DNA from: Polychytrium aggregatum
Taxonomy: Eukaryota > Chytridiomycota > Chytridiomycetes > Polychytriales
Assembly (NCBI RefSeq): GCF_025602895.1
Contig: NW_026516392.1
Coordinates: forward strand, 1-62,831
DNA length: 62,831 nucleotides
Reading direction: 5' to 3'
The position numbers and the translations under genes are program-made. Below are positions 1 to 62,831 of this stretch, one piece after another; position 1 is the first letter of the stretch, and each line of letters starts with the position of its first letter. Below the pieces are notes generated by a model. That model was not told the origin of the DNA. It saw nothing but the letters and a program-made list of their open reading frames with translations, and searched no databases.

Positions 1-372
1 CTCAAGGCGATACCAAATGCCGTCAACCGACCATGGCCGGATTCCAACTTTGCTGCGCCACATACAACGTGACTCTCAGGTGACCGAGATGAGCAGCTGC
101 GAGGGGCCGGAAAAAATTGATCGTGAATGTGTCTCTGGCTCCGCCCAAAAGCAACCCATTGTCTTGCCGATCGCCAATTTTTTTCTGTCCTCGGGCTGCC
201 CAAGACGCTTGCGGGTGCCGATCGAGTCTGGCTGCAGTCTGTCCATCATCTCCCACGCCGTCTCTGTCCCGCACAGACCCCGACCCGCACGCCAAGCCAA
301 GACTAGCTGCTCGGCCCCACTACACCAGCACCGCCCTGGTCGACAACACATCCGCACAACACCATCGCCACC
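1..372. other. upstream region, no gene seen
   Basis: No convincing exon on either strand. It precedes the SR/RRM gene and ends in the ATG context 'caccATGtcg'. Open frames here are overlapping and compositionally arbitrary. Confidence 0.5.
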
Positions 373-1738
373 ATGTCGAGACCACGCTCAGACTCTGTTG
401 ATTCCAACGCCAGCGTTGACGAGTTTGGCAGAGCCAAAAGAAAGTCGTCGGGCGGCCCGCGGCGCAGCGAAGACGCCGGTGCGGGCGAATCGGCCCGCCG
501 CCCGCCCCACTCGGACTCCGAGAACAGCTCGGACGAGTCCCGGTCGCACTCCCGGTTCCGCAACCATCGCCAAGAGGACGACGGCTCGTACTCGCGACGT
601 CGGAGTCGCAGCCCGGGCTCGTCTCGCTCGGGATACCGGTCGAGCGACCGCCGTTCGCGGAGCCCGAGCTATCGCTTACCGAGGAGCAGCGGCTCGCTAT
701 CGTCATACAAGTCGAGCTCGAACCGCAACGATCGATACCGGTCGTCCTACTCGTCGTCGTCATCGTAGGTGCTCCGAGGCGCTCCGTCCGCACGGCCATG
801 ATCTCGCAGCCATGCCGACGCACCAAGATTCTCATTGCGGTCTATCTCTGCCTTTGCTCCTATCGCTACAGGCGCCCTGGCGGATATCGATACAGAAACG
901 ACCCGGCTCCATCCTATCGAGGAGATCGTGAGGGCAAGGTACGGATATGCTGGCACTGCCCAGCAGCAAAAACTGACCCTGCTGACTCTGGCTGTACCTT
1001 GAGGAGGAGTACCCACCCACTCCGATCGACTGCACCTTCCACTCTGAACAACTGCTTCATCCCCCATGGCTGGCTCGCTGACCTGCCTTGGCGTCTGTTG
1101 GTGCTCTTCCTGGGTTCCAGAAATACTGGGAGGCCTCGACCTATCTCGAGACCGAGTTTTATCAGAACACCATTTACCTCGGCGATCTACCAGCAAACAC
1201 CGACGAGGAACAAGTCCGAACGATATTTTCCAAAGTTGGGATCGTCAAGGAGGTTCGCCTGTTTACGGGCAAGAGGTGCGGCGAATATGTTGACCGAGCG
1301 CCGTTGTTTCTGCTGGTTTTGCTCGCATTCCATGACAGTCTTGGCGTTTATATTGCGCTTTTCTGACGAAACCCATGTCCCTGCCTCCATCCACTCAGCT
1401 ATGGTTTCGTCACGTACGAGACAGGACAGTCGGTCATCGATGCCATTCGAGAGTTTGACAACACATCCATCGCCGGACCTGAAACCAACCCGATACGGGT
1501 GGGACGGGCAAAGATTCCCGAGCGAAACCGAAACGGCCTGGGTAACCAGCCCTGGTACGATGTCGATGCTGTCTATAGTGGCCGCGTGCCCGAGGAACCA
1601 TACCAAGACGATGCCCAGAACATTGAAGACGACGACGATGCAAGAGCCTCGACAAAGAACGAGGACACTGATGAGAGCGATCCGTTTGCGATTGCCCTGA
1701 AAGCATACCAGGATCTCAGCCACGGCCATCGGCGGTAG
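373..1738 (+). CDS. SR-rich RRM RNA-binding protein
   Basis: Four exons join in phase: 373-764, 872-938, 1121-1275 and 1399-1738, giving 317 residues. Residues 1-155 are rich in Ser and Arg with many RS/SR dipeptides, as in splicing factors. One RRM follows at about residues 160-245: RNP2 is 'NTIYLGDLP' and RNP1 is 'KSYGFVTYE', the latter assembled across the third intron. The C-terminus is acidic, with a run of Asp. The role is probably nuclear pre-mRNA processing, inferred from RS plus RRM architecture. The exact orthologue is not recognised; the layout of aromatic residues just before the RRM recalls cap-binding subunit 2, but this is weak. Start is the first ATG of the RS frame. Confidence 0.8.
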
Positions 1739-2229
1739 AGGCGTCGATGCGAACGAGGGCTGGATATCTGCCGCCGGCTTACGTTGGAAGGGCACTCTTG
1801 TCACAGCGCATCGCCGGTGTTGAGGAGAAAGGAGAGCATCGTTGCTAGAATGTGTCCTCGGAAGCGAATGTACCAATACACCGCAGCACCCCCTTCGCTG
1901 ACATGCGCGCGGTCCGAGCAAAAGATGCCCGGGAAGAAGTCGCCGATGGCACAGCCTGACTGGCATGCATTGGAGATCATATAGGTACTGATATGACAAA
2001 GCCATGTTGAGGAAAGGAAACAAAAATTACAGGAGCGTCGCCAGCACGAATGAGAACCGGTGTGGGTTGGAGTTGGTGCCGCCCGGATCACGCTGTGGGA
2101 TTGGAGCGGCGGCAGCCAAATAGACTGGTCGGAGCCTGGGTCTGGCTGGGTGCCGTTGTTATTGCTGCTGTCGCTGCTGTTGCTGCTGATGCTGATGCTG
2201 GTGCCGTCGCTCGGGAAGCTGTTGCGCAC
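1739..2229. other. convergent intergenic region
   Basis: Lies between the 3' ends of the RRM gene (+) and the M50-like gene (-). It includes CTG/TTG-rich trinucleotide sequence at about 2155-2205. No supported gene. Confidence 0.5.
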
Positions 2230-3443
2230 CTATCCGCCGATTTGGATGGTCTGGTCGTTCTTGAATGCCAGGATACCTCCGATGACCGCAATGGCCACAA
2301 AGATGATCGAGATGACGAACCAAATCAGACCCCAGAAGCGGGGTCCCAGGCAGCCTCCACAGCACAGCTGCGAGAACTTTGAGGCGTCCGATTCGTTGAC
2401 CTTGCGGGTGATCAGGTCCTCGACAATATCCCAGAGCGAGTACAGTGCGCTCATGACTCTGGATAATGCGGCGAGGTGGATAATGCATACGTTAGAGCCA
2501 CAGTCGCACCCAACATCGGCGCCATCCAGGGGCCCCGCCCTGAGCCGAGATCTCTTTCCTCCAGAAATGGCTCGCGGCCACGACTCTGCAAGCACACACT
2601 CACCCCATGAACAGGATGACGTAGCGGAGAGCCACGGCATTGTCAAACCACCACAAGAATGCCAGGAAGCCGATGAAGACCACGGTGATGCCGCGGGTCA
2701 TCATGTTCCGGGCATAAACGAGAACGAGCAGCAGCGCCACTCCCAGCAGGCCCGTGCCGATCTTGGATGCCAGAAGGTTGAAGCCGGCAAAGATCATGAG
2801 GGAGCCCCAAACACAGGAGCCGATGTAGCCTGGTTGCGACATGCAGCCACCGTGGTCAGCAACATAGCACGCATATGCAACGTTGGACGGCCGCTCAGAA
2901 GCACAGTCAGTGGGCTCACCTGCTGGCAAGGTGATGTAAGGATTCCCGCCTCGCATTCCAGTCACGCCGCCTTCGTCGGGGTTGACGTTGATGTACTCGA
3001 TTTTGGCGCCGGTGCACCAGCCGGCTGAAGCATGTCCAAACTCGTGAAGGGCCACGGTGATGATCTGGCAAAGATCAAAACAAAGTAGCGCTGTCAGCAA
3101 TGTGATCGATGGACATCATCACAGGAGCGTAGCGACCAGCCAGGCAAGGGCTCGGCGAGAGGACTCATGAGCGGCGGCAGCCCTTGGGCAGCACGGTGGT
3201 CTGCAAGTCCAACTGTGCCAGACTGTCCAGGTCGATTTGCAGCAGTCTGCCTCTCGACAGTACGAGACCGGGGATGCTCACCTTGAACGGATACAGGATG
3301 TAGTTGAGATAAGGGATGTTCCAGAGGAACAGGATCCCGACGGCGTATCCGATGATGAAGTAGATGGTTGTCCACTGCTCCTGAGACGGCTGGAGCCGCT
3401 GCAGAATGTCGTCGCCGATAGAGCTGCCTCCGACAGGGGCCAT
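2230..3443 (-). CDS. M50B-like membrane zinc metalloprotease
   Basis: Four exons on the minus strand (3443-3282, 3064-2920, 2829-2604, 2458-2230) join in phase to 253 residues. A first membrane segment at about residues 25-50 precedes 'ALHEFGHASAGW', the HExxH-type zinc site of the peptidase M50B-like family. Several further hydrophobic segments follow, including one close to the C-terminus. Members are multi-pass proteins of intracellular membranes; the substrate is unknown. HEFGH supplies both zinc histidines and the catalytic Glu; a third ligand was not identified. The gene is divergent from eL37, with 378 bp between the start codons. Confidence 0.8.
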
Positions 3444-3821
3444 TGTGAGCTGTTGGTAGGGTTTGTGTGGGGGGAGTGAGCCGAGCGAGAGCAGGGGTGC
3501 CGACGAGCCTCTGGAAAAGGACGGAGCAGACAGGCGGACGAGGATCGAGGAAGAGCGGCGGTGAACAAGAGTGCGCCCTGGAGGACCCAAAGCCAGCCAA
3601 AGCCAGCCAGAGCTGTGTCAGAAGGTTCTGTGCCCGCGTGCGCCGCCACCGCACCGCCACGGCCGTGTGTGTGTGTGCATTACATAATCCACACGTGATC
3701 GGCACCTCGACACACAGCGGTATTGGCAAGCGGCGTGTCTGCAATGTTTCGATTTCCCTCCTCTCCATAGCACCAGTCTTGGCCGTCCTCTCGGTTCTGG
3801 TAATTTTCGCCGTCTACAACA
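3444..3821. promoter_or_regulatory. shared divergent upstream region (M50-like / eL37)
   Basis: 378 bp separating two start codons on opposite strands. It must hold both promoters. No discrete motif is claimed. Confidence 0.5.
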
Positions 3822-4965
3822 ATGGTAAATACGGGCTTTGCGGCCACGGGCGAAGGGCAGACTCGACGACGGCACGGATGGATGGATGGATGGATGGATA
3901 CACGAACGAACCCTCGGATGGATGGATGGATGGATGGATGGATGGATGGACGGATCGATCGATCGACCGATGAATGGACGGATTGGACACCCCGAGGCAT
4001 TCGAATTCCAGTACCCCAGCCTCCAACCTCCAACTCGAACTACCACGCCCGAACCATCGCCCCTGGATCTTACCGGAATCTCGATGCGGATGCCCTGCTG
4101 GCTGGCCCAAGACTCTTTCCGACCGTTGGTGCTCTCTGTTCACGATGCCGTGGCCGGCCGCCGGCTTCGGATCGCGGCACCGGGGCATATTCATCAAGTT
4201 CCCTCGACCAGTGCTCGCTCGCTGTGGAGACCGCTTTATCAGTCCGCCTGCAGTACCGACGTCGACGACCGCCACGCACTTTCCCGCCGAGGCTGTATCC
4301 ATCCTCCAACCGGTCGCCGAATGGCCGCAGCGGCTCGTCGATCATGCGCGACAGTGCCCTGTGCAGCCCCCGAGCGTCGATATGCGACTGTGGCATGTGC
4401 CGACAAACAGGAAGATCCCGTATTGATCTATGACCTCTCTGCGGTTGCTGGACATATAGACCAAGGGTACTCAAAGTTTCGGTAAACGCCACACCAAGAC
4501 CCACACTCTGTGCCGCAGATGTGGTCGTCGCGCCTTCCACAACCAGAAGAAGACCTGCGCTCAGTGTGGCTACCCCTCTGCTAAGATCAGAAGCTGTAAG
4601 TTGGCGTGTCGATTGCCAAGCATCTCGCCGAGGTCTTGTCCTGCGTGGCTCGGCTTGGACGACTCGCGGCGGTGCGGGATGCTGATGTCTCTTTTGCGTT
4701 ACTGCAGTCGAGTGGAGCGTCAAGGGCAAGAGAAGAAAGACCACCGGCACCGGCCGCATGGCTCACCTGAAGGACCTCCCCCGCCGCTTCAAGAACGGCT
4801 TCCGTGAGGGTAAGTATCGCAGCGGCCTGCGACATCCCTCGCAGTTCCAGGCGCGATCAGTGCTGTGAGTCTGCTGCGACTGGTCTGGGTTGAGAGTGTC
4901 GACTCTAAGCCGCACTGCCTTTCGTCACAGGCACCTCCGCCAAGCCCAAGAAGGCCACCGCTTAA
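3822..4965 (+). CDS. RPL37: 60S ribosomal protein eL37
   Basis: Four exons: the first is only the ATG (3822-3824, 'ATG|GTAAAT'), then 4460-4595, 4708-4809 and 4931-4965, giving 91 residues, the usual family size. The protein begins '[16 protein letters not shown]', typical of eL37, and has the zinc ribbon 'CRRCG...CAQCG'. The basic stretch '[11 protein letters not shown]' and the ending '[14 protein letters not shown]' are also family-typical. It is a structural protein of the large cytosolic ribosomal subunit. The first intron is 635 bp and contains a GGAT tetranucleotide array. An intron directly after the start codon is a known pattern in ribosomal protein genes. Confidence 0.97.
3875..3972 (+). 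repeat. (GGAT)n tetranucleotide array in eL37 intron 1
   Basis: Two blocks of perfect GGAT repeats separated by about 20 bp of unrelated sequence, grading into GATC/GATCGATC. Lies wholly within the first intron of eL37. Confidence 0.95.
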
Positions 4966-5370
4966 GCAAAGCAGTATACTACAATCGGAATCTTGTGTAT
5001 AGTCGAGTTGCGGACGCGGAAATAAATATGGGACCCGCAACATTGCTGCGTCGCTCATACACCAGTCTCCTGTGCAGCCAGTTGTCCCCAGCGCGGAGAT
5101 CCGTTTCAACTGCCACGGTTCGCCAGCGAGAACCGGCCCGCTGACCGTTGGCCGGGTCCGGATGGATGGCTATCTGCGCATCGCAGCGCTCAGCTTTCTC
5201 GCTGAACAGCATCACTCGAGCACCATGTCTGTATTTTATTGGTCGCGATGTCATGGATGGCCTTCCGATCGTTGCCGATCCCGGCACCGCTGTGCGTCTT
5301 GATCTGTCGGTCTCTGTATCGTTGCTGGCTGTGATGCCGTGGCATTGTCTGCCACCGACGCAGGCCGGCC
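4966..5370. other. convergent 3' region (eL37 / FAM32A-like)
   Basis: Between two stop codons on opposite strands. No coding signal seen; 'aataaa' at about 5021 could serve eL37 polyadenylation. Confidence 0.5.
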
Positions 5371-6221
5371 TTAGCCAGGTCCGACCTTGGGAATGTCGTG
5401 GTGCTCGGACAGGGAGCTGAGATAGTTGTTGAATTCCTTGGGATGCGCAACAACAGATTCGGAGCAGTCAGCATCCATCCATCCGTCTGCCCGCACTTGT
5501 CCTGCGCGTGCCTGCTTGTGCTTACCGAGACTCGTTCCTTGTGTGATTTGCTGACGATCTTTTCGATCTTTTCGGATTGCTGGGGGCCGAGGCACAGGTC
5601 GCAACCAGGTCAGGATAATGTTTCAGGATGAGCGCACTGCTCCACGGCCCTGGCCCAGAGTCGATGGATCGATCCTGCGATCCATCTTGCCGCCTGCAAT
5701 CCAGTCTCTTTGCCACACTCTGCCTGGTCGGCATTCCTTCTCACCCGCTTCATCTGTGCCTCTTCGAACTTGAGCTCGGCCTTGGTTTTCCGGCTGGGAG
5801 GCAGGGTCTGCAGGACGCTCGATGGAGCCGAGTCGTCCTGGGTGCTGTCGCGATCGCTATGGACGTCCTCTTTCAAGACATGCTCGAGCCGCTTCTTGGA
5901 TTCTTTCTTGTCCTTCTTCTTCCTGCGAGCCAAGTATGCAGGAATCGATCAGCACGGGCAGAGTCCGGCATAAGGAGATTGACACCGAGCATCCATGGCA
6001 TCTGCAGCATCCATGGCATCTGCAGCATCCATGGCATCTGCAGCATCCAAGGATATTGCAGCATCCAAGGATATTGCAGCGTCTGGGATTCGTTGTCTGG
6101 GCCATCTCGGCTCAGCAGCAGGACACACAGGTGCGGAGCGAGGCGAGATGGGCTACTTTTTGATACCGCTGGATCCTTTGAGCTTCAGGCCGCCGCCTGT
6201 GAAGTTGCCGTAGTCCGACAT
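5371..6221 (-). CDS. FAM32A-like protein
   Basis: Four exons (6221-6157, 5922-5745, 5579-5526, 5436-5371) join in phase to 120 residues, close to human FAM32A. Family hallmarks are all present: the N-terminal 'GGGLKLKG', a Lys-rich block 'KKKKKDKK', 'KAELKFEEAQMKR', 'KIVSKSHKERV' and the C-terminal 'LSEHHDIPKVGPG'. FAM32A is a small nuclear protein that binds late spliceosomes near the 3' splice site, so a splicing role is likely by homology. The gene is divergent from the HAD phosphatase with 395 bp between starts. Intron 1 contains an 18-bp tandem repeat. Confidence 0.9.
5990..6080 (+). repeat. 18-bp minisatellite in FAM32A-like intron 1
   Basis: Three copies of 'atccatggcatctgcagc' followed by two diverged copies 'atccaaggatattgcagc'. 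Entirely intronic. Confidence 0.9.
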
Positions 6222-6616
6222 TTCATCCCAGATCGGTCGTGAGCAGCGATCGATCCGCCCGGCCGCCGATCGCTGCTCAAGAATCGCCCGATGCTCGCAT
6301 CCACGTGAACTCCCCCCCCCCAGAACAGAGCGACAGGCCCAAATGCTCACACCATCAGCCCGACCAGACCCGCCCTCAATGGCCCACGTATCGAATCGGG
6401 AGCATCGCCGTCGAGAGGAGGCAGCTCCGTTGGTTGGGGCCGGTCCTGGCGCTGCTCTGGGTCGCCGCCGTTGATCGCCCAGTGGCCCTGTCGCTCTGCA
6501 ATCGCTTCGCCGGACACTCCATGCTCGCTTTGGCTCGTTTCTCCCGCCAGCGCTGCTCGGGTTTCGCCTTGTGCTGCCCATCATCTCCCAACGCAACCTG
6601 TCTGCACACTGCCCGA
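6222..6616. promoter_or_regulatory. shared divergent upstream region (FAM32A-like / HAD)
   Basis: 395 bp between opposite start codons, with a C10 run at about 6312. No gene seen inside. Confidence 0.45.
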
Positions 6617-7795
6617 ATGGCCCGCAAGCCCAGCAAGCCGCTCGTCCTGGTCCTGGACTATGACGAAACAGTAACCTCTCGGGACACCCTTGCCCTGCTG
6701 GCCAGATGGGCCCGCGCCGACTCGCTGGCCATTCCTCCCGAGGCGGTCTCGAACCATCCGGATCTGAGCGGCTGGCATGCCGTCGTCGATGCTTATCTTG
6801 CCGATCTCGCTGGCTGCAAGGCTCGACAGCAGCAGCAGCAGCATTTCGGAACCCATGTCACCCTCGACGACTACATCGGCGCAACCCGGGAGGTCGACCA
6901 GCGGTCGATCCTGCGGGTATCTGCCTCCCGGGTGCTGGCGGGTATCAATCGCTCGCTCATTCGGTCCAAGGTCGAGTGTCTCGCAGCGTCCACCAGGGAC
7001 CGGTCCGGTGCCGACGGCGACAGCGATGGCGACGGCAGACATTCGTTCGTGCAGCCGGGGTTCTCATCGTTCGTGCAGGCGTTCGATCGGCACTTTCCCG
7101 AGTCCATCTATGTGCTCTCCCTGAACTGGAGCAAGGACCTGATCCAGGCCACATTGTCCCAGTGCGGCATCAGCGTTGCATCGGACCGGATCCTATCAAA
7201 TGACCTGGAGTTCACCTCGCCCCTCGAAGGCCCAGCATCGCAGATCTCGACTGGGACCATCGTCGGAGACATCCACAACGGCGTCGACAAGGCACGCAAG
7301 CTGAAGGAGCTCATTGCTGCAAAGGGCCTTGGGACCACAGTCGTCTATATCGGCGATAGGTATGCGAGTGTGCTCGCCGATGCCGGATCGATGCCGTTGA
7401 TGTTGCGGTGTGTGTGTTGCACTTGACTTATCCCAGTGCGTTTCTTGGCCTCAGTTCATCAGACCTTCCATGTGCTAGTAAGTCAATCGGCGCAGCCATA
7501 TCCAGAGCAACAGGACCGCCCGAACCATGATGGTCCGAGCAAATGCCATGATCAACGATCGTGTGCTCGGAATCGCTCCGTTAACGCTCGCCGCATCCAC
7601 ACCAATCCCGTCACAGTCGCTGCCGACATTGGCATACTCATCCGGCGAAGCTCAGCACTCGACGTTTGCGAGCGCTTTTCGATTCCTGTCGCGGACCTTC
7701 CCAGAGATATCGGTGCCTGCAAGCAGTCTGTTCTCTACGTTGCCCCGGACGGCTGGCGATCTGTTGGCCAGACGATGCACTTCACGACGCTCTAG
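6617..7795 (+). CDS. HAD-superfamily phosphatase
   Basis: Exons 6617-7359, 7455-7477 and 7617-7795 join in phase to 314 residues. HAD motif I is 'LDYDETVT' near residue 15 (nucleophile and acid Asp). Motif II is probably Ser in 'VLSLNWS', and motif IV is 'GDSSSDL', completed only when the 23-nt second exon is spliced in. The overall pattern resembles the fungal phosphoserine-phosphatase-like cytosolic HAD proteins; the substrate is not deducible. A His/Gln-type insert (QQQQQ, about residue 73) and an acidic Asp/Gly loop lie in the cap region. The microexon is supported by its splice sites (AG at 7454, GTAAGT at 7478) and by restoring the conserved motif. Confidence 0.82.
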
Positions 7796-8460
7796 TGGGG
7801 CAACGCATACTGTCTGACGAGTTTGACTGCTTGACAACGCCTTCACTAGACCGGAAGCAGCCGTCGAGCCCAGCTTGTCCGTGGCAATCGCTGTGCCTGG
7901 CAGATTTGCAATACCACTCGACCAGGCAGGTCACATCGTTGCGAGCTCTGCTTGCATCACAGCCATCTGCTGCAACAATCGCAGACCTGAAGCCCGAGGA
8001 CTTGCGTGCTGCATTGTCTCCGCCGTGAGATTGTCTCCAGTCTTGGTTGTCAATCAAAGTGGGCTTGGAGGAGTGCATTCGGTAAACTGTTGGATATACT
8101 AGAAACACGAGAAGCTTACCGTGAGATATGCCTTCATCGGCCTGTGGGCCGATCTGGAGCCGATCGTGCATGACTTGTGGGCACTGGATGAATGGCAAAT
8201 AGCACCGAAACCGGCCCTGAAAGGACGGTGCGTTGAATCGAGACGGCGAAGCATTGCACTTCGGACAAGTTCGCGGCGTAGCTGTTCCGTATCATGCACT
8301 CGGCTGAGAACCACCAAGTGTGTCCATCGCTTCCTTGGGCGTCCGGCCCGCAGAGACAGTCCAAGACTCCGATACCTCTGCGGTCGATCTCATCGGTCGA
8401 GTCCATCACAACCGTGAGAGAACAGATCGGCAGCGTTGGGCCAGACGGTCAGTCAAGTGC
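7796..8460. other. region with only weak coding signal
   Basis: About 660 bp between the HAD gene and the transposon. The only suggestive feature is a minus-strand exon-like block at 8281-8120, listed separately. Confidence 0.4.
8120..8281 (-). CDS. possible exon with CxxC pair, unidentified
   Basis: A minus-strand open segment bounded by a plausible acceptor (AG at 8283-8282) and the donor GTAAGC at 8119. It would encode 'TCPKCNASPSRF...' then 'RCYLPFIQC', i.e. four cysteines in a possible zinc ribbon. Flanking exons could not be assembled, so it may be a remnant or chance. No family is recognised. Confidence 0.2.
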
Positions 8461-8465
8461 GTCCC

Positions 8466-8476
8466 GATTGACTATA
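8466..8476 (+). repeat. 11-bp direct repeat outside left end
   Basis: GATTGACTATA, identical and in the same orientation as 12100-12110. It directly follows 'gtccc', also found before the right copy. Confidence 0.65.
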
Positions 8477-8488
8477 CACTTTATTCAG

Positions 8489-8502
8489 AAAAAAACGGGA
8501 CA
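8489..8502 (+). repeat. left terminal inverted repeat
   Basis: AAAAAAACGGGACA; its last 13 bases are the exact reverse complement of 12083-12095. Confidence 0.7.
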
Positions 8503-8574
8503 ATATAGCCGTTTCCATGAACAGGTAGTATGTGCTGTGCTTGCGTCAAGCAAAGCCACAAGAAATAAAACAGA
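8489..8574 (-). ncRNA. predicted omega/fRNA 3' scaffold region of the Fanzor
   Basis: The 86 bp between the Fanzor stop codon and the inverted repeat. In TnpB and Fanzor systems the guide RNA scaffold comes from the 3' end of the ORF and the adjoining element end, and the guide is the flanking DNA just outside. By that rule the guide would start at 8488 reading leftwards on the minus strand. This is placement by analogy; no structure was computed. Confidence 0.35.
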
Positions 8575-10947
8575 TCACTTTGGCAGCCTCCGAGTGAAGA
8601 CCGCCGGTCGCTCTCCGATCTCCACAATCGACCTGCACACTATGATCATGTTGCGCGCCGCATTGACATCGCGATTCCACACTGTCCGGCAGCTGGGATT
8701 CTTGCAGCTCCTGACAAAGTGGGAATTCGCAACACTGGGCGCATCGAGTCCTTCCAACCGAACCGGCTCCAGGCACTTGGAGCACACTTGCGAGGTGTTG
8801 AACTCGTTCGTCGAGACTACCTTGACGCTTCCATGATGGTGATTGGGCCGGCGTCGGTGGTGCTCGAACTGCTCAAAGTACTGAGCGAACCGCTGCCTCC
8901 GAGGGCTGGATGCATAGCCCTTGCCCTGTCGCCATGACGCATTGCCAAAGGCGATCACCACATCGGTCCGTATCGGGGCGTGCTTCAGGACGGCCTTGCA
9001 CATCCTGTCGACGGCCACTTGGCGTCTCCTGCGGCCTGTGAATCGATGGTGACGGGCCTTCTTGCCAAGGTGGAAGTCGAGCTGCACTCGCAGCTCCGGT
9101 CGCAGGACATGGGTGAGATGAACCTTGAAGGCCTCCGAGGACTGCACCTTGGGCGAGGGAGTGGTCGACATCCAGGTCTCGATGCTGAGTCGATACTTCA
9201 TGGTGTTGTGCCACTTGGTGTTGGACGTATGGCCACACATTTGCTGGTAGTGACCATTGGAGAACGAGACCACCTCGTCTTGGTGGCCCGGTGCTTGGAT
9301 GACCGCCGTGAAGATGGAGCCGACTCCAGGATCGATGCCAATCCAAGTGGTGCGATCGGGGTCTGGGTCGCCGATGTGGGCCTGGATGCGCTGCTCGGCA
9401 GTCTTGACGGGTGTGGTGGTCTCGGTGTGATCGGTTCGAGGCAGAAACTTGACGAGACCGATGGTGCATCCAATGCCATCGGTGCTGATCTCGTAGTTGA
9501 ACAGCTTCTTGTCCCTGACCCGCTCTTGGAAGAGGGAACTACGCAGCTTGAAGCAACTGCGCCAGAGACGATCCTGGTTGTTGATGCCGTCCTCACCTTC
9601 TTCCTTGAGCTTGTCCCAGGTGAGGCCAAGACGATGTTCGGTGTCAAGGAGTTGCCAGAGAGTGACCGTGTCAATCTTGACATACTTGGCCTTCGCAGTA
9701 CATAGAGGAACTATCGTGCACACGGCCGGAGGAGTGTCGACGGCGAGCTACTTGAGAGCCCAGTTGAGCCTGGATGCCAGCTTGTTGATCTTGGCCTTGG
9801 TGGTGCCGAGCTCAGACTTGGCCGTGGTGAACCTCTTGTCGTCGGAGGGAATGCCTTGGGTAGTGAGCTTGTCCAGCTTGGCCTGGCGCTGCAGCTCGGT
9901 GACTCGGAGGGCGGGCATGTCACAGTCGATCCACTTGTGGACATTGTCGACCATCTTGTCTCGGGCGAGGATTCTCACATGGTGTGAGAGGCGATGGAGG
10001 GCCCGGAAGCGGTCCTGGTCGCTGCTGTACCGAAACTCGTCCAGGACGTGGCCAAAGTCCGGGTAGAGGAACTCGAGATCGGCCTTGGGTGGAGTCTGCC
10101 CTGGTTTCTCGAAGAGCTCGAGACAGGCCTCGATGGCTTCGTGCTTGTGCTTGTTGGCAGGGAAGACGGCAGCGCAGAAGCGGCGAAGGAGTCGCCAGTA
10201 GGCCAGGTCGAGGTGGGTGGTGCAGTTGGTGGCATAGGCATTGACAGCCAGGGTGAGAAGCTGACTGTGAGCACCATCAGGCAGACGAGGGGCCGGAGGC
10301 AGGTCTGCGTGCCGAGTGGTCTGGTAGTCGCGAAAGGAAGCGACCAGATGCTCGTTGTACTGCTCGATGTCCCCGGTCGGCGAGAGGGCATCGGCCTCGA
10401 CAATCGTGAAGCATTGGCGAACGAAAGCAGGGGTGGACTTGGAGATGACGGGGACGGGAAGATCCTGCTCGATGCACCGGAGGATGTGCAGGTTGAGCAG
10501 CCTGGATGCCTCGAACTGGATCTGGGTCATGGCCTCGACGGTGGCCTGGATCTTGTCGCGGAGAGCGGGATTGAGACAACAGCCATCCATCGTCTGCTTG
10601 AAGCAGCTGAACTGAGGGGCGGATGACCTTCCATCCACGAGTGGGACGACAGAGCTCTTGAGGGGCCGGTATTTGGGACATTTGCTGGTGTTGCTTCGCT
10701 CGTGATCGGTACCGTCGCACTTGGGACATCGCTTGCCGGTACTCGAGGAAGTAGATGGACCAGGCTCGGTGGGATCGACATCCATTGGATCTGCAGAAGC
10801 AGTGGTGGTGAGCGACGGAGCAACAGACGAACAAGCATGCGTGGGATCAGAATACGAACCAGAGACAGGCTCCGACTGTGACTTGGCTTTCTTGGGCCTG
10901 GGTGGCCGAGGCTGGCCATCACCGGTACCCTTACGCTTCGGAGGCAT
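8575..10947 (-). CDS. Fanzor (TnpB-like RNA-guided nuclease), one in-frame TAG
   Basis: One minus-strand frame of 790 codons broken only by TAG at codon 400 (9750-9748). The N-terminal half starts with a basic nuclear-signal-like block 'MPPKRKGTG...RPKKAK' and has a Cys/His knuckle 'CPKCDGTDHE'. After the stop comes 'KAKYVKIDTVTL', typical of Fanzor just ahead of the RuvC fold. RuvC-I is 'WIGIDPGVGS' (Asp, codon 539). The RuvC-II strand 'VVIAFGNASW' lacks Glu, but the relocated Glu of Fanzors is present in 'STNEFNTSQVCSKC' (codon 715). The zinc ribbon is CSKC...CKNPSC, and RuvC-III is 'NRDVNAARNM' (Asp, codon 760). Catalysis is expected to be RNA-guided DNA cleavage. No phase-preserving intron removing the TAG was found by eye, so it is readthrough, mutation or sequencing error. 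Confidence 0.87.
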
Positions 10948-11197
10948 GGGGGCAGAGGATGCTGGATGCCTGCCAGTGGTACTGGTCAGAGCAGAGACTT
11001 TTTTTTATCGTACAATAGCGCGATGATCAGATCAAGGCGAGATGAAGGAAGAAAGCAGCAGGACGAAGGTGTGGCATTTATACCCGAGAGCAGGAACCCG
11101 TCTGCGCGGGCTGGTTGGGGAAGTGACCTGTTCAAAAATCGCCGAGAGGTTCAAGCCAGGGATGTGAACGTGAAAATGGCGGCGTGATTGGAGGGAC
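10948..11197. promoter_or_regulatory. probable Fanzor upstream region
   Basis: 250 bp between the Fanzor ATG and the transposase remnant. It holds a T8 run at about 10990 and no ORF of note; presumably the promoter reading leftwards. Confidence 0.4.
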
Positions 11198-11250
11198 AAC
11201 CCCAAATCGGTGGGGACTCAACCCCAAATCGGTGGGGACTCAACCCCAAA
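11198..11250 (+). repeat. 22-bp tandem repeat at the transposase break
   Basis: Two full copies of 'aaccccaaatcggtggggactc' plus a 9-bp partial third. It sits exactly where the transposase C-terminus is lost. Confidence 0.9.
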
Positions 11251-12024
11251 GAAGTTCTCGATGGGATTGAAGTCGGGCGAGGCAGGTGGGGTGAAGATCA
11301 CTGACCATCCTCGGCGCTCGATGCAGTCCAGGACAGCCATTGTCTTGTGCATGCTGACATTGTCCATCACAATCACAGAGTCGTCTGGGAAGGTCGCTCG
11401 CTCAAAGAACTCGACCATCGAGTGTGTCTTGAATGATGTGGGGATGTACATGCGATGCAGCACACCAGAGTGGTTGATGGCAAATGCAGCCGAGACAGAC
11501 TTGTGTTTCATGTGATTGCGCTGGCGAAGCGGAGCACCCTTCGGTGAGTACCCGTAAAGAGGGAAAATGGATTTCCTGATCCCCGTCTCATCGACAAAAA
11601 CGAATCGCCACGGGTCGATGGAACGGGTCTCGTCCCTGAACTGTGCCACTCGCTCATCCAGTCGCTTGGACTTGTAGAGGTGTGTTGCCCTCTTGTGTGA
11701 GAGACCTGCTCGGTGGATGGCAGTGTGGCAGAGTGAGAGTGATACTTTCCTCTGGAGGATGGACTCGAGCTTGCATCGCAACACAGGACCAGTCTGGAAC
11801 GGGTCCTGTTCAATCAGGGTGCGAATGACTGGACATGCCTGCTCGAAGAAAGTGGATCTGCGAGCTGGGACCCGGGATGGGTCATCCAGCTTGCATCCTC
11901 AGTGCCATCGATGGATGGTGCTCTTGGACACACTGAATATGGAGGCGACCTTACGCAGGCTATGGATGAGGGCGTAGCATCGCAATGCGGCGGTGCGAAA
12001 GTCGGATGTGTGGCGAATGGTCAT
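11218..12024 (-). pseudogene. Tc1/mariner (DD34E) transposase, degraded
   Basis: A single minus-strand frame from ATG 12024, interrupted by TGA at 11901-11899. Codons before the stop encode an N-terminal helix-turn-helix with 'VASIFSVSKSTIHRW'. The catalytic triad is intact: Asp in 'FVFVDETG', Asp in 'VIVMDNVSMHK', and Glu 35 residues later in 'PDFNPIENFF', i.e. DD34E as in Tc1. The protein stops making sense just after 'IENFFG', where a 22-bp tandem repeat takes over, so the C-terminal tail is missing. With a nonsense codon and a lost tail it is probably non-functional. Cut-and-paste DNA transposition at TA is the family reaction. Confidence 0.88.
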
Positions 12025-12082
12025 GGCCAGCGCGCGATAACATTGGGTAACAAAATATTCGATGAATGGTCAAAAACCCGGG

Positions 12083-12095
12083 TGTCCCGTTTTTT
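12083..12095 (+). repeat. right terminal inverted repeat
   Basis: TGTCCCGTTTTTT, exact reverse complement of 8490-8502. Confidence 0.7.
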
Positions 12096-12099
12096 ATTG

Positions 12100-12110
12100 G
12101 ATTGACTATA
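12100..12110 (+). repeat. 11-bp direct repeat outside right end
   Basis: GATTGACTATA, second copy of 8466-8476. Candidate target duplication or remnant of a terminal repeat. Confidence 0.65.
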
Positions 12111-12534
12111 AACATTCACAAGGTTTCGGCAAACACCACCGTTCCATGCTGGAGAGTAGATCTATGCCGTTCCCACACATGCGCCGATCCTTTCTGCGGA
12201 TGCCTTCTGCTGCTCCTTCGATGGCCATGGCCCACCACAGGACACTGCTGCCTGTGTCTCCAATATACGGCAGAGGGAGCCCTCGGCGTGTTTGTTCCAG
12301 GCCCTAGTTGTTTGGCACAGGGTGATTCGTCCTGCCGACCTTCCGGGTGTAACGGAATCGGCAGCCCACAAGGTTGATGGCGATTGCTGGGGTACATATT
12401 GCAGGCCGGCAAAGACCCAGCCGGCACTACCGACCGTCGTCAACCCCACAGCCAAGGACACCAGCGCCTGCACACTACATACCCGACATCGATTTGCCTG
12501 CCTGTCTCGGTTCCCACGCTTACATCCGCTCACG
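12111..12534. other. intergenic, transposon edge to chitin deacetylase
   Basis: About 420 bp with no supported gene; upstream region of the deacetylase. Confidence 0.45.
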
Positions 12535-14615
12535 ATGGTTCTATTTGCATCTTCGATGCGCAAGTACCCTGTCTCCTTGGCCATAGCATGGGCACTGGCG
12601 CTCGAGTCTGTCCTGGCCCAGGAAGGAACAGTAAGTGACCATCTGCCGATGTAGATGACGCTAATCCGCCCAGGGCCAACCGATTCTGAACACTGACGGT
12701 CTTGAAACGTCCACCCCAGGGCACGGCTGTCGCAGGCACCAACCCGAACTATTCGTGCGATCCGACTGTCTGTGTCCTACCAAAGTGCTATTGTGCCAAC
12801 GGCAGCCCCCCAGGCGGTCTCAGTCCCAGGTCAATCCCCCAGTTCATAACACTGAGTAAGGTCGCCGACGATGCCACCGATGGCGGCGTGTGCTTGCGCT
12901 GATCGCTCTTGGGTATTGCTCAGTTTATAGCAACCGTGGGTATCTCATTCTTCAACACTTGCCTCTCTGTACCGCATCCACAACCCAACCGGTTTGTGGT
13001 CCAACAAGCCTTTGACGATGCGGTGGACTCGGTCTTGGAGCCTGTAATCCAAAGCATGATCGACGGCCCCCTCAACCCCAACGGCTGCCCAATCTCCTCC
13101 ACGTTCTTTGTTTCAACCCAATGGAACGACTACTGGGCCGTTCAGCGTCTCTACAGCAAGGGACATGAGATTGCCACCCACACCATGAACCACATCGGTA
13201 GGGCTGCGATCGGTTTCTGAGTTGTCCTGTGCTGTACCATCAAGTGCCAGAGTGCCAGAGTGCCAGAGTGCCAGAGCCTCAGTCCACGACCCGCATGGGA
13301 TGCTGACGACGGCATTTCGTGCCGACAACAGGCAGCCCGCCCATCGAGGAGATTGTCGGGGCACAGACGGCTCTAAATCGATATGCGGGAGTTCCAAAGT
13401 CCAAGCTCCTGGGGTTCCGCCATCCATATCTCCTCTATTCGACGCAGTCGTTCCAGAACCTGGCCTCGGCCGGGACCTTCCTTTACGAGTCGTCCATGTC
13501 CATGGATGGAAGCATCAATCTCTGGCCGTGAGTGACTATCGCTCGGGAGCGTCTTGCGAGATCGGCATCGACCTATTCTCATTGCGGATCCTGCTTCGAT
13601 TCGGCCGTCATCGCCCTCCACTTGGAACAGCCTCTCCATTGTCCGCCCATCTCACCTGCTTGTCGCCATTCTGGGGGGCTTCGTTTGCTTGCTCGCACAC
13701 TTGGCCCTCGATAGGTACACTCTCGACAACGGCCCGGCCATCTCGTGCGTCACCGGCGACTGCAGCGGCAACTTCAAGTTCCCGGGGCTCTGGTCGCTTC
13801 CGATGGCCAACCTGAACAACCAGGACGGCTCCATCAACACCTCGATGGACCCGATGGCCAACAGTACCTCCCCGCTCACCAGCGACGAGATCCTGGCTCT
13901 GCTGCAGTACAACTTCCTGAGCCACTACAACGGCCAGCGCACGCCGATGGGGCTGTTCATCCATGCGACTCCAGCCCTGCCTGCGATCGAGCCCCAGCGG
14001 CTGGTTGCCTACGTCGCCTTCATCCAGTGGACGCTCCAGAACTACCCAGATGTCTACTGGATCAACAACCAGCAGCTTCTGGCCTGGATGCAGAGCCCAT
14101 CCGACATTGCGGGGTCGCTCAAGAACCCCGCTCTTGGCTGCTTGTTCCCGGCCCGTGACCCTTCCAATGTCGAAATATGTGATGGCATCGACAACAAAGG
14201 CGACGGCAATATCGACGTAGGCCTGGTCGAGTCGTGCCAGTATCCGGATCAGAATGCATACTTTTCGTCGTGCTTTGGCTGCCCGTCAAAGGCCCCGAAC
14301 GTCTCGGACGCCAATCCTGCGACCAGCAGCACTCGTTTCCCGATCCCCGATGCCGGCTGTCCCAACGCAGGAACCTGGGATCCTGTTGCGGGCCAGTGCG
14401 TCAGCCTCGCTCGGCCCATCATCGTCCGGGCTGCCGTCAGCACCTCTCCGGGATCGGGCAACAGCAGCAGTGCCCCGGGATCGGGCAGCAGCAGCAGCAG
14501 TGGGTCCTCCAAGGGAGCTTCGACGACGGCCAAGAGCGGGGCTGCCAAGATACCAACAGGTCTGGTAGCGATTGCGATGGCCGTCCTGGGCCATCTGCTC
14601 CTCGTGGGATGTTGA
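12535..14615 (+). CDS. GPI-anchored chitin/polysaccharide deacetylase-like (CE4) with MopE-type motif
   Basis: Five exons (12535-12630, 12720-12855, 13009-13197, 13332-13527, 13715-14615) join in phase to 505 residues. An N-terminal signal peptide ('SLAIAWALALESVLAQ') leads to a Cys-rich stretch 'CDPTVCVLPKCYC'. The CE4 catalytic motif 'ITLTFDDAVD' is formed across the second intron and the metal-binding motif is 'HEIATHTMNH'. Near residue 360 is 'EICDGIDNKGDGNIDVG', matching the copper/metal-binding MopE motif. A Ser/Gly-rich linker and terminal hydrophobic segment predict GPI anchoring. Likely acts on cell-wall chitin at the surface. Activity is uncertain, since fungal CE4-like proteins include inactive ones. 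Confidence 0.87.
13244..13280 (+). repeat. 10-bp tandem repeat in deacetylase intron 3
   Basis: Four copies of 'agtgccagag' in the intron between the third and fourth exons. Confidence 0.85.
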
Positions 14616-15005
14616 CAAATCGGATTTCTGTCCACCCTCCCCCCAGCCGCAGCAATACACAATCTCGATAGCAGCCGTTATCGAGCGATCTGCCCAGCGG
14701 TCTGGTGCGATGGTGCGGACGATAGCGCAGGGCGCAGGCTGCGAGGTTGCTCGCCGCCTGACCAGCTTCCGTCTGGGGCCTCGTTTGACATCCCGTCGCG
14801 CTCGGCATGGGAGCCTCCTGTTCCGATGGAGCGGCCATGGGAGCCGGAGAGCCGATGCGGGCGTGGCTTGGGGCCAGGGCGGCCCATATAAAGCTGCAAC
14901 ATTGCCGTCATCGTCGCCACCATCACCATCGCCATCACCATCGCCATCGCCATTGGCATCACCATTGGCATCCCCCTTCGCTGCAGGACCGCCTCCCGCG
15001 CCGCC
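14616..15005. other. DinB upstream region with CAC/CAT-rich repeats
   Basis: Holds a 12-bp-type repeat of 'atcaccatcgcc' at about 14908-14972 and a possible TATA-like 'tataaa' at 14887. No gene seen. Confidence 0.5.
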
Positions 15006-15708
15006 ATGTCGTCGACCAAGGATTTACTGCGTATCTACAGCAAGTACAACGTCTGGGCGTATCGCCGCCTGCTGGTGGCCGTCGAGCAGCTCTCTGACCA
15101 GGCATACCACTCCAATACGGGCCTGGCCTTCCGGTCCATCCACGGCACACTCAACCATTTGTATCTGGGCGATCAGCTCTGGATCAAGCGCTTCAAAAAC
15201 GACACCAACGGCATCGCGTCCATCTCGAGCTTCTGGACCGAGGCCGAGGTCTACTCCAAGCCGGGCGATGCTGAGTGCTACTGGGAAAAGTACATCACCG
15301 ACCGCAAGGTGCTGGCAGCGTCGATCCTGACCCAGGTAGGAGTGCAATCTTGTCCTGGCCGTTCGAGCGGCAGGGCCATTTCCTGGACGATCATGGGGGC
15401 GAGACTGGGAGGGCTCGCCTTGCGACAAGCAGCAACCGGTACTGACGCATGTGCCGCCCATGGTGCCGATACAGGCCAAGGAGTACGACGAGTTCATTGC
15501 CGCTCTTGATGCCTCGACCGACTTTTCGGACACCTTCAGTCACCACGACTCGCATGGGATTCTTCGACAGCGCCCCCTGGGCAAAACCCTGCTGCACGTC
15601 GTCAACCATGCGACCCACCATCGGGGCCAGATCTCTGCCGCCGTGACAGCCTTGGGCGGCCGGCCTCCGATCATGGATTTGGCGTATTTTGACGATTCGC
15701 AGGAGTAG
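15006..15708 (+). CDS. DinB/YfiT-fold putative metal-dependent protein
   Basis: Two exons (15006-15335, 15475-15708) join in phase to 187 residues, a usual DinB-family length. The fold's metal-binding histidines are visible: 'GTLNHLYLGDQLW' in the second helix and 'HVVNHATHHRGQISAA' in the third, the classical H...HxxxH arrangement. Bacterial relatives are damage-inducible or thiol-transferase-like proteins (DinB, bacillithiol/mycothiol transferases). The fungal role is unknown. The family is mainly bacterial, so lateral origin is possible, but the gene carries a spliceosomal intron and matches its neighbours in composition. Confidence 0.85.
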
Positions 15709-16487
15709 ACTGGAAAGTCGGGCACGCAGAATGGTCAAATAAAACATGCGTCTCTGTCCAGCACGCCAATATGACTCGGTCTTGGATATCGGTGTGAGTT
15801 TGAGGCGATGGTGGAGACACGCTGGATGAGGATTGCTGTGCTCTCGAGGGATTTCCAGGGCAGCAGGGACTACTCTGGAGGATCAGGTCGTCGGTATCCA
15901 TGAACCCGATCGGGTTGAGACTGATCTGTCAGCATGTCCCGCCGCGAGGTCCGCTCAGCGGATGTCTCCGAGTCTTTGGATGGCAGAGGGACGTGCAGAG
16001 GAGAATATGGACTGACCAGAGACAGGCGAAAGAGGGAAGGTGTGGGTTTGAGCGGGGCTCCTTTATGATGGATACGAAGGGACGATGGTATTTGGATGGC
16101 CACCGGAGAGTCCGGCGCAACGAGGGAGATTGGGCGAGGAAAGGCGCCGGCTGGAGATGAGGAAGCGGGGCTGGCTGAAGAGTGGGGGGGGTTCAATACG
16201 GGATCGGCGCTGATGCGGCTCGGATGCAGCGGCAAGGCTGGACCAGGACGACAGAGGGATCACCGGCCGAGAGGTTTGCGCCGAGCGAGGCCCGGCTGAG
16301 CAGCAAGGGCACAATCAAGAGCACAATCAAGAGCACTATCGGACTGCGGCACAGCCGTTGCAGACGAAATGCGATGGGCAGCGGTTGTTGGAGACGATGT
16401 GCGGTCGGGAATGGCATCGCCGGACGGGATTGTGCATGGCCGGACAAGCACGTTCGATTCCATGATGACGACTTGATGGATCATTGG

Positions 16488-16620
16488 TATGTACTTGCTT
16501 GATGGTTGATGGGTAAGTACTTGCTTGATGGTTGATTGGTATGTACTTGCTTGATATCTCAATATATACTCTACACTTGATATCTCAATATATCCTCTAC
16601 ACTTGATATCTCAGCATATA
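16488..16620 (+). repeat. two adjacent minisatellites
   Basis: First array: about three copies of a 29-bp unit containing 'gtacttgcttgatggttgat'. Second array: three copies of a unit containing 'acttgatatctcaatatat'. AT-rich compared with the flanks. Confidence 0.85.
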
Positions 16621-16741
16621 CTTGGCTCTCTGCCCAATCCCCCTGCACCGGGATCTGATCCCGCATCGCCCTCGCGGACCCGTCGGCCGGGGCTGTATTC
16701 TTGTGGATTGGTTCGGTTTCTGCAAGCGTCTGGTGGTAGTA

Positions 16742-16784
16742 TCGCTTCGTACTGATCACACCGCTTCGTACTGATCACACCGCC
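16742..16784 (+). repeat. 19-bp direct repeat
   Basis: 'cttcgtactgatcacaccg' occurs twice in tandem, followed by a diverged partial copy. Confidence 0.8.
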
Positions 16785-17690
16785 TCGCCCTTATCACATT
16801 GCCTATCTGCCACGCCCGTTTCCGCTGCAACGATCCGGTCCCTCTCGGACGACCCAGGCCCCTCTCGAAATCGCTCTGCCCTGCGCCCGCGGTGCCGACG
16901 GGACCACAAACCGTCTCCCAGCGCGGATATCCCATGCACCAGACCCCCTCCAATGGCTCCAAACGTCGATATCGCATCCCATGCCATGCTGTGCTCTGTC
17001 GTGCACTCGCATGCCCTGCCGTGCTCTGCCATGCACCCGCAACCACATCGGCCGCCGGCCTTCAGCACTCCGCTGACGGACGGTGCGCCGTCTGCCCCGT
17101 CCCTGCGGGCGTTGCCGTCGGCGATTGCGGTCAGTCCGTTCGTCCGCCTGCCGCCAGGGTGCGAACCTTTCGGAGCTGCCGGTCCAGACGATCGACACTC
17201 TGCCACTGCGCCGCTCTTTCAATAACTCTTACATTGCGCTGCTCTCTCAATAGCTCTGCCATTCCTCGCGGCCAAACGCCCCGCTCTTGCAATGTCAACC
17301 GCAGCACCGGTTCATATCACTGATCAAACCACTCATTGCACCGATCGTCTCGTCCGCAACCGCGATACCACCCGCTCCACTTGTTCCTCCCCGCTCGGTC
17401 TTGCTCCTTCCTGTCCCGCCCCTCCCCTCCCTGCCATATATCTTCTCCGGTTCCCAGCCGTCGTCTTCACCCCGGCTCATTCTTGCCTCGACCTTGCGGC
17501 CCATCCTATCCTCTCCCCCAAGCTCGGCCCCATTGTCTTCGTCCTGACTTCCCTCCGGCTTTGCCGCAGAGTACTTTGTCACTCCCGTTCTCACCCCCCT
17601 CCCCTGGTTGCCTGCTGGCACCTACCACTCTGCTGGATCTATTTTGTCCGTCCAGCGTCCCCTCTCCACCTGTCCTGACCTTGTTTGACG

Positions 17691-20600
17691 ATGCCCGAGT
17701 CTACTTTGGCTGCCAAGCGCAGGTCGATGGCACCATCGGTCCATCGCAAGCGCTTCTCTGTCTTCAGCAGCTTTGCAGTCCCTGGCTTCGCCACCCTTCA
17801 AACCATTCTCACCACCCCTCCGCCTCCCAACTCCAAGTCCCTCGGCGAGTTTGTCGAAGCCTCTCTTGGTGATCTAAGCTTTCACACCATGCTCGATCTA
17901 CTCTCCGACGATCCCACCCCGGTCTTTGTCTCGCCGTCGCCTGGTGCCGACTCGGACGAAACGCTGAACGAGAGTACTGTCTCCACGCTATCCCATGCGT
18001 CCCTCAAAGCCTTTGTCGAGTCGTGGGACTTTGCCGAGTCATTTGGCCTGCATCCCAACGATCGGGTTGCCGTCATCCTGCCGGACGGCCCCACTCTAGG
18101 TGTCTGTCTTGTTACCGTCATGGCCAGCTGCGCCGTGGTGCCCATCAACTTCCATCTGACCAACGAGGAGATCTGCACCGAGCTGGTGCGTCTCGGCGCC
18201 AAATCTGTGATCATGACTGCCGCACGCGCAGAAGATGTACGTATCTGTTCAATCCAGTCCAATCCAATCCAATCCAATCCGGCTCAAGCCCGATCCCCAT
18301 CATCGCCTGGCTGCGCGGGGGTGGGCAGTTCTTCAGATATCAGCATCGACATTGGCATCGATATTGGCAGCGACATTGATGTCGATGGCGCCCCCTCTGT
18401 GTGATCGCTTGCCGTCCTTTCGGACTGGCTTGCACGGATCCCACTTGCTCGTAGCCATGCACTAACAGCCCCCCCTTCTGGCTACGGCTTGTTCCGCTCC
18501 CAGACAAAATTCACAGACCAGCTCTACTGGAACAGAATCAGCATCCTCATCCTCCGACCAGACCGTGTGCGCTGCGGGCTGTTCTCTCTGGCCAAATTCG
18601 ATGCCGATAGTTCAGACGAAGCGGAAACCCCCGTAGTAAGTGCCTGTTTGGTCACCACCATCCTGCGCATCGAATGTGTCTTTCGGCTACCACAAATTCA
18701 TCGCTCCTGCTAACGCCTGGCGCTCGATCTCGGCATCCGCAGCGCATCGACATTTCTGAACACTACCCCCAGTCTGCTCCCAAGCGCAAAGTCCACCGCA
18801 CCCATCCCAACGACTGTGCCATGATTCTGGCCACATCTGGTACCAGCGGCAAGAAAAAGACGGTCCCGTACACCCTCAAGACCCTCGTAATCGGCGCCAT
18901 TTGCGTGGCGAAATCCTGGGGCTTGACGGTATGTGCTCCTCCGTCTTCATTTACCGGACGAGGTTTATCGCCCCATCGGCTCCTCCCCCCAGCAATGCAC
19001 CACCCATGCACATTCTCTCCGGCTGCGGCTGTTGCCCCTCATTGTTCTGATGGCGGCGGTGTTTCTAGCGACTAATCCGACTGCTGCACATTCCCCCGCA
19101 ATAGAAATTCGATGTCAACCTCAACATGATGCCTCTCTACCATGTCGGTGGCATCGTCCGCAACCTCCTCGCTCCGGTCCTCAGCGGCGGAGCAGTTGTG
19201 TTGACCAAGGGCTTCGACACTGTCGTGTTCTGGGATCTGATCCAGACGAGCAGCGTCCACCCGACTTGGTACTATGCCGTGCCGACGATGCACCAGGCCA
19301 TCCTGCAAGAAGGACGCAGCCGCGGCGTCGATCAGGAGGCCATTGGCATCCGCATGATCGCCAATGCTGGTGGTGGCTTACTGCCGTCTCTTGCTGTGGA
19401 GCTGCGTGACTTTTTCAAAGGTGCAATCGTTCTTCCCTCATACGGCATGACCGAGTGCATGCCGATTGCCACTCCACCGCAAGACTACACCCTGAACAGA
19501 CCCGGTACCTCCGGCATATCCGTGGGTAAGTGCCTGCGACTTGGCTCGATGACTCCACGTCCGACGTCTGCATGACCATCCAGGTCTTGATGTTCACGTC
19601 GCCGATCCAATCCTCTGTCCTCTCCCGCTCCTGCAGGTCCCGAGATTTGCATCATGGACGACAGCCACCGAGCCTGTCTGACCGGAGTCATCGGAAATAT
19701 CATGGTCCGTGGCCCTCCGCTGTTCAAAGGCTACGAGGGAGATGAAAAGGCCAATTCGTCGTCGTTCACAAAAGACGGTTTCTTCAACACGGGCGACCTC
19801 GGTTATCTTGATGCCGACGGATACCTTTGTAAGTATCCTCTAGAGCCCTTTCTCTTTGGCTTGTTCGGCTGCCCCTTATTGCATTGGAGTGTACTCTGGA
19901 CAGAGTTGCGGATTGTATCAGGAACTGTGTTTCTCGCGGTTGGCTCACGCCGGTGTGCTTTGCCTCGTCTGCAGACGTGACCGGACGCTCCAAAGAGGTC
20001 ATCAACCGTGGAGGCGAAATTGTCTCTCCTGCCGAAGTCGAGGACGCCGTCATCAAGCACCCCAAGATCGCCGAGACCATCGCATTTTCAGTGCCGCATG
20101 ACACTCTCCAGGAAACCATCGGCATGGTCATTGTTTCTGCCAACCCCAACTCGAGAGTCGACCTTCCCGAGCTACAGAAGTAAGATTGGGATCGGGTTTC
20201 TGCAGTGCACGGGTACAACTTTGCCATGAAGTGGCCACCAGACTGACACACTCCGTCCTGCTCACAGCTTTGTCTCCAAGTCTCTGCATCCATCCAAATG
20301 GCCGCAGCTACTTGTGTATATGAATCAGCTACCCAAAAACCAAAACAACAAGCCGCTCCGCATCAACCTCGCCACCCGCTTTGATCTCAAGGAGATTAGT
20401 GACTCAATTCCTCCCTCTCAGCGACTGTTTTCTGCCATCGCACCGCCCACATCGTCGTCCATCAAGGATCCGATCGAGTGCACCGCGGTTCATTCGTCTC
20501 CTGATACCTCCGTGCGCGAGCTGCTTGCCCACCCGTTTGTTGCCGAGGCAACCACAATCGTCAACGCCCGTGGCGATCTCGTCAGCTATGTCAAGTACCA

Positions 20601-23600
20601 CTACACTCTGCGCGATGGAGATCCGCAAAAGCTGGCCCTGCTCGACGAGCTCCAGTCGTACCTCAAGTCGCATCCGCGCGTCCACGCCTACGATGTCCCC
20701 AAGAAGATTCGTGAGGTTGCAGAGTTCCAGAAGCGGCGGACCGAGAGAGGATGGGAGATCGACACGGACATTTTGGTCTCCCAGGAAAAGCTCGAAGGCA
20801 TCGATATGGACTCGCTCGATCGCTTCCAGAGAGAGGTTTGCGAGATCTTCAAGGAGGTGTTGGAGATTGACGCCATCTCGAGCGTCGACGACGACTTTTT
20901 CGAGCTGGGCGGGTCGTCTCTGAAGGCTGGCCGAGTCGTCGGACTGATCAGGTTAGTGCTCGCTGACTCTGTGCCTTAGCCCCGTGGTATGGACAGGGAC
21001 TGCACCATACTTTGCACCGCCCTACTATCGGCGAACCTCGGTATTCTCTGATCTCGGGCTGATCAGTGACTGATGTCTGACGCTTGTTGTATGACTCCTT
21101 TTGCAGGAAACACTTTGATGTCAGCATCCCGGCGATGCTGCTCTTCCAGCATCGAACCATCGCAAGTCTTGCCGAAGTCGTGCGCCAAAAGTCCTCTGGC
21201 CAAGCGGATCAGCCTGGCGGCAAGAAGAAGCGCAAGGGCGGCGAAGAAAAGCGTCCTCAAGGCCGGCCCTCGACCTCCTTCGCAGCACTGGCTCTCCAGC
21301 TCCTTCCCCTCACTGTCTTCCGGCCCTTGCAGAAGGCTTCCATCTGGATCACCTTTGCATACTTCCTGATGCTGCTGGACCTGATCCTCGATACGGTCCT
21401 GGGCCAGTACGGCGTCAATACTCAGTCAAGTGTGATGACGGATCCATCTGGCCAGCTGTTTGTCAGCGAGCCCGCATGGAAACCCTACTCGCGGATGACC
21501 ATCTTGGTCATAGCGGTAGCCACTTCCCACGCTGTTTGGTGGATCATTTCTCCCTTTGCGGCCATTGCATTCAAGTGGATTGTCATTGGAAAGTACCAGC
21601 CTGGAAAGTAAGTATGCTCTCGCCGCCACTTCAATCCTTGGCTTAGCCGCATTGGGCTTCCCGCCGCTTCCAGCCATCCGCGGCTTTCTCACCATTCTCT
21701 CTCTCTGTCTCTGTCTGTCTCTCCCACAGATATCCTCTCTGGAGCTCATACTATCTCCGCTGGTGGCTTGTCGACCAATTCACCCGCATCTGTGGCCGTG
21801 GTTTCTTTGGAGCGAGCTCGGCCGGACTTGTGCGCTACTACCGTTGGATGGGAGCCAAGATTGGCCAGAACGTTTGCATCGACCCGGCCACGCGCCTGGG
21901 CGAGTTCGACTTGATTGAGATCGGCAACAACTGCGCCTTTGACCATTCCATCGTTCGCCCCTTCACCATGGAGACGGGAAGAATGGTTCTCAACTCGATC
22001 AAGATTGGTAGGTGCTCAGTTTGTCGTCGTCTGCCTTGTTCTTGGGGTGGGGACTGCCGTTGTTGCCAACCATTGTGTGTGGGATGCCATGCGATACAAG
22101 AGCGCATTATCATGGCTGGTGAGATTATGCTAACGAATCCGCTCCGTCGATTAGGGAGCGATTGCGTCATCAACATCAAAACCGTGGTTGCCCCTGGACA
22201 CATTATCCCCAAGAACCACGTCATGCCCCCGCTCAGCTCCTCATACGAGCTCGGCGACGCATCCGCCTCCTACGAAGGGCTCTGCCGGACCCGCTCCAAC
22301 CACACGCCCGACATCCTGTGGAAGATGCTCCTCGGCTGGCCTCTACTGCTAATCATCGAGCTGATCTCGATGGTTCCGTGGCTCTGTGTGCTCTACTTGC
22401 TGATCCAGCAGCCCTTCTTTGCCCAGAGCGGGCCCAACACCACGCGCCTGAGCCAGCTGCTGCACTACTTTTCGAACCCCGTCCGGATCGGCTACCATTT
22501 CTTGGTTTTGATCACCCGGAATCAGATCTCGCCGTTTGTGCGGCTCTTTATGAGCATATTGGTCAAGAGGCTCATCATCGGCAAGTTCCGCCCCGGCCGC
22601 ATCGACAGCACGTCCTACAATCTCTTCCGCCACTGGTTTATGAAGAAGGTCTTTGGCGACGGATCGCTCTGCGGCGTCTACCAGCTCATCGGACGCCACT
22701 ACGAGCTCACCAGCATGATCTATCGTGCACTCGGCGCCAAAATCGGCTATCGCATCTACTGGCCCGGAACGCCGCTCCTGCTGTACGAGTTTGACCTCTT
22801 CCATGTCGGGCATGATGTCGTCTTTGGATCCAGAAGCCACATCTTGATCACCAATGCGCACGAGTCGCAGCCCATCTCGATCGACGATGGTGCCATGGTG
22901 GCAGACCGCTGCGTGCTGCTGCCTGGCACCCAAGTCGGCCGTGAGTGCGTGCTCGGCTCGGGCGCACTCACCGAGGCCGGCTTTGAGTATCCCCCCGGCT
23001 CAGTGTGGATCGGCTCGCAGGGCGGCCGAGCTGTTCTGTGGGACAGCAGCTCGCAGAGCTACAACCCCGACTCGAGCACCCTGACCCCCTTCGGCAAGGC
23101 CTTTTACTACAAGGAAGCCGAGTTCAATGTCCTCCCGCTCTGGTTCTGCGTGCTGTACATTTTCGTCTTCAAGGCCATCGCCACAACGTATTGGGCATGT
23201 GTGGTTACCGGCTCCATCGTGCTGTCGAGCTGGATCAGTACGCTGGCTGCCGAGCAACTCGGATACTACAGCGATGCCTATGCAATCCTGCTCGTGGCCG
23301 CGCTTGTCCTTGGCATCTTCAGCGTCCTGTCCTTTGGGGCTCTGTGCATCGAAGTGGCAGCCAAATGGATCGTCTTTGGCCGCCGCAAGCCCGGACGATA
23401 CGACTGGGACACCTCATCCTACTGCCAGCGGTGGCAAGTGGCCATCGCAGTCCACGCCATCGGCGACGACATTGTCGAGTACATCCGCGGCTCTTGGTAC
23501 ATTGTTGCCTACTTCCGGGCCATGGGATGCAAGATTGGTCGACGGGTATGCCTGTACCCCACCGGCGGCGATCCCATGATGACCGAGCCCGACCTGGTGC

Positions 23601-24148
23601 GCATCGGCGACGACGTCTGTATCGACATTGCCAGTGTCGTCTGCCACATCAACAGCCGCGGACGGTTCTCCCTCAACCCACTGGTGATCGGAAGCGGTAG
23701 CGTCCTGCGAACCGAGACCCGTCTGCTCTCCGGCGCCGAGATGGAAAACGATGTGACGCTGCTGGAGCACACACTTGTTGTGAGCGGCGAGATTGTCGAA
23801 GAGCACACCCTGTGGCAGGGATGGCCGGCTTCGCCCTATGTCGAGCCGACCCAGCCGAGCGACAAGGAGCCCACCGTGACGATCAAGGTCGAAAGCGATG
23901 TCAGCGTCGAGATCGATGTCGAGACCGATGTCGAGACTGATGTCGAAACCAGTGTCGAAGGCGGCCGCCACCATCTGGCTCCTCCCTCGCAAGCCTGGAG
24001 AACACCCGGCTCCCGCGTCTCGGCCTTTGCCGAGGGCGACTTCCGCGTCGATAGCACTTCGTTCCGACGATATGCCGATCACCGTCGCTCGGTCTGCAGT
24101 CGACGCTCGCGGATCATTTCATACTACGAGCCGCCTGTCCGCGAGTAA
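17691..24148 (+). CDS. NRPS-like synthetase, A-T-transmembrane/hexapeptide C-terminus (Pls-like)
   Basis: Ten exons (17691-18236, 18504-18635, 18743-18928, 19105-19525, 19637-19828, 19975-20179, 20268-20951, 21107-21607, 21730-22007, 22155-24148) join in phase to 1712 residues. Adenylation motifs: 'LATSGTSGKKK' (A3), 'YGMTE' (A5), 'TGDLGYLD' (A7), 'GRSKEVINRGGE' (A8) and Lys in 'PKNQNNKPLRI' (A10). The carrier motif is 'DDDFFELGGSSLKAGR' near residue 778. The C-terminal half alternates membrane helices with three left-handed beta-helix blocks ('MGAKIGQNVCIDP', 'LGAKIGYRIYWPG', 'MGCKIGRRVCLYP'). There is no condensation or thioesterase domain. This is the layout of epsilon-poly-lysine synthetase and the NRPS terminal-domain family. 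Substrate unknown; 'MMPLYHVGG' in the A domain also fits acyl-type ligases. Confidence 0.9.
18246..18283 (+). repeat. 'caatc' pentanucleotide repeat in NRPS-like intron 1
   Basis: Repeats of 'ccaat' type, about six copies, directly downstream of the first donor site. Confidence 0.8.
23889..23960 (+). repeat. coding repeat near the C-terminus of the NRPS-like protein
   Basis: A 12-nt repeat 'gatgtcgagacc' encodes an acidic tract of V-E-(I/T)-D steps, forming a charged tail after the last beta-helix. Confidence 0.85.
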
Positions 24149-24696
24149 ACGTAGCTGGGCCCTTCTCTGCTCCCCTCATCCCACATCCATGTTCGCTCAC
24201 AACGCCCATACCATTATCACCATCATCATATTTAGCACCACTCACCATCAGCAGCGCATCATCGCCATCGGCACCACCGGCAACATCAGCGCCATCATCC
24301 CCATTGCCACTTATTCTTATAGAAGGTCGTTCTATTTTCTTGTGCTTGACCCAAAGAGAGCACTCTTGAAGGATGCTCCTGACCATCATCTCCACACAAC
24401 AACCCTTCATTTCTCAATATAAAAAGTGCAGCGCAGTACTTGCATAGCATCCATAGTGAAACCCCGTGTCTGATTCTGCTGCTCGCGACCCGGTTTGAAT
24501 ATGCAACACCGCTGATGCCCGACGCAACGGCCGCACAACGCACACTGGATTGATTCAAAATCCACACAGTCGTCCATTCTTTTCTTGAAGGCACAAAATG
24601 AGAACAGGGCAGCAGTAGCAAAGCAAAGGCGGGCGGCAAGGGGTTGTATCGTCGAAACGCTCGCAGGGCAAGGCGAGGCCCGAGGACTCACGTCGC
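24149..24696. other. convergent 3' region (NRPS-like / transporter)
   Basis: 548 bp between two stop codons. AT-richer than the genes, with possible poly-A signals on both strands; no gene. Confidence 0.5.
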
Positions 24697-27600
24697 CTAG
24701 AGCCAGCTGTAGAGGAGGCCCAGGATGCCACAGACGCACCCCGTTGTGGCCATGGTGAGGGCACCGACATGCTTCCATGCGCCAATCTTGTTGCGCGAGC
24801 TTTGGAAGATGATGCGGTGATAGAATAGCGCGGGAATGATGTAGCAGACCAGCGTTCCGCCCGTGGCGCCAACAAAGGCGAGGACTTCGTCCAGGTAAAT
24901 CACCGACATGACCATGATGTAGGTCGTGCAGACAATGATCGTCGTCAGGACCACGGACCGGTCGTCACTGCGGTTCCAGGGGCCCAGGCCGATCATGTAG
25001 CGCAGGTACCAACGCACGGTCAGATATGTGCGCGTGTACGGGTCGACTTCAAGTAGAGCCGCGGCCAGGGTGGGTGGAGCCACAGCGACTGGGGTCATGG
25101 ATGGTGCCGGTGAGTCGATGCTGGTCCTCGAGCTCACCAACTGCGGCGCAATCAGGAGCGACTGCGTGTATCCCTCCGAGATGGAGGGCTCGCGTCGCAG
25201 AAAGTCGCCCGGCCCGATGTAGTAGCGGCACACGATCTTGTAGATGTTCAGGAGCGACAGACGGCATGGATGCACCTGAATCGGGTATGACAGGGCAGCC
25301 AATCCGGCAAACGCCAAGCGTGCCACGGACATCGGCCAGCTTGGCGGGACTTGATGGTTGGACGGAGGCAGGAGGAAGTTGAAATGGAATGCAGAGCATC
25401 AAAGGATGCCGCCATTTCGGCACCAGATGATTCAAATCAGTGCGAGGATCAATCGGGAAGCCGATGCCCGGATCGCATGTGTTAGTTTTTAGTGGTTGCC
25501 GTCCCGGTTCCAGACGACCGAGTGTTGTGGTTCGATTTGCAGAGCCCAATGGAGGCATGAGAAGCAAAGCAGCGTCAGAGAAGCGAGTAAGCACCATGGA
25601 GAATACAGCCAGAATAGACTGTCTACCCACTCGCCTCGCACATGGAAGGACCCAAGACCCGACTCGGACCGATCGATCCGTGGAATCTCCGTGACTTTAG
25701 GCGACCGCGGCGGCAGCTGGAACCGTACTTACAACTGCCATGGATTCCAAATAGTGTGCGACGCAAACACGGATCAATGGACAGAGCATAAGTGGACAAT
25801 ATCACTGCACCAAGGCTATCAGAGGGAGCGGCCTCTTGCCGCGCGACCACTTGTCAGATTGCAGCAAGACATGTTCGCGCACACTGCGACACTCACTTGT
25901 TGATGATGTTGCCGTCACAAGCCGCGCCAAAGGTATAGTACCCCGCCAGACCGACAATCAGATAAATTGCGGCTGTGGCGATAACGGCCGAGTCGATAAC
26001 ACGACCAATGTACTTTGCTTTGGACTCTTTGAGCTCGCCAAAGATCGAAAACAGCTGATCATCGCCGGAAGGCGTTAGCAGACACACGGGCATGCTGCTG
26101 TCAAGGACCCACCTCTGCTGAGTCGCAGAAAACACCAGAGACGCGGACGATTCGTTTGTGCCGGCCGCCGCCCACGGCTACTTACGTTTTGCTGGCAAGT
26201 AAAGGCAAAAACAAAGATGGGCAGAACCTCGAGCCACCGTTCTGAAAACAGAAACAGCGGCAGGGGCTCGCGGGCTGTATGGTCGGACGTGGGTGTGTCG
26301 TCGTCGGGCTTTCTTCCTATCGTGAACGAGGCCCATAGCACCACCGCGGCGAGGTACAGGGCAAAGCCCAGACAAGTTGTCGAGAACCAGGAGATATCGT
26401 CGATTGTGAATTGCATCGAGAGCGGAACGAGGACAAACAGGAATGCTATGAATGATTTTCAACATCGCCGACGTCGTTGAATCGGCAGGCCGCAGTTGAA
26501 TACAGGAAAGGAAAAGAACGAGTGAGCTTCGATGCCACAGTCGGTATTGCTGTCCGGCTCAGAAGAATCTTTGGTGTCTGGGCAGAATCCCCCCCCCAAG
26601 TCTGTTTGGCCACAGCCGACGCAGCAATACTTTTGACGAAGACGCTCGTTCGGCATGCGGACACCTACCAATCATCCAGAATTGACGGCTCAGCAGAATC
26701 CGGATCCAGAACGCATGGGGCTCGCCCATGGACAGAGACAGCATGCCCATGCTCGGGTCGACAGAGTCAATCCCCAGGATATCGGCGATAAATCGAGGCA
26801 TGACATCGCCGATGGCAACAATGTAACTACTCGCCATGCCCATGCAGCTGACAGCCACAATCAGATCGACGACGATGCGACCAAACTTGGATCGGATGGT
26901 GAGCGCGGCGAGGGAGCCGTAGCTGGGCTCCTGGAGAGGATGCGGTCCGTGCGCAAGGCGTGCTGACGAGATGAGCAGACGGAGAGAGAACCAGGTTGCC
27001 GCTGCCGATATCACTACCAGCAGAGTTCCGCCGAGCAATCCGACGGCGGCAAAGGCATAGGCCATACTGGGATGGCGCCGCGATGTCAAACGAATGGCCA
27101 GTGAGTGGTTGATCAAGGCAGCAGCCAGCGGAAGCGCACGGATCACCGACGCCATGATCCCCGGCCCGCCGCATCACCAGACTCACCTCAGCATGCCTGT
27201 GCCCATGATCGTGTTGATCAGGTTGATGACGGATCCCACGACCGCTGTTGTTTGTGGAGCATGTGGGTGTGCAGAACAGAGGACCAGAATTGAGCTCCTG
27301 ATGGCTGCTTCTCGACGCCGACGGGCTCCACACCGCAGCAGTGCGTACCAGAGAAGTTTTCGGGGTCGAAGATGCTCTCGGCGTGGAAAGCAATGGGCTG
27401 GCTGTCGCTCGAATCTCGGGATCGTTCTGCTTCGAGCAGCCGCTCACGCTCCAGCTCGTTTTGCCTCTCCAGATCCTCAAAGAACGACGTCCGGCTTTCG
27501 CTGTACCCGCTCTCCGATTCGACCGACAAGCCCAGGCTATCGTCAGAGAGGTGCATGAGATCTGCGGCCGACTCCTCCAGCGGCTCCGAAAAGAAAGACG

Positions 27601-27874
27601 ACTGTCGGTCTCGTCCCTTGCGCAGGGCCGCTTCGGCTGGGATTGTCTCGCCTTCATCGGTGATGAAGATGTGGGCGACGCCGTCGTCGGCGACGGATCG
27701 AGTCGACTCTTTCCGAGTCGGAGACAATTCGGCTGGTGTAGACGATTGAGGTCCGGTCAGACGTTGTATCAGCGCTCGGCGAGTACCGTTGGCGACGATG
27801 GCCGATGCACGGGGATTGAACAGCGACCGTGGAGAAGCGAGCGGAAGCGGAGGACCGACGTCCGTGCACACCAA
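24697..27874 (-). CDS. AAAP-family amino-acid transporter (vacuolar AVT/SLC38-like)
   Basis: Read on the minus strand over at least seven exons. A hydrophilic acidic N-terminus ('LERQNELERERLLEAERS') leads through one intron into 'AVVGSVINLINTIMGTGML', the diagnostic first membrane segment. This is followed by 'SMAYAFAAVGLLGG', 'VPLSMQFTIDDISWFS', 'FAFTCQQNLFSIFGELK' and 'GRVIDSAVIATAAIY'. About 11 hydrophobic segments are expected. The next-to-last intron is about 560 bp. Members move neutral amino acids across vacuolar or plasma membranes with protons. The 5' end is unresolved: the frame is open to 27874 without a clear ATG, so an upstream exon is possible. It is convergent with the NRPS-like gene. 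Confidence 0.83.
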
Positions 27875-28654
27875 CCCGCGACGGTACGGTACCTCGTTTG
27901 CAGCCTAAGACGTCATCGTGCTCTTCTTGGTTGAGGGTGTGCGACGACGCAAAGGTGGATTCAGAGGGCTGGTTGTCGATCGGGGGACGGGTGTGAGATG
28001 GTCTCTCCTCCCGGACCATGGGTTGGCAGTGCTTCGGTGGCCTTGACTACGGGGTTCGACAGAGGGGAAAGCGAGGCTTTGGAGGTCGATACGGGGCAGA
28101 TGCTCGAGACCGAATTGCGCTTGGATGGCGGAATGCGGGACGTCGCTGGTCGGCAGCGGTCGATGGCAGATGAGAGCCGAGACCAAACTCGCGGCCGGAT
28201 TGGTTTGCGACGGCTTGTGCTCGACACCGGATTGTGGGGGGAACAACAGAAGGGACCCTGCGCAGCCGGCGGCTCGACTCGCCGCGTCAATGTGCCCACG
28301 GACAATGCAGACCACCAGCCGTCGACTGCAGATCCGGCTGGAGCATGGCCATAGCGAGCCTGCCGATCGCCGCTCAGGATCCGGAGGGCACGGACATGAC
28401 AAACAGCACCGAGTCGTTGCAAACGCCGGCGGCCTGGGTCGAAAGCAGGAACGCATACTCTGGATGAGAGCAGCACGCAATCAGAGCAAGATGGCATCCT
28501 CGGCCAGCAATCAATCAAGCCACCGTCTCTCACACAGGAACAAGACCGGCAATCTGCTCCCATCTCGTCTTGGGGCGTTGGGCGGCAGCTTGAACGATCG
28601 GCCGGGACCTGACGGCATACCTATCGCGCAGATTGCACCCATCCCCTCGCCGCC
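27875..28654. promoter_or_regulatory. divergent upstream region (transporter / TPR protein)
   Basis: About 780 bp. It may contain the first exon of the transporter; no other gene is supported. Confidence 0.4.
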
Positions 28655-31436
28655 ATGTTTACCGATGACCTGTTTGCCGAGATCGACCAAATCATGGCTT
28701 CGGCCTCGGGCCAAATGTCCCATCTCACACCGATAGCGCATGGCTCGCCACCGCCGGTCCCGATGAGCGATACCGAGGATGAAGTTGGTGGCGGCCACAC
28801 CCGCCAGCCATCCGAGCTGCTCCAGCCCACCCACGAGCAGCTGGCAATTCTGCAAGGCCTCGGCATTGAATCCGGAGCGCCATGCGAGGCCAACCTGCAA
28901 ACGTCTGTCATCGAGAGTACCCACATGACAATACTCCATGGTCTTGGAGTCGATGTCGATGCCGGAGATGGGCAGCCCCCGGCCACCGCTACGCCAGCGG
29001 TTCCGGCTGGCTGGGATGGTGCTGGAGATTACGTGTTGACTCGTGCCCAACTCAACACCGCTGTAGCGATGGCTTGCCATGATGAAGACCCAGAGCCAAC
29101 CGACAACGGAGATATATCCTACGTGCCCGACCGCCTCTCGGAGTATTCGGGCGATATTGTGCTGCGACAAAGTCAACTCTCGAGAGTCGGGAGCGAGCGC
29201 CACGAGCCATCCGTTCCCACGACCGAACAATCGCCAGACCAAAAGCCACCAGAGCATTCCGATGGCAGCGGCGAAGACATATGCATCAAGACCAGCGCTA
29301 GTGCTCCTCCAAGTCGAGCGGAGCTCGCCGTCGGCACTTGGAAATGGACCGAGCAAGGTTGTCCAGAGCCATCGGCGGTGTCCTGCGAGGATCGCTTGGA
29401 TGACTCGGAGGATGGAATCGCACCATCAACCAGCACACTGCAAACCTCCATCGTCCCAAACAAGCCCATCGTGGCGCAAATCAATGGTGCTCCGACAGCT
29501 GCGTCAGATGAAGAAGGGTAGGGTATTAGCGGCACCCTGGCGGCGGCGACTGCAAACTCGGCTCTCCGTGAGATGGCTTCAGCTTGTGGTTTGCAGATTG
29601 GACTTGTTTCGGTCGTTGCCCAACATTCTTACCCTTCCTTGTCACAGCTCGGATATGCGTTCGGATGCGAGAAGCATGGACCGCGTCGAGCAAGATATCT
29701 TTGCCCAGATCTCGAGCATCAAGGAGCAGCTGCAGGATGACAGCGAGCTCCTCGATACCCAGACCCAGACGCTGTCGAGCCGGGTCCTGGAGCTCGCCTA
29801 TCCTGCAGCATACGAGCGGGCGGTGGGGCCCATCAAGGCCCGTATGATTCATAACCAGGTCAAGTGCTGTGCGCTTTGCAAGCTACTCTATGGAATCGAT
29901 GCTACCCAGACAACCAAGGAGGGTCTTGCGCTTGCCCAGCTCTATTTGGACCAGGGGCTTGTCGAGCAAGCCGCCAGCCACCTGTCTCAGATCAAGGGGA
30001 CCTGGCGACAGATCCGATTCAGATATGCCCACGGATGGCAGGACGGCACGTCATCGGGAAGTTGTCCCTCTGTGTCCCTGACTGCAACACTACTGCGGAT
30101 AGAGGCCGAGCTGGAACTCTCGAAGCGCAAGTGAGTCCATCGCGGCAGTGCCGGCGAGATCTTGGGTCGCCTGTCGTCCAGTGACGAATCGCTTCTGATC
30201 CAATCGGCTGCCGGCTGGTTTCCCATCACAGTATCGAGGCAGCCCGCAAATGTCTGGATCGAGCAGAGCAGCTTTATCCAAGTCCAAGGTCATGGGAGCT
30301 CTATGCCCGATCGTTCTGCACATCCTCGGGCGATCCGTGGGAGTCCATACGCTGGTATACCAAGGTAGTCCTTGTCTCGGCGGCGAAACCGTGTGGGGGC
30401 AGACCGGTTTATGCATTCCCTGACTCGATTACTCCCCAACGCCAGGTTCTCGAGAAAGAAAGTCGAGATGGAAACATCCGGGAGGAAATACGCATCCACA
30501 AGATGCTCGGCGTGGTAAATACAAGCTTGCGAGCCACCTGTGGTAGTGTGCTGCTGTCGGAATGCTGGTCAGGGCCTGAGTCGTCTGTGCCGTCCGAACC
30601 GTTTGCGCCGCCAGATCTACCTCGATAGGACCGATGTCGAGGGCCAAGCGGCGGCAGAGACGCATTTCCAGACGGCGCTGGCGCTGACCAGCAGCCGCTT
30701 TGGCCCGGAGAGCGACGCAACGCATCGGCTCGAGCTCGACATTGCCCATGCCTGCTTGCAAAAGGGGGCGCTACAGTTCGGCATGGCCCCGGCGCTCAAG
30801 CTGGCAGCCTTCTTGGACGAACATCTGACTCAAGGCCATGATGCCAACGTGTCCTGGCGGTTTGTCAAGGTAACTTGGCCCTGTTACCACAAGGCGGCAT
30901 CGACTCAGCGCAGCCTGACTCTGAGTTGCTTCGTTCCGCAGGATATGACTTGGCAATACCACATGGAAATCGGCGACTTTGGCCAAGCCCGGCGGATTGT
31001 CAGTGAGATACGCCGCAAACAAACCCTGGCGATGCCACACATTGCCGCTCTCGTCGACAAACGGCGCGAAACCGAGCTGGACTTGATGGAGGCCATGGCG
31101 CTGAGCAGAGGCGGGTATGAAAGGAGTGCCTTGAAGATCCTTGCCAAGGTAAGATTGGTCGACTCGGGCTTCAGTCCGTGCGCATGGCTCTTGTATCCTG
31201 ACGAGCATTCCATGATCCAGGTCGACTCGAGGGTCATTTTGAAGAGCCAAAAACTTCGAGCGAGACTCAAAATGGTACTGGCTTCAATCACAGAGCAGGC
31301 GCTGGTGGCATTCATGCTCCGCTCCAAGCCCGAGCTGCTGTCGTGCTGCGGAGTTACGCAGCCATCGACTGCCTCTCCAGCATGGAACAAGTACAGCCAG
31401 CCTGTGCGCGAGTTGCGGCGGCCATCTGAAATATAG
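28655..31436 (+). CDS. TPR-like protein, possibly TTC23-related
   Basis: Exon 1 (28655-29517) encodes about 288 residues of disordered acidic sequence with a repeated 'LRQSQL/LTRAQL' motif. Exons 29648-30130 and 30232-30364 join in phase; later exons run to the stop at 31436, with the join around 30530-30620 uncertain. The helical repeats include 'ALCKLLYGIDATQTTKEGLALAQLY', 'AARKCLDRAEQLYPSP' and 'ETHFQTALALTSSRFGPES', typical tetratricopeptide A/B helices. The 'ALCKLLYG...LAQLYLDQG' step resembles TTC23/TTC23L, ciliary proteins, which would suit a flagellate fungus. This assignment is tentative. Divergent from the amino-acid transporter. Confidence 0.7.
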
Positions 31437-31702
31437 CGTCGGTCTGATACTTGTATCCTAGCCAGTGATCGATCGACGGAGGCAGTCCCGAATTGTGGCA
31501 GAGTGAATCGGATCCCGCATCGCACTTCCGAGACAAGTCAGCCCAAAGCAAAGTGAGCCAGAATCACCAGCAGCTTGCGTTCGAGGAGCTGGGCTGAATC
31601 CAGCGATGCTTATTTATTCATGTCGAGCCCATGTTTGGATGCAATGCCGCCAATGCCACATCTAGATCCACGCTTGTCGGCTTGTATCGATCTGGGGGTA
31701 AC

Positions 31703-32984
31703 TCAGTGGTGATGAGGCTTTTGCTGGTACTTGATACCGCAGTATCCTGAATGCGAAGAAAAACAGAAATGTAAGAAGCAGCATCGACAGCGACACGGCC
31801 AGCAGTGGCCAATTGCATCCGTGGGCCCGAGGGTGAGCGCCCGTTCGTCGGCCTGAGGGCGCAAAGGGGTGATGGCCCAAGGCCTCTGGACCTAAATTGA
31901 GGTCGTCGTATTGGAACGTCTCTTACCACAGCCAACGGGAACACCCTTATCCTGCAGCGCAGAGGTCGAATGACGAGGTCAGAGGGGAACCAGAAACACA
32001 TATGCGCGGACACGGATAGGACATGCGAGATACTCCGACCATGCAAGCTGTCGGCGAAGTTACGAACCAGGTTGATGTAGACGCGGGGATGTCCCAGGGC
32101 GCCTCCGTCTTGATCGCCGTGAGTAAGCGAGGCGGGTTAGAACACCTGATGTTGCGTCCGAGCCGCCCGGCTATAGACAAGGGACGGGCAGCTGCATTTG
32201 ACTGACCTCCATCGCAGTGAGTGACACGGCCCTCAACAAATCGGATGGGCTCTTCGTGAATGAGTTCCATGGCTGATGGGGGGTTGGGCTGGAGCAGGAA
32301 CGACCATTAGATGCGCATTCTCATGGGCTTGGCAGAGCTCTTGAATCGAGAGCGCTTCACCCCATGCACAAGACGCGAGTCCAGGCCACACCATTTTGAA
32401 CGAGACCAGCACTCTGGATCGACGCAGGCTGCTCAAAAAATATAATCAGGGCGAGCTGCATTACTCGTCGGCCAACATACCTGGTAGTCCCAGTGGGTCT
32501 GCTCGAATCTGGTTGCCGATTCACCGATTTGCACAGTGCGTGCATGAGAGTTGAGTTCGCACGGGCGTCGCCGAAATTTCCCAAGGAGAATCAGCATGGT
32601 ATCGCCAGCAGGCATCCACGGCGAAAGTGATGGGATGGTCAGCTTCGAGGTATCAAATCGGCCAACGAGCCCGATAGTGCGCTTTGGTCTGTGGCCGCAT
32701 GGTGATATTGGCCATCGACTATTTTTCGATATATGCTCAATGCTTTCGATGCTCGCCGGGCACCAGCAGCCGCGGCGATATGCCACCTATTCCGCCGGTG
32801 ATATCCTGCCTCAGACGTACCGAGGGCCGACAGCAGCAACCTTCTTGGGCTGCTGGGTCTTGCTCCAGGTGGTGGTTCGGTTGGAGGACTGGGCGGGGAC
32901 CTCCGGAACCGAGGAGATGAATCTCAGGTTGATGCGCTTGGCAGCCGCGCCGGCCGACAGGGCAGTCTTGCGGACGGAGATCAT
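31703..32984 (-). CDS. NDUFS6: mitochondrial complex I 13-kDa subunit NDUFS6
   Basis: Six exons (32984-32821, 32508-32481, 32288-32207, 32102-32068, 31951-31927, 31746-31703) join exactly in phase to 125 residues. The N-terminus is a basic presequence 'MISVRKTALSAGAAAKR'. Then come 'VGPRFEQTHWDYQ', 'PNPPSAMELIHEEPIRFVEG', 'THCDGG', 'ALGHPRVYINL' and the end 'GCGYCGIKYQQKPHHH', the zinc-ribbon signature of NDUFS6. Zinc ligands are Cys and His in THCDGG/GHP and the two Cys in CGYCG. It is part of the matrix arm of NADH:ubiquinone oxidoreductase. Three exons are 25-35 nt, which hides the gene from simple ORF scans. Divergent from the DHHC gene (323 bp). Confidence 0.95.
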
Positions 32985-33307
32985 TTTGGTGGAGCTGTGT
33001 TTGAGGCGACAGGCGGGTCTTGCTCTGGAGACAGCACGGGTGGCCGACGAAATCTGTCTGGGGCGAAAATTGGCGGCGGCGACGAGCGGGTGGATCGAAC
33101 CAGGCCTTGGATAGATGAATTTCATTTGGCCTTAATTTCGCGACACAGCCGCGAGCCACAGCCAGGCTGGCCACGAAAGCGGAGATCCACGCGCCGCCAT
33201 GACCAGATGCCGGGGCCTGTGGGCTGCGTCAATGCCAGCGAGGAGGACAGCGCTATCAGGGGGGGGGGTGCTCTGATCTCGCCCAACAATCCTATCCGAC
33301 CCACCCG
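32985..33307. promoter_or_regulatory. shared divergent upstream region (NDUFS6 / DHHC)
   Basis: 323 bp between opposite start codons; contains a G9 run at about 33260. Confidence 0.45.
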
Positions 33308-35049
33308 ATGCCACCCAGAGTGCATGGCTGCACGTGCCCGCTTCATCCCCGACAGCTGGTGCTCTGCGCCGTCTCGCTCGGCTGCATTGTGTGCGACTAC
33401 GCAGTGTACTCTCGGCTCCTGAGCGAGCCGTACGCCCAAGCTGCCTTCTTGGCCATATCCTTTGGAGAACAGGCCCGGTGGGAATCATGGAGACCGGACA
33501 GATTGCGTCATATACCGAAGTAGCACGGTTGGGCACACGGCGCACATCTAGTGTCCGTGGTGCTGCTGCACGAGACGCAGCAAACAGATGTGAAGCATCG
33601 TCAATCGACGGGTCCCTGTCGATGCCCCGCTCATCAGCAGTGACTCTGTTTTTGAGTGCTGTGTATTCGGTGCAAAGATGATTGTTTTTTCCTTGACTCT
33701 GGATCGCGCGCTGGCTGTACTGGATATCGCTTGTCGGCGTCGTAGGGACGATTCTTGGAGCAAGACTGATGCTCAGCAATCCGGCTGATCCACGAACCCT
33801 GGGCGATATACCAGAAGATGAGGCGGCCCAACTCAAATACTGCCAACGGTGCCAGTGCTCAGTGTAAGTTCACAAGTCATCCACGCGTCGCCCGCTTTCG
33901 TGCTCGATCCAGCGGCGGCTTGACCCCGAAGCGACTTTCCAGGAACGAATCATCGCTACATTGCCGGTACTGCGATAAATGCGTGCTGCGGATGGACCAC
34001 CATTGCTTCTATGTCAACAACTGCGTCGGGAAGAAAAATTACAGGTACGCCCTTACCAGCCTCGACTCGGATCGAACACAGCAGGCTCCAGGTGTGCGTG
34101 GGAAGTCTGGCCCCTTTGTCCACCGAACGAGATGATGCATTAATGCCGAGTGACTCGTTCGCAGGCTCTACATCGCGTCGCTAGCGACCATATCCCTTCT
34201 ATTTGTCTCCAACTTTATCGTTGCGATCATATCCATCGCTTCCTGGTACAGCGACCCTGACTATCGACGTGCAGAAGGTAAGGGCATCGCTTGATCCAGT
34301 GCACTCGCAGCGATCCGGGAAGTTGACGCCCTGCAAATCGCTCTCATGCCCGGACAGAAACCGTCCTTCAAACAACCTCCGAGATAGCAGTCCAGACATT
34401 CAACGGAGTCGTTGCCCTCGTTGGATTCCTTGTTGGTGGATATGGGCTCAATCTTCTTGGACTGCACTGTGTCTTGTGTATGTGTTCCTGGGAACAAATC
34501 CGCACTCGACAGATGAGATGGGCGAGCCGGAACATAATGATCCGACTCTGTCGCTCTGCAGACTACAAGGGCATGACAACGCTCGAGTACGCTCGGTGGC
34601 TTCAAGAAGCTCCAAACGAGCCCTCCAGGGAAGCCCGCGAGAGGTGCAGGCCGTTTAGCTACATGTACCGAAAGAAGGTGAGGAGCTGCCTACCACCAAC
34701 CGATGACATGGTGCCGATTATCTGCGGTCGTTCCCGGACGCATTCTCCATTCGCCACGGGCGGCGAACTGCAGAAGACCCAAGCGGCACTCGCACACGAG
34801 GAGATGGATGATTGCGACTCACCACGGATCGTATCATCCATTGGACATGCACACCATCCCAGCGCACGCCCGTGCATCCTGACAACCAGAACACCACAAT
34901 CGACATTGGCGACGGCCAGCCATCATAGCAAATGCATCACGATGGTGGCCGGTGTTGCATTGGCGCTTGGACTACAGCAGCCCAAATACAACGAAGGATA
35001 CCCAGACCAAGCCTGTGACCCCGGTCCTGCGAGTCGAATGTCGGTGTAA
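33308..35049 (+). CDS. DHHC palmitoyltransferase
   Basis: A multi-exon gene. The first exon has a hydrophobic segment '[19 protein letters not shown]' and the next codes for '[19 protein letters not shown]', the membrane-to-DPG-like junction. The catalytic cysteine-rich domain reads '[20 protein letters not shown]' followed by 'NCVGKKNYR', the canonical DHHC core. Next is a membrane segment '[20 protein letters not shown]', another around 34400, and the TTxE motif in '[11 protein letters not shown]'. These enzymes S-acylate cysteines of membrane proteins in the secretory pathway. The first intron and the last exon (to the stop at 35049) are not certain. Divergent from NDUFS6. Confidence 0.88.
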
Positions 35050-35231
35050 TAGCTGCGTCGATGCTGTCAAGGGCTCTGGCTCAAATCTCAAATCACACAC
35101 TGGCTGGGCGACCCGGCTCTGGCCGAGCAAGTGGGGCCAGCTTTACGCTAAGCCTCGAGCCCCAAGCGACGTCTTGAGGCGTGATGTGCTTTCAACCCTC
35201 GTATATTCGGCTATCGGTAGTATGCAGGCCC

Positions 35232-35759
35232 TCAGCGCTTGAACTGGGCTTTGGGTCCGACGAACTTGTCCATGCACGCTTTGTAGGCAATAAGCTGCTC
35301 GTGGCAGGTGAGCAGCGCCGCCTTGGCCACAGAAGGATCCTGTCGGATGGAGAGACAGCGAGGAGCGTTGGCCAAATGCAGAGCAAGCTGTCAGGGTATG
35401 TGCGGCCTGCAGATCGTGGATGGCCTGGCTCAAGTGCAGTCGTGAATCGGCGCTGCGCTCAAGATGTGATCAACAGCCGCCAATGCAAATCCACAGCGAC
35501 ACATACGCCATTCGGGAAGGACTCCTGCGGGTTGGCATGGAGACGGTGCGGCGGGTGAGCATGCCTGCGGCGTATGGAGATCAGACCATGCGCACTCGGA
35601 TCGGCGGTGTGCAATCGAATCGGATCGGCGATTCATCTCCCGCAGATAGATCCGCACCTTTTCGTAGCAGCTGAAGAACTGCTCCGACACTTCGGTGCAC
35701 TTTTTCAGCTTGAGCGGGAAGTACTCTGGCAGCCGAGAGTCTGCTTTCGAGGCATCCAT
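35232..35759 (-). CDS. twin-CX9C mitochondrial intermembrane-space protein
   Basis: Two exons (35759-35658 and 35339-35232) join in phase to 69 residues. Two CX9C motifs are visible, 'CTEVSEQFFSC' and 'CHEQLIAYKAC', the CHCH coiled-coil-helix signature. Such proteins are folded by Mia40/Erv1 and many assist cytochrome c oxidase assembly. The small size and spacing fit the Cmc/COA group, but the orthologue is not fixed. The 318-bp intron breaks the protein between the two helices. Divergent from RPSA. Confidence 0.85.
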
Positions 35760-36056
35760 GTCTGCGTGTGCTTGATGCAGTTGCGGATTGAGTGCTGGCT
35801 GCCGAGTGGGGGGGTTTTGATTTTTCAGAGGCAGCCCGCCCGGTTTCCTGATTCACGGTGCCTCACAGACACAAGGGCGCCGCAGCCCTGCGCGATCGGG
35901 GCCAGCCCTAGCCCTAGCAGCCCGCGTTTGCTGGTCGATTTGGGTCTGGCGGGCTGGGCGCTTCTTTGGCCTTCCTCTTGTCAATTTGGACACCGCAGAG
36001 TAAATATCGACATGACTGGCAGGGCCTGGGCGATCGAGGGGGGCGTCGGCCGATGC

Positions 36057-36122
36057 GTCCATCCATCCATCCATCCATCCATCCGTCCGTCCGTCCGTCC
36101 ATCCATGCGACTATCCATCCAT
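36057..36122 (+). repeat. (CCAT)n tetranucleotide array
   Basis: Perfect and slightly varied CCAT/CCGT repeats. Same unit, opposite strand sense, as the GGAT array in eL37 intron 1. Confidence 0.93.
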
Positions 36123-36395
36123 GCGACGCAGCTCCATAATCTTGGCAGCTGTTATCGACGGTGTCGCGGAGCCAACCACGGCGATTCCAGGAGGATTTCA
36201 ACAGAGCCAGCCCGATGCACCCCCAAGACCGCGACCAAGACAGCGACCAGGAAGCTCCATGCATCTCGTCTGCTTTGTACGAGCATCTGACGATCGAACC
36301 TCGCGACTTCGGCAGTCCAGAGGCACACTTCAATGGCAGCTCCGCACTCACGATCGTTTCGACAATGCCGCAATCCGACCTGGTTCACGGATGAA

Positions 36396-36428
36396 ACGGA
36401 TGAAACGGATGAAACGGATGAAACGGAC
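36396..36428 (+). repeat. 9-bp 'gaaacggat' repeat
   Basis: Four near-perfect tandem copies upstream of RPSA. Confidence 0.9.
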
Positions 36429-36613
36429 GGATGCTGGACACGATGTCGGCTTCGATCGGATCGGAGCTTGGGCTTGGGCTTGGGCTTGGGCTTGGCGGCG
36501 ACCGGATGGCGATCACTGGCCCGATCCACTGACATGGGTCTCGATTATGGCGGCACTCCAGTTTGTCACCTTTACTTCCGACAGGTCATTCGTCTGAGAC
36601 ACACTCCATAAAA

Positions 36614-37649
36614 ATGTCCAAGGTTCCCGCTGCTCTCGCCCCCACCGAGGAGGACATCACCTCGCTCCTTGCCGCTCAGGTACGCAGTCCCCACCGACCT
36701 GGCCGTGGCTATGAATAGATCCCGTCAGAACGACTCAGCTCCGTCAGAGCCAACACGATCGCAACTAACCCTTGGACACCACATCCCACCCCGATCGAAT
36801 CGAATCGATGCTCGTGACAGTCCCACCTGGGCACCAAGGTGTGTAGTGTTGTGCTGCAGTTGTGCTGCGATTGGCTACAGTCAGAGGAACCCTGCCAGCT
36901 GTTGTGGCTGACTCGCATCGTCCCACTCGCAGAACGTCGAGAAGCGCATGCTCCCCTACGTCTTCAAGCGCCGTGATGATGGCATCCACATCCTCAACAT
37001 CGGCAAGACCTGGGAGAAGATTGTCTTCGCCGCCCGCATCATCGCCGCCATCGAGAACCCCGCCGATGTTTGTGTCATCTCTGCTCGTCCCTACGGTCAG
37101 CGTGCCGCTCTGAAGTTCGCCCAGTACACTGGTGCCCAGGCCATCGCCGGCCGCTTCACCCCCGGTACCTTCACCAACTACATCACCCGCTCCTTCCGTG
37201 AGCCTCGCCTGATCATCGTCACCGACCCCCGCACCGATCAGCAAGCCGTCAAGGAAGCCTCCTACGTCAACATCCCCGTCATTGCCCTCTGCGACTCTGA
37301 CTCTCCCCTCAAGCACGTCGACGTTGCCATCCCCACCAACAACAAGGGCAAGCACGCCATCGGTCTTGCCTACTGGCTCCTCGCCCGTGAGGTCCTCCGC
37401 ATCCGCGGTGCCCTCCCCCGCGACTCGGCCTGGTCTGTCATGGTCGATATGTTCTTCTTCCGCGAGGCTGATGAGGCCGAGAAGGAGGCCGAGGCTGCCA
37501 AGGAGCTCAAGGAGGCTACTGAGGCTGCCCCTGAGCTCGAGGCCACCGCCACCGAGCCCGCCTACGGCGCCGTTGAGGGTGAGTGGGCTGCCGATGAGCC
37601 CGCTGAGTGGGGTGCCTCTGCTCCCGCCAACTCTGGATGGGAGGCTTAA
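36614..37649 (+). CDS. RPS0: 40S ribosomal protein uS2 (RPSA/RPS0)
   Basis: Two exons (36614-36679, 36933-37649) join in phase to 260 residues. Hallmarks of the eukaryotic uS2/laminin-receptor family are '[17 protein letters not shown]', '[13 protein letters not shown]', '[14 protein letters not shown]', '[14 protein letters not shown]' and '[14 protein letters not shown]'. The acidic C-terminus ends in '[14 protein letters not shown]'. It is a structural protein of the small subunit needed for 40S maturation. Codon use is strongly biased towards C/G-ending codons with few rare codons, consistent with high expression. Confidence 0.98.
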
Positions 37650-38035
37650 GTTATTTCATCCGCACTCCCTGTGAACTCTCCTGTCAATACATAAGAGACG
37701 CCTGGAAGCCTGGCTGTGTTTGTGGGGCACGACTGATGGGTGCAATGCATGGTTTGTGAGAGAACGGATGCTCGGATCCGTCGTGGGAGCGGCTGTGTCG
37801 TCGACTGGAGGATGACACAACCTTCCAAGCGCTGGAAACCATCGCACGGCCTGCCCACCGGGGGGGCCTCTGATGCTAGAGAAAAGAGTCGCCGTCCCGG
37901 GATTTTAATCTTTGGAATGACTGTATTGGCATTACCGCGCGACTCGACAAATATCGAGTGAACAATTGGCTCCCAAGGGAGCGAGGGGAGGTAGTGAGTG
38001 CGAATGCACAATGAGGCACAATTCACGACGGGGCC
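37650..38035. other. convergent 3' region (RPSA / b5 reductase)
   Basis: 386 bp between stop codons, no gene seen. Confidence 0.5.
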
Positions 38036-40262
38036 TTAGAACTTGAAGACGGCATCCGGGGTCTTGGAGATGGCGTTGGCCTGTCATTGACGGGACGGAC
38101 AAGACGTCATATAGATAAGCGGTCGGCGCGGGCATCATAGAGCTGCCGGCATTGCTCCCCAGCTGCATCGGCGAGGGCTCTCGCACATCCATCGGTCTGC
38201 ATAGCAAGTTTACTCACGGCGGGGAAGCCCAACTCCTCGGTGGCAGTCTGCAGAGCCTTGATCTGAAAACAAAAGGAGCGAACATGGTGTCATGACCAGC
38301 AGGTCTTTGCCAGCACGCATCGCCAACGTGTGCCGCGATGGACAACACCGGCCAGCCGTGCAAGCGCAGAGCCAAAGCCGATCCAGTGATTCTTACCATG
38401 GGAGGAGGGCCGCAGAGGAGAACCTTCACGTCGTCGGCGTACTTGGGGCAGTGCTTGGCGATGATATCCTTGGTCACGAATCCAGTCGAGCCAGTCCAGT
38501 TGGCAGGAGGCTGGAATCGAAGCGAGAGCAGAAATACATACCCCCATCAGTACGCCCGCTGGGCACGCAGCGCTGCAGACATTGACAGGGTGTGAGTCGT
38601 CAACAGTACACCACTCACGTTGTTGAGGACATAGTGGAGATGGAAGTTTGCGTGCTTCTCGGCCAGCTCATCAAGCTCCTGCTTGAGAAGGATGTCCTCG
38701 ACGCTGACGTTGGCGTAGATCAGATAGACGTCGGTCTTGTCCTTGGGGTTGGCGAAGATGGCCTTGATGATCTGGTACATGGGAGTGATGCCTTGATAGA
38801 GACGAAAACGATAAGCCAGCGTTCGAGGATGTGCCGATCCCGGACAAAATGGAGCCGCTCAAGGACGGGGCAAGATCTGCTCAACTAACCGGTTCCACCA
38901 GCGATCTGGACGGAGGCAAGGCGGGGAGCGACAAAGCAGCCCCGAAGAAGGGTTGTGTTAGTTATTGATCAATGCAGCGACAAACAGGACAATGACGCCA
39001 ATCCATGGTGGAAGCTTACCATGCCAAAGGACTTGACCATGTTGGGGGTGTAGTTGAAGAAACCCTTGGGGCCAGCAACCTCGATCGAGTCGCCAATCTC
39101 GAGCTCGGAGACGTACTTGGAGATATTGCCGTTGGGGTAGGTCTGGAGATAGGAGGGCGTGCGAGGCTCGTGTGAGTGGTCGTCAATGTGGCCAAGATCG
39201 CGAGCGGGGTGGCTCTCAGCTCGGCTTTGAGATAGGGAGAGTCCAATGCGGACGAGTATTGCCTCTGACATTTGCCCAAGCAGTGACGTCAATCGTGACG
39301 GCGGACACAGAGGGAGGCACATACCTTGATGAGCAGGTCAAAGTGGCCGAGATCGCTGTCAGAAGAAATGGGGGTGTAGCTGCGGGTGACCGTCTTGCCA
39401 TCGATATCGGCACGGATGGAGATGTGCTGCGGGACGACGGTGGACAATCGAATCAGCACTTGCACGGCTGCGATTTGATGATTAACAATTCTCTGCAGAC
39501 CGAGAGCGAACGGGTTGGTACCCGGCATACCTGGCCAATGGGCAGACCCAGGCAGTGGGTAGGGGTGGGCAGTTTGAAGCGGTAGCTGGGAGCGCACCAG
39601 ATTCATTCCAGAGGAGGGATGCCGAAAGCAGGATCACTGATATTAGCGAGTTGGCCGAGATGGCTAGAGATGCTACCATGACCAGAGCATCGACAGGACA
39701 CGGCGCAACCTCCTTTGGGTGGCGATCAAGCGACCGCCGCATGGGCAGCGCCGTCAATCGCAAATGCTGCTCCTTACATGGCGGTATTGGGCGAGACATC
39801 GAGCCGCTCGATCAAGGGGAACTTCTTGAATTCCTTGATAGAGGTCAGCGCCTTCTTAACAGGGACATCTGGTGAAAGCAGCGACCAGGTCGAGGCAATC
39901 GGGCATGAGGGAGGAGGGACGAGTTTGGCATGGGATTCGGATCAATGCACTGGGAGACCCGTATCCGATTCGATGGTCGAGGCGGGCAGGGCAAGATCCA
40001 ACCATACACAGCTCCCGAGGGCGAGACCGGCCACTGCGGTATCGTGCGATCGACACGAGCGACAGCGGACTCGAATTGCAGTCGCCACAGGCGATACCGT
40101 CGAACGATCCTTACCGCCAATGTCCTTGAGCATCGAGATCAGGACGCCGAGACCGAGGGCAACACCAGCGACGGTGAAGGTCACCTCAGTTCGGGCCTGT
40201 ACGCCGATGCAGACGGCGGTAGCAACAGCGACGACTCCAGCGATCCTGATAAGGTCAGACAT
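38036..40262 (-). CDS. CBR1: NADH-cytochrome b5 reductase
   Basis: A minus-strand gene split over about nine short exons. The N-terminus '[20 protein letters not shown]' is a membrane anchor. Family motifs follow in order: '[18 protein letters not shown]', '[17 protein letters not shown]', the FAD motif '[11 protein letters not shown]', '[17 protein letters not shown]', '[10 protein letters not shown]', '[20 protein letters not shown]' and the NAD-site '[10 protein letters not shown]', ending in 'TPDAVFKF'. The enzyme passes electrons from NADH to cytochrome b5 at the ER or outer mitochondrial membrane, for lipid desaturation and sterol synthesis. All key flavin and nucleotide motifs are present. 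Divergent from the methyltransferase gene. Confidence 0.95.
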
Positions 40263-40633
40263 GGTGAGCGAGGGTACGAGATTGGACTGCAGAAGGCGAG
40301 CAGGGGCTGGGCTGGGCCGGGCTGAGCTGAGCTGGACTGGGCGACCAGAGAGATGCACGCAAAAGCCTGGCGACAGGAGACAGCAGCGCTTTTGGGTGAG
40401 TCAGGGCGACAAAGCCAAAGGGGCGGAAGCCCGAAAAGGCAGGTGGCAAGAGAACAGAGGCAAGAGAACAGAGGCAAGGGGAAAGAGGCAAGCAGAAAGA
40501 GGAAAGCGAAACGAAGAAAGCGAAACGAAGAAAGCACAAGCAAGCCACCGGTTCTCACGGCGACTTGTTCCTCTGCTTGCCACCACACTCCCTCGCCCAT
40601 GAGACCCCACCACTTCATCGCAGCAACCGTACC
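40263..40633. promoter_or_regulatory. divergent region, purine-rich repeats
   Basis: 371 bp with 'gaggcaagagaaca' and 'gaaagcgaaacgaa' repeats at about 40440-40545. No gene. Confidence 0.5.
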
Positions 40634-42050
40634 ATGACAGGGAAGAAAAAGACGGGCTCGCATCGCAAGCGAGATGGGCCATCAGACACCTCTCACGACG
40701 ACAGAGCCGCCCGCAACGCTCTGGCCCACCCATCGTCTCCGCCCCTGTCTGCATCGCTGTCGTCGTCGCTGGCTGCCACAGCACACCAGCGGCCGTGCAC
40801 GGCCCAGATGGTCGCCGTCACCGATCCAGACGAAGAAATATTTTGTCTCTACACGCACATGAACAGCTGGTCCCACAATGCGCACGTCGACCAGCGCAGC
40901 TCGGTCTTTGATCTCGGCTCGATCTCGGTCCGTCAGGACCTGTCGCTGCTCTCGACCAAGGGCGTGACTGGGTCGGTGGTGTGGGATGCCTCGGTGGTGC
41001 TGGTTGAGCTGCTTCAGAGCAAGCAAGTCCCCGCCATCTCGCTGTCGGGCGCGAGGTAAGGGTTGCGGGCTTGGGTACTATTGCTTGGGTACTTTAGCTC
41101 GATCGTATCCCCGGCTGCAATCGACGATCGATTCGTCCTGACCACCCTCGCTGCCAGAGCATCGACTGGATCAACGTGCGATTGCACACTTCGCATTGGC
41201 ATCCATCGCTCACTTTGTCTCGTTCTATGCTCTTTCCACCATCCATCTCGTCATTCATGCGTTTATTCGTTTACGCACTCGTTCCCGCAATGCGGCCTCG
41301 CCTGCCAGGATCCTCGAACTCGGCTCCGGGGCCGGGCTGCTCGGATCCTTCCTACTGCACCAGCCCATCGGGCATCTGACCCTGACCGACCAGTCCCATC
41401 TGCTCCGCCTCCTCCAAAAGAACGTCGCCATGAACCATCCCTCCATCGTGTCCGCGGAGAGCAGCCGTCTCGAGATTGTGGAGTGGGCTTGGGGCGAGCC
41501 CGATGGATTCAGATCGATTTCGGCCCTGAACCCGCCCCGACACACCGAATCCGAGAGTATCTTTGGTCTCGACTACATCATTGCGACCGACTGCGTCTAC
41601 AACGAATTCGTTGTCCCCAAGTTGGTGTTCACGCTGCATCAGGCCTGCATGCTATCGGACCGGATCCGGGACACTCTTGGTCGTCGCAGCCCGGACTCGA
41701 AGGCGAACCTCAACCCGGCGTCGACATCTGCCCCGGCTCCAGACTCGAGCTTTCCGCCCACCGACCGCTCGAGAACAATCGCCATAGTCGCGCAGGAGCT
41801 GCGATCGGACCTGGTCCACCAGCTCTTTGTCAAGTCCATTCTGGAGATTGGGTTTCGGATGGTCCGGCTGGTCCATCCGCTGCTGGTCCACGACTTTATC
41901 GACAACGACGACGACGACGACGGCGCTGATCCAGGCGAGATCGCCAGTAACAGAAACCAAGCCGGCGGCGCCTCGTCCTCTCCTGGACCTCCGGATCACC
42001 CAGCCTCGCTCACATCTGCGATCTGCATGTACTTGCTCTGGTTGCCGTAA
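40634..42050 (+). CDS. family-16 lysine methyltransferase-like (METTL21/EFM type)
   Basis: Two exons (40634-41055, 41309-42050) join in phase to 387 residues. The SAM-binding motif I is 'RILELGSGAGLLG', produced exactly at the exon join. It is preceded by 'GVTGSVVWDASVVLVELL', the family's Trp-containing lead-in, and followed by the acidic loop 'LTLTDQSHLLRLLQKN'. The post-II motif is 'YIIATDCVYNEFVVPKL', a variant of the usual DxxY. Relatives methylate lysines of elongation factors, Hsp70 or VCP; the target here cannot be told. The Ser/Ala-rich N-terminus and the Asp-rich insert near residue 345 are probably disordered. Confidence 0.87.
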
Positions 42051-42853
42051 TATATCCGCCGGCACCACGGCAATCCCAGGAAACCGTGCTCATGTCCAGC
42101 AGTCCGACGCCTCGGTTCGGAAACAGTCGTGCCGAACCAGCTCGGACCGTAAAACTTGGATCCATCCTTCATTTTTTGTTCTGGGTTATTGTCTTTTCTC
42201 TTTCCTTTTCTTTTCCACCTTTCGGTCTTTGCTTTCAAAGTACTCTATTCATAGACGATATATTAGTAATCTGTTCATTAGTAGCAAATGTTTCTTTTCT
42301 TGAGCGGGAACTATAAAGTAAGGTCATTCCGGTCGATCGAAGCCGAGCCAGGGGCCATTGGGCAGGATCGGTCATAGAGCGCGGATAAATAGTCGGTCCT
42401 TTCCGAGCAGGGTCGGCGGTCCGCAATCAGTCAAACAGACAAAAAAGAAAAAAAAAGAAAAAAGAAGTAAAAGTTGTGCGAGAGGGGGGGAGGCGATGAA
42501 GCTGGGCAGGAAAACTTGGACATCGCACGAGACGGGGACTCGGGAATCGCGGCAGGACGAATAATGCAGCACGCAAGCAGCAGAGCTAAGCCAGAGCTGA
42601 GCTGAGCTGAGCTGAGCAGACGGGGGCTGCGGGGAATAGCAAGGAGCAAAGAATCAGAGAGCAGAGACGCCATGCTGGGCTAAATCACAGCTGTGGGCGG
42701 GATACGTGTGCAGGAGTCACTGTGAGTAGCTGAGGGAGGAGGGTAACTCTTGGTGTGAAGCCATCGTCGGCCACGCCGAGGCAAGCTTGGTCGAGGCACA
42801 CCAGTGTGTGTCGCTCGTCAGTCTCATCGGCACAGGTTGCACTAGGTGCACTT
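42051..42853. other. convergent 3' region (methyltransferase / homeobox 1)
   Basis: 803 bp. It contains A-rich (about 42436-42470) and T-rich tracts and a 'gagct' pentamer repeat at about 42594-42618. No gene supported. Confidence 0.5.
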
Positions 42854-44696
42854 CTACGGCACCGGCTGTGGTGAGTCCGAGGCGTTCGAATTGATGCAGT
42901 CTGTCGAATGAGGCGACGATGTTTCCGGATAGATCGTAGTACTGGCCGCCGGATCCTTGCTGTCGGTGGGTTTGGACGCATTCTCCTGTGCGGCATTGCG
43001 GTTGCGGGCCTTCCATCCCTGGCGCCGGTTCTGGAACCAAATCTGGACAGCCCGTGGGGTCATGTCGCATCGCCGAGCAAGCTCGAGCCGCTCGTTGGTG
43101 GATGGGAAGTGTGTCCGCTCGAAGGTGGCACTCAGAATAGCGAGTTGCTCGGGATTGACACGACGCCGCTTCTTGCGATTGTCCAGGCTGGGATAGTCAG
43201 CAGCGTGCTGGCTCGGTTCGTCGGCCACCAGCGGTGGATATGCCAAGTGGGCATCGTAGCCACCGGGGTAGACGTCTGGATGGGATGGTGCGGCTGAGCT
43301 CAACTGGGGGTTGTGCTGTGGATAGTGCAGCGCCGCTCGGTGATGCACCAGAGAATGTTGCTGCGGAGGAGGATAGGATGGCTGCGGTTGCTGCAGTTGC
43401 TGCGGCTGCTGTGGGTGATGATGTGGGTGGTGCTGCGGTGCAAGGTGGTGCGGAAGCGGATGGTGAACCGGATGGTGAATCGGATGGTGGTGAGCCATGG
43501 GTTGATCGGGAGCGCCGGAGTGGTGAGCGGGCTGGCCCATCATTGGCCGATGGTCGTCCGCCTGATGTCGATTTGGATGGAGCCTGTCGGTCAGGTCCAG
43601 ATTGCCGTGCGAATCGATGCACCAGCGGCGAGTTTGGTGAACAGGGGTAACAAGAAAAGGGAAATTAGCTTATATGCGGCCCATACACGAGCAAGACTGC
43701 ATTGGTGCAAAACCGTCGAGAGCACTCAGACATGCAGTACTCGGCCGAATCCGCTCGTCCTAATCAGCTCGGCGTGCGCATCCGCGGGAAGGATCTGCAC
43801 AGCCCACGCATGCTGCACAACGCTGCTGCATACTCTTGCGGCACGGGTTCAGTGACAACATACCGAGCATCAGTCCAAGACAAGTCTTTTGGGTCTGCGG
43901 AATGTATATTCGGTTGGCGGCTGTGGCTGGACACAGAGCGATCCAAGGAGTAAGCCTGATGCGGCAGCAGTTCGGGCTGTTGGCGGATCGACATGGCTTG
44001 GCTCAGCGACGATGGCCCAACCCCCGGGTCCGAGAGCGGTCGGCCCGAGGGCAGTAGGTCGCCGTGAGACCAAGCAGACGCAGGGCCAGCCTCGGTGCGT
44101 GGGTTGGACTGGGACGAGATGTGGTAGCCCGGGCGGCCTGGTTGCGATACAGGCGAAGGCGTTGGATAGGATTGTGGCTGCGGTTGCGGAGCAGGCGATG
44201 GCGCCGACAGCGACGGCGGGTACGATGCTGGATCTGAGGGATGAGACTTTTTGGACGGCGTAGCTGCCTCGCCGTAGGCCGACAACGAGGATGCAGGAGC
44301 ACGGGGAGGTTCAACCGGCATAGATGGTGCAAGCGGTTGGTGAGAAGCCCCAGAGGCGTATTCAAAGTTTCGGATCGAGCCGGGTGGTGATGGGTTGTAT
44401 CGGCCTTCGCTGGTGCCCGGGGTCGAGAGCCGGCCACCCAGCGATTGCGAGGATCGATCCGAGGCTGAATGCGGATACAGCGGGGCGGTCATGACGAGCG
44501 GACGCCTCGAGGCAATGTCGTAGGAGCGATCATAGGAGCGAGGTGCACTCGATAGCCGTGGCGCTGAGCTGACAAGGGGATAGTGGTAGGGCGACGAGGA
44601 TTCAGAAGCCGATGCGCTGTGCAGTCGCTGGCGACGGTGAAAGGAGATGCTCGAGTCGAGGTCGGCAAAGGACGGCAGTCGTGCGCGGGAGCCCAT
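42854..44696 (-). CDS. homeodomain transcription factor 1
   Basis: Two minus-strand exons (44696-43834 and 43583-42854) join in phase to 530 residues. The donor is GTATGC at 43833 and the acceptor is 'gacag' before 43583. The N-terminal 287 residues are Ser/Pro-rich and low in complexity. Next is a His/Gln/Pro-rich stretch with many 'HHP' steps, then the homeodomain: basic arm 'NRKKRRRVNPEQ', helix 1 'LAILSATFERTHFPS' and recognition helix 'AVQIWFQNRRQGWKAR'. It is a non-TALE 60-residue type with standard Trp, Phe, Asn and Arg in helix 3. Targets are unknown. A second homeobox gene lies about 3.6 kb away in the opposite direction. Confidence 0.85.
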
Positions 44697-46509
44697 GATG
44701 AGGATCGCCGCTGGCGTCGGGGAGGAGAGGGGGAGGGCCGGGGACTGAAGGCACAAGAGCCGAAGCTGGGGAGGCGAGGGACACTCGGGATTACTCGCGA
44801 GATCGGCAGTTGGTTTCGCTGTCTGTCCAGATTGTGGAGACGGGTGGTCGATGCAGGACCAGGTCGCTGGAGCAGGTGGCGGGAACGACGGCCGAGTTGG
44901 TCAGAGGCTGGAGAGAAGCAGCCGGATAGGAGCAGCCAGTGAACTAGCGTTGCGGATGCCGAAAGAACAGCAGAACAGCGTCGAGAGCGGACAGGGCGGT
45001 GCCGAACAGGCCGGGAGCGAGCAGCCGACCGGTGCTATTTCGGCTCGGGAGTGCGGGTTCGGGGACGGGATCGGAATCAGGAGCCTGTGCAGGCGACCTT
45101 GATGGAGCCGTCGAGGGAAAGTCGTGAATGGGCAAAAGGAGAGGGCAAGGAATCAGGGCCGAGGCAGCGGAGCGACCTCCGGCGAGCGGATAATGCCAAA
45201 GGCGATGCTTGAGGGCGATGTCGGTGCTGGAGCTGGAGCTGGAGCTGGGCTGTAGCTGGCAGAAGGAAAGGCAAGGACGTTTCGGGGAGGCGAGGAGCAG
45301 CGACGCCCGACAAGGTTATGATTGGTGTGCAAGGAGCACTGGGCTGTGGCTGGAGCTGATGCTGGTGCTGGCGATCGAGGGCCCCGGCACAGGCACAATG
45401 TTTACACAACAGCGACGGGACGAGGAGCAGGACGGCCTGCGTCGGGATGCGGGCGCGAGGAAGGTCGGGGGTCGAGATCGAGCAGGCAAAGAAGACTCGG
45501 GGGGGCGGTCGCAGTTGGAGCGAGGCGGCTGTCCGAGCCGATCCAAGTGGTTACAAATTTGATGGCAGCAGGAGAGCAACGGCGCTGAAGGGCCAGGCGG
45601 TGGGTGGAGAGACCATCGGCCTTGTTGGTGGAGAGGAAAGTGGTCTTGTGGCCGGCACGAAAGGGGCTTTTGTGCGCCTGGCGGGGGGCCATTTGCGCCG
45701 GGCGATTGCAACATCTGCTCACAAGACCGGTGCTGTGGCCGCACTTGCCCCGGTTGCGGTGGTTAGTGGGCGATGGCGATGGGACGGCGATGGGACGGCG
45801 ATGGGACAGGGACAGGGAGACGGGCTGGCTGGGACAGGCGAGAGCAACAACGCAAGAACAACCACGATGCAGAGCGCATGGGATGGCATGGCCGTCGCCC
45901 TGCCGGGCCGCAGATTGCCCGGCAGGCACACCGGGGGTGCGTGCGAACTCTATCGTTGTTGATGATGATGTTGATGTTGTTGTCGTTGTTGATGTTGTTG
46001 TTGGAGTTGTTGTTGTCGTTGTTGTTGGAGCTTGGCCATTATCGCTTCGTTGTTTGGCGTCGCTTTGCAGCGCTGCTCTCGTCAGCAAACATACCCACAA
46101 CGCTCATACCACGTCCGCAACAGTCACTGCGTGCCGCACTCGGCAGCAAGGTGCTGGAGCGTTCGATTTCCAGAGTGGGGTGGCTCATTTGGCAGTAATG
46201 AACTGGCCGGATGTACTTTGGCCCAAAGGACACAGCCGGCCTTGCGACCGAGTCCGGTGGCGCCTGTCGCCGCGCACAGTCGTCCAAGCCCAATGCGCAG
46301 TGGCCAGCCGCGCTCTGGCTGTCTGTGGCCGGCCACCGCACACCCACACTCTGGCCCTCGTCTGCTGCCGCACTCTGGCTGCCCGGCCTGCTCTCCTTTG
46401 CCCGCTCTTTCCAGCCGCTCCTGCTGTCTCGTCGCCCCTCACGCCCACCACCAATCCAGCCCAATCCACTGCCAATCCCGCAATCCAGCCCAGTTCCGTT
46501 CAAGCGGCC
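44697..46509. other. long upstream region between homeobox 1 and PEN-2
   Basis: 1.8 kb with several repeats: 'ctggag' hexamers at about 45228-45250, 'gatgggacggc' at about 45777-45810, and GTT/GAT trinucleotides at 45958-46030. Open frames overlap on both strands and show no domain. Long upstream regions are usual for developmental regulators. Confidence 0.5.
45958..46030 (+). repeat. GTT/GAT trinucleotide repeat
   Basis: Imperfect array of 'gttgttgat/gttgttgtc' units. Confidence 0.85.
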
Positions 46510-47142
46510 ATGGTCAAAATCGACAAAATGAAGGATCCCGAGATCCTCAAGATCGCCCGGACCTATTTCTTTGTCGGCCTGGCCTTTCTGCCGTGGCTCT
46601 GGCTGATCAACTTCCTGTACATCTTTCCCATCATCCGAAAGCGGCCCTCGCTCGATCGGCAAATCGTCCGATGTAAGTCGAAGGAACGGGACTGAGCAGC
46701 GACCACCCATACTCATCGTCGGCGAATCGGTGTCCTCTGGCAGACCCGGCATTCGTCGCAGAAGGGCGGCATTTCACTCTATCCAGACGCCTCGTCCTGG
46801 CTGTGTCGCTCGTTGCCTGATTTCTTGCCTGGTCAGGCTGCTTGCCTGGTCAGGCTGCTTGCCTGGCTGCTTGCCTGCGACGCAATTCCCTCCATTGTCG
46901 ACCGTCTTGTCCTTGCCCTCTCTCCCACCCAGAGTGGATCGAGATGCATGCTCCGGCGCTGACCGACCAACCCCCACCATTCTCCTCCCTGCTGTCTGCT
47001 GTCAGATGTATGGATGTCGCTCGCGGGCTCGATCGTCTGGCTGGTCATTCTCCTGGTCTGGATAACGCTGTACCTGACCCAGCGCAACCGATACGGCACA
47101 ATCGCCGATGCAATCGCCATCAACATCCCAATAGGCTGGTAG
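46510..47142 (+). CDS. gamma-secretase subunit PEN-2
   Basis: Two exons (46510-46672, 47006-47142) join in phase to 99 residues; animal PEN-2 has about 101. The signature 'ARTYFFVGLAFLPWLWLINF' starts in exon 1, with 'FLPxLW' as in all PEN-2. Exon 2 gives 'YVWMSLAGSIVWLVILLVW' and 'ITLYLTQRNRYG', matching the second membrane helix and the NRYG-like turn, ending 'INIPIGW'. PEN-2 is the smallest part of the gamma-secretase intramembrane protease and triggers presenilin autoprocessing. The other subunits are not in this window. The 333-bp intron contains an 18-bp repeat. Most familiar fungi lack this complex. Confidence 0.92.
46820..46876 (+). repeat. 18-bp tandem repeat in PEN-2 intron
   Basis: About three copies of 'cttgcctggtcaggctg', the last shortened. 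Wholly intronic. Confidence 0.85.
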
Positions 47143-48260
47143 CCAAACCAAACGATACAGCCGTGTTCACCAACAGCCCGTGCGTAGCTTCGAGTATCGG
47201 GACCAACAGCGAACCCTTGCTCGCGGGGTTGTAGACTGGACTGGACTGGACCGGATTGGACTGTTTTGTATTTCCTTTTTTTTTTGGCTCCGAGACAGTA
47301 CTCTGTCTATATTCCCACCATCATTCTTGTCGTCCCTACCGCCCACCATCTCAGCGATGGATCCCTTGATGTCGCCGCTTGGCCCACATGCCGCTGCAAC
47401 GCACCGGCCATTGTCGTCCGAGGGCCAGGCGGCACATTCGATCATCGAGGCACCATCCACAAAACGAGCCGTCTGTCGTTATGCCAATTTTGTCGCTGCG
47501 TCTCCGTGGTCCGCCTGCATGTATCTGATAGACACATACATATACTGTACAGCTTGTTCGGAACGAAGCGAGATGGTGTGTGCCCCCGAGTGTCCCTCAG
47601 CGACCTGCGAGTCTGCGGCAGCAGCACTGAGCCTGGCCAACCTCCTCTGCCCTTGCGGCGGCCCGTCTTCGAGAGCCAGGCTTGCCACATCAACCGATGG
47701 CATCGACAGTCAAGAATCAATCGAATCCCAGCGATGCATCCGTCGCACCGGACTGGGCCGGCGATTGGCCACTCCCAGGCTGGCATTCGCCCAAAAAAAA
47801 AAAATCACGAGACGCACGCTCCCAAATCGATTCGCCGCACTGCCGATTGATTTCCAAGCACCGCTTTCCATCTGCTCAGTGCAAAACTTATCAACACCGG
47901 GCAGGCAAGCGAGGCAGCGAAACCGCTCTGTTGGCTGCATCGACGCAGGCTCGGTAAGCATCACACACCTGCTTGCACTGGGTTCTGGTGCGGGCTTGGT
48001 GTCGCTGGCGGGGTGTGGCCCCACTCAGCAGCCGCTTTGCGAAAGCCCGAACCCAAATCACCCATCCGCTATTCCGTTCGTCCAAGATAGCAGTCGCAGA
48101 CGCATTTCCCCCAACGTACATGCAGCAAAACAGTGGTCCGAGGCTAACCCCAATCCTGTCGTGCCGCTCCTCGCCCACCTTGGGTCTGTGTCTGCGTTGC
48201 TCCCTGCCTCCCCAGATTCTCTGAGGCAAGGTCCTGCGACTTCTTTGCCCCTTCCCAGCG
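47143..48260. other. upstream region of homeobox 2
   Basis: 1.1 kb. A long open frame on + overlaps here but is rich in Cys/Ser/Pro, runs through poly-T and poly-A tracts and has no domain. No gene supported. Confidence 0.5.
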
Positions 48261-50031
48261 ATGGACAACACAAATCCCTTCCTGGACGGCTCCTCGGCTC
48301 GGCATCATCGGCACGAGCGGTCTGTGAATCCGTTCTATGACACGCTGTGTCGCTCTCGAGACGAGCAGGATTCCAAAAGGCATTCCAATATGCGTCACAG
48401 CAGCCCCGTCCTGAAGCACACCATCATATCAGACCACGACGAACGGAGCTGGGCTTCGCATTCATCGCCGCCTCTGGCTGCACCGGCATCCGACCTGTCG
48501 AGGATCCCAAAGAAACAAAAGACTGACCTCGGCCATGGTAATGTGTAGTCCAGCAGGCACGAATGCGAGGCGGGAGGAGAGCGGCAGGGATTCGCACCCG
48601 ATGCCGTCTGTGCAGACCGTGGGAGCCGGCGACAACAGCTGGAATGGAATCAATGCCACAGGTCCTGGCGGCTGGTGGTCGGGAGGGCTTGCCCAACGAG
48701 TTTGGTTTCCTCCGCAATTCGCCGCTGCGGCACCGTCCCCATCTCTCGATGTCTTGGAATTGCGCTCGGCAACGGCTCGATAATGCTCTGTGCTCTGAAG
48801 CATTCGTCGTCGCCGAACCAACACATTTCCAGATTGCTGCTCCTTATCTGATGTCATTTTGCGCATCTCGACTTGTACCCGCGGCTGCTGACTCTCATCG
48901 ACCCCGACCATCCGCAACTTTCCAGAGACCCACACCCTTGTCAAGCCGGTCATGAACGCTACGGATGCGCCAAATACAAAACACTCGGCCTCCGAGGCCA
49001 TCGCAGCAACCGCACTCATTCAAATAGCCACTCTCCCGCCCCCGCAATGCGCTCAGCGGCCGCTGACACCTCGCTCGTCGGGCGATGTGTCGCCCAGACG
49101 GTCAGCAAGCCAAGCCATCTCGCCGAACCATCACCTTCGCTCCAGCCCAAACCATAACCAGAGCCAAGTTCCCGACCCTTTCCACACGCCTACCCGGAAG
49201 CGGCAACAGAATCCGATGCTGATGCTTACGCCTGTCTCCCCCGGCCATGTGCGCCAGGTCTCGTCCCAAGCGAGCGAGCCGCCGAGCCGCCCTCACCACG
49301 AAACGCACCATACCCATCAAGCTCCTGCCGCCCTTTCCGTCTCGCCTCAGCCCACGAGTGCCGACCCTGGATCGTTGGTAAGCCCATCTATCCGGCACGA
49401 AGGCCTCGGCATGCCCCTGCCGCTGCCACGGCCGATGCGCGAGCCCTTCCAGCGAGAGTCCTTCAAGTTTGTCAACGAGTCCATCTCGCCGAAATTCTCT
49501 CCAGACAAGAACGCCAACCCGACGTCGCAGCGGGGGCCTGCTTCCCGTGCCCTCCAGAACATTGTGTTCCACTCGCACCATCACGATAGCAAACCCAAGC
49601 GTCACCGGCTCAACAAGTTTCAGCTGGACGTCCTCAACATGGTCTTCGAGAGGGCCTTCTATCCAAGCGCGGCTACTCGTGAGGCACTGGCGGCCAAGCT
49701 CGATATGGAGCCCAAGGCGGTGCAGGTGTGGTTCCAGAACCAGAGACAGAACTGGCGGGGCAAAGTCCAAAAGACACAAGACCCGAGCCAAAAGGACCAG
49801 GATCTCGTCAGCTCTGAGGCCAGTGCCCCTTCGAGCGATGCCCCGGTGCCGGCTCGGCCGCGCGGAAAGCGCCAGTCGGCAAAGAACACCCTCAAGCGAG
49901 AGGACGCTCACGAAGGCAAGGATGTCGATCTCGACGAGATCTTTGCCCAGCTCTCACGCCCCCAAGGCGATCAACCCGTCGACATCTCGGTTCCCCGTAC
50001 GCCGTCTCCGCGTCCCCAGCCGCTGTCATAG
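48261..50031 (+). CDS. homeodomain transcription factor 2
   Basis: Exons 48261-48537 and 48926-50031 join in phase to 460 residues, with donor GTAATG and acceptor 'tttccag'. The N-terminus is polar and disordered. The homeodomain lies in exon 2: 'KPKRHRLNKFQLDVLNMVFE', 'RAFYPSAATREALAAKLDME', then 'AVQVWFQNQRQNWRGK'. The invariant WFQN core is kept, but the usual Arg at position 53 of WFQNRR is Gln here. A basic segment 'RPRGKRQSAKNTLKR' follows. Helix 1 and the 'FYPS' turn resemble homeobox 1, suggesting the two are paralogues. Promoter targets are unknown. Confidence 0.88.
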
Positions 50032-51246
50032 ATTCAGTCGGCCGGACCATCAAGTCGCAACCTCCCGCTGTTGTCTGATCGAGACCCAAGGCACTCCCGG
50101 CGAGCCACCGCCGCGTGATGTCTGACCATTCCAGCACAATTGTAGTCGAAACCTTTGCGTAGCCCAACGGGCCACCCAGACATCGGATCCGGCGTCCTTT
50201 GCCAATCTGCCTGCATCTATCTCGGAGCTGTGGCCGCTGCTGCATTACCCTGGCTACTGACAACCGCGTGGGCCTGTCTGCGGTCGGCGGTCTCATCGAC
50301 ATCGATCATTCCTCCCCTGTATCCTGCTTTGGGCTTTGGCCTGCTACTTTGAAATATGATACGCTGGCTGCACAGAGTACCTCCCCCCTTGCACACGAGA
50401 TGATGTGTCCCATTGTCAGTTCAATGCGCTGTATCGGCGCTCGACAAATCAATGGAACATACACTCCCCCGCACTCATCTCGCAGACAGCGACACGTTGC
50501 TGTTGCAGCCGACGGAAATCCATCTTCGTTGCCGGAAGCCAGCCATGTGAATCAGAGTCTCTCTCTGGAAGCCGTCGACAGGGCCGCAAGCAAGCACGGG
50601 ACACAGGAAACTTCGCTGATTCGGCTGTGGCACCCAGATATGACATCCACACCGGCGTTGCAGCGAGGCGAGTTCGTCATTGCCGTTCCCACCTCCCCAT
50701 CCCTTCCCTCCCTCTCCACCCAGCCCTAGTCGATAGCAACCACCCGGCCAGCCCCCTCCGTCCGTAAACAAACCAAATACCGGCATTGTCTTGGGCAACC
50801 CAGGAGCGAACAGCGCCGCTCGTCACAAACACACACATACATCAAGGCCAGCGGAGCACAACCCTCATTTCTCAGCCGCCCGGCTCTGCTCGCTCACCCG
50901 CACTCTGTTCCCACGGTGAGTGCAACGCCGTGCGATGTGTGATGGCTTCGAACGAGACAGTGGCACTCATCGCAACGCACAGCGATGCATGCCGACACAC
51001 ACCCATGCACAACCATGCACTCGGAGTGATCAATTGTACTTACGATGGCGCACAAACAGAACCGTATCTGCGTTAGGCGTCGCAACCTGACATCCCTTCG
51101 GCGCAGCCTTCCTGTCCTTGGCCACGAATATATCTCCAAGTGCCAACAGCATCCCGTCGACATTACATAGCAGCACACACACACCTGTCGGTGTCATTCT
51201 TTCAAGCCCTGCTTAGCATCACTCAGGTGTGGCTCGTATTTCTCCC
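50032..51246. other. intergenic between homeobox 2 and coiled-coil gene
   Basis: 1.2 kb without an exon chain or domain. A 176-codon open frame at 50199 lacks support. Confidence 0.45.
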
Positions 51247-53987
51247 ATGGCCGAATCTGTCAAGGACATTCTCGATTTCGATGACGACGACAGCGAGTCA
51301 GGCTCCGAGTGGGGCGTCCACCGGAACGACTCCAAGGAGGGCTCTCGCTCCTCGATAGCGGCCCGGCGGCAAAGCGAAGGCCCAGGAGATCTTGAGCACA
51401 TTCGCTCCGACAACGAGCCTATTGTCGAGGAGCCCAGCGGCGTCCCACGCCTGAGCACACCGGCATCTGCTCCCGGGCGGTACCGGAGGCGGCCTACGGA
51501 GACCTTCCTGACCATGACTCCCTATGCGGAAAGGAAAGAGACGCCGTCGCCGACAGAGCCAGCCCCGCCCAAGGAGGAGCGGCCTGTTTCGCCTGCGGTG
51601 ATCTCACGGCCCTCCCGCAACAATGCATTCGGCCGACTCCCATCGAATTCCGACCAGTCGTCGTTTCGGTCCATGGCGGACCAGCGCAAAGACGAAAACA
51701 AACCTCCAGTCAAGGAGGTCGTCCAGCGTACCCTCAGCGCCATGGCCGAGCGAAACGTCATCCCGCAGAGGGCATCGGCAGAGGCACTGCCGAGCTTCGA
51801 GATGCTAGATCTGGTTGACCTGCTGGACCGAGTCCTGGAGAAGCTCGAAGTCTTTCCGACCTCGCACACGCCGCTCTCGCCCGAGACCGACTTTGTGCCG
51901 ACCGACGGCAGCAGCCCGACGGCGGCCGATTTCAAGATCCTCCAGGTCAAGATCCGGACCCAGAACCACATCATCACGGAGCTGGGCCGTCGCATCGACC
52001 GATTTAAAAAGTCAATCGAGGACCTCACCGGCAAGGTTGGCCAGCTCTCGAAGGAGAAGGAGCAGCTGGCCAGCGAATGTGAGAACCTGCGCAAGAACGG
52101 CCCCGTTGGAGTCAGTGCGGTTCTGGGCGACGTCACAAACGGACTGCTTGGTCTGCGGCGACCAGGCCGGCTGTCGACACCATCGGCGGCAGCGCTCGAG
52201 GGCAAAGGCAACGACCAGGAAACTGGACTCTCGGGCCTCCTGGATGAGCTGGAGCTCGACGTCACCAAGGAGGAGCTGGAGCTGGAGCTCAAGCAACGAG
52301 CCCTGGCACAGAAGCAGGAGCATACCGCAAGACTGCAGCAAAAGATCGAGAAAGAGAAACAGGCGGCCGATTCCACAGAGCCCGAGATCTCTGTGCCAGA
52401 TCCATTTGCGCGAACAGGTATGCCTGAGCCTGGTGATTCAGGGCGATATCCGGTTTACTGATCGAGCTATCGTCACAAATACCACGGGTACTCTTGCGCA
52501 GATGACGGCGAGACGCCCACAAAGATAACCCGCGAGATGCTCGTCGAGGCAGCCCGGATGATCTCGACCAAGAAGCAGTACGACCACCCGACGACTCTGG
52601 GCGTCGGCTTTGTTCATCAAGTGGCGAAGGATATAAGCCAGATGGGGTAAGCCCGACAGGAGCGGGTCGGCCAAGCTTGCCGAAGCTCGTCATCGGTTGG
52701 AATGCGGGAGGTGCTCCCCTGCCAGTGCAAACATGACCATTGAGTGTGTAGATGCCGTCGGCAGAGCGCTGTTCCAAGGTCTTGGAGGCCTGATCGAGGT
52801 CGCTTGTCACAATGCGCTCACCGCCATCGCCTCCATCATCCATCTGCAGCAACCCCTATCACGGCGTCTCGAGGTCGCCATACCAGCAAGAGGCCCCGGG
52901 CTATCGGTCTACAAGGTTCCTGCAGCTCATCCAGAGCACCTCGGACCAGACACACCATCTTGCTTTGGTCATTGCCAAGCAAACGCAGGAGCTCCTGGCG
53001 ACAACCACGACGGAGGAGTACATCCGGGTGATCCACAATCAGTTCACCGAGATGACCAGCGCCTTCTACGAATGCCTGGATGTTCTGGCCGAGGAGCAGC
53101 GCGCATCGGAGCGGTGGCGATGGAAGTTTGAAAAGATCCTCCACAAGATCGAGCGGATCGAACGAAAGCGGCTGGAGGATCAAAGGGAGCGTGGACTGGA
53201 GTCCTACAAACGACAGTACCTTCTCAATGCTCTGGCTCCCATCACGCAGAAGCGTCGGGCCAGAAGCACCTCGGCCCGGCAGCCGCCTCCAACTTCGCCA
53301 TCACCCCCACCCAACATTGCGGCTCGGCCCATGACAGTTCCAATCGCACTGTCTTCGTTGCAGCCCCCACTATCACCGGATCCGTTCCCACAGTGCCCAC
53401 CGCCTCCCAGCGTGCCCCCGATCGCCATTCGGGTCTCAGACAACGCTCCAGATGCTGTCAGCGGATTCTCTGTCGCAATGTCGCATGTTTCAGCATCGGC
53501 CCCGACCACCAAGCATCGCCCGAAGCGAGTGAGTGTGTCCTTGCGCTCGTCGACACCTGCAAACGACCACACGGATGAGATCGACGAGTGGAAAGACGTT
53601 TCTCACCAAGCACCGAGAGCATCGACGGCCCCACCGACACTCTTTGGCATCTCGCCTGTCGGACTCGTGGCATCAGATCTAAAGGCGGTGCCGAGTCCTG
53701 CAGCCTCTGCCGAGAGACCGGATGAGCTTCCGCAGGCTGTGCTTCCCCAGCAGGTGCTCGACAGTCTCGATGGCCTGCACCTCAGCCGCAAAAAGGGTCG
53801 GTTCAAGATCCAGATGCCGGTGGTGGCTTCGCCGACGCCCTTTAACCTCGTTACCGAAACGGCGCCAGGCATCCGTGTGAAGTCCTCCAAGGCAGCGATC
53901 TGGCGAGCAGGGGGCCAAAAAACCAAGGTCGACAAGACCTTCCACAAGGCGCGGCAGTACTTGGAGGAGCTCAGGGTGGTGTCTTGA
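51247..53987 (+). CDS. large coiled-coil protein of unknown function
   Basis: Three exons (51247-52417, 52502-52646, 52850-53987) join in phase to 817 residues. The N-terminus is acidic ('DILDFDDDDSESGSEWG') and Ser/Pro-rich. A heptad-rich coiled coil runs at about residues 230-290 ('LGRRIDRFKKSIEDLTGKVG') and 335-380 ('KEELELELKQRALAQKQE'). A second helical region at about 440-560 contains 'LALVIAKQTQELLATTTTEE'. A long Pro/Ser-rich stretch then leads to a basic C-terminus 'KVDKTFHKARQYLEELRVVS'. No enzyme motif is visible. A cytoskeletal or centrosomal scaffold is plausible but not shown. Start is the first ATG of the frame. Confidence 0.8.
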
Positions 53988-54366
53988 TTGTCTCGATTCA
54001 CCCACGAGCCCGGGAGATGGGAAGAGGGTGGGGGCGACATCGGCCTGTGGGTCGGCGGCAGGCAAGCAGGGTCGAGTGTACCGACCAAGCGGTCAGAGAG
54101 TCTGCAGAGTTTGCAAAATGAAACAGTATACCCTGCTTCCATTGCTTGATATGCGTGGGAACATGCACATATCCATCACATCCTCGATTTCTGCCTCAAT
54201 CCTCGGCGCGGCCAGCACATCCACAATCAAGACACTCGTGTGAACGGACCCACAGGCGACCGCACTTCTCGCTCGATCTGCACGGCATCGTCGCCGTCAA
54301 GAGCACCCAACCGCTCTCAACACCCCGCTCCGCAGTTGCCGCTCTGTTTTCTCTGACCCAGTGGAG
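53988..54366. other. intergenic
   Basis: 379 bp; upstream region of the AIRIM-like gene, nothing else seen. Confidence 0.45.
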
Positions 54367-55038
54367 ATGAGTGCGTCGGCGCTGGTCCTGCAGTGGCATG
54401 ATCGCTTCGACAAGCTGTCGCTCCAGTGGCATCAGGCACATTCGCACTCGGTCTCGGTTCTCCAGAATATCCAGAACCTCGTGGAGCAGCGCCAGATGAC
54501 GCTGTCGTATCTCCCGGAACTCAACGATCCTCACCGGAACGCCGCCCACCCAATATTCGGAGCCGATACCCCATTGATACTGTCCCAGATCCCGGATCTG
54601 GTCCAGCGGCTTGGACTGAAGCAAACGGCCGCGATCGAAAGGTCTGTCAAGACGTTGCAAGCCGACCTCGAGGAGATCGGCCAGGTCGTTCGAGAAATGA
54701 ACAGGCTCAAGCAGGGCGCACTGGACCGGATTCGATCGTCGACCCCGCTCTTGGGGCCCGAAGACTCGGCGGCCGGTCCACTGCAGATCAGCCTGGTGGA
54801 GATGGCCGACTGGATCCAGACGATGGCTTCGTCGTATGACCGCGAGTCGTTTGCGCTAAAGCAGAGCGTCGGCCCAAGCGGACTCGATATCCTGTCGAAC
54901 GACGAGCAAAGCGATGCACTGGCACGAACCCTCGGTCGATGGAATGCACTGAGCCTCCTGGATCTCGACTTTGAAGCCATCGTGCGCGAGCGGGTCAAAG
55001 CCCTGCGACGATACGAGCGCCAAGCCAACCAGGGCTAG
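54367..55038 (+). CDS. helical protein, tentatively AIRIM (C1orf109)-like
   Basis: A single exon of 223 residues, mostly amphipathic helix. 'LVLQWHDRFDKLSLQWHQAH' opens the protein, 'LQADLEEIGQVVREMNRLKQ' is a probable coiled coil, and 'LVEMADWIQTMASSYDRESF' sits where C1orf109/AIRIM has its 'DMLEWLQDIERHYRKSY'-like segment. AIRIM works with the AFG2 ATPase in 60S ribosome maturation. The match rests on spacing and a few residues only. Start taken at 54367, just after 'gtggag'. Confidence 0.6.
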   Translation: MSASALVLQWHDRFDKLSLQWHQAHSHSVSVLQNIQNLVEQRQMTLSYLPELNDPHRNAAHPIFGADTPLILSQIPDLVQRLGLKQTAAIERSVKTLQADLEEIGQVVREMNRLKQGALDRIRSSTPLLGPEDSAAGPLQISLVEMADWIQTMASSYDRESFALKQSVGPSGLDILSNDEQSDALARTLGRWNALSLLDLDFEAIVRERVKALRRYERQANQG

Positions 55039-55549
55039 GATCGTCGCCGTAGTCGCTGTGACAATACCGCAAGGATCGCCGAGTTCGTGGGCGACTCCAG
55101 ATCCCCGGTCTCAGTCGGTTTTGTGGATTCGGCGGCTCCAAGTTCAACAAGCCCGGACAAAACACACAGTCCTTCGGGATCGAAGACAACGTCAAGTTCG
55201 CCCAATGAGCAAATGCAGGCCGGCGGTGACTGGAGCGCCTCTGCCTATTGCTGATCTGGGCATGGGTCCAAATAGAACGCAGGGCAATGTCGATAGGCTG
55301 GCCCGTTGGCCTTGACCTCCCCACGGCCCGATGCGATCCAGATATGAAATACATCGATGATTCTATTTAGGCCCTGGCCCGGTGGCAGCAGCAGCAGCAG
55401 GTTACACCCAGCACGATCAGCGATTCCCGGCGTTCGTGGATGGGCTCAAAACCAGCTGCACGCCAAGAAAACCGCACGCCTCTTGGCCGTCCATCTCTGC
55501 CCCCATCTCAACCCCCAACCCCGCCTGCCCCAAGCGCAAGGCAGACACA
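55039..55549. other. intergenic
   Basis: 511 bp upstream of the derlin gene; no exon recognised. Confidence 0.45.
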
Positions 55550-56980
55550 ATGGCCTCCCTGTCCTCGTCTCGGGTCGGCCTGCTGGTTGCCTGCGACGAT
55601 CCGTTGTGGAGCCACGGGCCGTCTCGCCAGGCCCTGCCGCTGAAAGGCGGCAACCCGTTTCTGTCGCTCAGCGACCCGTCGTCCGGCACCACCATCAAGA
55701 CGCAGGCCCTCAACTTTGCGCACACCTCGCCGATAACCACCTTCCAGATCGCGACAGGCTCGGTGCTGTCGGTCCTGGACTTGTTCCACATTCTGCCGTA
55801 TCGGACGCTGGGCTTCCATCCGTACTTTGCCTTTGCCCCGCACTGGCAGACCTACCGAGTGGCGACCTCGTTCCTGATCACGGGCCACTCCATCATGGAC
55901 GTCGTCAACAAGTCTGCAGGCATGGTCTATTGGGGCGCCGCCTTGGAGAAGCGCTTCAACGGGGCGGGCGACGTCGTTGATGAAAACGGCGTCGTCCGGA
56001 CCGAGGGCCTGCAGCGAAAGGCTCGCAGCGGCAAGCGAAAGGGGCTATTTCAGTGGCTGATTCTGGATAACCGCTTCCTGCATGTGCAGCTGGCGTCGGC
56101 GGCGGTCATCGTTGGCATCGAGTGCATACTCTACCGACAACCAAGGTGAGGAATAGAGCAGGGCCTGTGCTGAGCAGCCGCGGTGGGCAGGTGGAGAATC
56201 CGGTCGCCTATGCATTCGAGCTTGTTTGTCGAGCTGCCGAGCAGGCAGTGGGTTCAGGCGAATCGGACCAATGCCTCGATGGCACCGCAGATGGACGCTG
56301 GGACGAATGGCTAAAGCTTGTGTCGTTGCAGGTTCGATGGCCGCACGCCCGTGATCATCTTCCCGGTTGCGCTGTTCCCCCAACTCGAGTACTCGATGCG
56401 ATGGATTTGGGCATTCACGGAGCAGGACCAGAACATCCTCTTGTTTGGCGTTCTGCCCATCAAGCCGATCTACCTGCCGATCCTGTTGTGCGCCATGGGG
56501 GGATTCTCCGGCATCAAGCCTCTGGTCAAAGGATTCGCGGCGGCTCTGATCGTCACCAAGATCATGGATATGCGACGATCCGACGGCGAGCCGATTCTGG
56601 ACTGGGTGTGGAAGTTTGGCCATTCCTGGTACGACTGGATTCAGCAGCGACGCAAGGCCTCATTGAACAGCAAGCCCGATCGCAAGGGCAAGGGCAAGCA
56701 GCGAGCCTCGGCAAACGACGACGTTGACGATGAGATTGTCACCGAGGGAGCGGGCGGCAGCGATGGTCAAGGCTCGGTTATGGGCTTTGACCTCAGCTCG
56801 ATGCTGCCGCAGCTCACCCAGACCATCTCGACCCAGCTGGTCAACACATATCTGACGAGCCTCGCGAACGACGCAGCCGCCGCATCCTCAGCCTCGGCCT
56901 CGGCCTCGTCCTCATCATCCCGGGCGGCGGCTGACGATCGCATCCGCATGGGCGCTGGCCCCAGCAATCTCAATCTGTGA
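55550..56980 (+). CDS. derlin-like (Der1) ER membrane protein
   Basis: Two exons (55550-56145, 56332-56980) join in phase to 414 residues. The Der1-like block begins at about residue 60: 'SPITTFQIATGSVLSVLDLF', then 'FHPYFAFAPHWQTYRVATSF' (the family's 'WRxxTxF' step). Four to five further hydrophobic segments follow, including 'RTPVIIFPVALFPQLEY' and 'PIYLPILLCAMGGFSGIKPL'. Derlins are rhomboid pseudoproteases that move misfolded proteins out of the ER; no catalytic Ser/His pair is seen. A charged tail with 'KPDRKGKGKQRAS' and an Ala/Ser run are extra compared with yeast Der1. The long N-terminus and tail make this an unusual, larger member. Confidence 0.75.
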
Positions 56981-57899
56981 AGACCAGACCAGAACGAGGC
57001 GAATGTTCTCCCCGATTGCTGCAATCGCACCCTGCCACCCGCAGAGCAGATGCCCAACTGCCTAGACAACATGCTCGTCAAAGCGATAAAAAGCCTTTCG
57101 TTTCACTCCTCTCTCCCTTCGGGCCACCCACACTCAGCCGACGGTGCAATAGAGTCTGTCTGTGTGGACAACGGCCGTCCCGTCCCCAATCCCAACTGGT
57201 CTCATCCGTGTCTATTCTCTGTTGGCAGCGTTGACAAATACACTTTGCCGAGCGAAGGATCTGGCCGGCAATGATCGCCACAGCGGCAGTGGGATGATGA
57301 TGGTGTGTGCAGCCCTTCAGAGACCAAGAGAGACCAAGGCCAAGCGAGACGACGCAATGACAACGCAGTGTGAACGAAGGGAGAATCATCACCCTCTCTT
57401 CGATGGCCAAAAGACGTTTGGATCGTCGCTCAATCGTCATCCCAATATCGAAAGGTCGCTCTCAACCACATCTATCGCACGCGCACATTTCGTTTTGATC
57501 GTGTTCTTTAGGGGCGAGGCGGCGACGTGCGCTCAACCTCACTATCAAAAAATTGTGACGTTGCGACACCCCGAAGGATGTGCAAAGCCGGGCCTCCCTC
57601 GCGGTTGTGCAATGGAGAGAGCCCCGACCCAGGCCACCGCCTTCTTGATCACGGCGACCTCCGCCCAGGTAAGTATGAGGAAAAGAGGAGGGAGCAGGGC
57701 ACGGCCCCGTATTTATACCCCTGGCGCGCCCAAGCCACACCGATCAGCGCGCAGCCGGCGCCACTGCGCAGCCGATCACTGTGCGCAGCCACTCCGCCAC
57801 ATGCCTGCGCCGCCCCCGCCTGCCCGGCCCTTGCCTCAGCGCCGGTCCTGCTCGGTCCCCCTGCACCATGTCCATGTCCACCAGGCCACCCTGTCGGCC
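56981..57899. other. intergenic, possible 5' non-coding exon of IMP1
   Basis: 919 bp. A strong donor 'CAG|GTAAGT' at 57667 after a short ATG-led frame (57612) hints at a 5' exon or a tiny gene, but no acceptor-linked coding sequence was confirmed. Confidence 0.35.
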
Positions 57900-58740
57900 A
57901 TGTTCGCGCGGCTCTCGGCTCGCCTCTCGCCCGAGCGTCTGGCCTCGGCTTACCGCTTCAGCTCTTTCGCCGTCCGCGGGGCCGTTGTCGCCCTCCTCTT
58001 TGGCAACTATGTCGGCACCGTCACAATGGTAAGCCCGTCTCGATTCCGCTGTCGTCGCCACTGCAACTGGCTGGGCCCAGGATTCCCTCTCCTCGTGGAC
58101 TCGGAATAGGCAAAGCCAACGACAAACCTGCCCGCAGCTCACGCTTCCAGCCGCTGGCGTCCCTGTTTCTGTGATCCCAGTGCATCGGCCCCAGCATGCT
58201 GCCCACATTCAACTTTGTCGGCGACTGGGTCGTTGTCGAATTCCTATCGTCGCTGAAGCGAGACTACAAGTTTGGCGATGTCGTCGTTGCCGTTTCGCCG
58301 CTAGACCCTAAGCGAGCCGTGTGCAAGCGGATCCTCGGCCTCGTAAGTGCACACACTCTCCCTAGTCGCTGTGCAAGGCGTTTGCTCATCGACCGATCCC
58401 GATGCTTTTGATGGGTCGTTCCGCCCATCCACAACATCTGTGTAGATCTGCCTCCTTCCCTCCCTGTATCTTTCGCATTGGTTCGCCACTAACCGTGATA
58501 TCTTTCGTCTGTCATGATCCGATCGTGGCCGTTGGCATCTCCCAGCCCGGCGACATTGTCTGTGTTGATCCGACGCATCCTTACCGCGAGTACATCCAGG
58601 TCCCCCAGGGCCATGTCTGGCTCCAGGGTGACAACTTTACCAACTCGACCGACTCGAGGTGCTACGGCCCAGTTCCGATGGGGCTGCTCACCGGCAAAGT
58701 CCTTTGCAAGGTCTGGCCCAACTTTGAGTGGATGCGCTGA
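57900..58740 (+). CDS. IMP1: mitochondrial inner membrane protease subunit 1 (S26)
   Basis: Three exons (57900-58028, 58181-58342, 58546-58740) join in phase to 161 residues, the normal IMP1/IMMP1L size. One N-terminal membrane segment 'GAVVALLFGNYVGTV' is followed by the catalytic Ser in 'CIGPSMLPTF' and the catalytic Lys in 'VCKRILGL'. The conserved downstream block is 'PGDIVCVDPTHPYREYIQVP', then 'GHVWLQGDNFTNSTDSR' and 'YGPVPMGLLTGKV'. It is a type I signal-peptidase-like enzyme that cuts sorting signals of intermembrane-space proteins. All catalytic elements are intact. Confidence 0.95.
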
Positions 58741-58837
58741 CGACCCTAGCTCAACCTGTTCAGCACTGCGGTCGTCCGGCCACCAATCCCCCCCCCTCGA
58801 ATACTCTGTATCACACCCTGCGTTACTGAGCTCGTCT

Positions 58838-58882
58838 CGACCGATTGTATTATCTCGATCGATTGTGTTATCTCGATCGATT
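58838..58882 (+). repeat. 19-bp repeat 3' of IMP1
   Basis: 'tatctcgatcgattg' occurs two to three times in tandem between the IMP1 and P450 stop codons. Confidence 0.8.
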
Positions 58883-58943
58883 GCCGGTGGCTCTCAACAC
58901 GGCCGGGCACGCCAACCGTCCATGATCCATGCAGTGCCGCTGC

Positions 58944-61440
58944 TCATTCTTCCCGGATCAGGTGCTCTCTGTCGGGCCGGAGCTTGAAGGCGATCGGAAA
59001 CGGACTTGGGCAGCATGAAATGCCAAAATGCAACTTCAGATCTGGCAGTGCGCCATCTTCCCTTCCAGAAGAAAATTCAAAGCACTGGAGCAACGCCCCA
59101 GCGACCAGGAATACCTCCTGCTTTGCGAGCTTCATTCCAGGACACACCCTGCGGCCTTCACCAAAAGCAAACATATTGGACGGCTGGTTGATCCGCGACG
59201 ACTCATCCGAATGCAGGAAGCGAGATGGATCATAGGTGTTGGGGCTCGTCCAGAGCTTGGGGTTGTGGTGGATGGACCAGATGTTGGCAATGACGACATC
59301 CTGAGTCGAATTGCGGTCATGGTGAGAGCGTGCGCGAAATCGAAATCGAAATCGAAATCGAAATCGAAATCGAAATCGAAATCGAAATCGGCACCAGGAC
59401 CAGGAGACATTCCCTTGTCGATTAGTATGGTCCGAGCGCAACAGTATCCCGACACCATCACAAAGGACGCGTCCAGATGAGCAAATGGATGATGATCAAT
59501 GGCAACTTACTCCTTCGTCGATCGCATAACCAGCAATCTCGGTGTCTTTGGCTGATCTTCTGGCAACAAGCGGGATCACAGGGTATTTGCGCAGTGTCTG
59601 TGTGGGAAGAGATGTGAGAGGGTCAGTTTCAGCGGTCGGCATCATGGACAACCCCGGGAAGCTGATGCAAACCGAGGACACCGCCAGGGTATTTCCAGAG
59701 CACTCACTCCCAGCCAGCCATGTCATCGTGTGGATCAGAGCATCTCACCTCCAACACCAGTGCGTTCAGATATGGCAGGTTCGGCAAGTCCTCCATGGAC
59801 GGCAGTCGTGAGTTCCCGAGGACAGCGTCGAGCTCCTCTTGGGCCTTCCTTTGGATCTAATGACCAGTGCAATCCGCAAGGCCGGCCCGGCACAGCGTTA
59901 GCCACCGGCACATTGCGCTGGATCGCCCATTTCGACCGATCCGAAGGAGACATGGGTCCATGGCACGACAAACCGCACTCATTACCTCGGGGTCGCAGAT
60001 GACGGCTCCGATGAGGCAGGTCAGCGTGATGGCGGTAGTATCCGAGCCAGCTGTGAGCATGTCCGAGAGGAGCATCACCATCTCGGTGTCAGTCATGCTG
60101 TCGTCCCCGCCTGCTTCCTGTATCTTCAAGAGCGATCCCACAAAGCTTTCCTCTGCCGCTGCATTGCCCTCGGCTCTCTGCTGGCGAACTTTGCCAATGA
60201 GATCGCTGAAGATCGGAATGGCCTTTTGTCGCAGCTTCTGCAAGTTGCGCTTGGCCTGGAGGGGAAGCGGCTTGAGCATCGGATACATATTGGCCAGATT
60301 GAACTCGGCAAATGTCTTGTAGTCGCTGTCGAGGAGATTGCGGAGCCGCAGCAGCTCTGGGTCGCTAGGATCGTCCCATCGGCGGCCCAGAGTCAGTTGT
60401 GCAATCACATTCAGCGTACACCGGGTCATGAGCTCCTTGGCGATGCACTGGCGCATTTAAGATTCGTATCGCATGGAAGAGAGACGAGAGCATCGGAACG
60501 AGGCATTGCAATGAGGCATTGGAATGGGCCATTTCAGCTGCAGTCAAAGGGCCAGCAGGCGGCCGCTGCTACCAGGGGTGTCGAGAGGCCACCGAATTGC
60601 CGAACCTGCTGTGAAGAGGGCCAGCTCAGGAGCGCCCGAAGCGTCTCCAGGCGTTCTTGCCGTATGATGCTGTCTTCGAGAGCCTTGAGGGCAACGGGGG
60701 CGCTGACGAAGTTGTGCAGCATCTTTCTGGTTCTGATGACTCGAGGTCCTATTATCACCGGGACATGAGGAAGCCACCGATGTAGATATGTCAGGCATCC
60801 GGGGGGGGGGAGCAACGACCGATCTGCCCGATGCGCCAGCGCCGCTGTCGTCAATGCACACAACCCACCAAACTTTGAAAAGATCAAGGACTCTGGGAAG
60901 ATATCGAGTGTCTGGATATGCGGTTGGTTAGATACTGCGGCTGCAGTCGCATCCCACACAAACGGCCGGCCAGGAGTCAAATAGCACGGCCGTCAAAGCG
61001 CACCAACCTCTCGCTCAAATGCAGCACGGCACATCCACTCATGTGCAGCTGTCTCATCTTCTCCCCGACTGCCGTGGCCAACATACCTGGTCCTCTGGTC
61101 GACATGCGTAGTTGAGACCCTCGCCCAGAAAGGCCTTCTGCACCCACAAGGGATCGCTGACTACAACGTTCGTCGTCGCTCCAAGAACGATCCTGAAGAT
61201 GTCCCCTTGCAGCTGCTCGCCTATCTCCGTGAGCCCTACGTATGGACTCTCGGCACTCATGAGGAGATGGGCATGGCCAATGATGGGCAGCGATGCGGGC
61301 GACGGAGGGTAAGGCTGCGAGCGGCGGCGGCGGCGTCTGCTACTGCGAGTGAACAGGAGCAAGGCCGAGACGACCAAAACCGCTGCGGGAACGACGACGA
61401 ATCGGTATGGGGCGAGCGACTCGGCGCTGGGAAGGGCCAT
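58944..61440 (-). CDS. cytochrome P450 monooxygenase
   Basis: A minus-strand gene of about seven exons. The N-terminal anchor is '[17 protein letters not shown]', then a basic stop-transfer stretch and the Pro-rich hinge '[18 protein letters not shown]'. The I-helix oxygen-binding motif is '[12 protein letters not shown]'. The ExxR pair is formed across an intron by 'NALVLE' and 'TLRKYP'. The heme loop '[17 protein letters not shown]' has the Cys ligand. The family is recognisable as a fungal CYP, with '[18 protein letters not shown]' after the B-C region. The substrate is unknown. Start at 61440 is the first ATG before the anchor; exon 1 ends at 61087. One intron carries a hexanucleotide array. 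Confidence 0.92.
59335..59392 (+). repeat. (CGAAAT)9 hexanucleotide array in a P450 intron
   Basis: Nine perfect 'cgaaat' units plus 'cg'. On the minus strand it would read as alternating Phe/Arg but lies upstream of the acceptor before 'DVVIANIW'. Confidence 0.95.
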
Positions 61441-61699
61441 GCCGGTGTATGCTTGGTGCTTGATGTTTGGTGCCTGCTTTGGTGAGGTCGAGACGGCGGC
61501 CAAGGGCTGGGGAGAGCCGATGGGACACTGGCCCCAAGCGCACCACCAAGCCAAAGACCCGTTTTCCCAGCGCAGGCCGTCTGATTCACAACCCTGAAAC
61601 CAAGGGCGAGGGGCTAATCATCCTCAGTATCGCACTATCGACCCAGGCCCCATCCGTCTGCCTCCAGTGCCCCGGTTCATCATTACGAGTCCTGTATTG

Positions 61700-62505
61700 C
61701 TATGGCGACAGATCAGGCATGGGTGGGCCGTCATTGGGGTCGCCAAAGGGCTTCTGCCGCGTACGCTCGTTCCAATGCAGACAACCGTCGCAGACTCTCG
61801 AACCAGTCGGTGGTCTGGTCCGCCGAGCAGATGGTGGGCATCGGCCACCGGCTCATCGTCACCCGGATAAAGTCGCCCTGGGCGCAGCTCGATCCGATGT
61901 CGGCCGTCAAAGGAAGCCCAAGCCGTGTTCCGAGAGTCTTGAGGGACCTGGATTTTGAGATCGATGCTGTCGGGCAGGAGCATCGGCCGGAACGATAGTG
62001 TGTGCGGACAGATGGGTGAAACCAAAATCGACGGCACTTCTGGGTGAACCAACGATCCACCGGCGCTCAGCTGGCAGAGGAGCATGGAATGGCAGTTGTT
62101 AGAAGCCAGGGCATGGCTGCTTGCCACATCACTTGCCGCATCACTTGCCACATCACTTGCCGCACCACTTGCCGCACCACTTGCCGCACTACTTGCCGCA
62201 TCGCTCACTCCCGACCTGCAGCCGCATCAAACCAGGGCGATGCTCACCGAATAGGCCGTGCTGCCTGTGGGCGTCGAGATCACGAGTCCGTCGGCTTGCA
62301 CTGTCGTCAAGTGTCGTTCGTCCACGTAGAGCTCGAGCTGACTCATATAGGCGCTGGGTCCTCGGTCGACGACCAGGTCGTTGAGGATGTGGAAGGTCTC
62401 GGTGGGGACTGGTTTGGCACTCGACACAGGGTGCCGACCCGAGTTACTTGCGACCCGGGCCGTCGGCGGAGCCCACAGAGAGACTCGAGTCAGTAAGCCG
62501 AGCAT
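61700..62505 (-). CDS. NAD kinase, C-terminal part (gene extends beyond window), two frameshifts
   Basis: Minus-strand exons: the first ends near 62242 and the second starts near 62083. Exon 1 reads 'ETFHILNDLVVDRGPSAYM' and 'LTTVQADGLVISTPTGSTAY', the NAD-kinase signature with the TPTGSTAY nucleotide loop. Exon 2 continues 'GGSLVHPEVPSILVSPICPH', 'SFRPMLLP' and 'SRNTAWASFDGR', then 'DFIRVTMSRWPMPTI', 'DWFESL' and 'CLHWNERTRQ' to TAG at 61700. The last parts lie in three different frames. An extra base in a GGG run (61876-61878) and another in a TT (61783-61784) account for this. The N-terminal half lies beyond 62831 or in unresolved exons. The enzyme makes NADP from NAD and ATP. Confidence 0.88.
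62112..62210 (+). repeat. 10-12-bp 'cacttgccgcat' array in NAD kinase intron
   Basis: About nine tandem copies of 'cacttgccgcatca'-like units inside the intron between the two exons. Confidence 0.9.
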
Positions 62506-62831
62506 TAGAGAGCAGAGCCGGCGCTAGGGCTGTCGATCCTTGGGCAGCGGTATCGGATAGGCCCGCCGAGTCCAAGACAGGCGGGCGATCCCGGGTTGGA
62601 GCTTGGCTGGATGCAGAGCATGGCCCTGAGCGCGAACTCGGGTCAGAGCTGGAGTCGAGTCACCCCCCGGCGGAGGCCGGATGGGGCATTTTTCTTTGAG
62701 TTGGGTGCCGAGAAACAGCTCGGGCTTGGTCTTGCAGGTCTCGGGAAAGAGCGACGGCGAGCTGGAGGTGTAGGCACTGCTCTTGGACAGCCGCGCCGGC
62801 ACACTTGTTTCCGGATCATCCAAGGCAGGCT
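62506..62831. other. window edge, upstream part of NAD kinase not resolved
   Basis: Minus-strand frames are open but show no recognisable NAD-kinase block. Probably intron or divergent exon. Confidence 0.3.

Follow-up and report, generated by a model that had tools for sequence, protein, structure and literature searches.

Introduction

Elements that join a Fanzor1 gene to a Mariner-type transposase have been described since 2013. In that description, PGv-1 and PUl-1 carry genes for Fanzor1 and for a Mariner-like transposase, and putative TA duplications are given for SPu-1 (Bao and Jurka 2013, PMC3627910). Saito et al. 2023 report that they did not find a transposase between the repeats of the Spu-1 element of S. 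punctatus, and they consider assistance in trans; they also record that CA precedes the 5' repeat as a conserved feature of Fanzor loci and ghost loci alike, and they give CATA as the measured TAM (PMC10432273). In Fanzor1 reRNAs, as described in the accessible text of a further study, the scaffold takes in the repeat and the TSD and runs approximately 15 nt beyond the TSD (PMC10711439).

The role of Fanzors for eukaryotic transposons is the question on which the family described here bears. We examined a locus of the chytrid Polychytrium aggregatum within a window of 62,831 nucleotides, this being the whole stretch of DNA that was analysed. The first-pass annotation had presented the locus as an independent Fanzor-mariner unit; the unit stands, but it is not a new kind of element, given the Fanzor1-Mariner elements already found in the accessible part of PMC3627910. 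Judged from its sequence, the element in the window is one copy, dead in both of its genes, of a large Fanzor1-carrying Tc1/mariner family of P. aggregatum. No report of a Polychytrium Fanzor-Tc1 family was found in the full-text literature searched, a body that does not include most subscription papers, and no Fanzor was found in the titles or abstract openings searched among the literature on P. aggregatum.

Boundaries and copies of the element

The ends were read from 39 sibling loci, which placed the Tc1/mariner-type element, with the transposase gene towards its 5' end and Fanzor1 towards its 3' end, at 8477..12108 on the minus strand and flanked by TA. The ends first proposed, 8489..12095, were thereby found to be 12-13 bp too short. 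The TA target duplication was located at 8475..8476 on the Fanzor-downstream (guide) side, where TA was present in 33/34 distinct copies, and at 12109..12110 on the Fanzor-upstream side, where it was present in 34/34; copies were counted as distinct after the same-flank duplicates L027, L042, L043, and L045 had been removed. TA on both sides, together with terminal inverted repeats, was thus found as in Tc1/mariner (IS630) elements. Sibling comparison gave inverted repeats of approximately 27 bp on the minus strand, the 5' repeat at 12082..12108 with a diverged outer half and the 3' repeat at 8477..8503. Both are imperfect and unequal and differ in the outer 13 bp; the 5' end of the window copy reads TAGTCAATCC, and most siblings possess CAGGCAATCC or CAGGCGATCC-like ends. 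The exact 13-bp inverted repeat on which the first proposal was based was recovered at 8490-8502 and 12083-12095, in 20-nt arms that are 85% complementary, and it forms the inner part of the longer repeats. When the ends of other genome copies were aligned, they matched these inner inverted repeats.

One insertion, L018, lies inside a repeat, and all six of the element-free paralogs examined (38 were listed across the junction) read TTGTTA, five bases, and ATGAG. These element-free sites have the same length and one TA, as expected of a plain TA duplication. L028 was considered as a second empty site and was dropped, its locus lying in tandem repeats and being unreadable.

The first genome search returned at least 62 matching stretches (40 candidates scored of 1223), and 28 of the 62, besides the window copy, are at least 3.5 kb long at 95% identity or more. 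With up to three mismatches allowed, 248 sites in the genome matched a word from the Fanzor core, 261 matched the 3' end including the TA, and 543 matched a word from the 5' end, while the reversed-pattern controls returned 0 each; sibling families are among the surplus of 5'-end matches. L036, truncated at its 5' end, was left out of every copy count. L033, whose end was unmatched by the pattern, was left out of the flank counts and kept in the 40-copy frame table, and L049 (308 bp) was kept apart from the other copies. Of 46 pattern-matching stretches in viral contigs, none encoded a relative. In three or more of the same-flank duplicates, the two flanks stand about one full element apart, meaning that these sites are filled; no empty one was encountered, and there is thus no indication of very recent movement.

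We also read through 13 shortened copies, in which approximately 96-104, 206, or 662 nt from the 5' end are joined to 165, 214, or 447 nt from the 3' end. None of the 13 retains less than 165 nt at the 3' end, and the 5' piece can be as short as 96 nt. This asymmetric retention is compatible with a requirement for the guide-RNA region, without proving it. Copies of approximately 1.1 kb were considered as Fanzor-free transposase control elements and were rejected, the five examined being internal deletions (662 joined to 3267) that keep the 3' end. The TACAGTYDATCC pattern (123 ends with T, 40 without) was rejected as a control family, since its coordinates assign it to the 3' end of another Fanzor family, and its ratio was unusable also since many of the matches adjoin one repeat. 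No relative of the transposase was found that lacks both Fanzor and the 3' region.

The transposase and Fanzor1 genes

The transposase gene (11218..12024, minus strand, ATG at 12022-12024) is a pseudogene whose frame is broken after 41 codons, so that a complete transposase is absent from the window copy. Its DDE_3 part remains open at 11218-11784 (Pfam, E 7.4e-22). In place of the C-terminus stands a short tail that contains a 22-bp tandem duplication (11197..11240); L044, L045, L047, and L048 possess a longer C-terminus. The catalytic triad was measured on L047, where it comprises D145, D221, and E256 with 34 residues between the last two (DDE_3, E 1.7e-23). The minus-strand DD34E remnant that the first-pass annotation had reported is borne out by the DDE_3 match and this spacing, as is its claim of Tc1-type carriage of the Fanzor, both genes being in the same element. 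The transposase frame extends to the full C-terminus in 3/40 aligned copies (L044, L045, and L047), a figure that may not fit the whole family, 39 of the 40 having been chosen as nearest to the window copy. L044 and L045 are a same-flank pair with an internal deletion and a 267-codon transposase, and L047, with a 310-codon transposase and an open Fanzor, is the only such copy of the 40. The best-scoring database transposase (P0012) is 35% identical.

The Fanzor1 gene occupies 8575..10947 on the minus strand, with 790 codons and a stop according to the reading frame and the sibling alignment. The length first given for this frame was correct, but it is not open: the window copy carries an in-frame TAG at codon 400 (9748-9750). 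Among the 38 copies readable that far, this codon encodes Q in 34 and is a stop in four. Fanzor was open in 29/40 aligned copies, 28 with 790 codons and one with 789. A TATAAA at 11077..11082 (minus strand), approximately 130 bp 5' of the Fanzor ATG, is a possible promoter of its own.

The frame running from 10947 to 8575 ends in a TnpB/Cas12f-type zinc domain (E 2.4e-10; PF07282, E 1.7e-9), and the profile search upheld the proposed Fanzor identity. A five-sequence profile, built from the window protein and four database homologs, matched the solved Fanzor1 proteins of S. punctatus (E 1.8e-32), Parasitella (2.1e-27), and Guillardia (4.6e-20); the C-terminal half alone, as a single sequence, barely reached SpuFz1 (E 0.098). 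We compared the hallmarks of Fanzor1 given in the available parts of two studies, namely DPG, the alternative glutamate, and TDG (PMC10711439) and the zinc finger with the RD motif (PMC3627910), in an alignment of five proteins and in 28 full-length frames, these being the 29 open Fanzor frames minus the 789-codon one. DPG at the first RuvC aspartate (D539-P540-G541) is invariant in the five aligned proteins and in 28/28 frames, and the TDG motif of the WED domain (T489-D490-G491) is kept in both sets. The alternative RuvC glutamate (Ealt), assigned by position and not by structure, is E715 in NEFNTS, ahead of C722. A C4 zinc finger followed by RD was found, with C722, C725, C748, R759, and D760 invariant in the five-protein alignment; three of the four zinc cysteines are thus invariant there, and C753 plus the others are kept in 28/28 frames. 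D539, E715, D760, TDG, and the zinc cysteines were kept in all 28 of the full-length open frames compared. With every hallmark tested present, the nuclease frame in the window is, by its sequence, a Fanzor1. Between copies, dN/dS was 0.32 for Fanzor (27 distinct open copies) and 0.24 for the transposase (36 distinct copies), values that take in changes predating amplification and possible gene conversion.

The predicted guide-RNA region

The predicted omega RNA scaffold (8475..8620, minus strand) would comprise the end of the Fanzor gene, the 3' noncoding stretch, the inverted repeat, and the TA. The fold of 8474-8620 (147 nt) reached -46.1 kcal/mol with a z of -2.68, and one of 200 shuffles was as good; shorter cuts gave z values of -1.85 and -0.93. 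The stem predicted in these last 147 nt uses the inverted repeat. We found a noncoding block at 8525..8564 (minus strand) that was kept across diverged sibling families, with 26/40 positions identical against 10/50 of the remaining ones in an alignment of five sequences, two of the window family and three relatives. The predicted native guide would be the host DNA adjoining the TA, at 8455..8474 (minus strand), with its length set by analogy with Fanzor1 reRNAs. The expectation that guide RNA, protein, and ends could all be read at this one locus held in part: the ends are present and had been misplaced, the protein is present and dead, and the guide RNA is a prediction.

Covariation of the stem-loops was assessed by eye, and the stems were invariant or broken in relatives, giving no support either way. 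A synonymous-site footprint of the guide RNA was also considered, as third-position diversity was 0.019 in the last 50 Fanzor codons vs 0.076 before them. This low-diversity end was dropped as proof of an RNA, since it ranked 26th of 741 windows and equally low windows were found elsewhere; our guess is that mosaic copies cause such windows. The Rfam search of 8300-12300 returned a single match, Xist_exon4 (E 0.8), far below the gathering score and taken as chance. An AATAAA at 8480-8485, in the Fanzor sense and inside the 3' inverted repeat, could set the RNA end shortly inside host DNA, a weak suggestion because in the three relatives the corresponding site reads GATTAA or AATACA, or has no similar sequence.

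The one-sided flank and the predicted TAM

In the Fanzor sense, the base before the Fanzor-upstream TA was T in 33/34 distinct insertions. The mirror base on the guide side matched in only 5/34 distinct copies (Fisher exact test; p = 1e-12). Among the exact 5' ends genome-wide, T was found in 210/220 and was lacking in 10. One 308-bp derivative lacked the T; two loci, L092 and L094, carry it and share one flank. Position -4 was A or T in 56/72 flanks (p = 5e-8), a set informative for this position only, as 38 of its flanks came from ends chosen by the third base; L079 and L094 were skipped. At L018, the one insertion with readable empty sites, the flanking T is host DNA.

The equivalent flank in S. 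punctatus is the measured TAM, and by this parallel we predict the TAM of the Polychytrium Fanzor to be 5'-(W)TTA. From the flank counts, the predicted TAM in the window lies at 12109..12112 on the minus strand and reads 5'-TTTA, the family consensus being 5'-WTTA.

Discussion

We consider it rather probable that this is a Fanzor1-carrying Tc1/mariner family in which the one-sided T is a TAM trace, left by Fanzor cutting and refilling emptied sites. In the mechanism that we propose, the transposase would cut the element out at TA and insert it at another site. The Fanzor transcript would continue at its 3' end through the inverted repeat and the TA into host DNA, yielding an omega RNA with the flank as its guide, and the site rejoined after excision would read (W)TTA plus the guide sequence. 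Fanzor may then recognise WTTA as its TAM and cut the emptied site, with repair from a filled copy restoring the element. Insertions lacking a TTA flank would not be rescued and would be lost over time, leaving the one-sided T. Deleted derivatives retaining the 3' end would be helped in trans, in the manner of the S. punctatus ghost loci. That the flank is in this way a natural TAM record, with (W)TTA kept upstream only through Fanzor refilling, and that derivatives persist by still making omega RNA, is a more tentative proposal, to which we give slightly less than even credence.

The main rival to the TAM reading of the flank is a target preference of the transposase for WTTA, with Fanzor a passenger that has no part in retention. 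This is a serious possibility, and we regard it as the less probable account. It would explain why the T also appears in deleted derivatives (9/9 of those below 450 bp and 4/4 of those at approximately 1.1 kb, among listed, paired 5'/3' ends), although none of the 13 derivatives read through has less than 165 nt from the 3' end, so Fanzor may act on them in trans. The ends of sibling families lean likewise, with T in 10/15 5' ends as judged by eye, several of them ambiguous, and the two inverted repeats are unequal. However, the other side of the TA shows no matching bias, and a Tc1 transposase is expected to treat the palindromic TA evenly. The same kind of flank is, moreover, the measured TAM in S. 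punctatus, according to the available part of that work (PMC10432273).

It was also considered whether the family is decayed, such that Fanzor and transposase no longer work and the frames are open only through the youth of the copies. We find this unlikely. In its favour, the window copy is dead in both genes, the full-C-terminus transposase frame is confined to 3/40 copies, two of them the same-flank pair with an internal deletion, and the same-flank duplicates (at least three filled, none empty) give no sign of very recent movement. Against this, 29/40 Fanzor frames are open, their dN/dS is 0.32, the active-site residues are kept in 28/28, and one copy possesses both long frames. Finally, a conserved T that belongs to the element end and not to host DNA, leaving the flank silent on the TAM, is very improbable: its conservation of about 95% equals the overall 95-96% identity between copies, but the 6/6 element-free copies of the L018 repeat that were examined keep both the base and the length.

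The TAM-trace reading is of interest because the chytrid family combines a transposase and Fanzor1 in one unit with graded deletion derivatives, and its copies are numerous enough for the predicted TAM and guides to be read. Since these are readable from the genome, retention by RNA-guided cutting is directly testable. If the reading is true, RNA-guided homing of a DDE cut-and-paste transposon would become testable within a single organism, and the transposase that was not found in the S. punctatus element would be present in Polychytrium in the same unit as Fanzor.

Comparison with known systems

The Polychytrium family resembles PGv-1 and PUl-1, as presented in the available part of PMC3627910, in being a single Mariner-type element with transposase, Fanzor1, and TA duplications, a likeness drawn from description and not from sequence. 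It differs from PGv-1, which adds a GIY-YIG nuclease and is described there as a single copy in a virus, whereas the Polychytrium family resides in a chytrid and has hundreds of matches. With SPu-1 and SpuFz1 it shares a chytrid host, Fanzor1, a TA duplication, and conserved bases 5' of the upstream repeat (PMC3627910, PMC10432273). In the accessible accounts, the inverted repeats of the S. punctatus element are 30-33 bp long and many Fanzor-less ghost relatives keep the 3' end, as do the Polychytrium derivatives; in Polychytrium, the parent of the shortened copies is visible. SPu-1 is 2.1 kb long with no transposase found between its repeats in those accounts, whereas the Polychytrium unit spans 3.6-3.7 kb and has a DD34E transposase before Fanzor. 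SpuFz1 is given as 633 aa against the 790 aa of the Polychytrium Fanzor, and the conserved flank is CA-TA in S. punctatus against (W)T-TA in Polychytrium.

The DD34E triad, the DDE_3 domain, the TA target, and the inverted repeats are shared with IS630/Tc1/mariner elements, from which the Polychytrium element differs in carrying a Fanzor. Its RuvC and zinc-ribbon nuclease resembles the TnpB of IS200/IS605 and IS607 elements, in which the guide RNA comes from the element end. Unlike TnpB, the Polychytrium Fanzor has a DDE carrier in a eukaryote, and it possesses the DPG motif and the alternative RuvC glutamate as in Fanzors.

Insertion sites and element ends

It was noted that the same flanks occur twice for the window insertion, with the second place lying at C124:256364 to approximately C124:259980 in the Polychytrium aggregatum genome. 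Further same-flank insertion pairs were found (L026/L027, L032/L042, L021/L043, and L044/L045). This doubling suggests either haplotypes that were assembled separately or segments that have been duplicated.

Through the comparison of sibling copy ends, we found that the outermost 9-10 bp of the 5' end in the window copy and in locus L025 is unlike the family and equals the host flank at the opposite side of the element (in the window copy, 8466-8476 and 12100-12110). Repair or conversion between neighbouring ends is a possible source of this match. Approximately 450 bp past the element is the likely start of a putative polysaccharide deacetylase gene (window ~12540-13220, plus strand; PF01522, E = 5.2e-6 on 12909-13217).

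Other Fanzor sequences in the genome

The same genome also holds a second Fanzor family, encountered for example on contigs C5, C24, C68, and C79, with at least 150 matches (150 from the 150 candidates scored, out of 1104). More than 20 of these 150 lie in stop-to-stop frames of ~880-1011 aa. The 3' end of this family, placed by coordinates, is TGTCCCGTTTCTTTCTGGATAGACTG, adjoining TA. In several places, a high-copy repeat with the terminus GACACTATGAAAAAATTTCTTGTTAA, seen in loci L051-L056 and in the flank of the repeat-nested insertion L018, was found within a few hundred bp of second-family copies.

Two annotated P. aggregatum genes, P0003 (contig C375) and P0006 (contig C279), join Fanzor C-terminal pieces with host domains, which may reflect gene-model error or exonisation.
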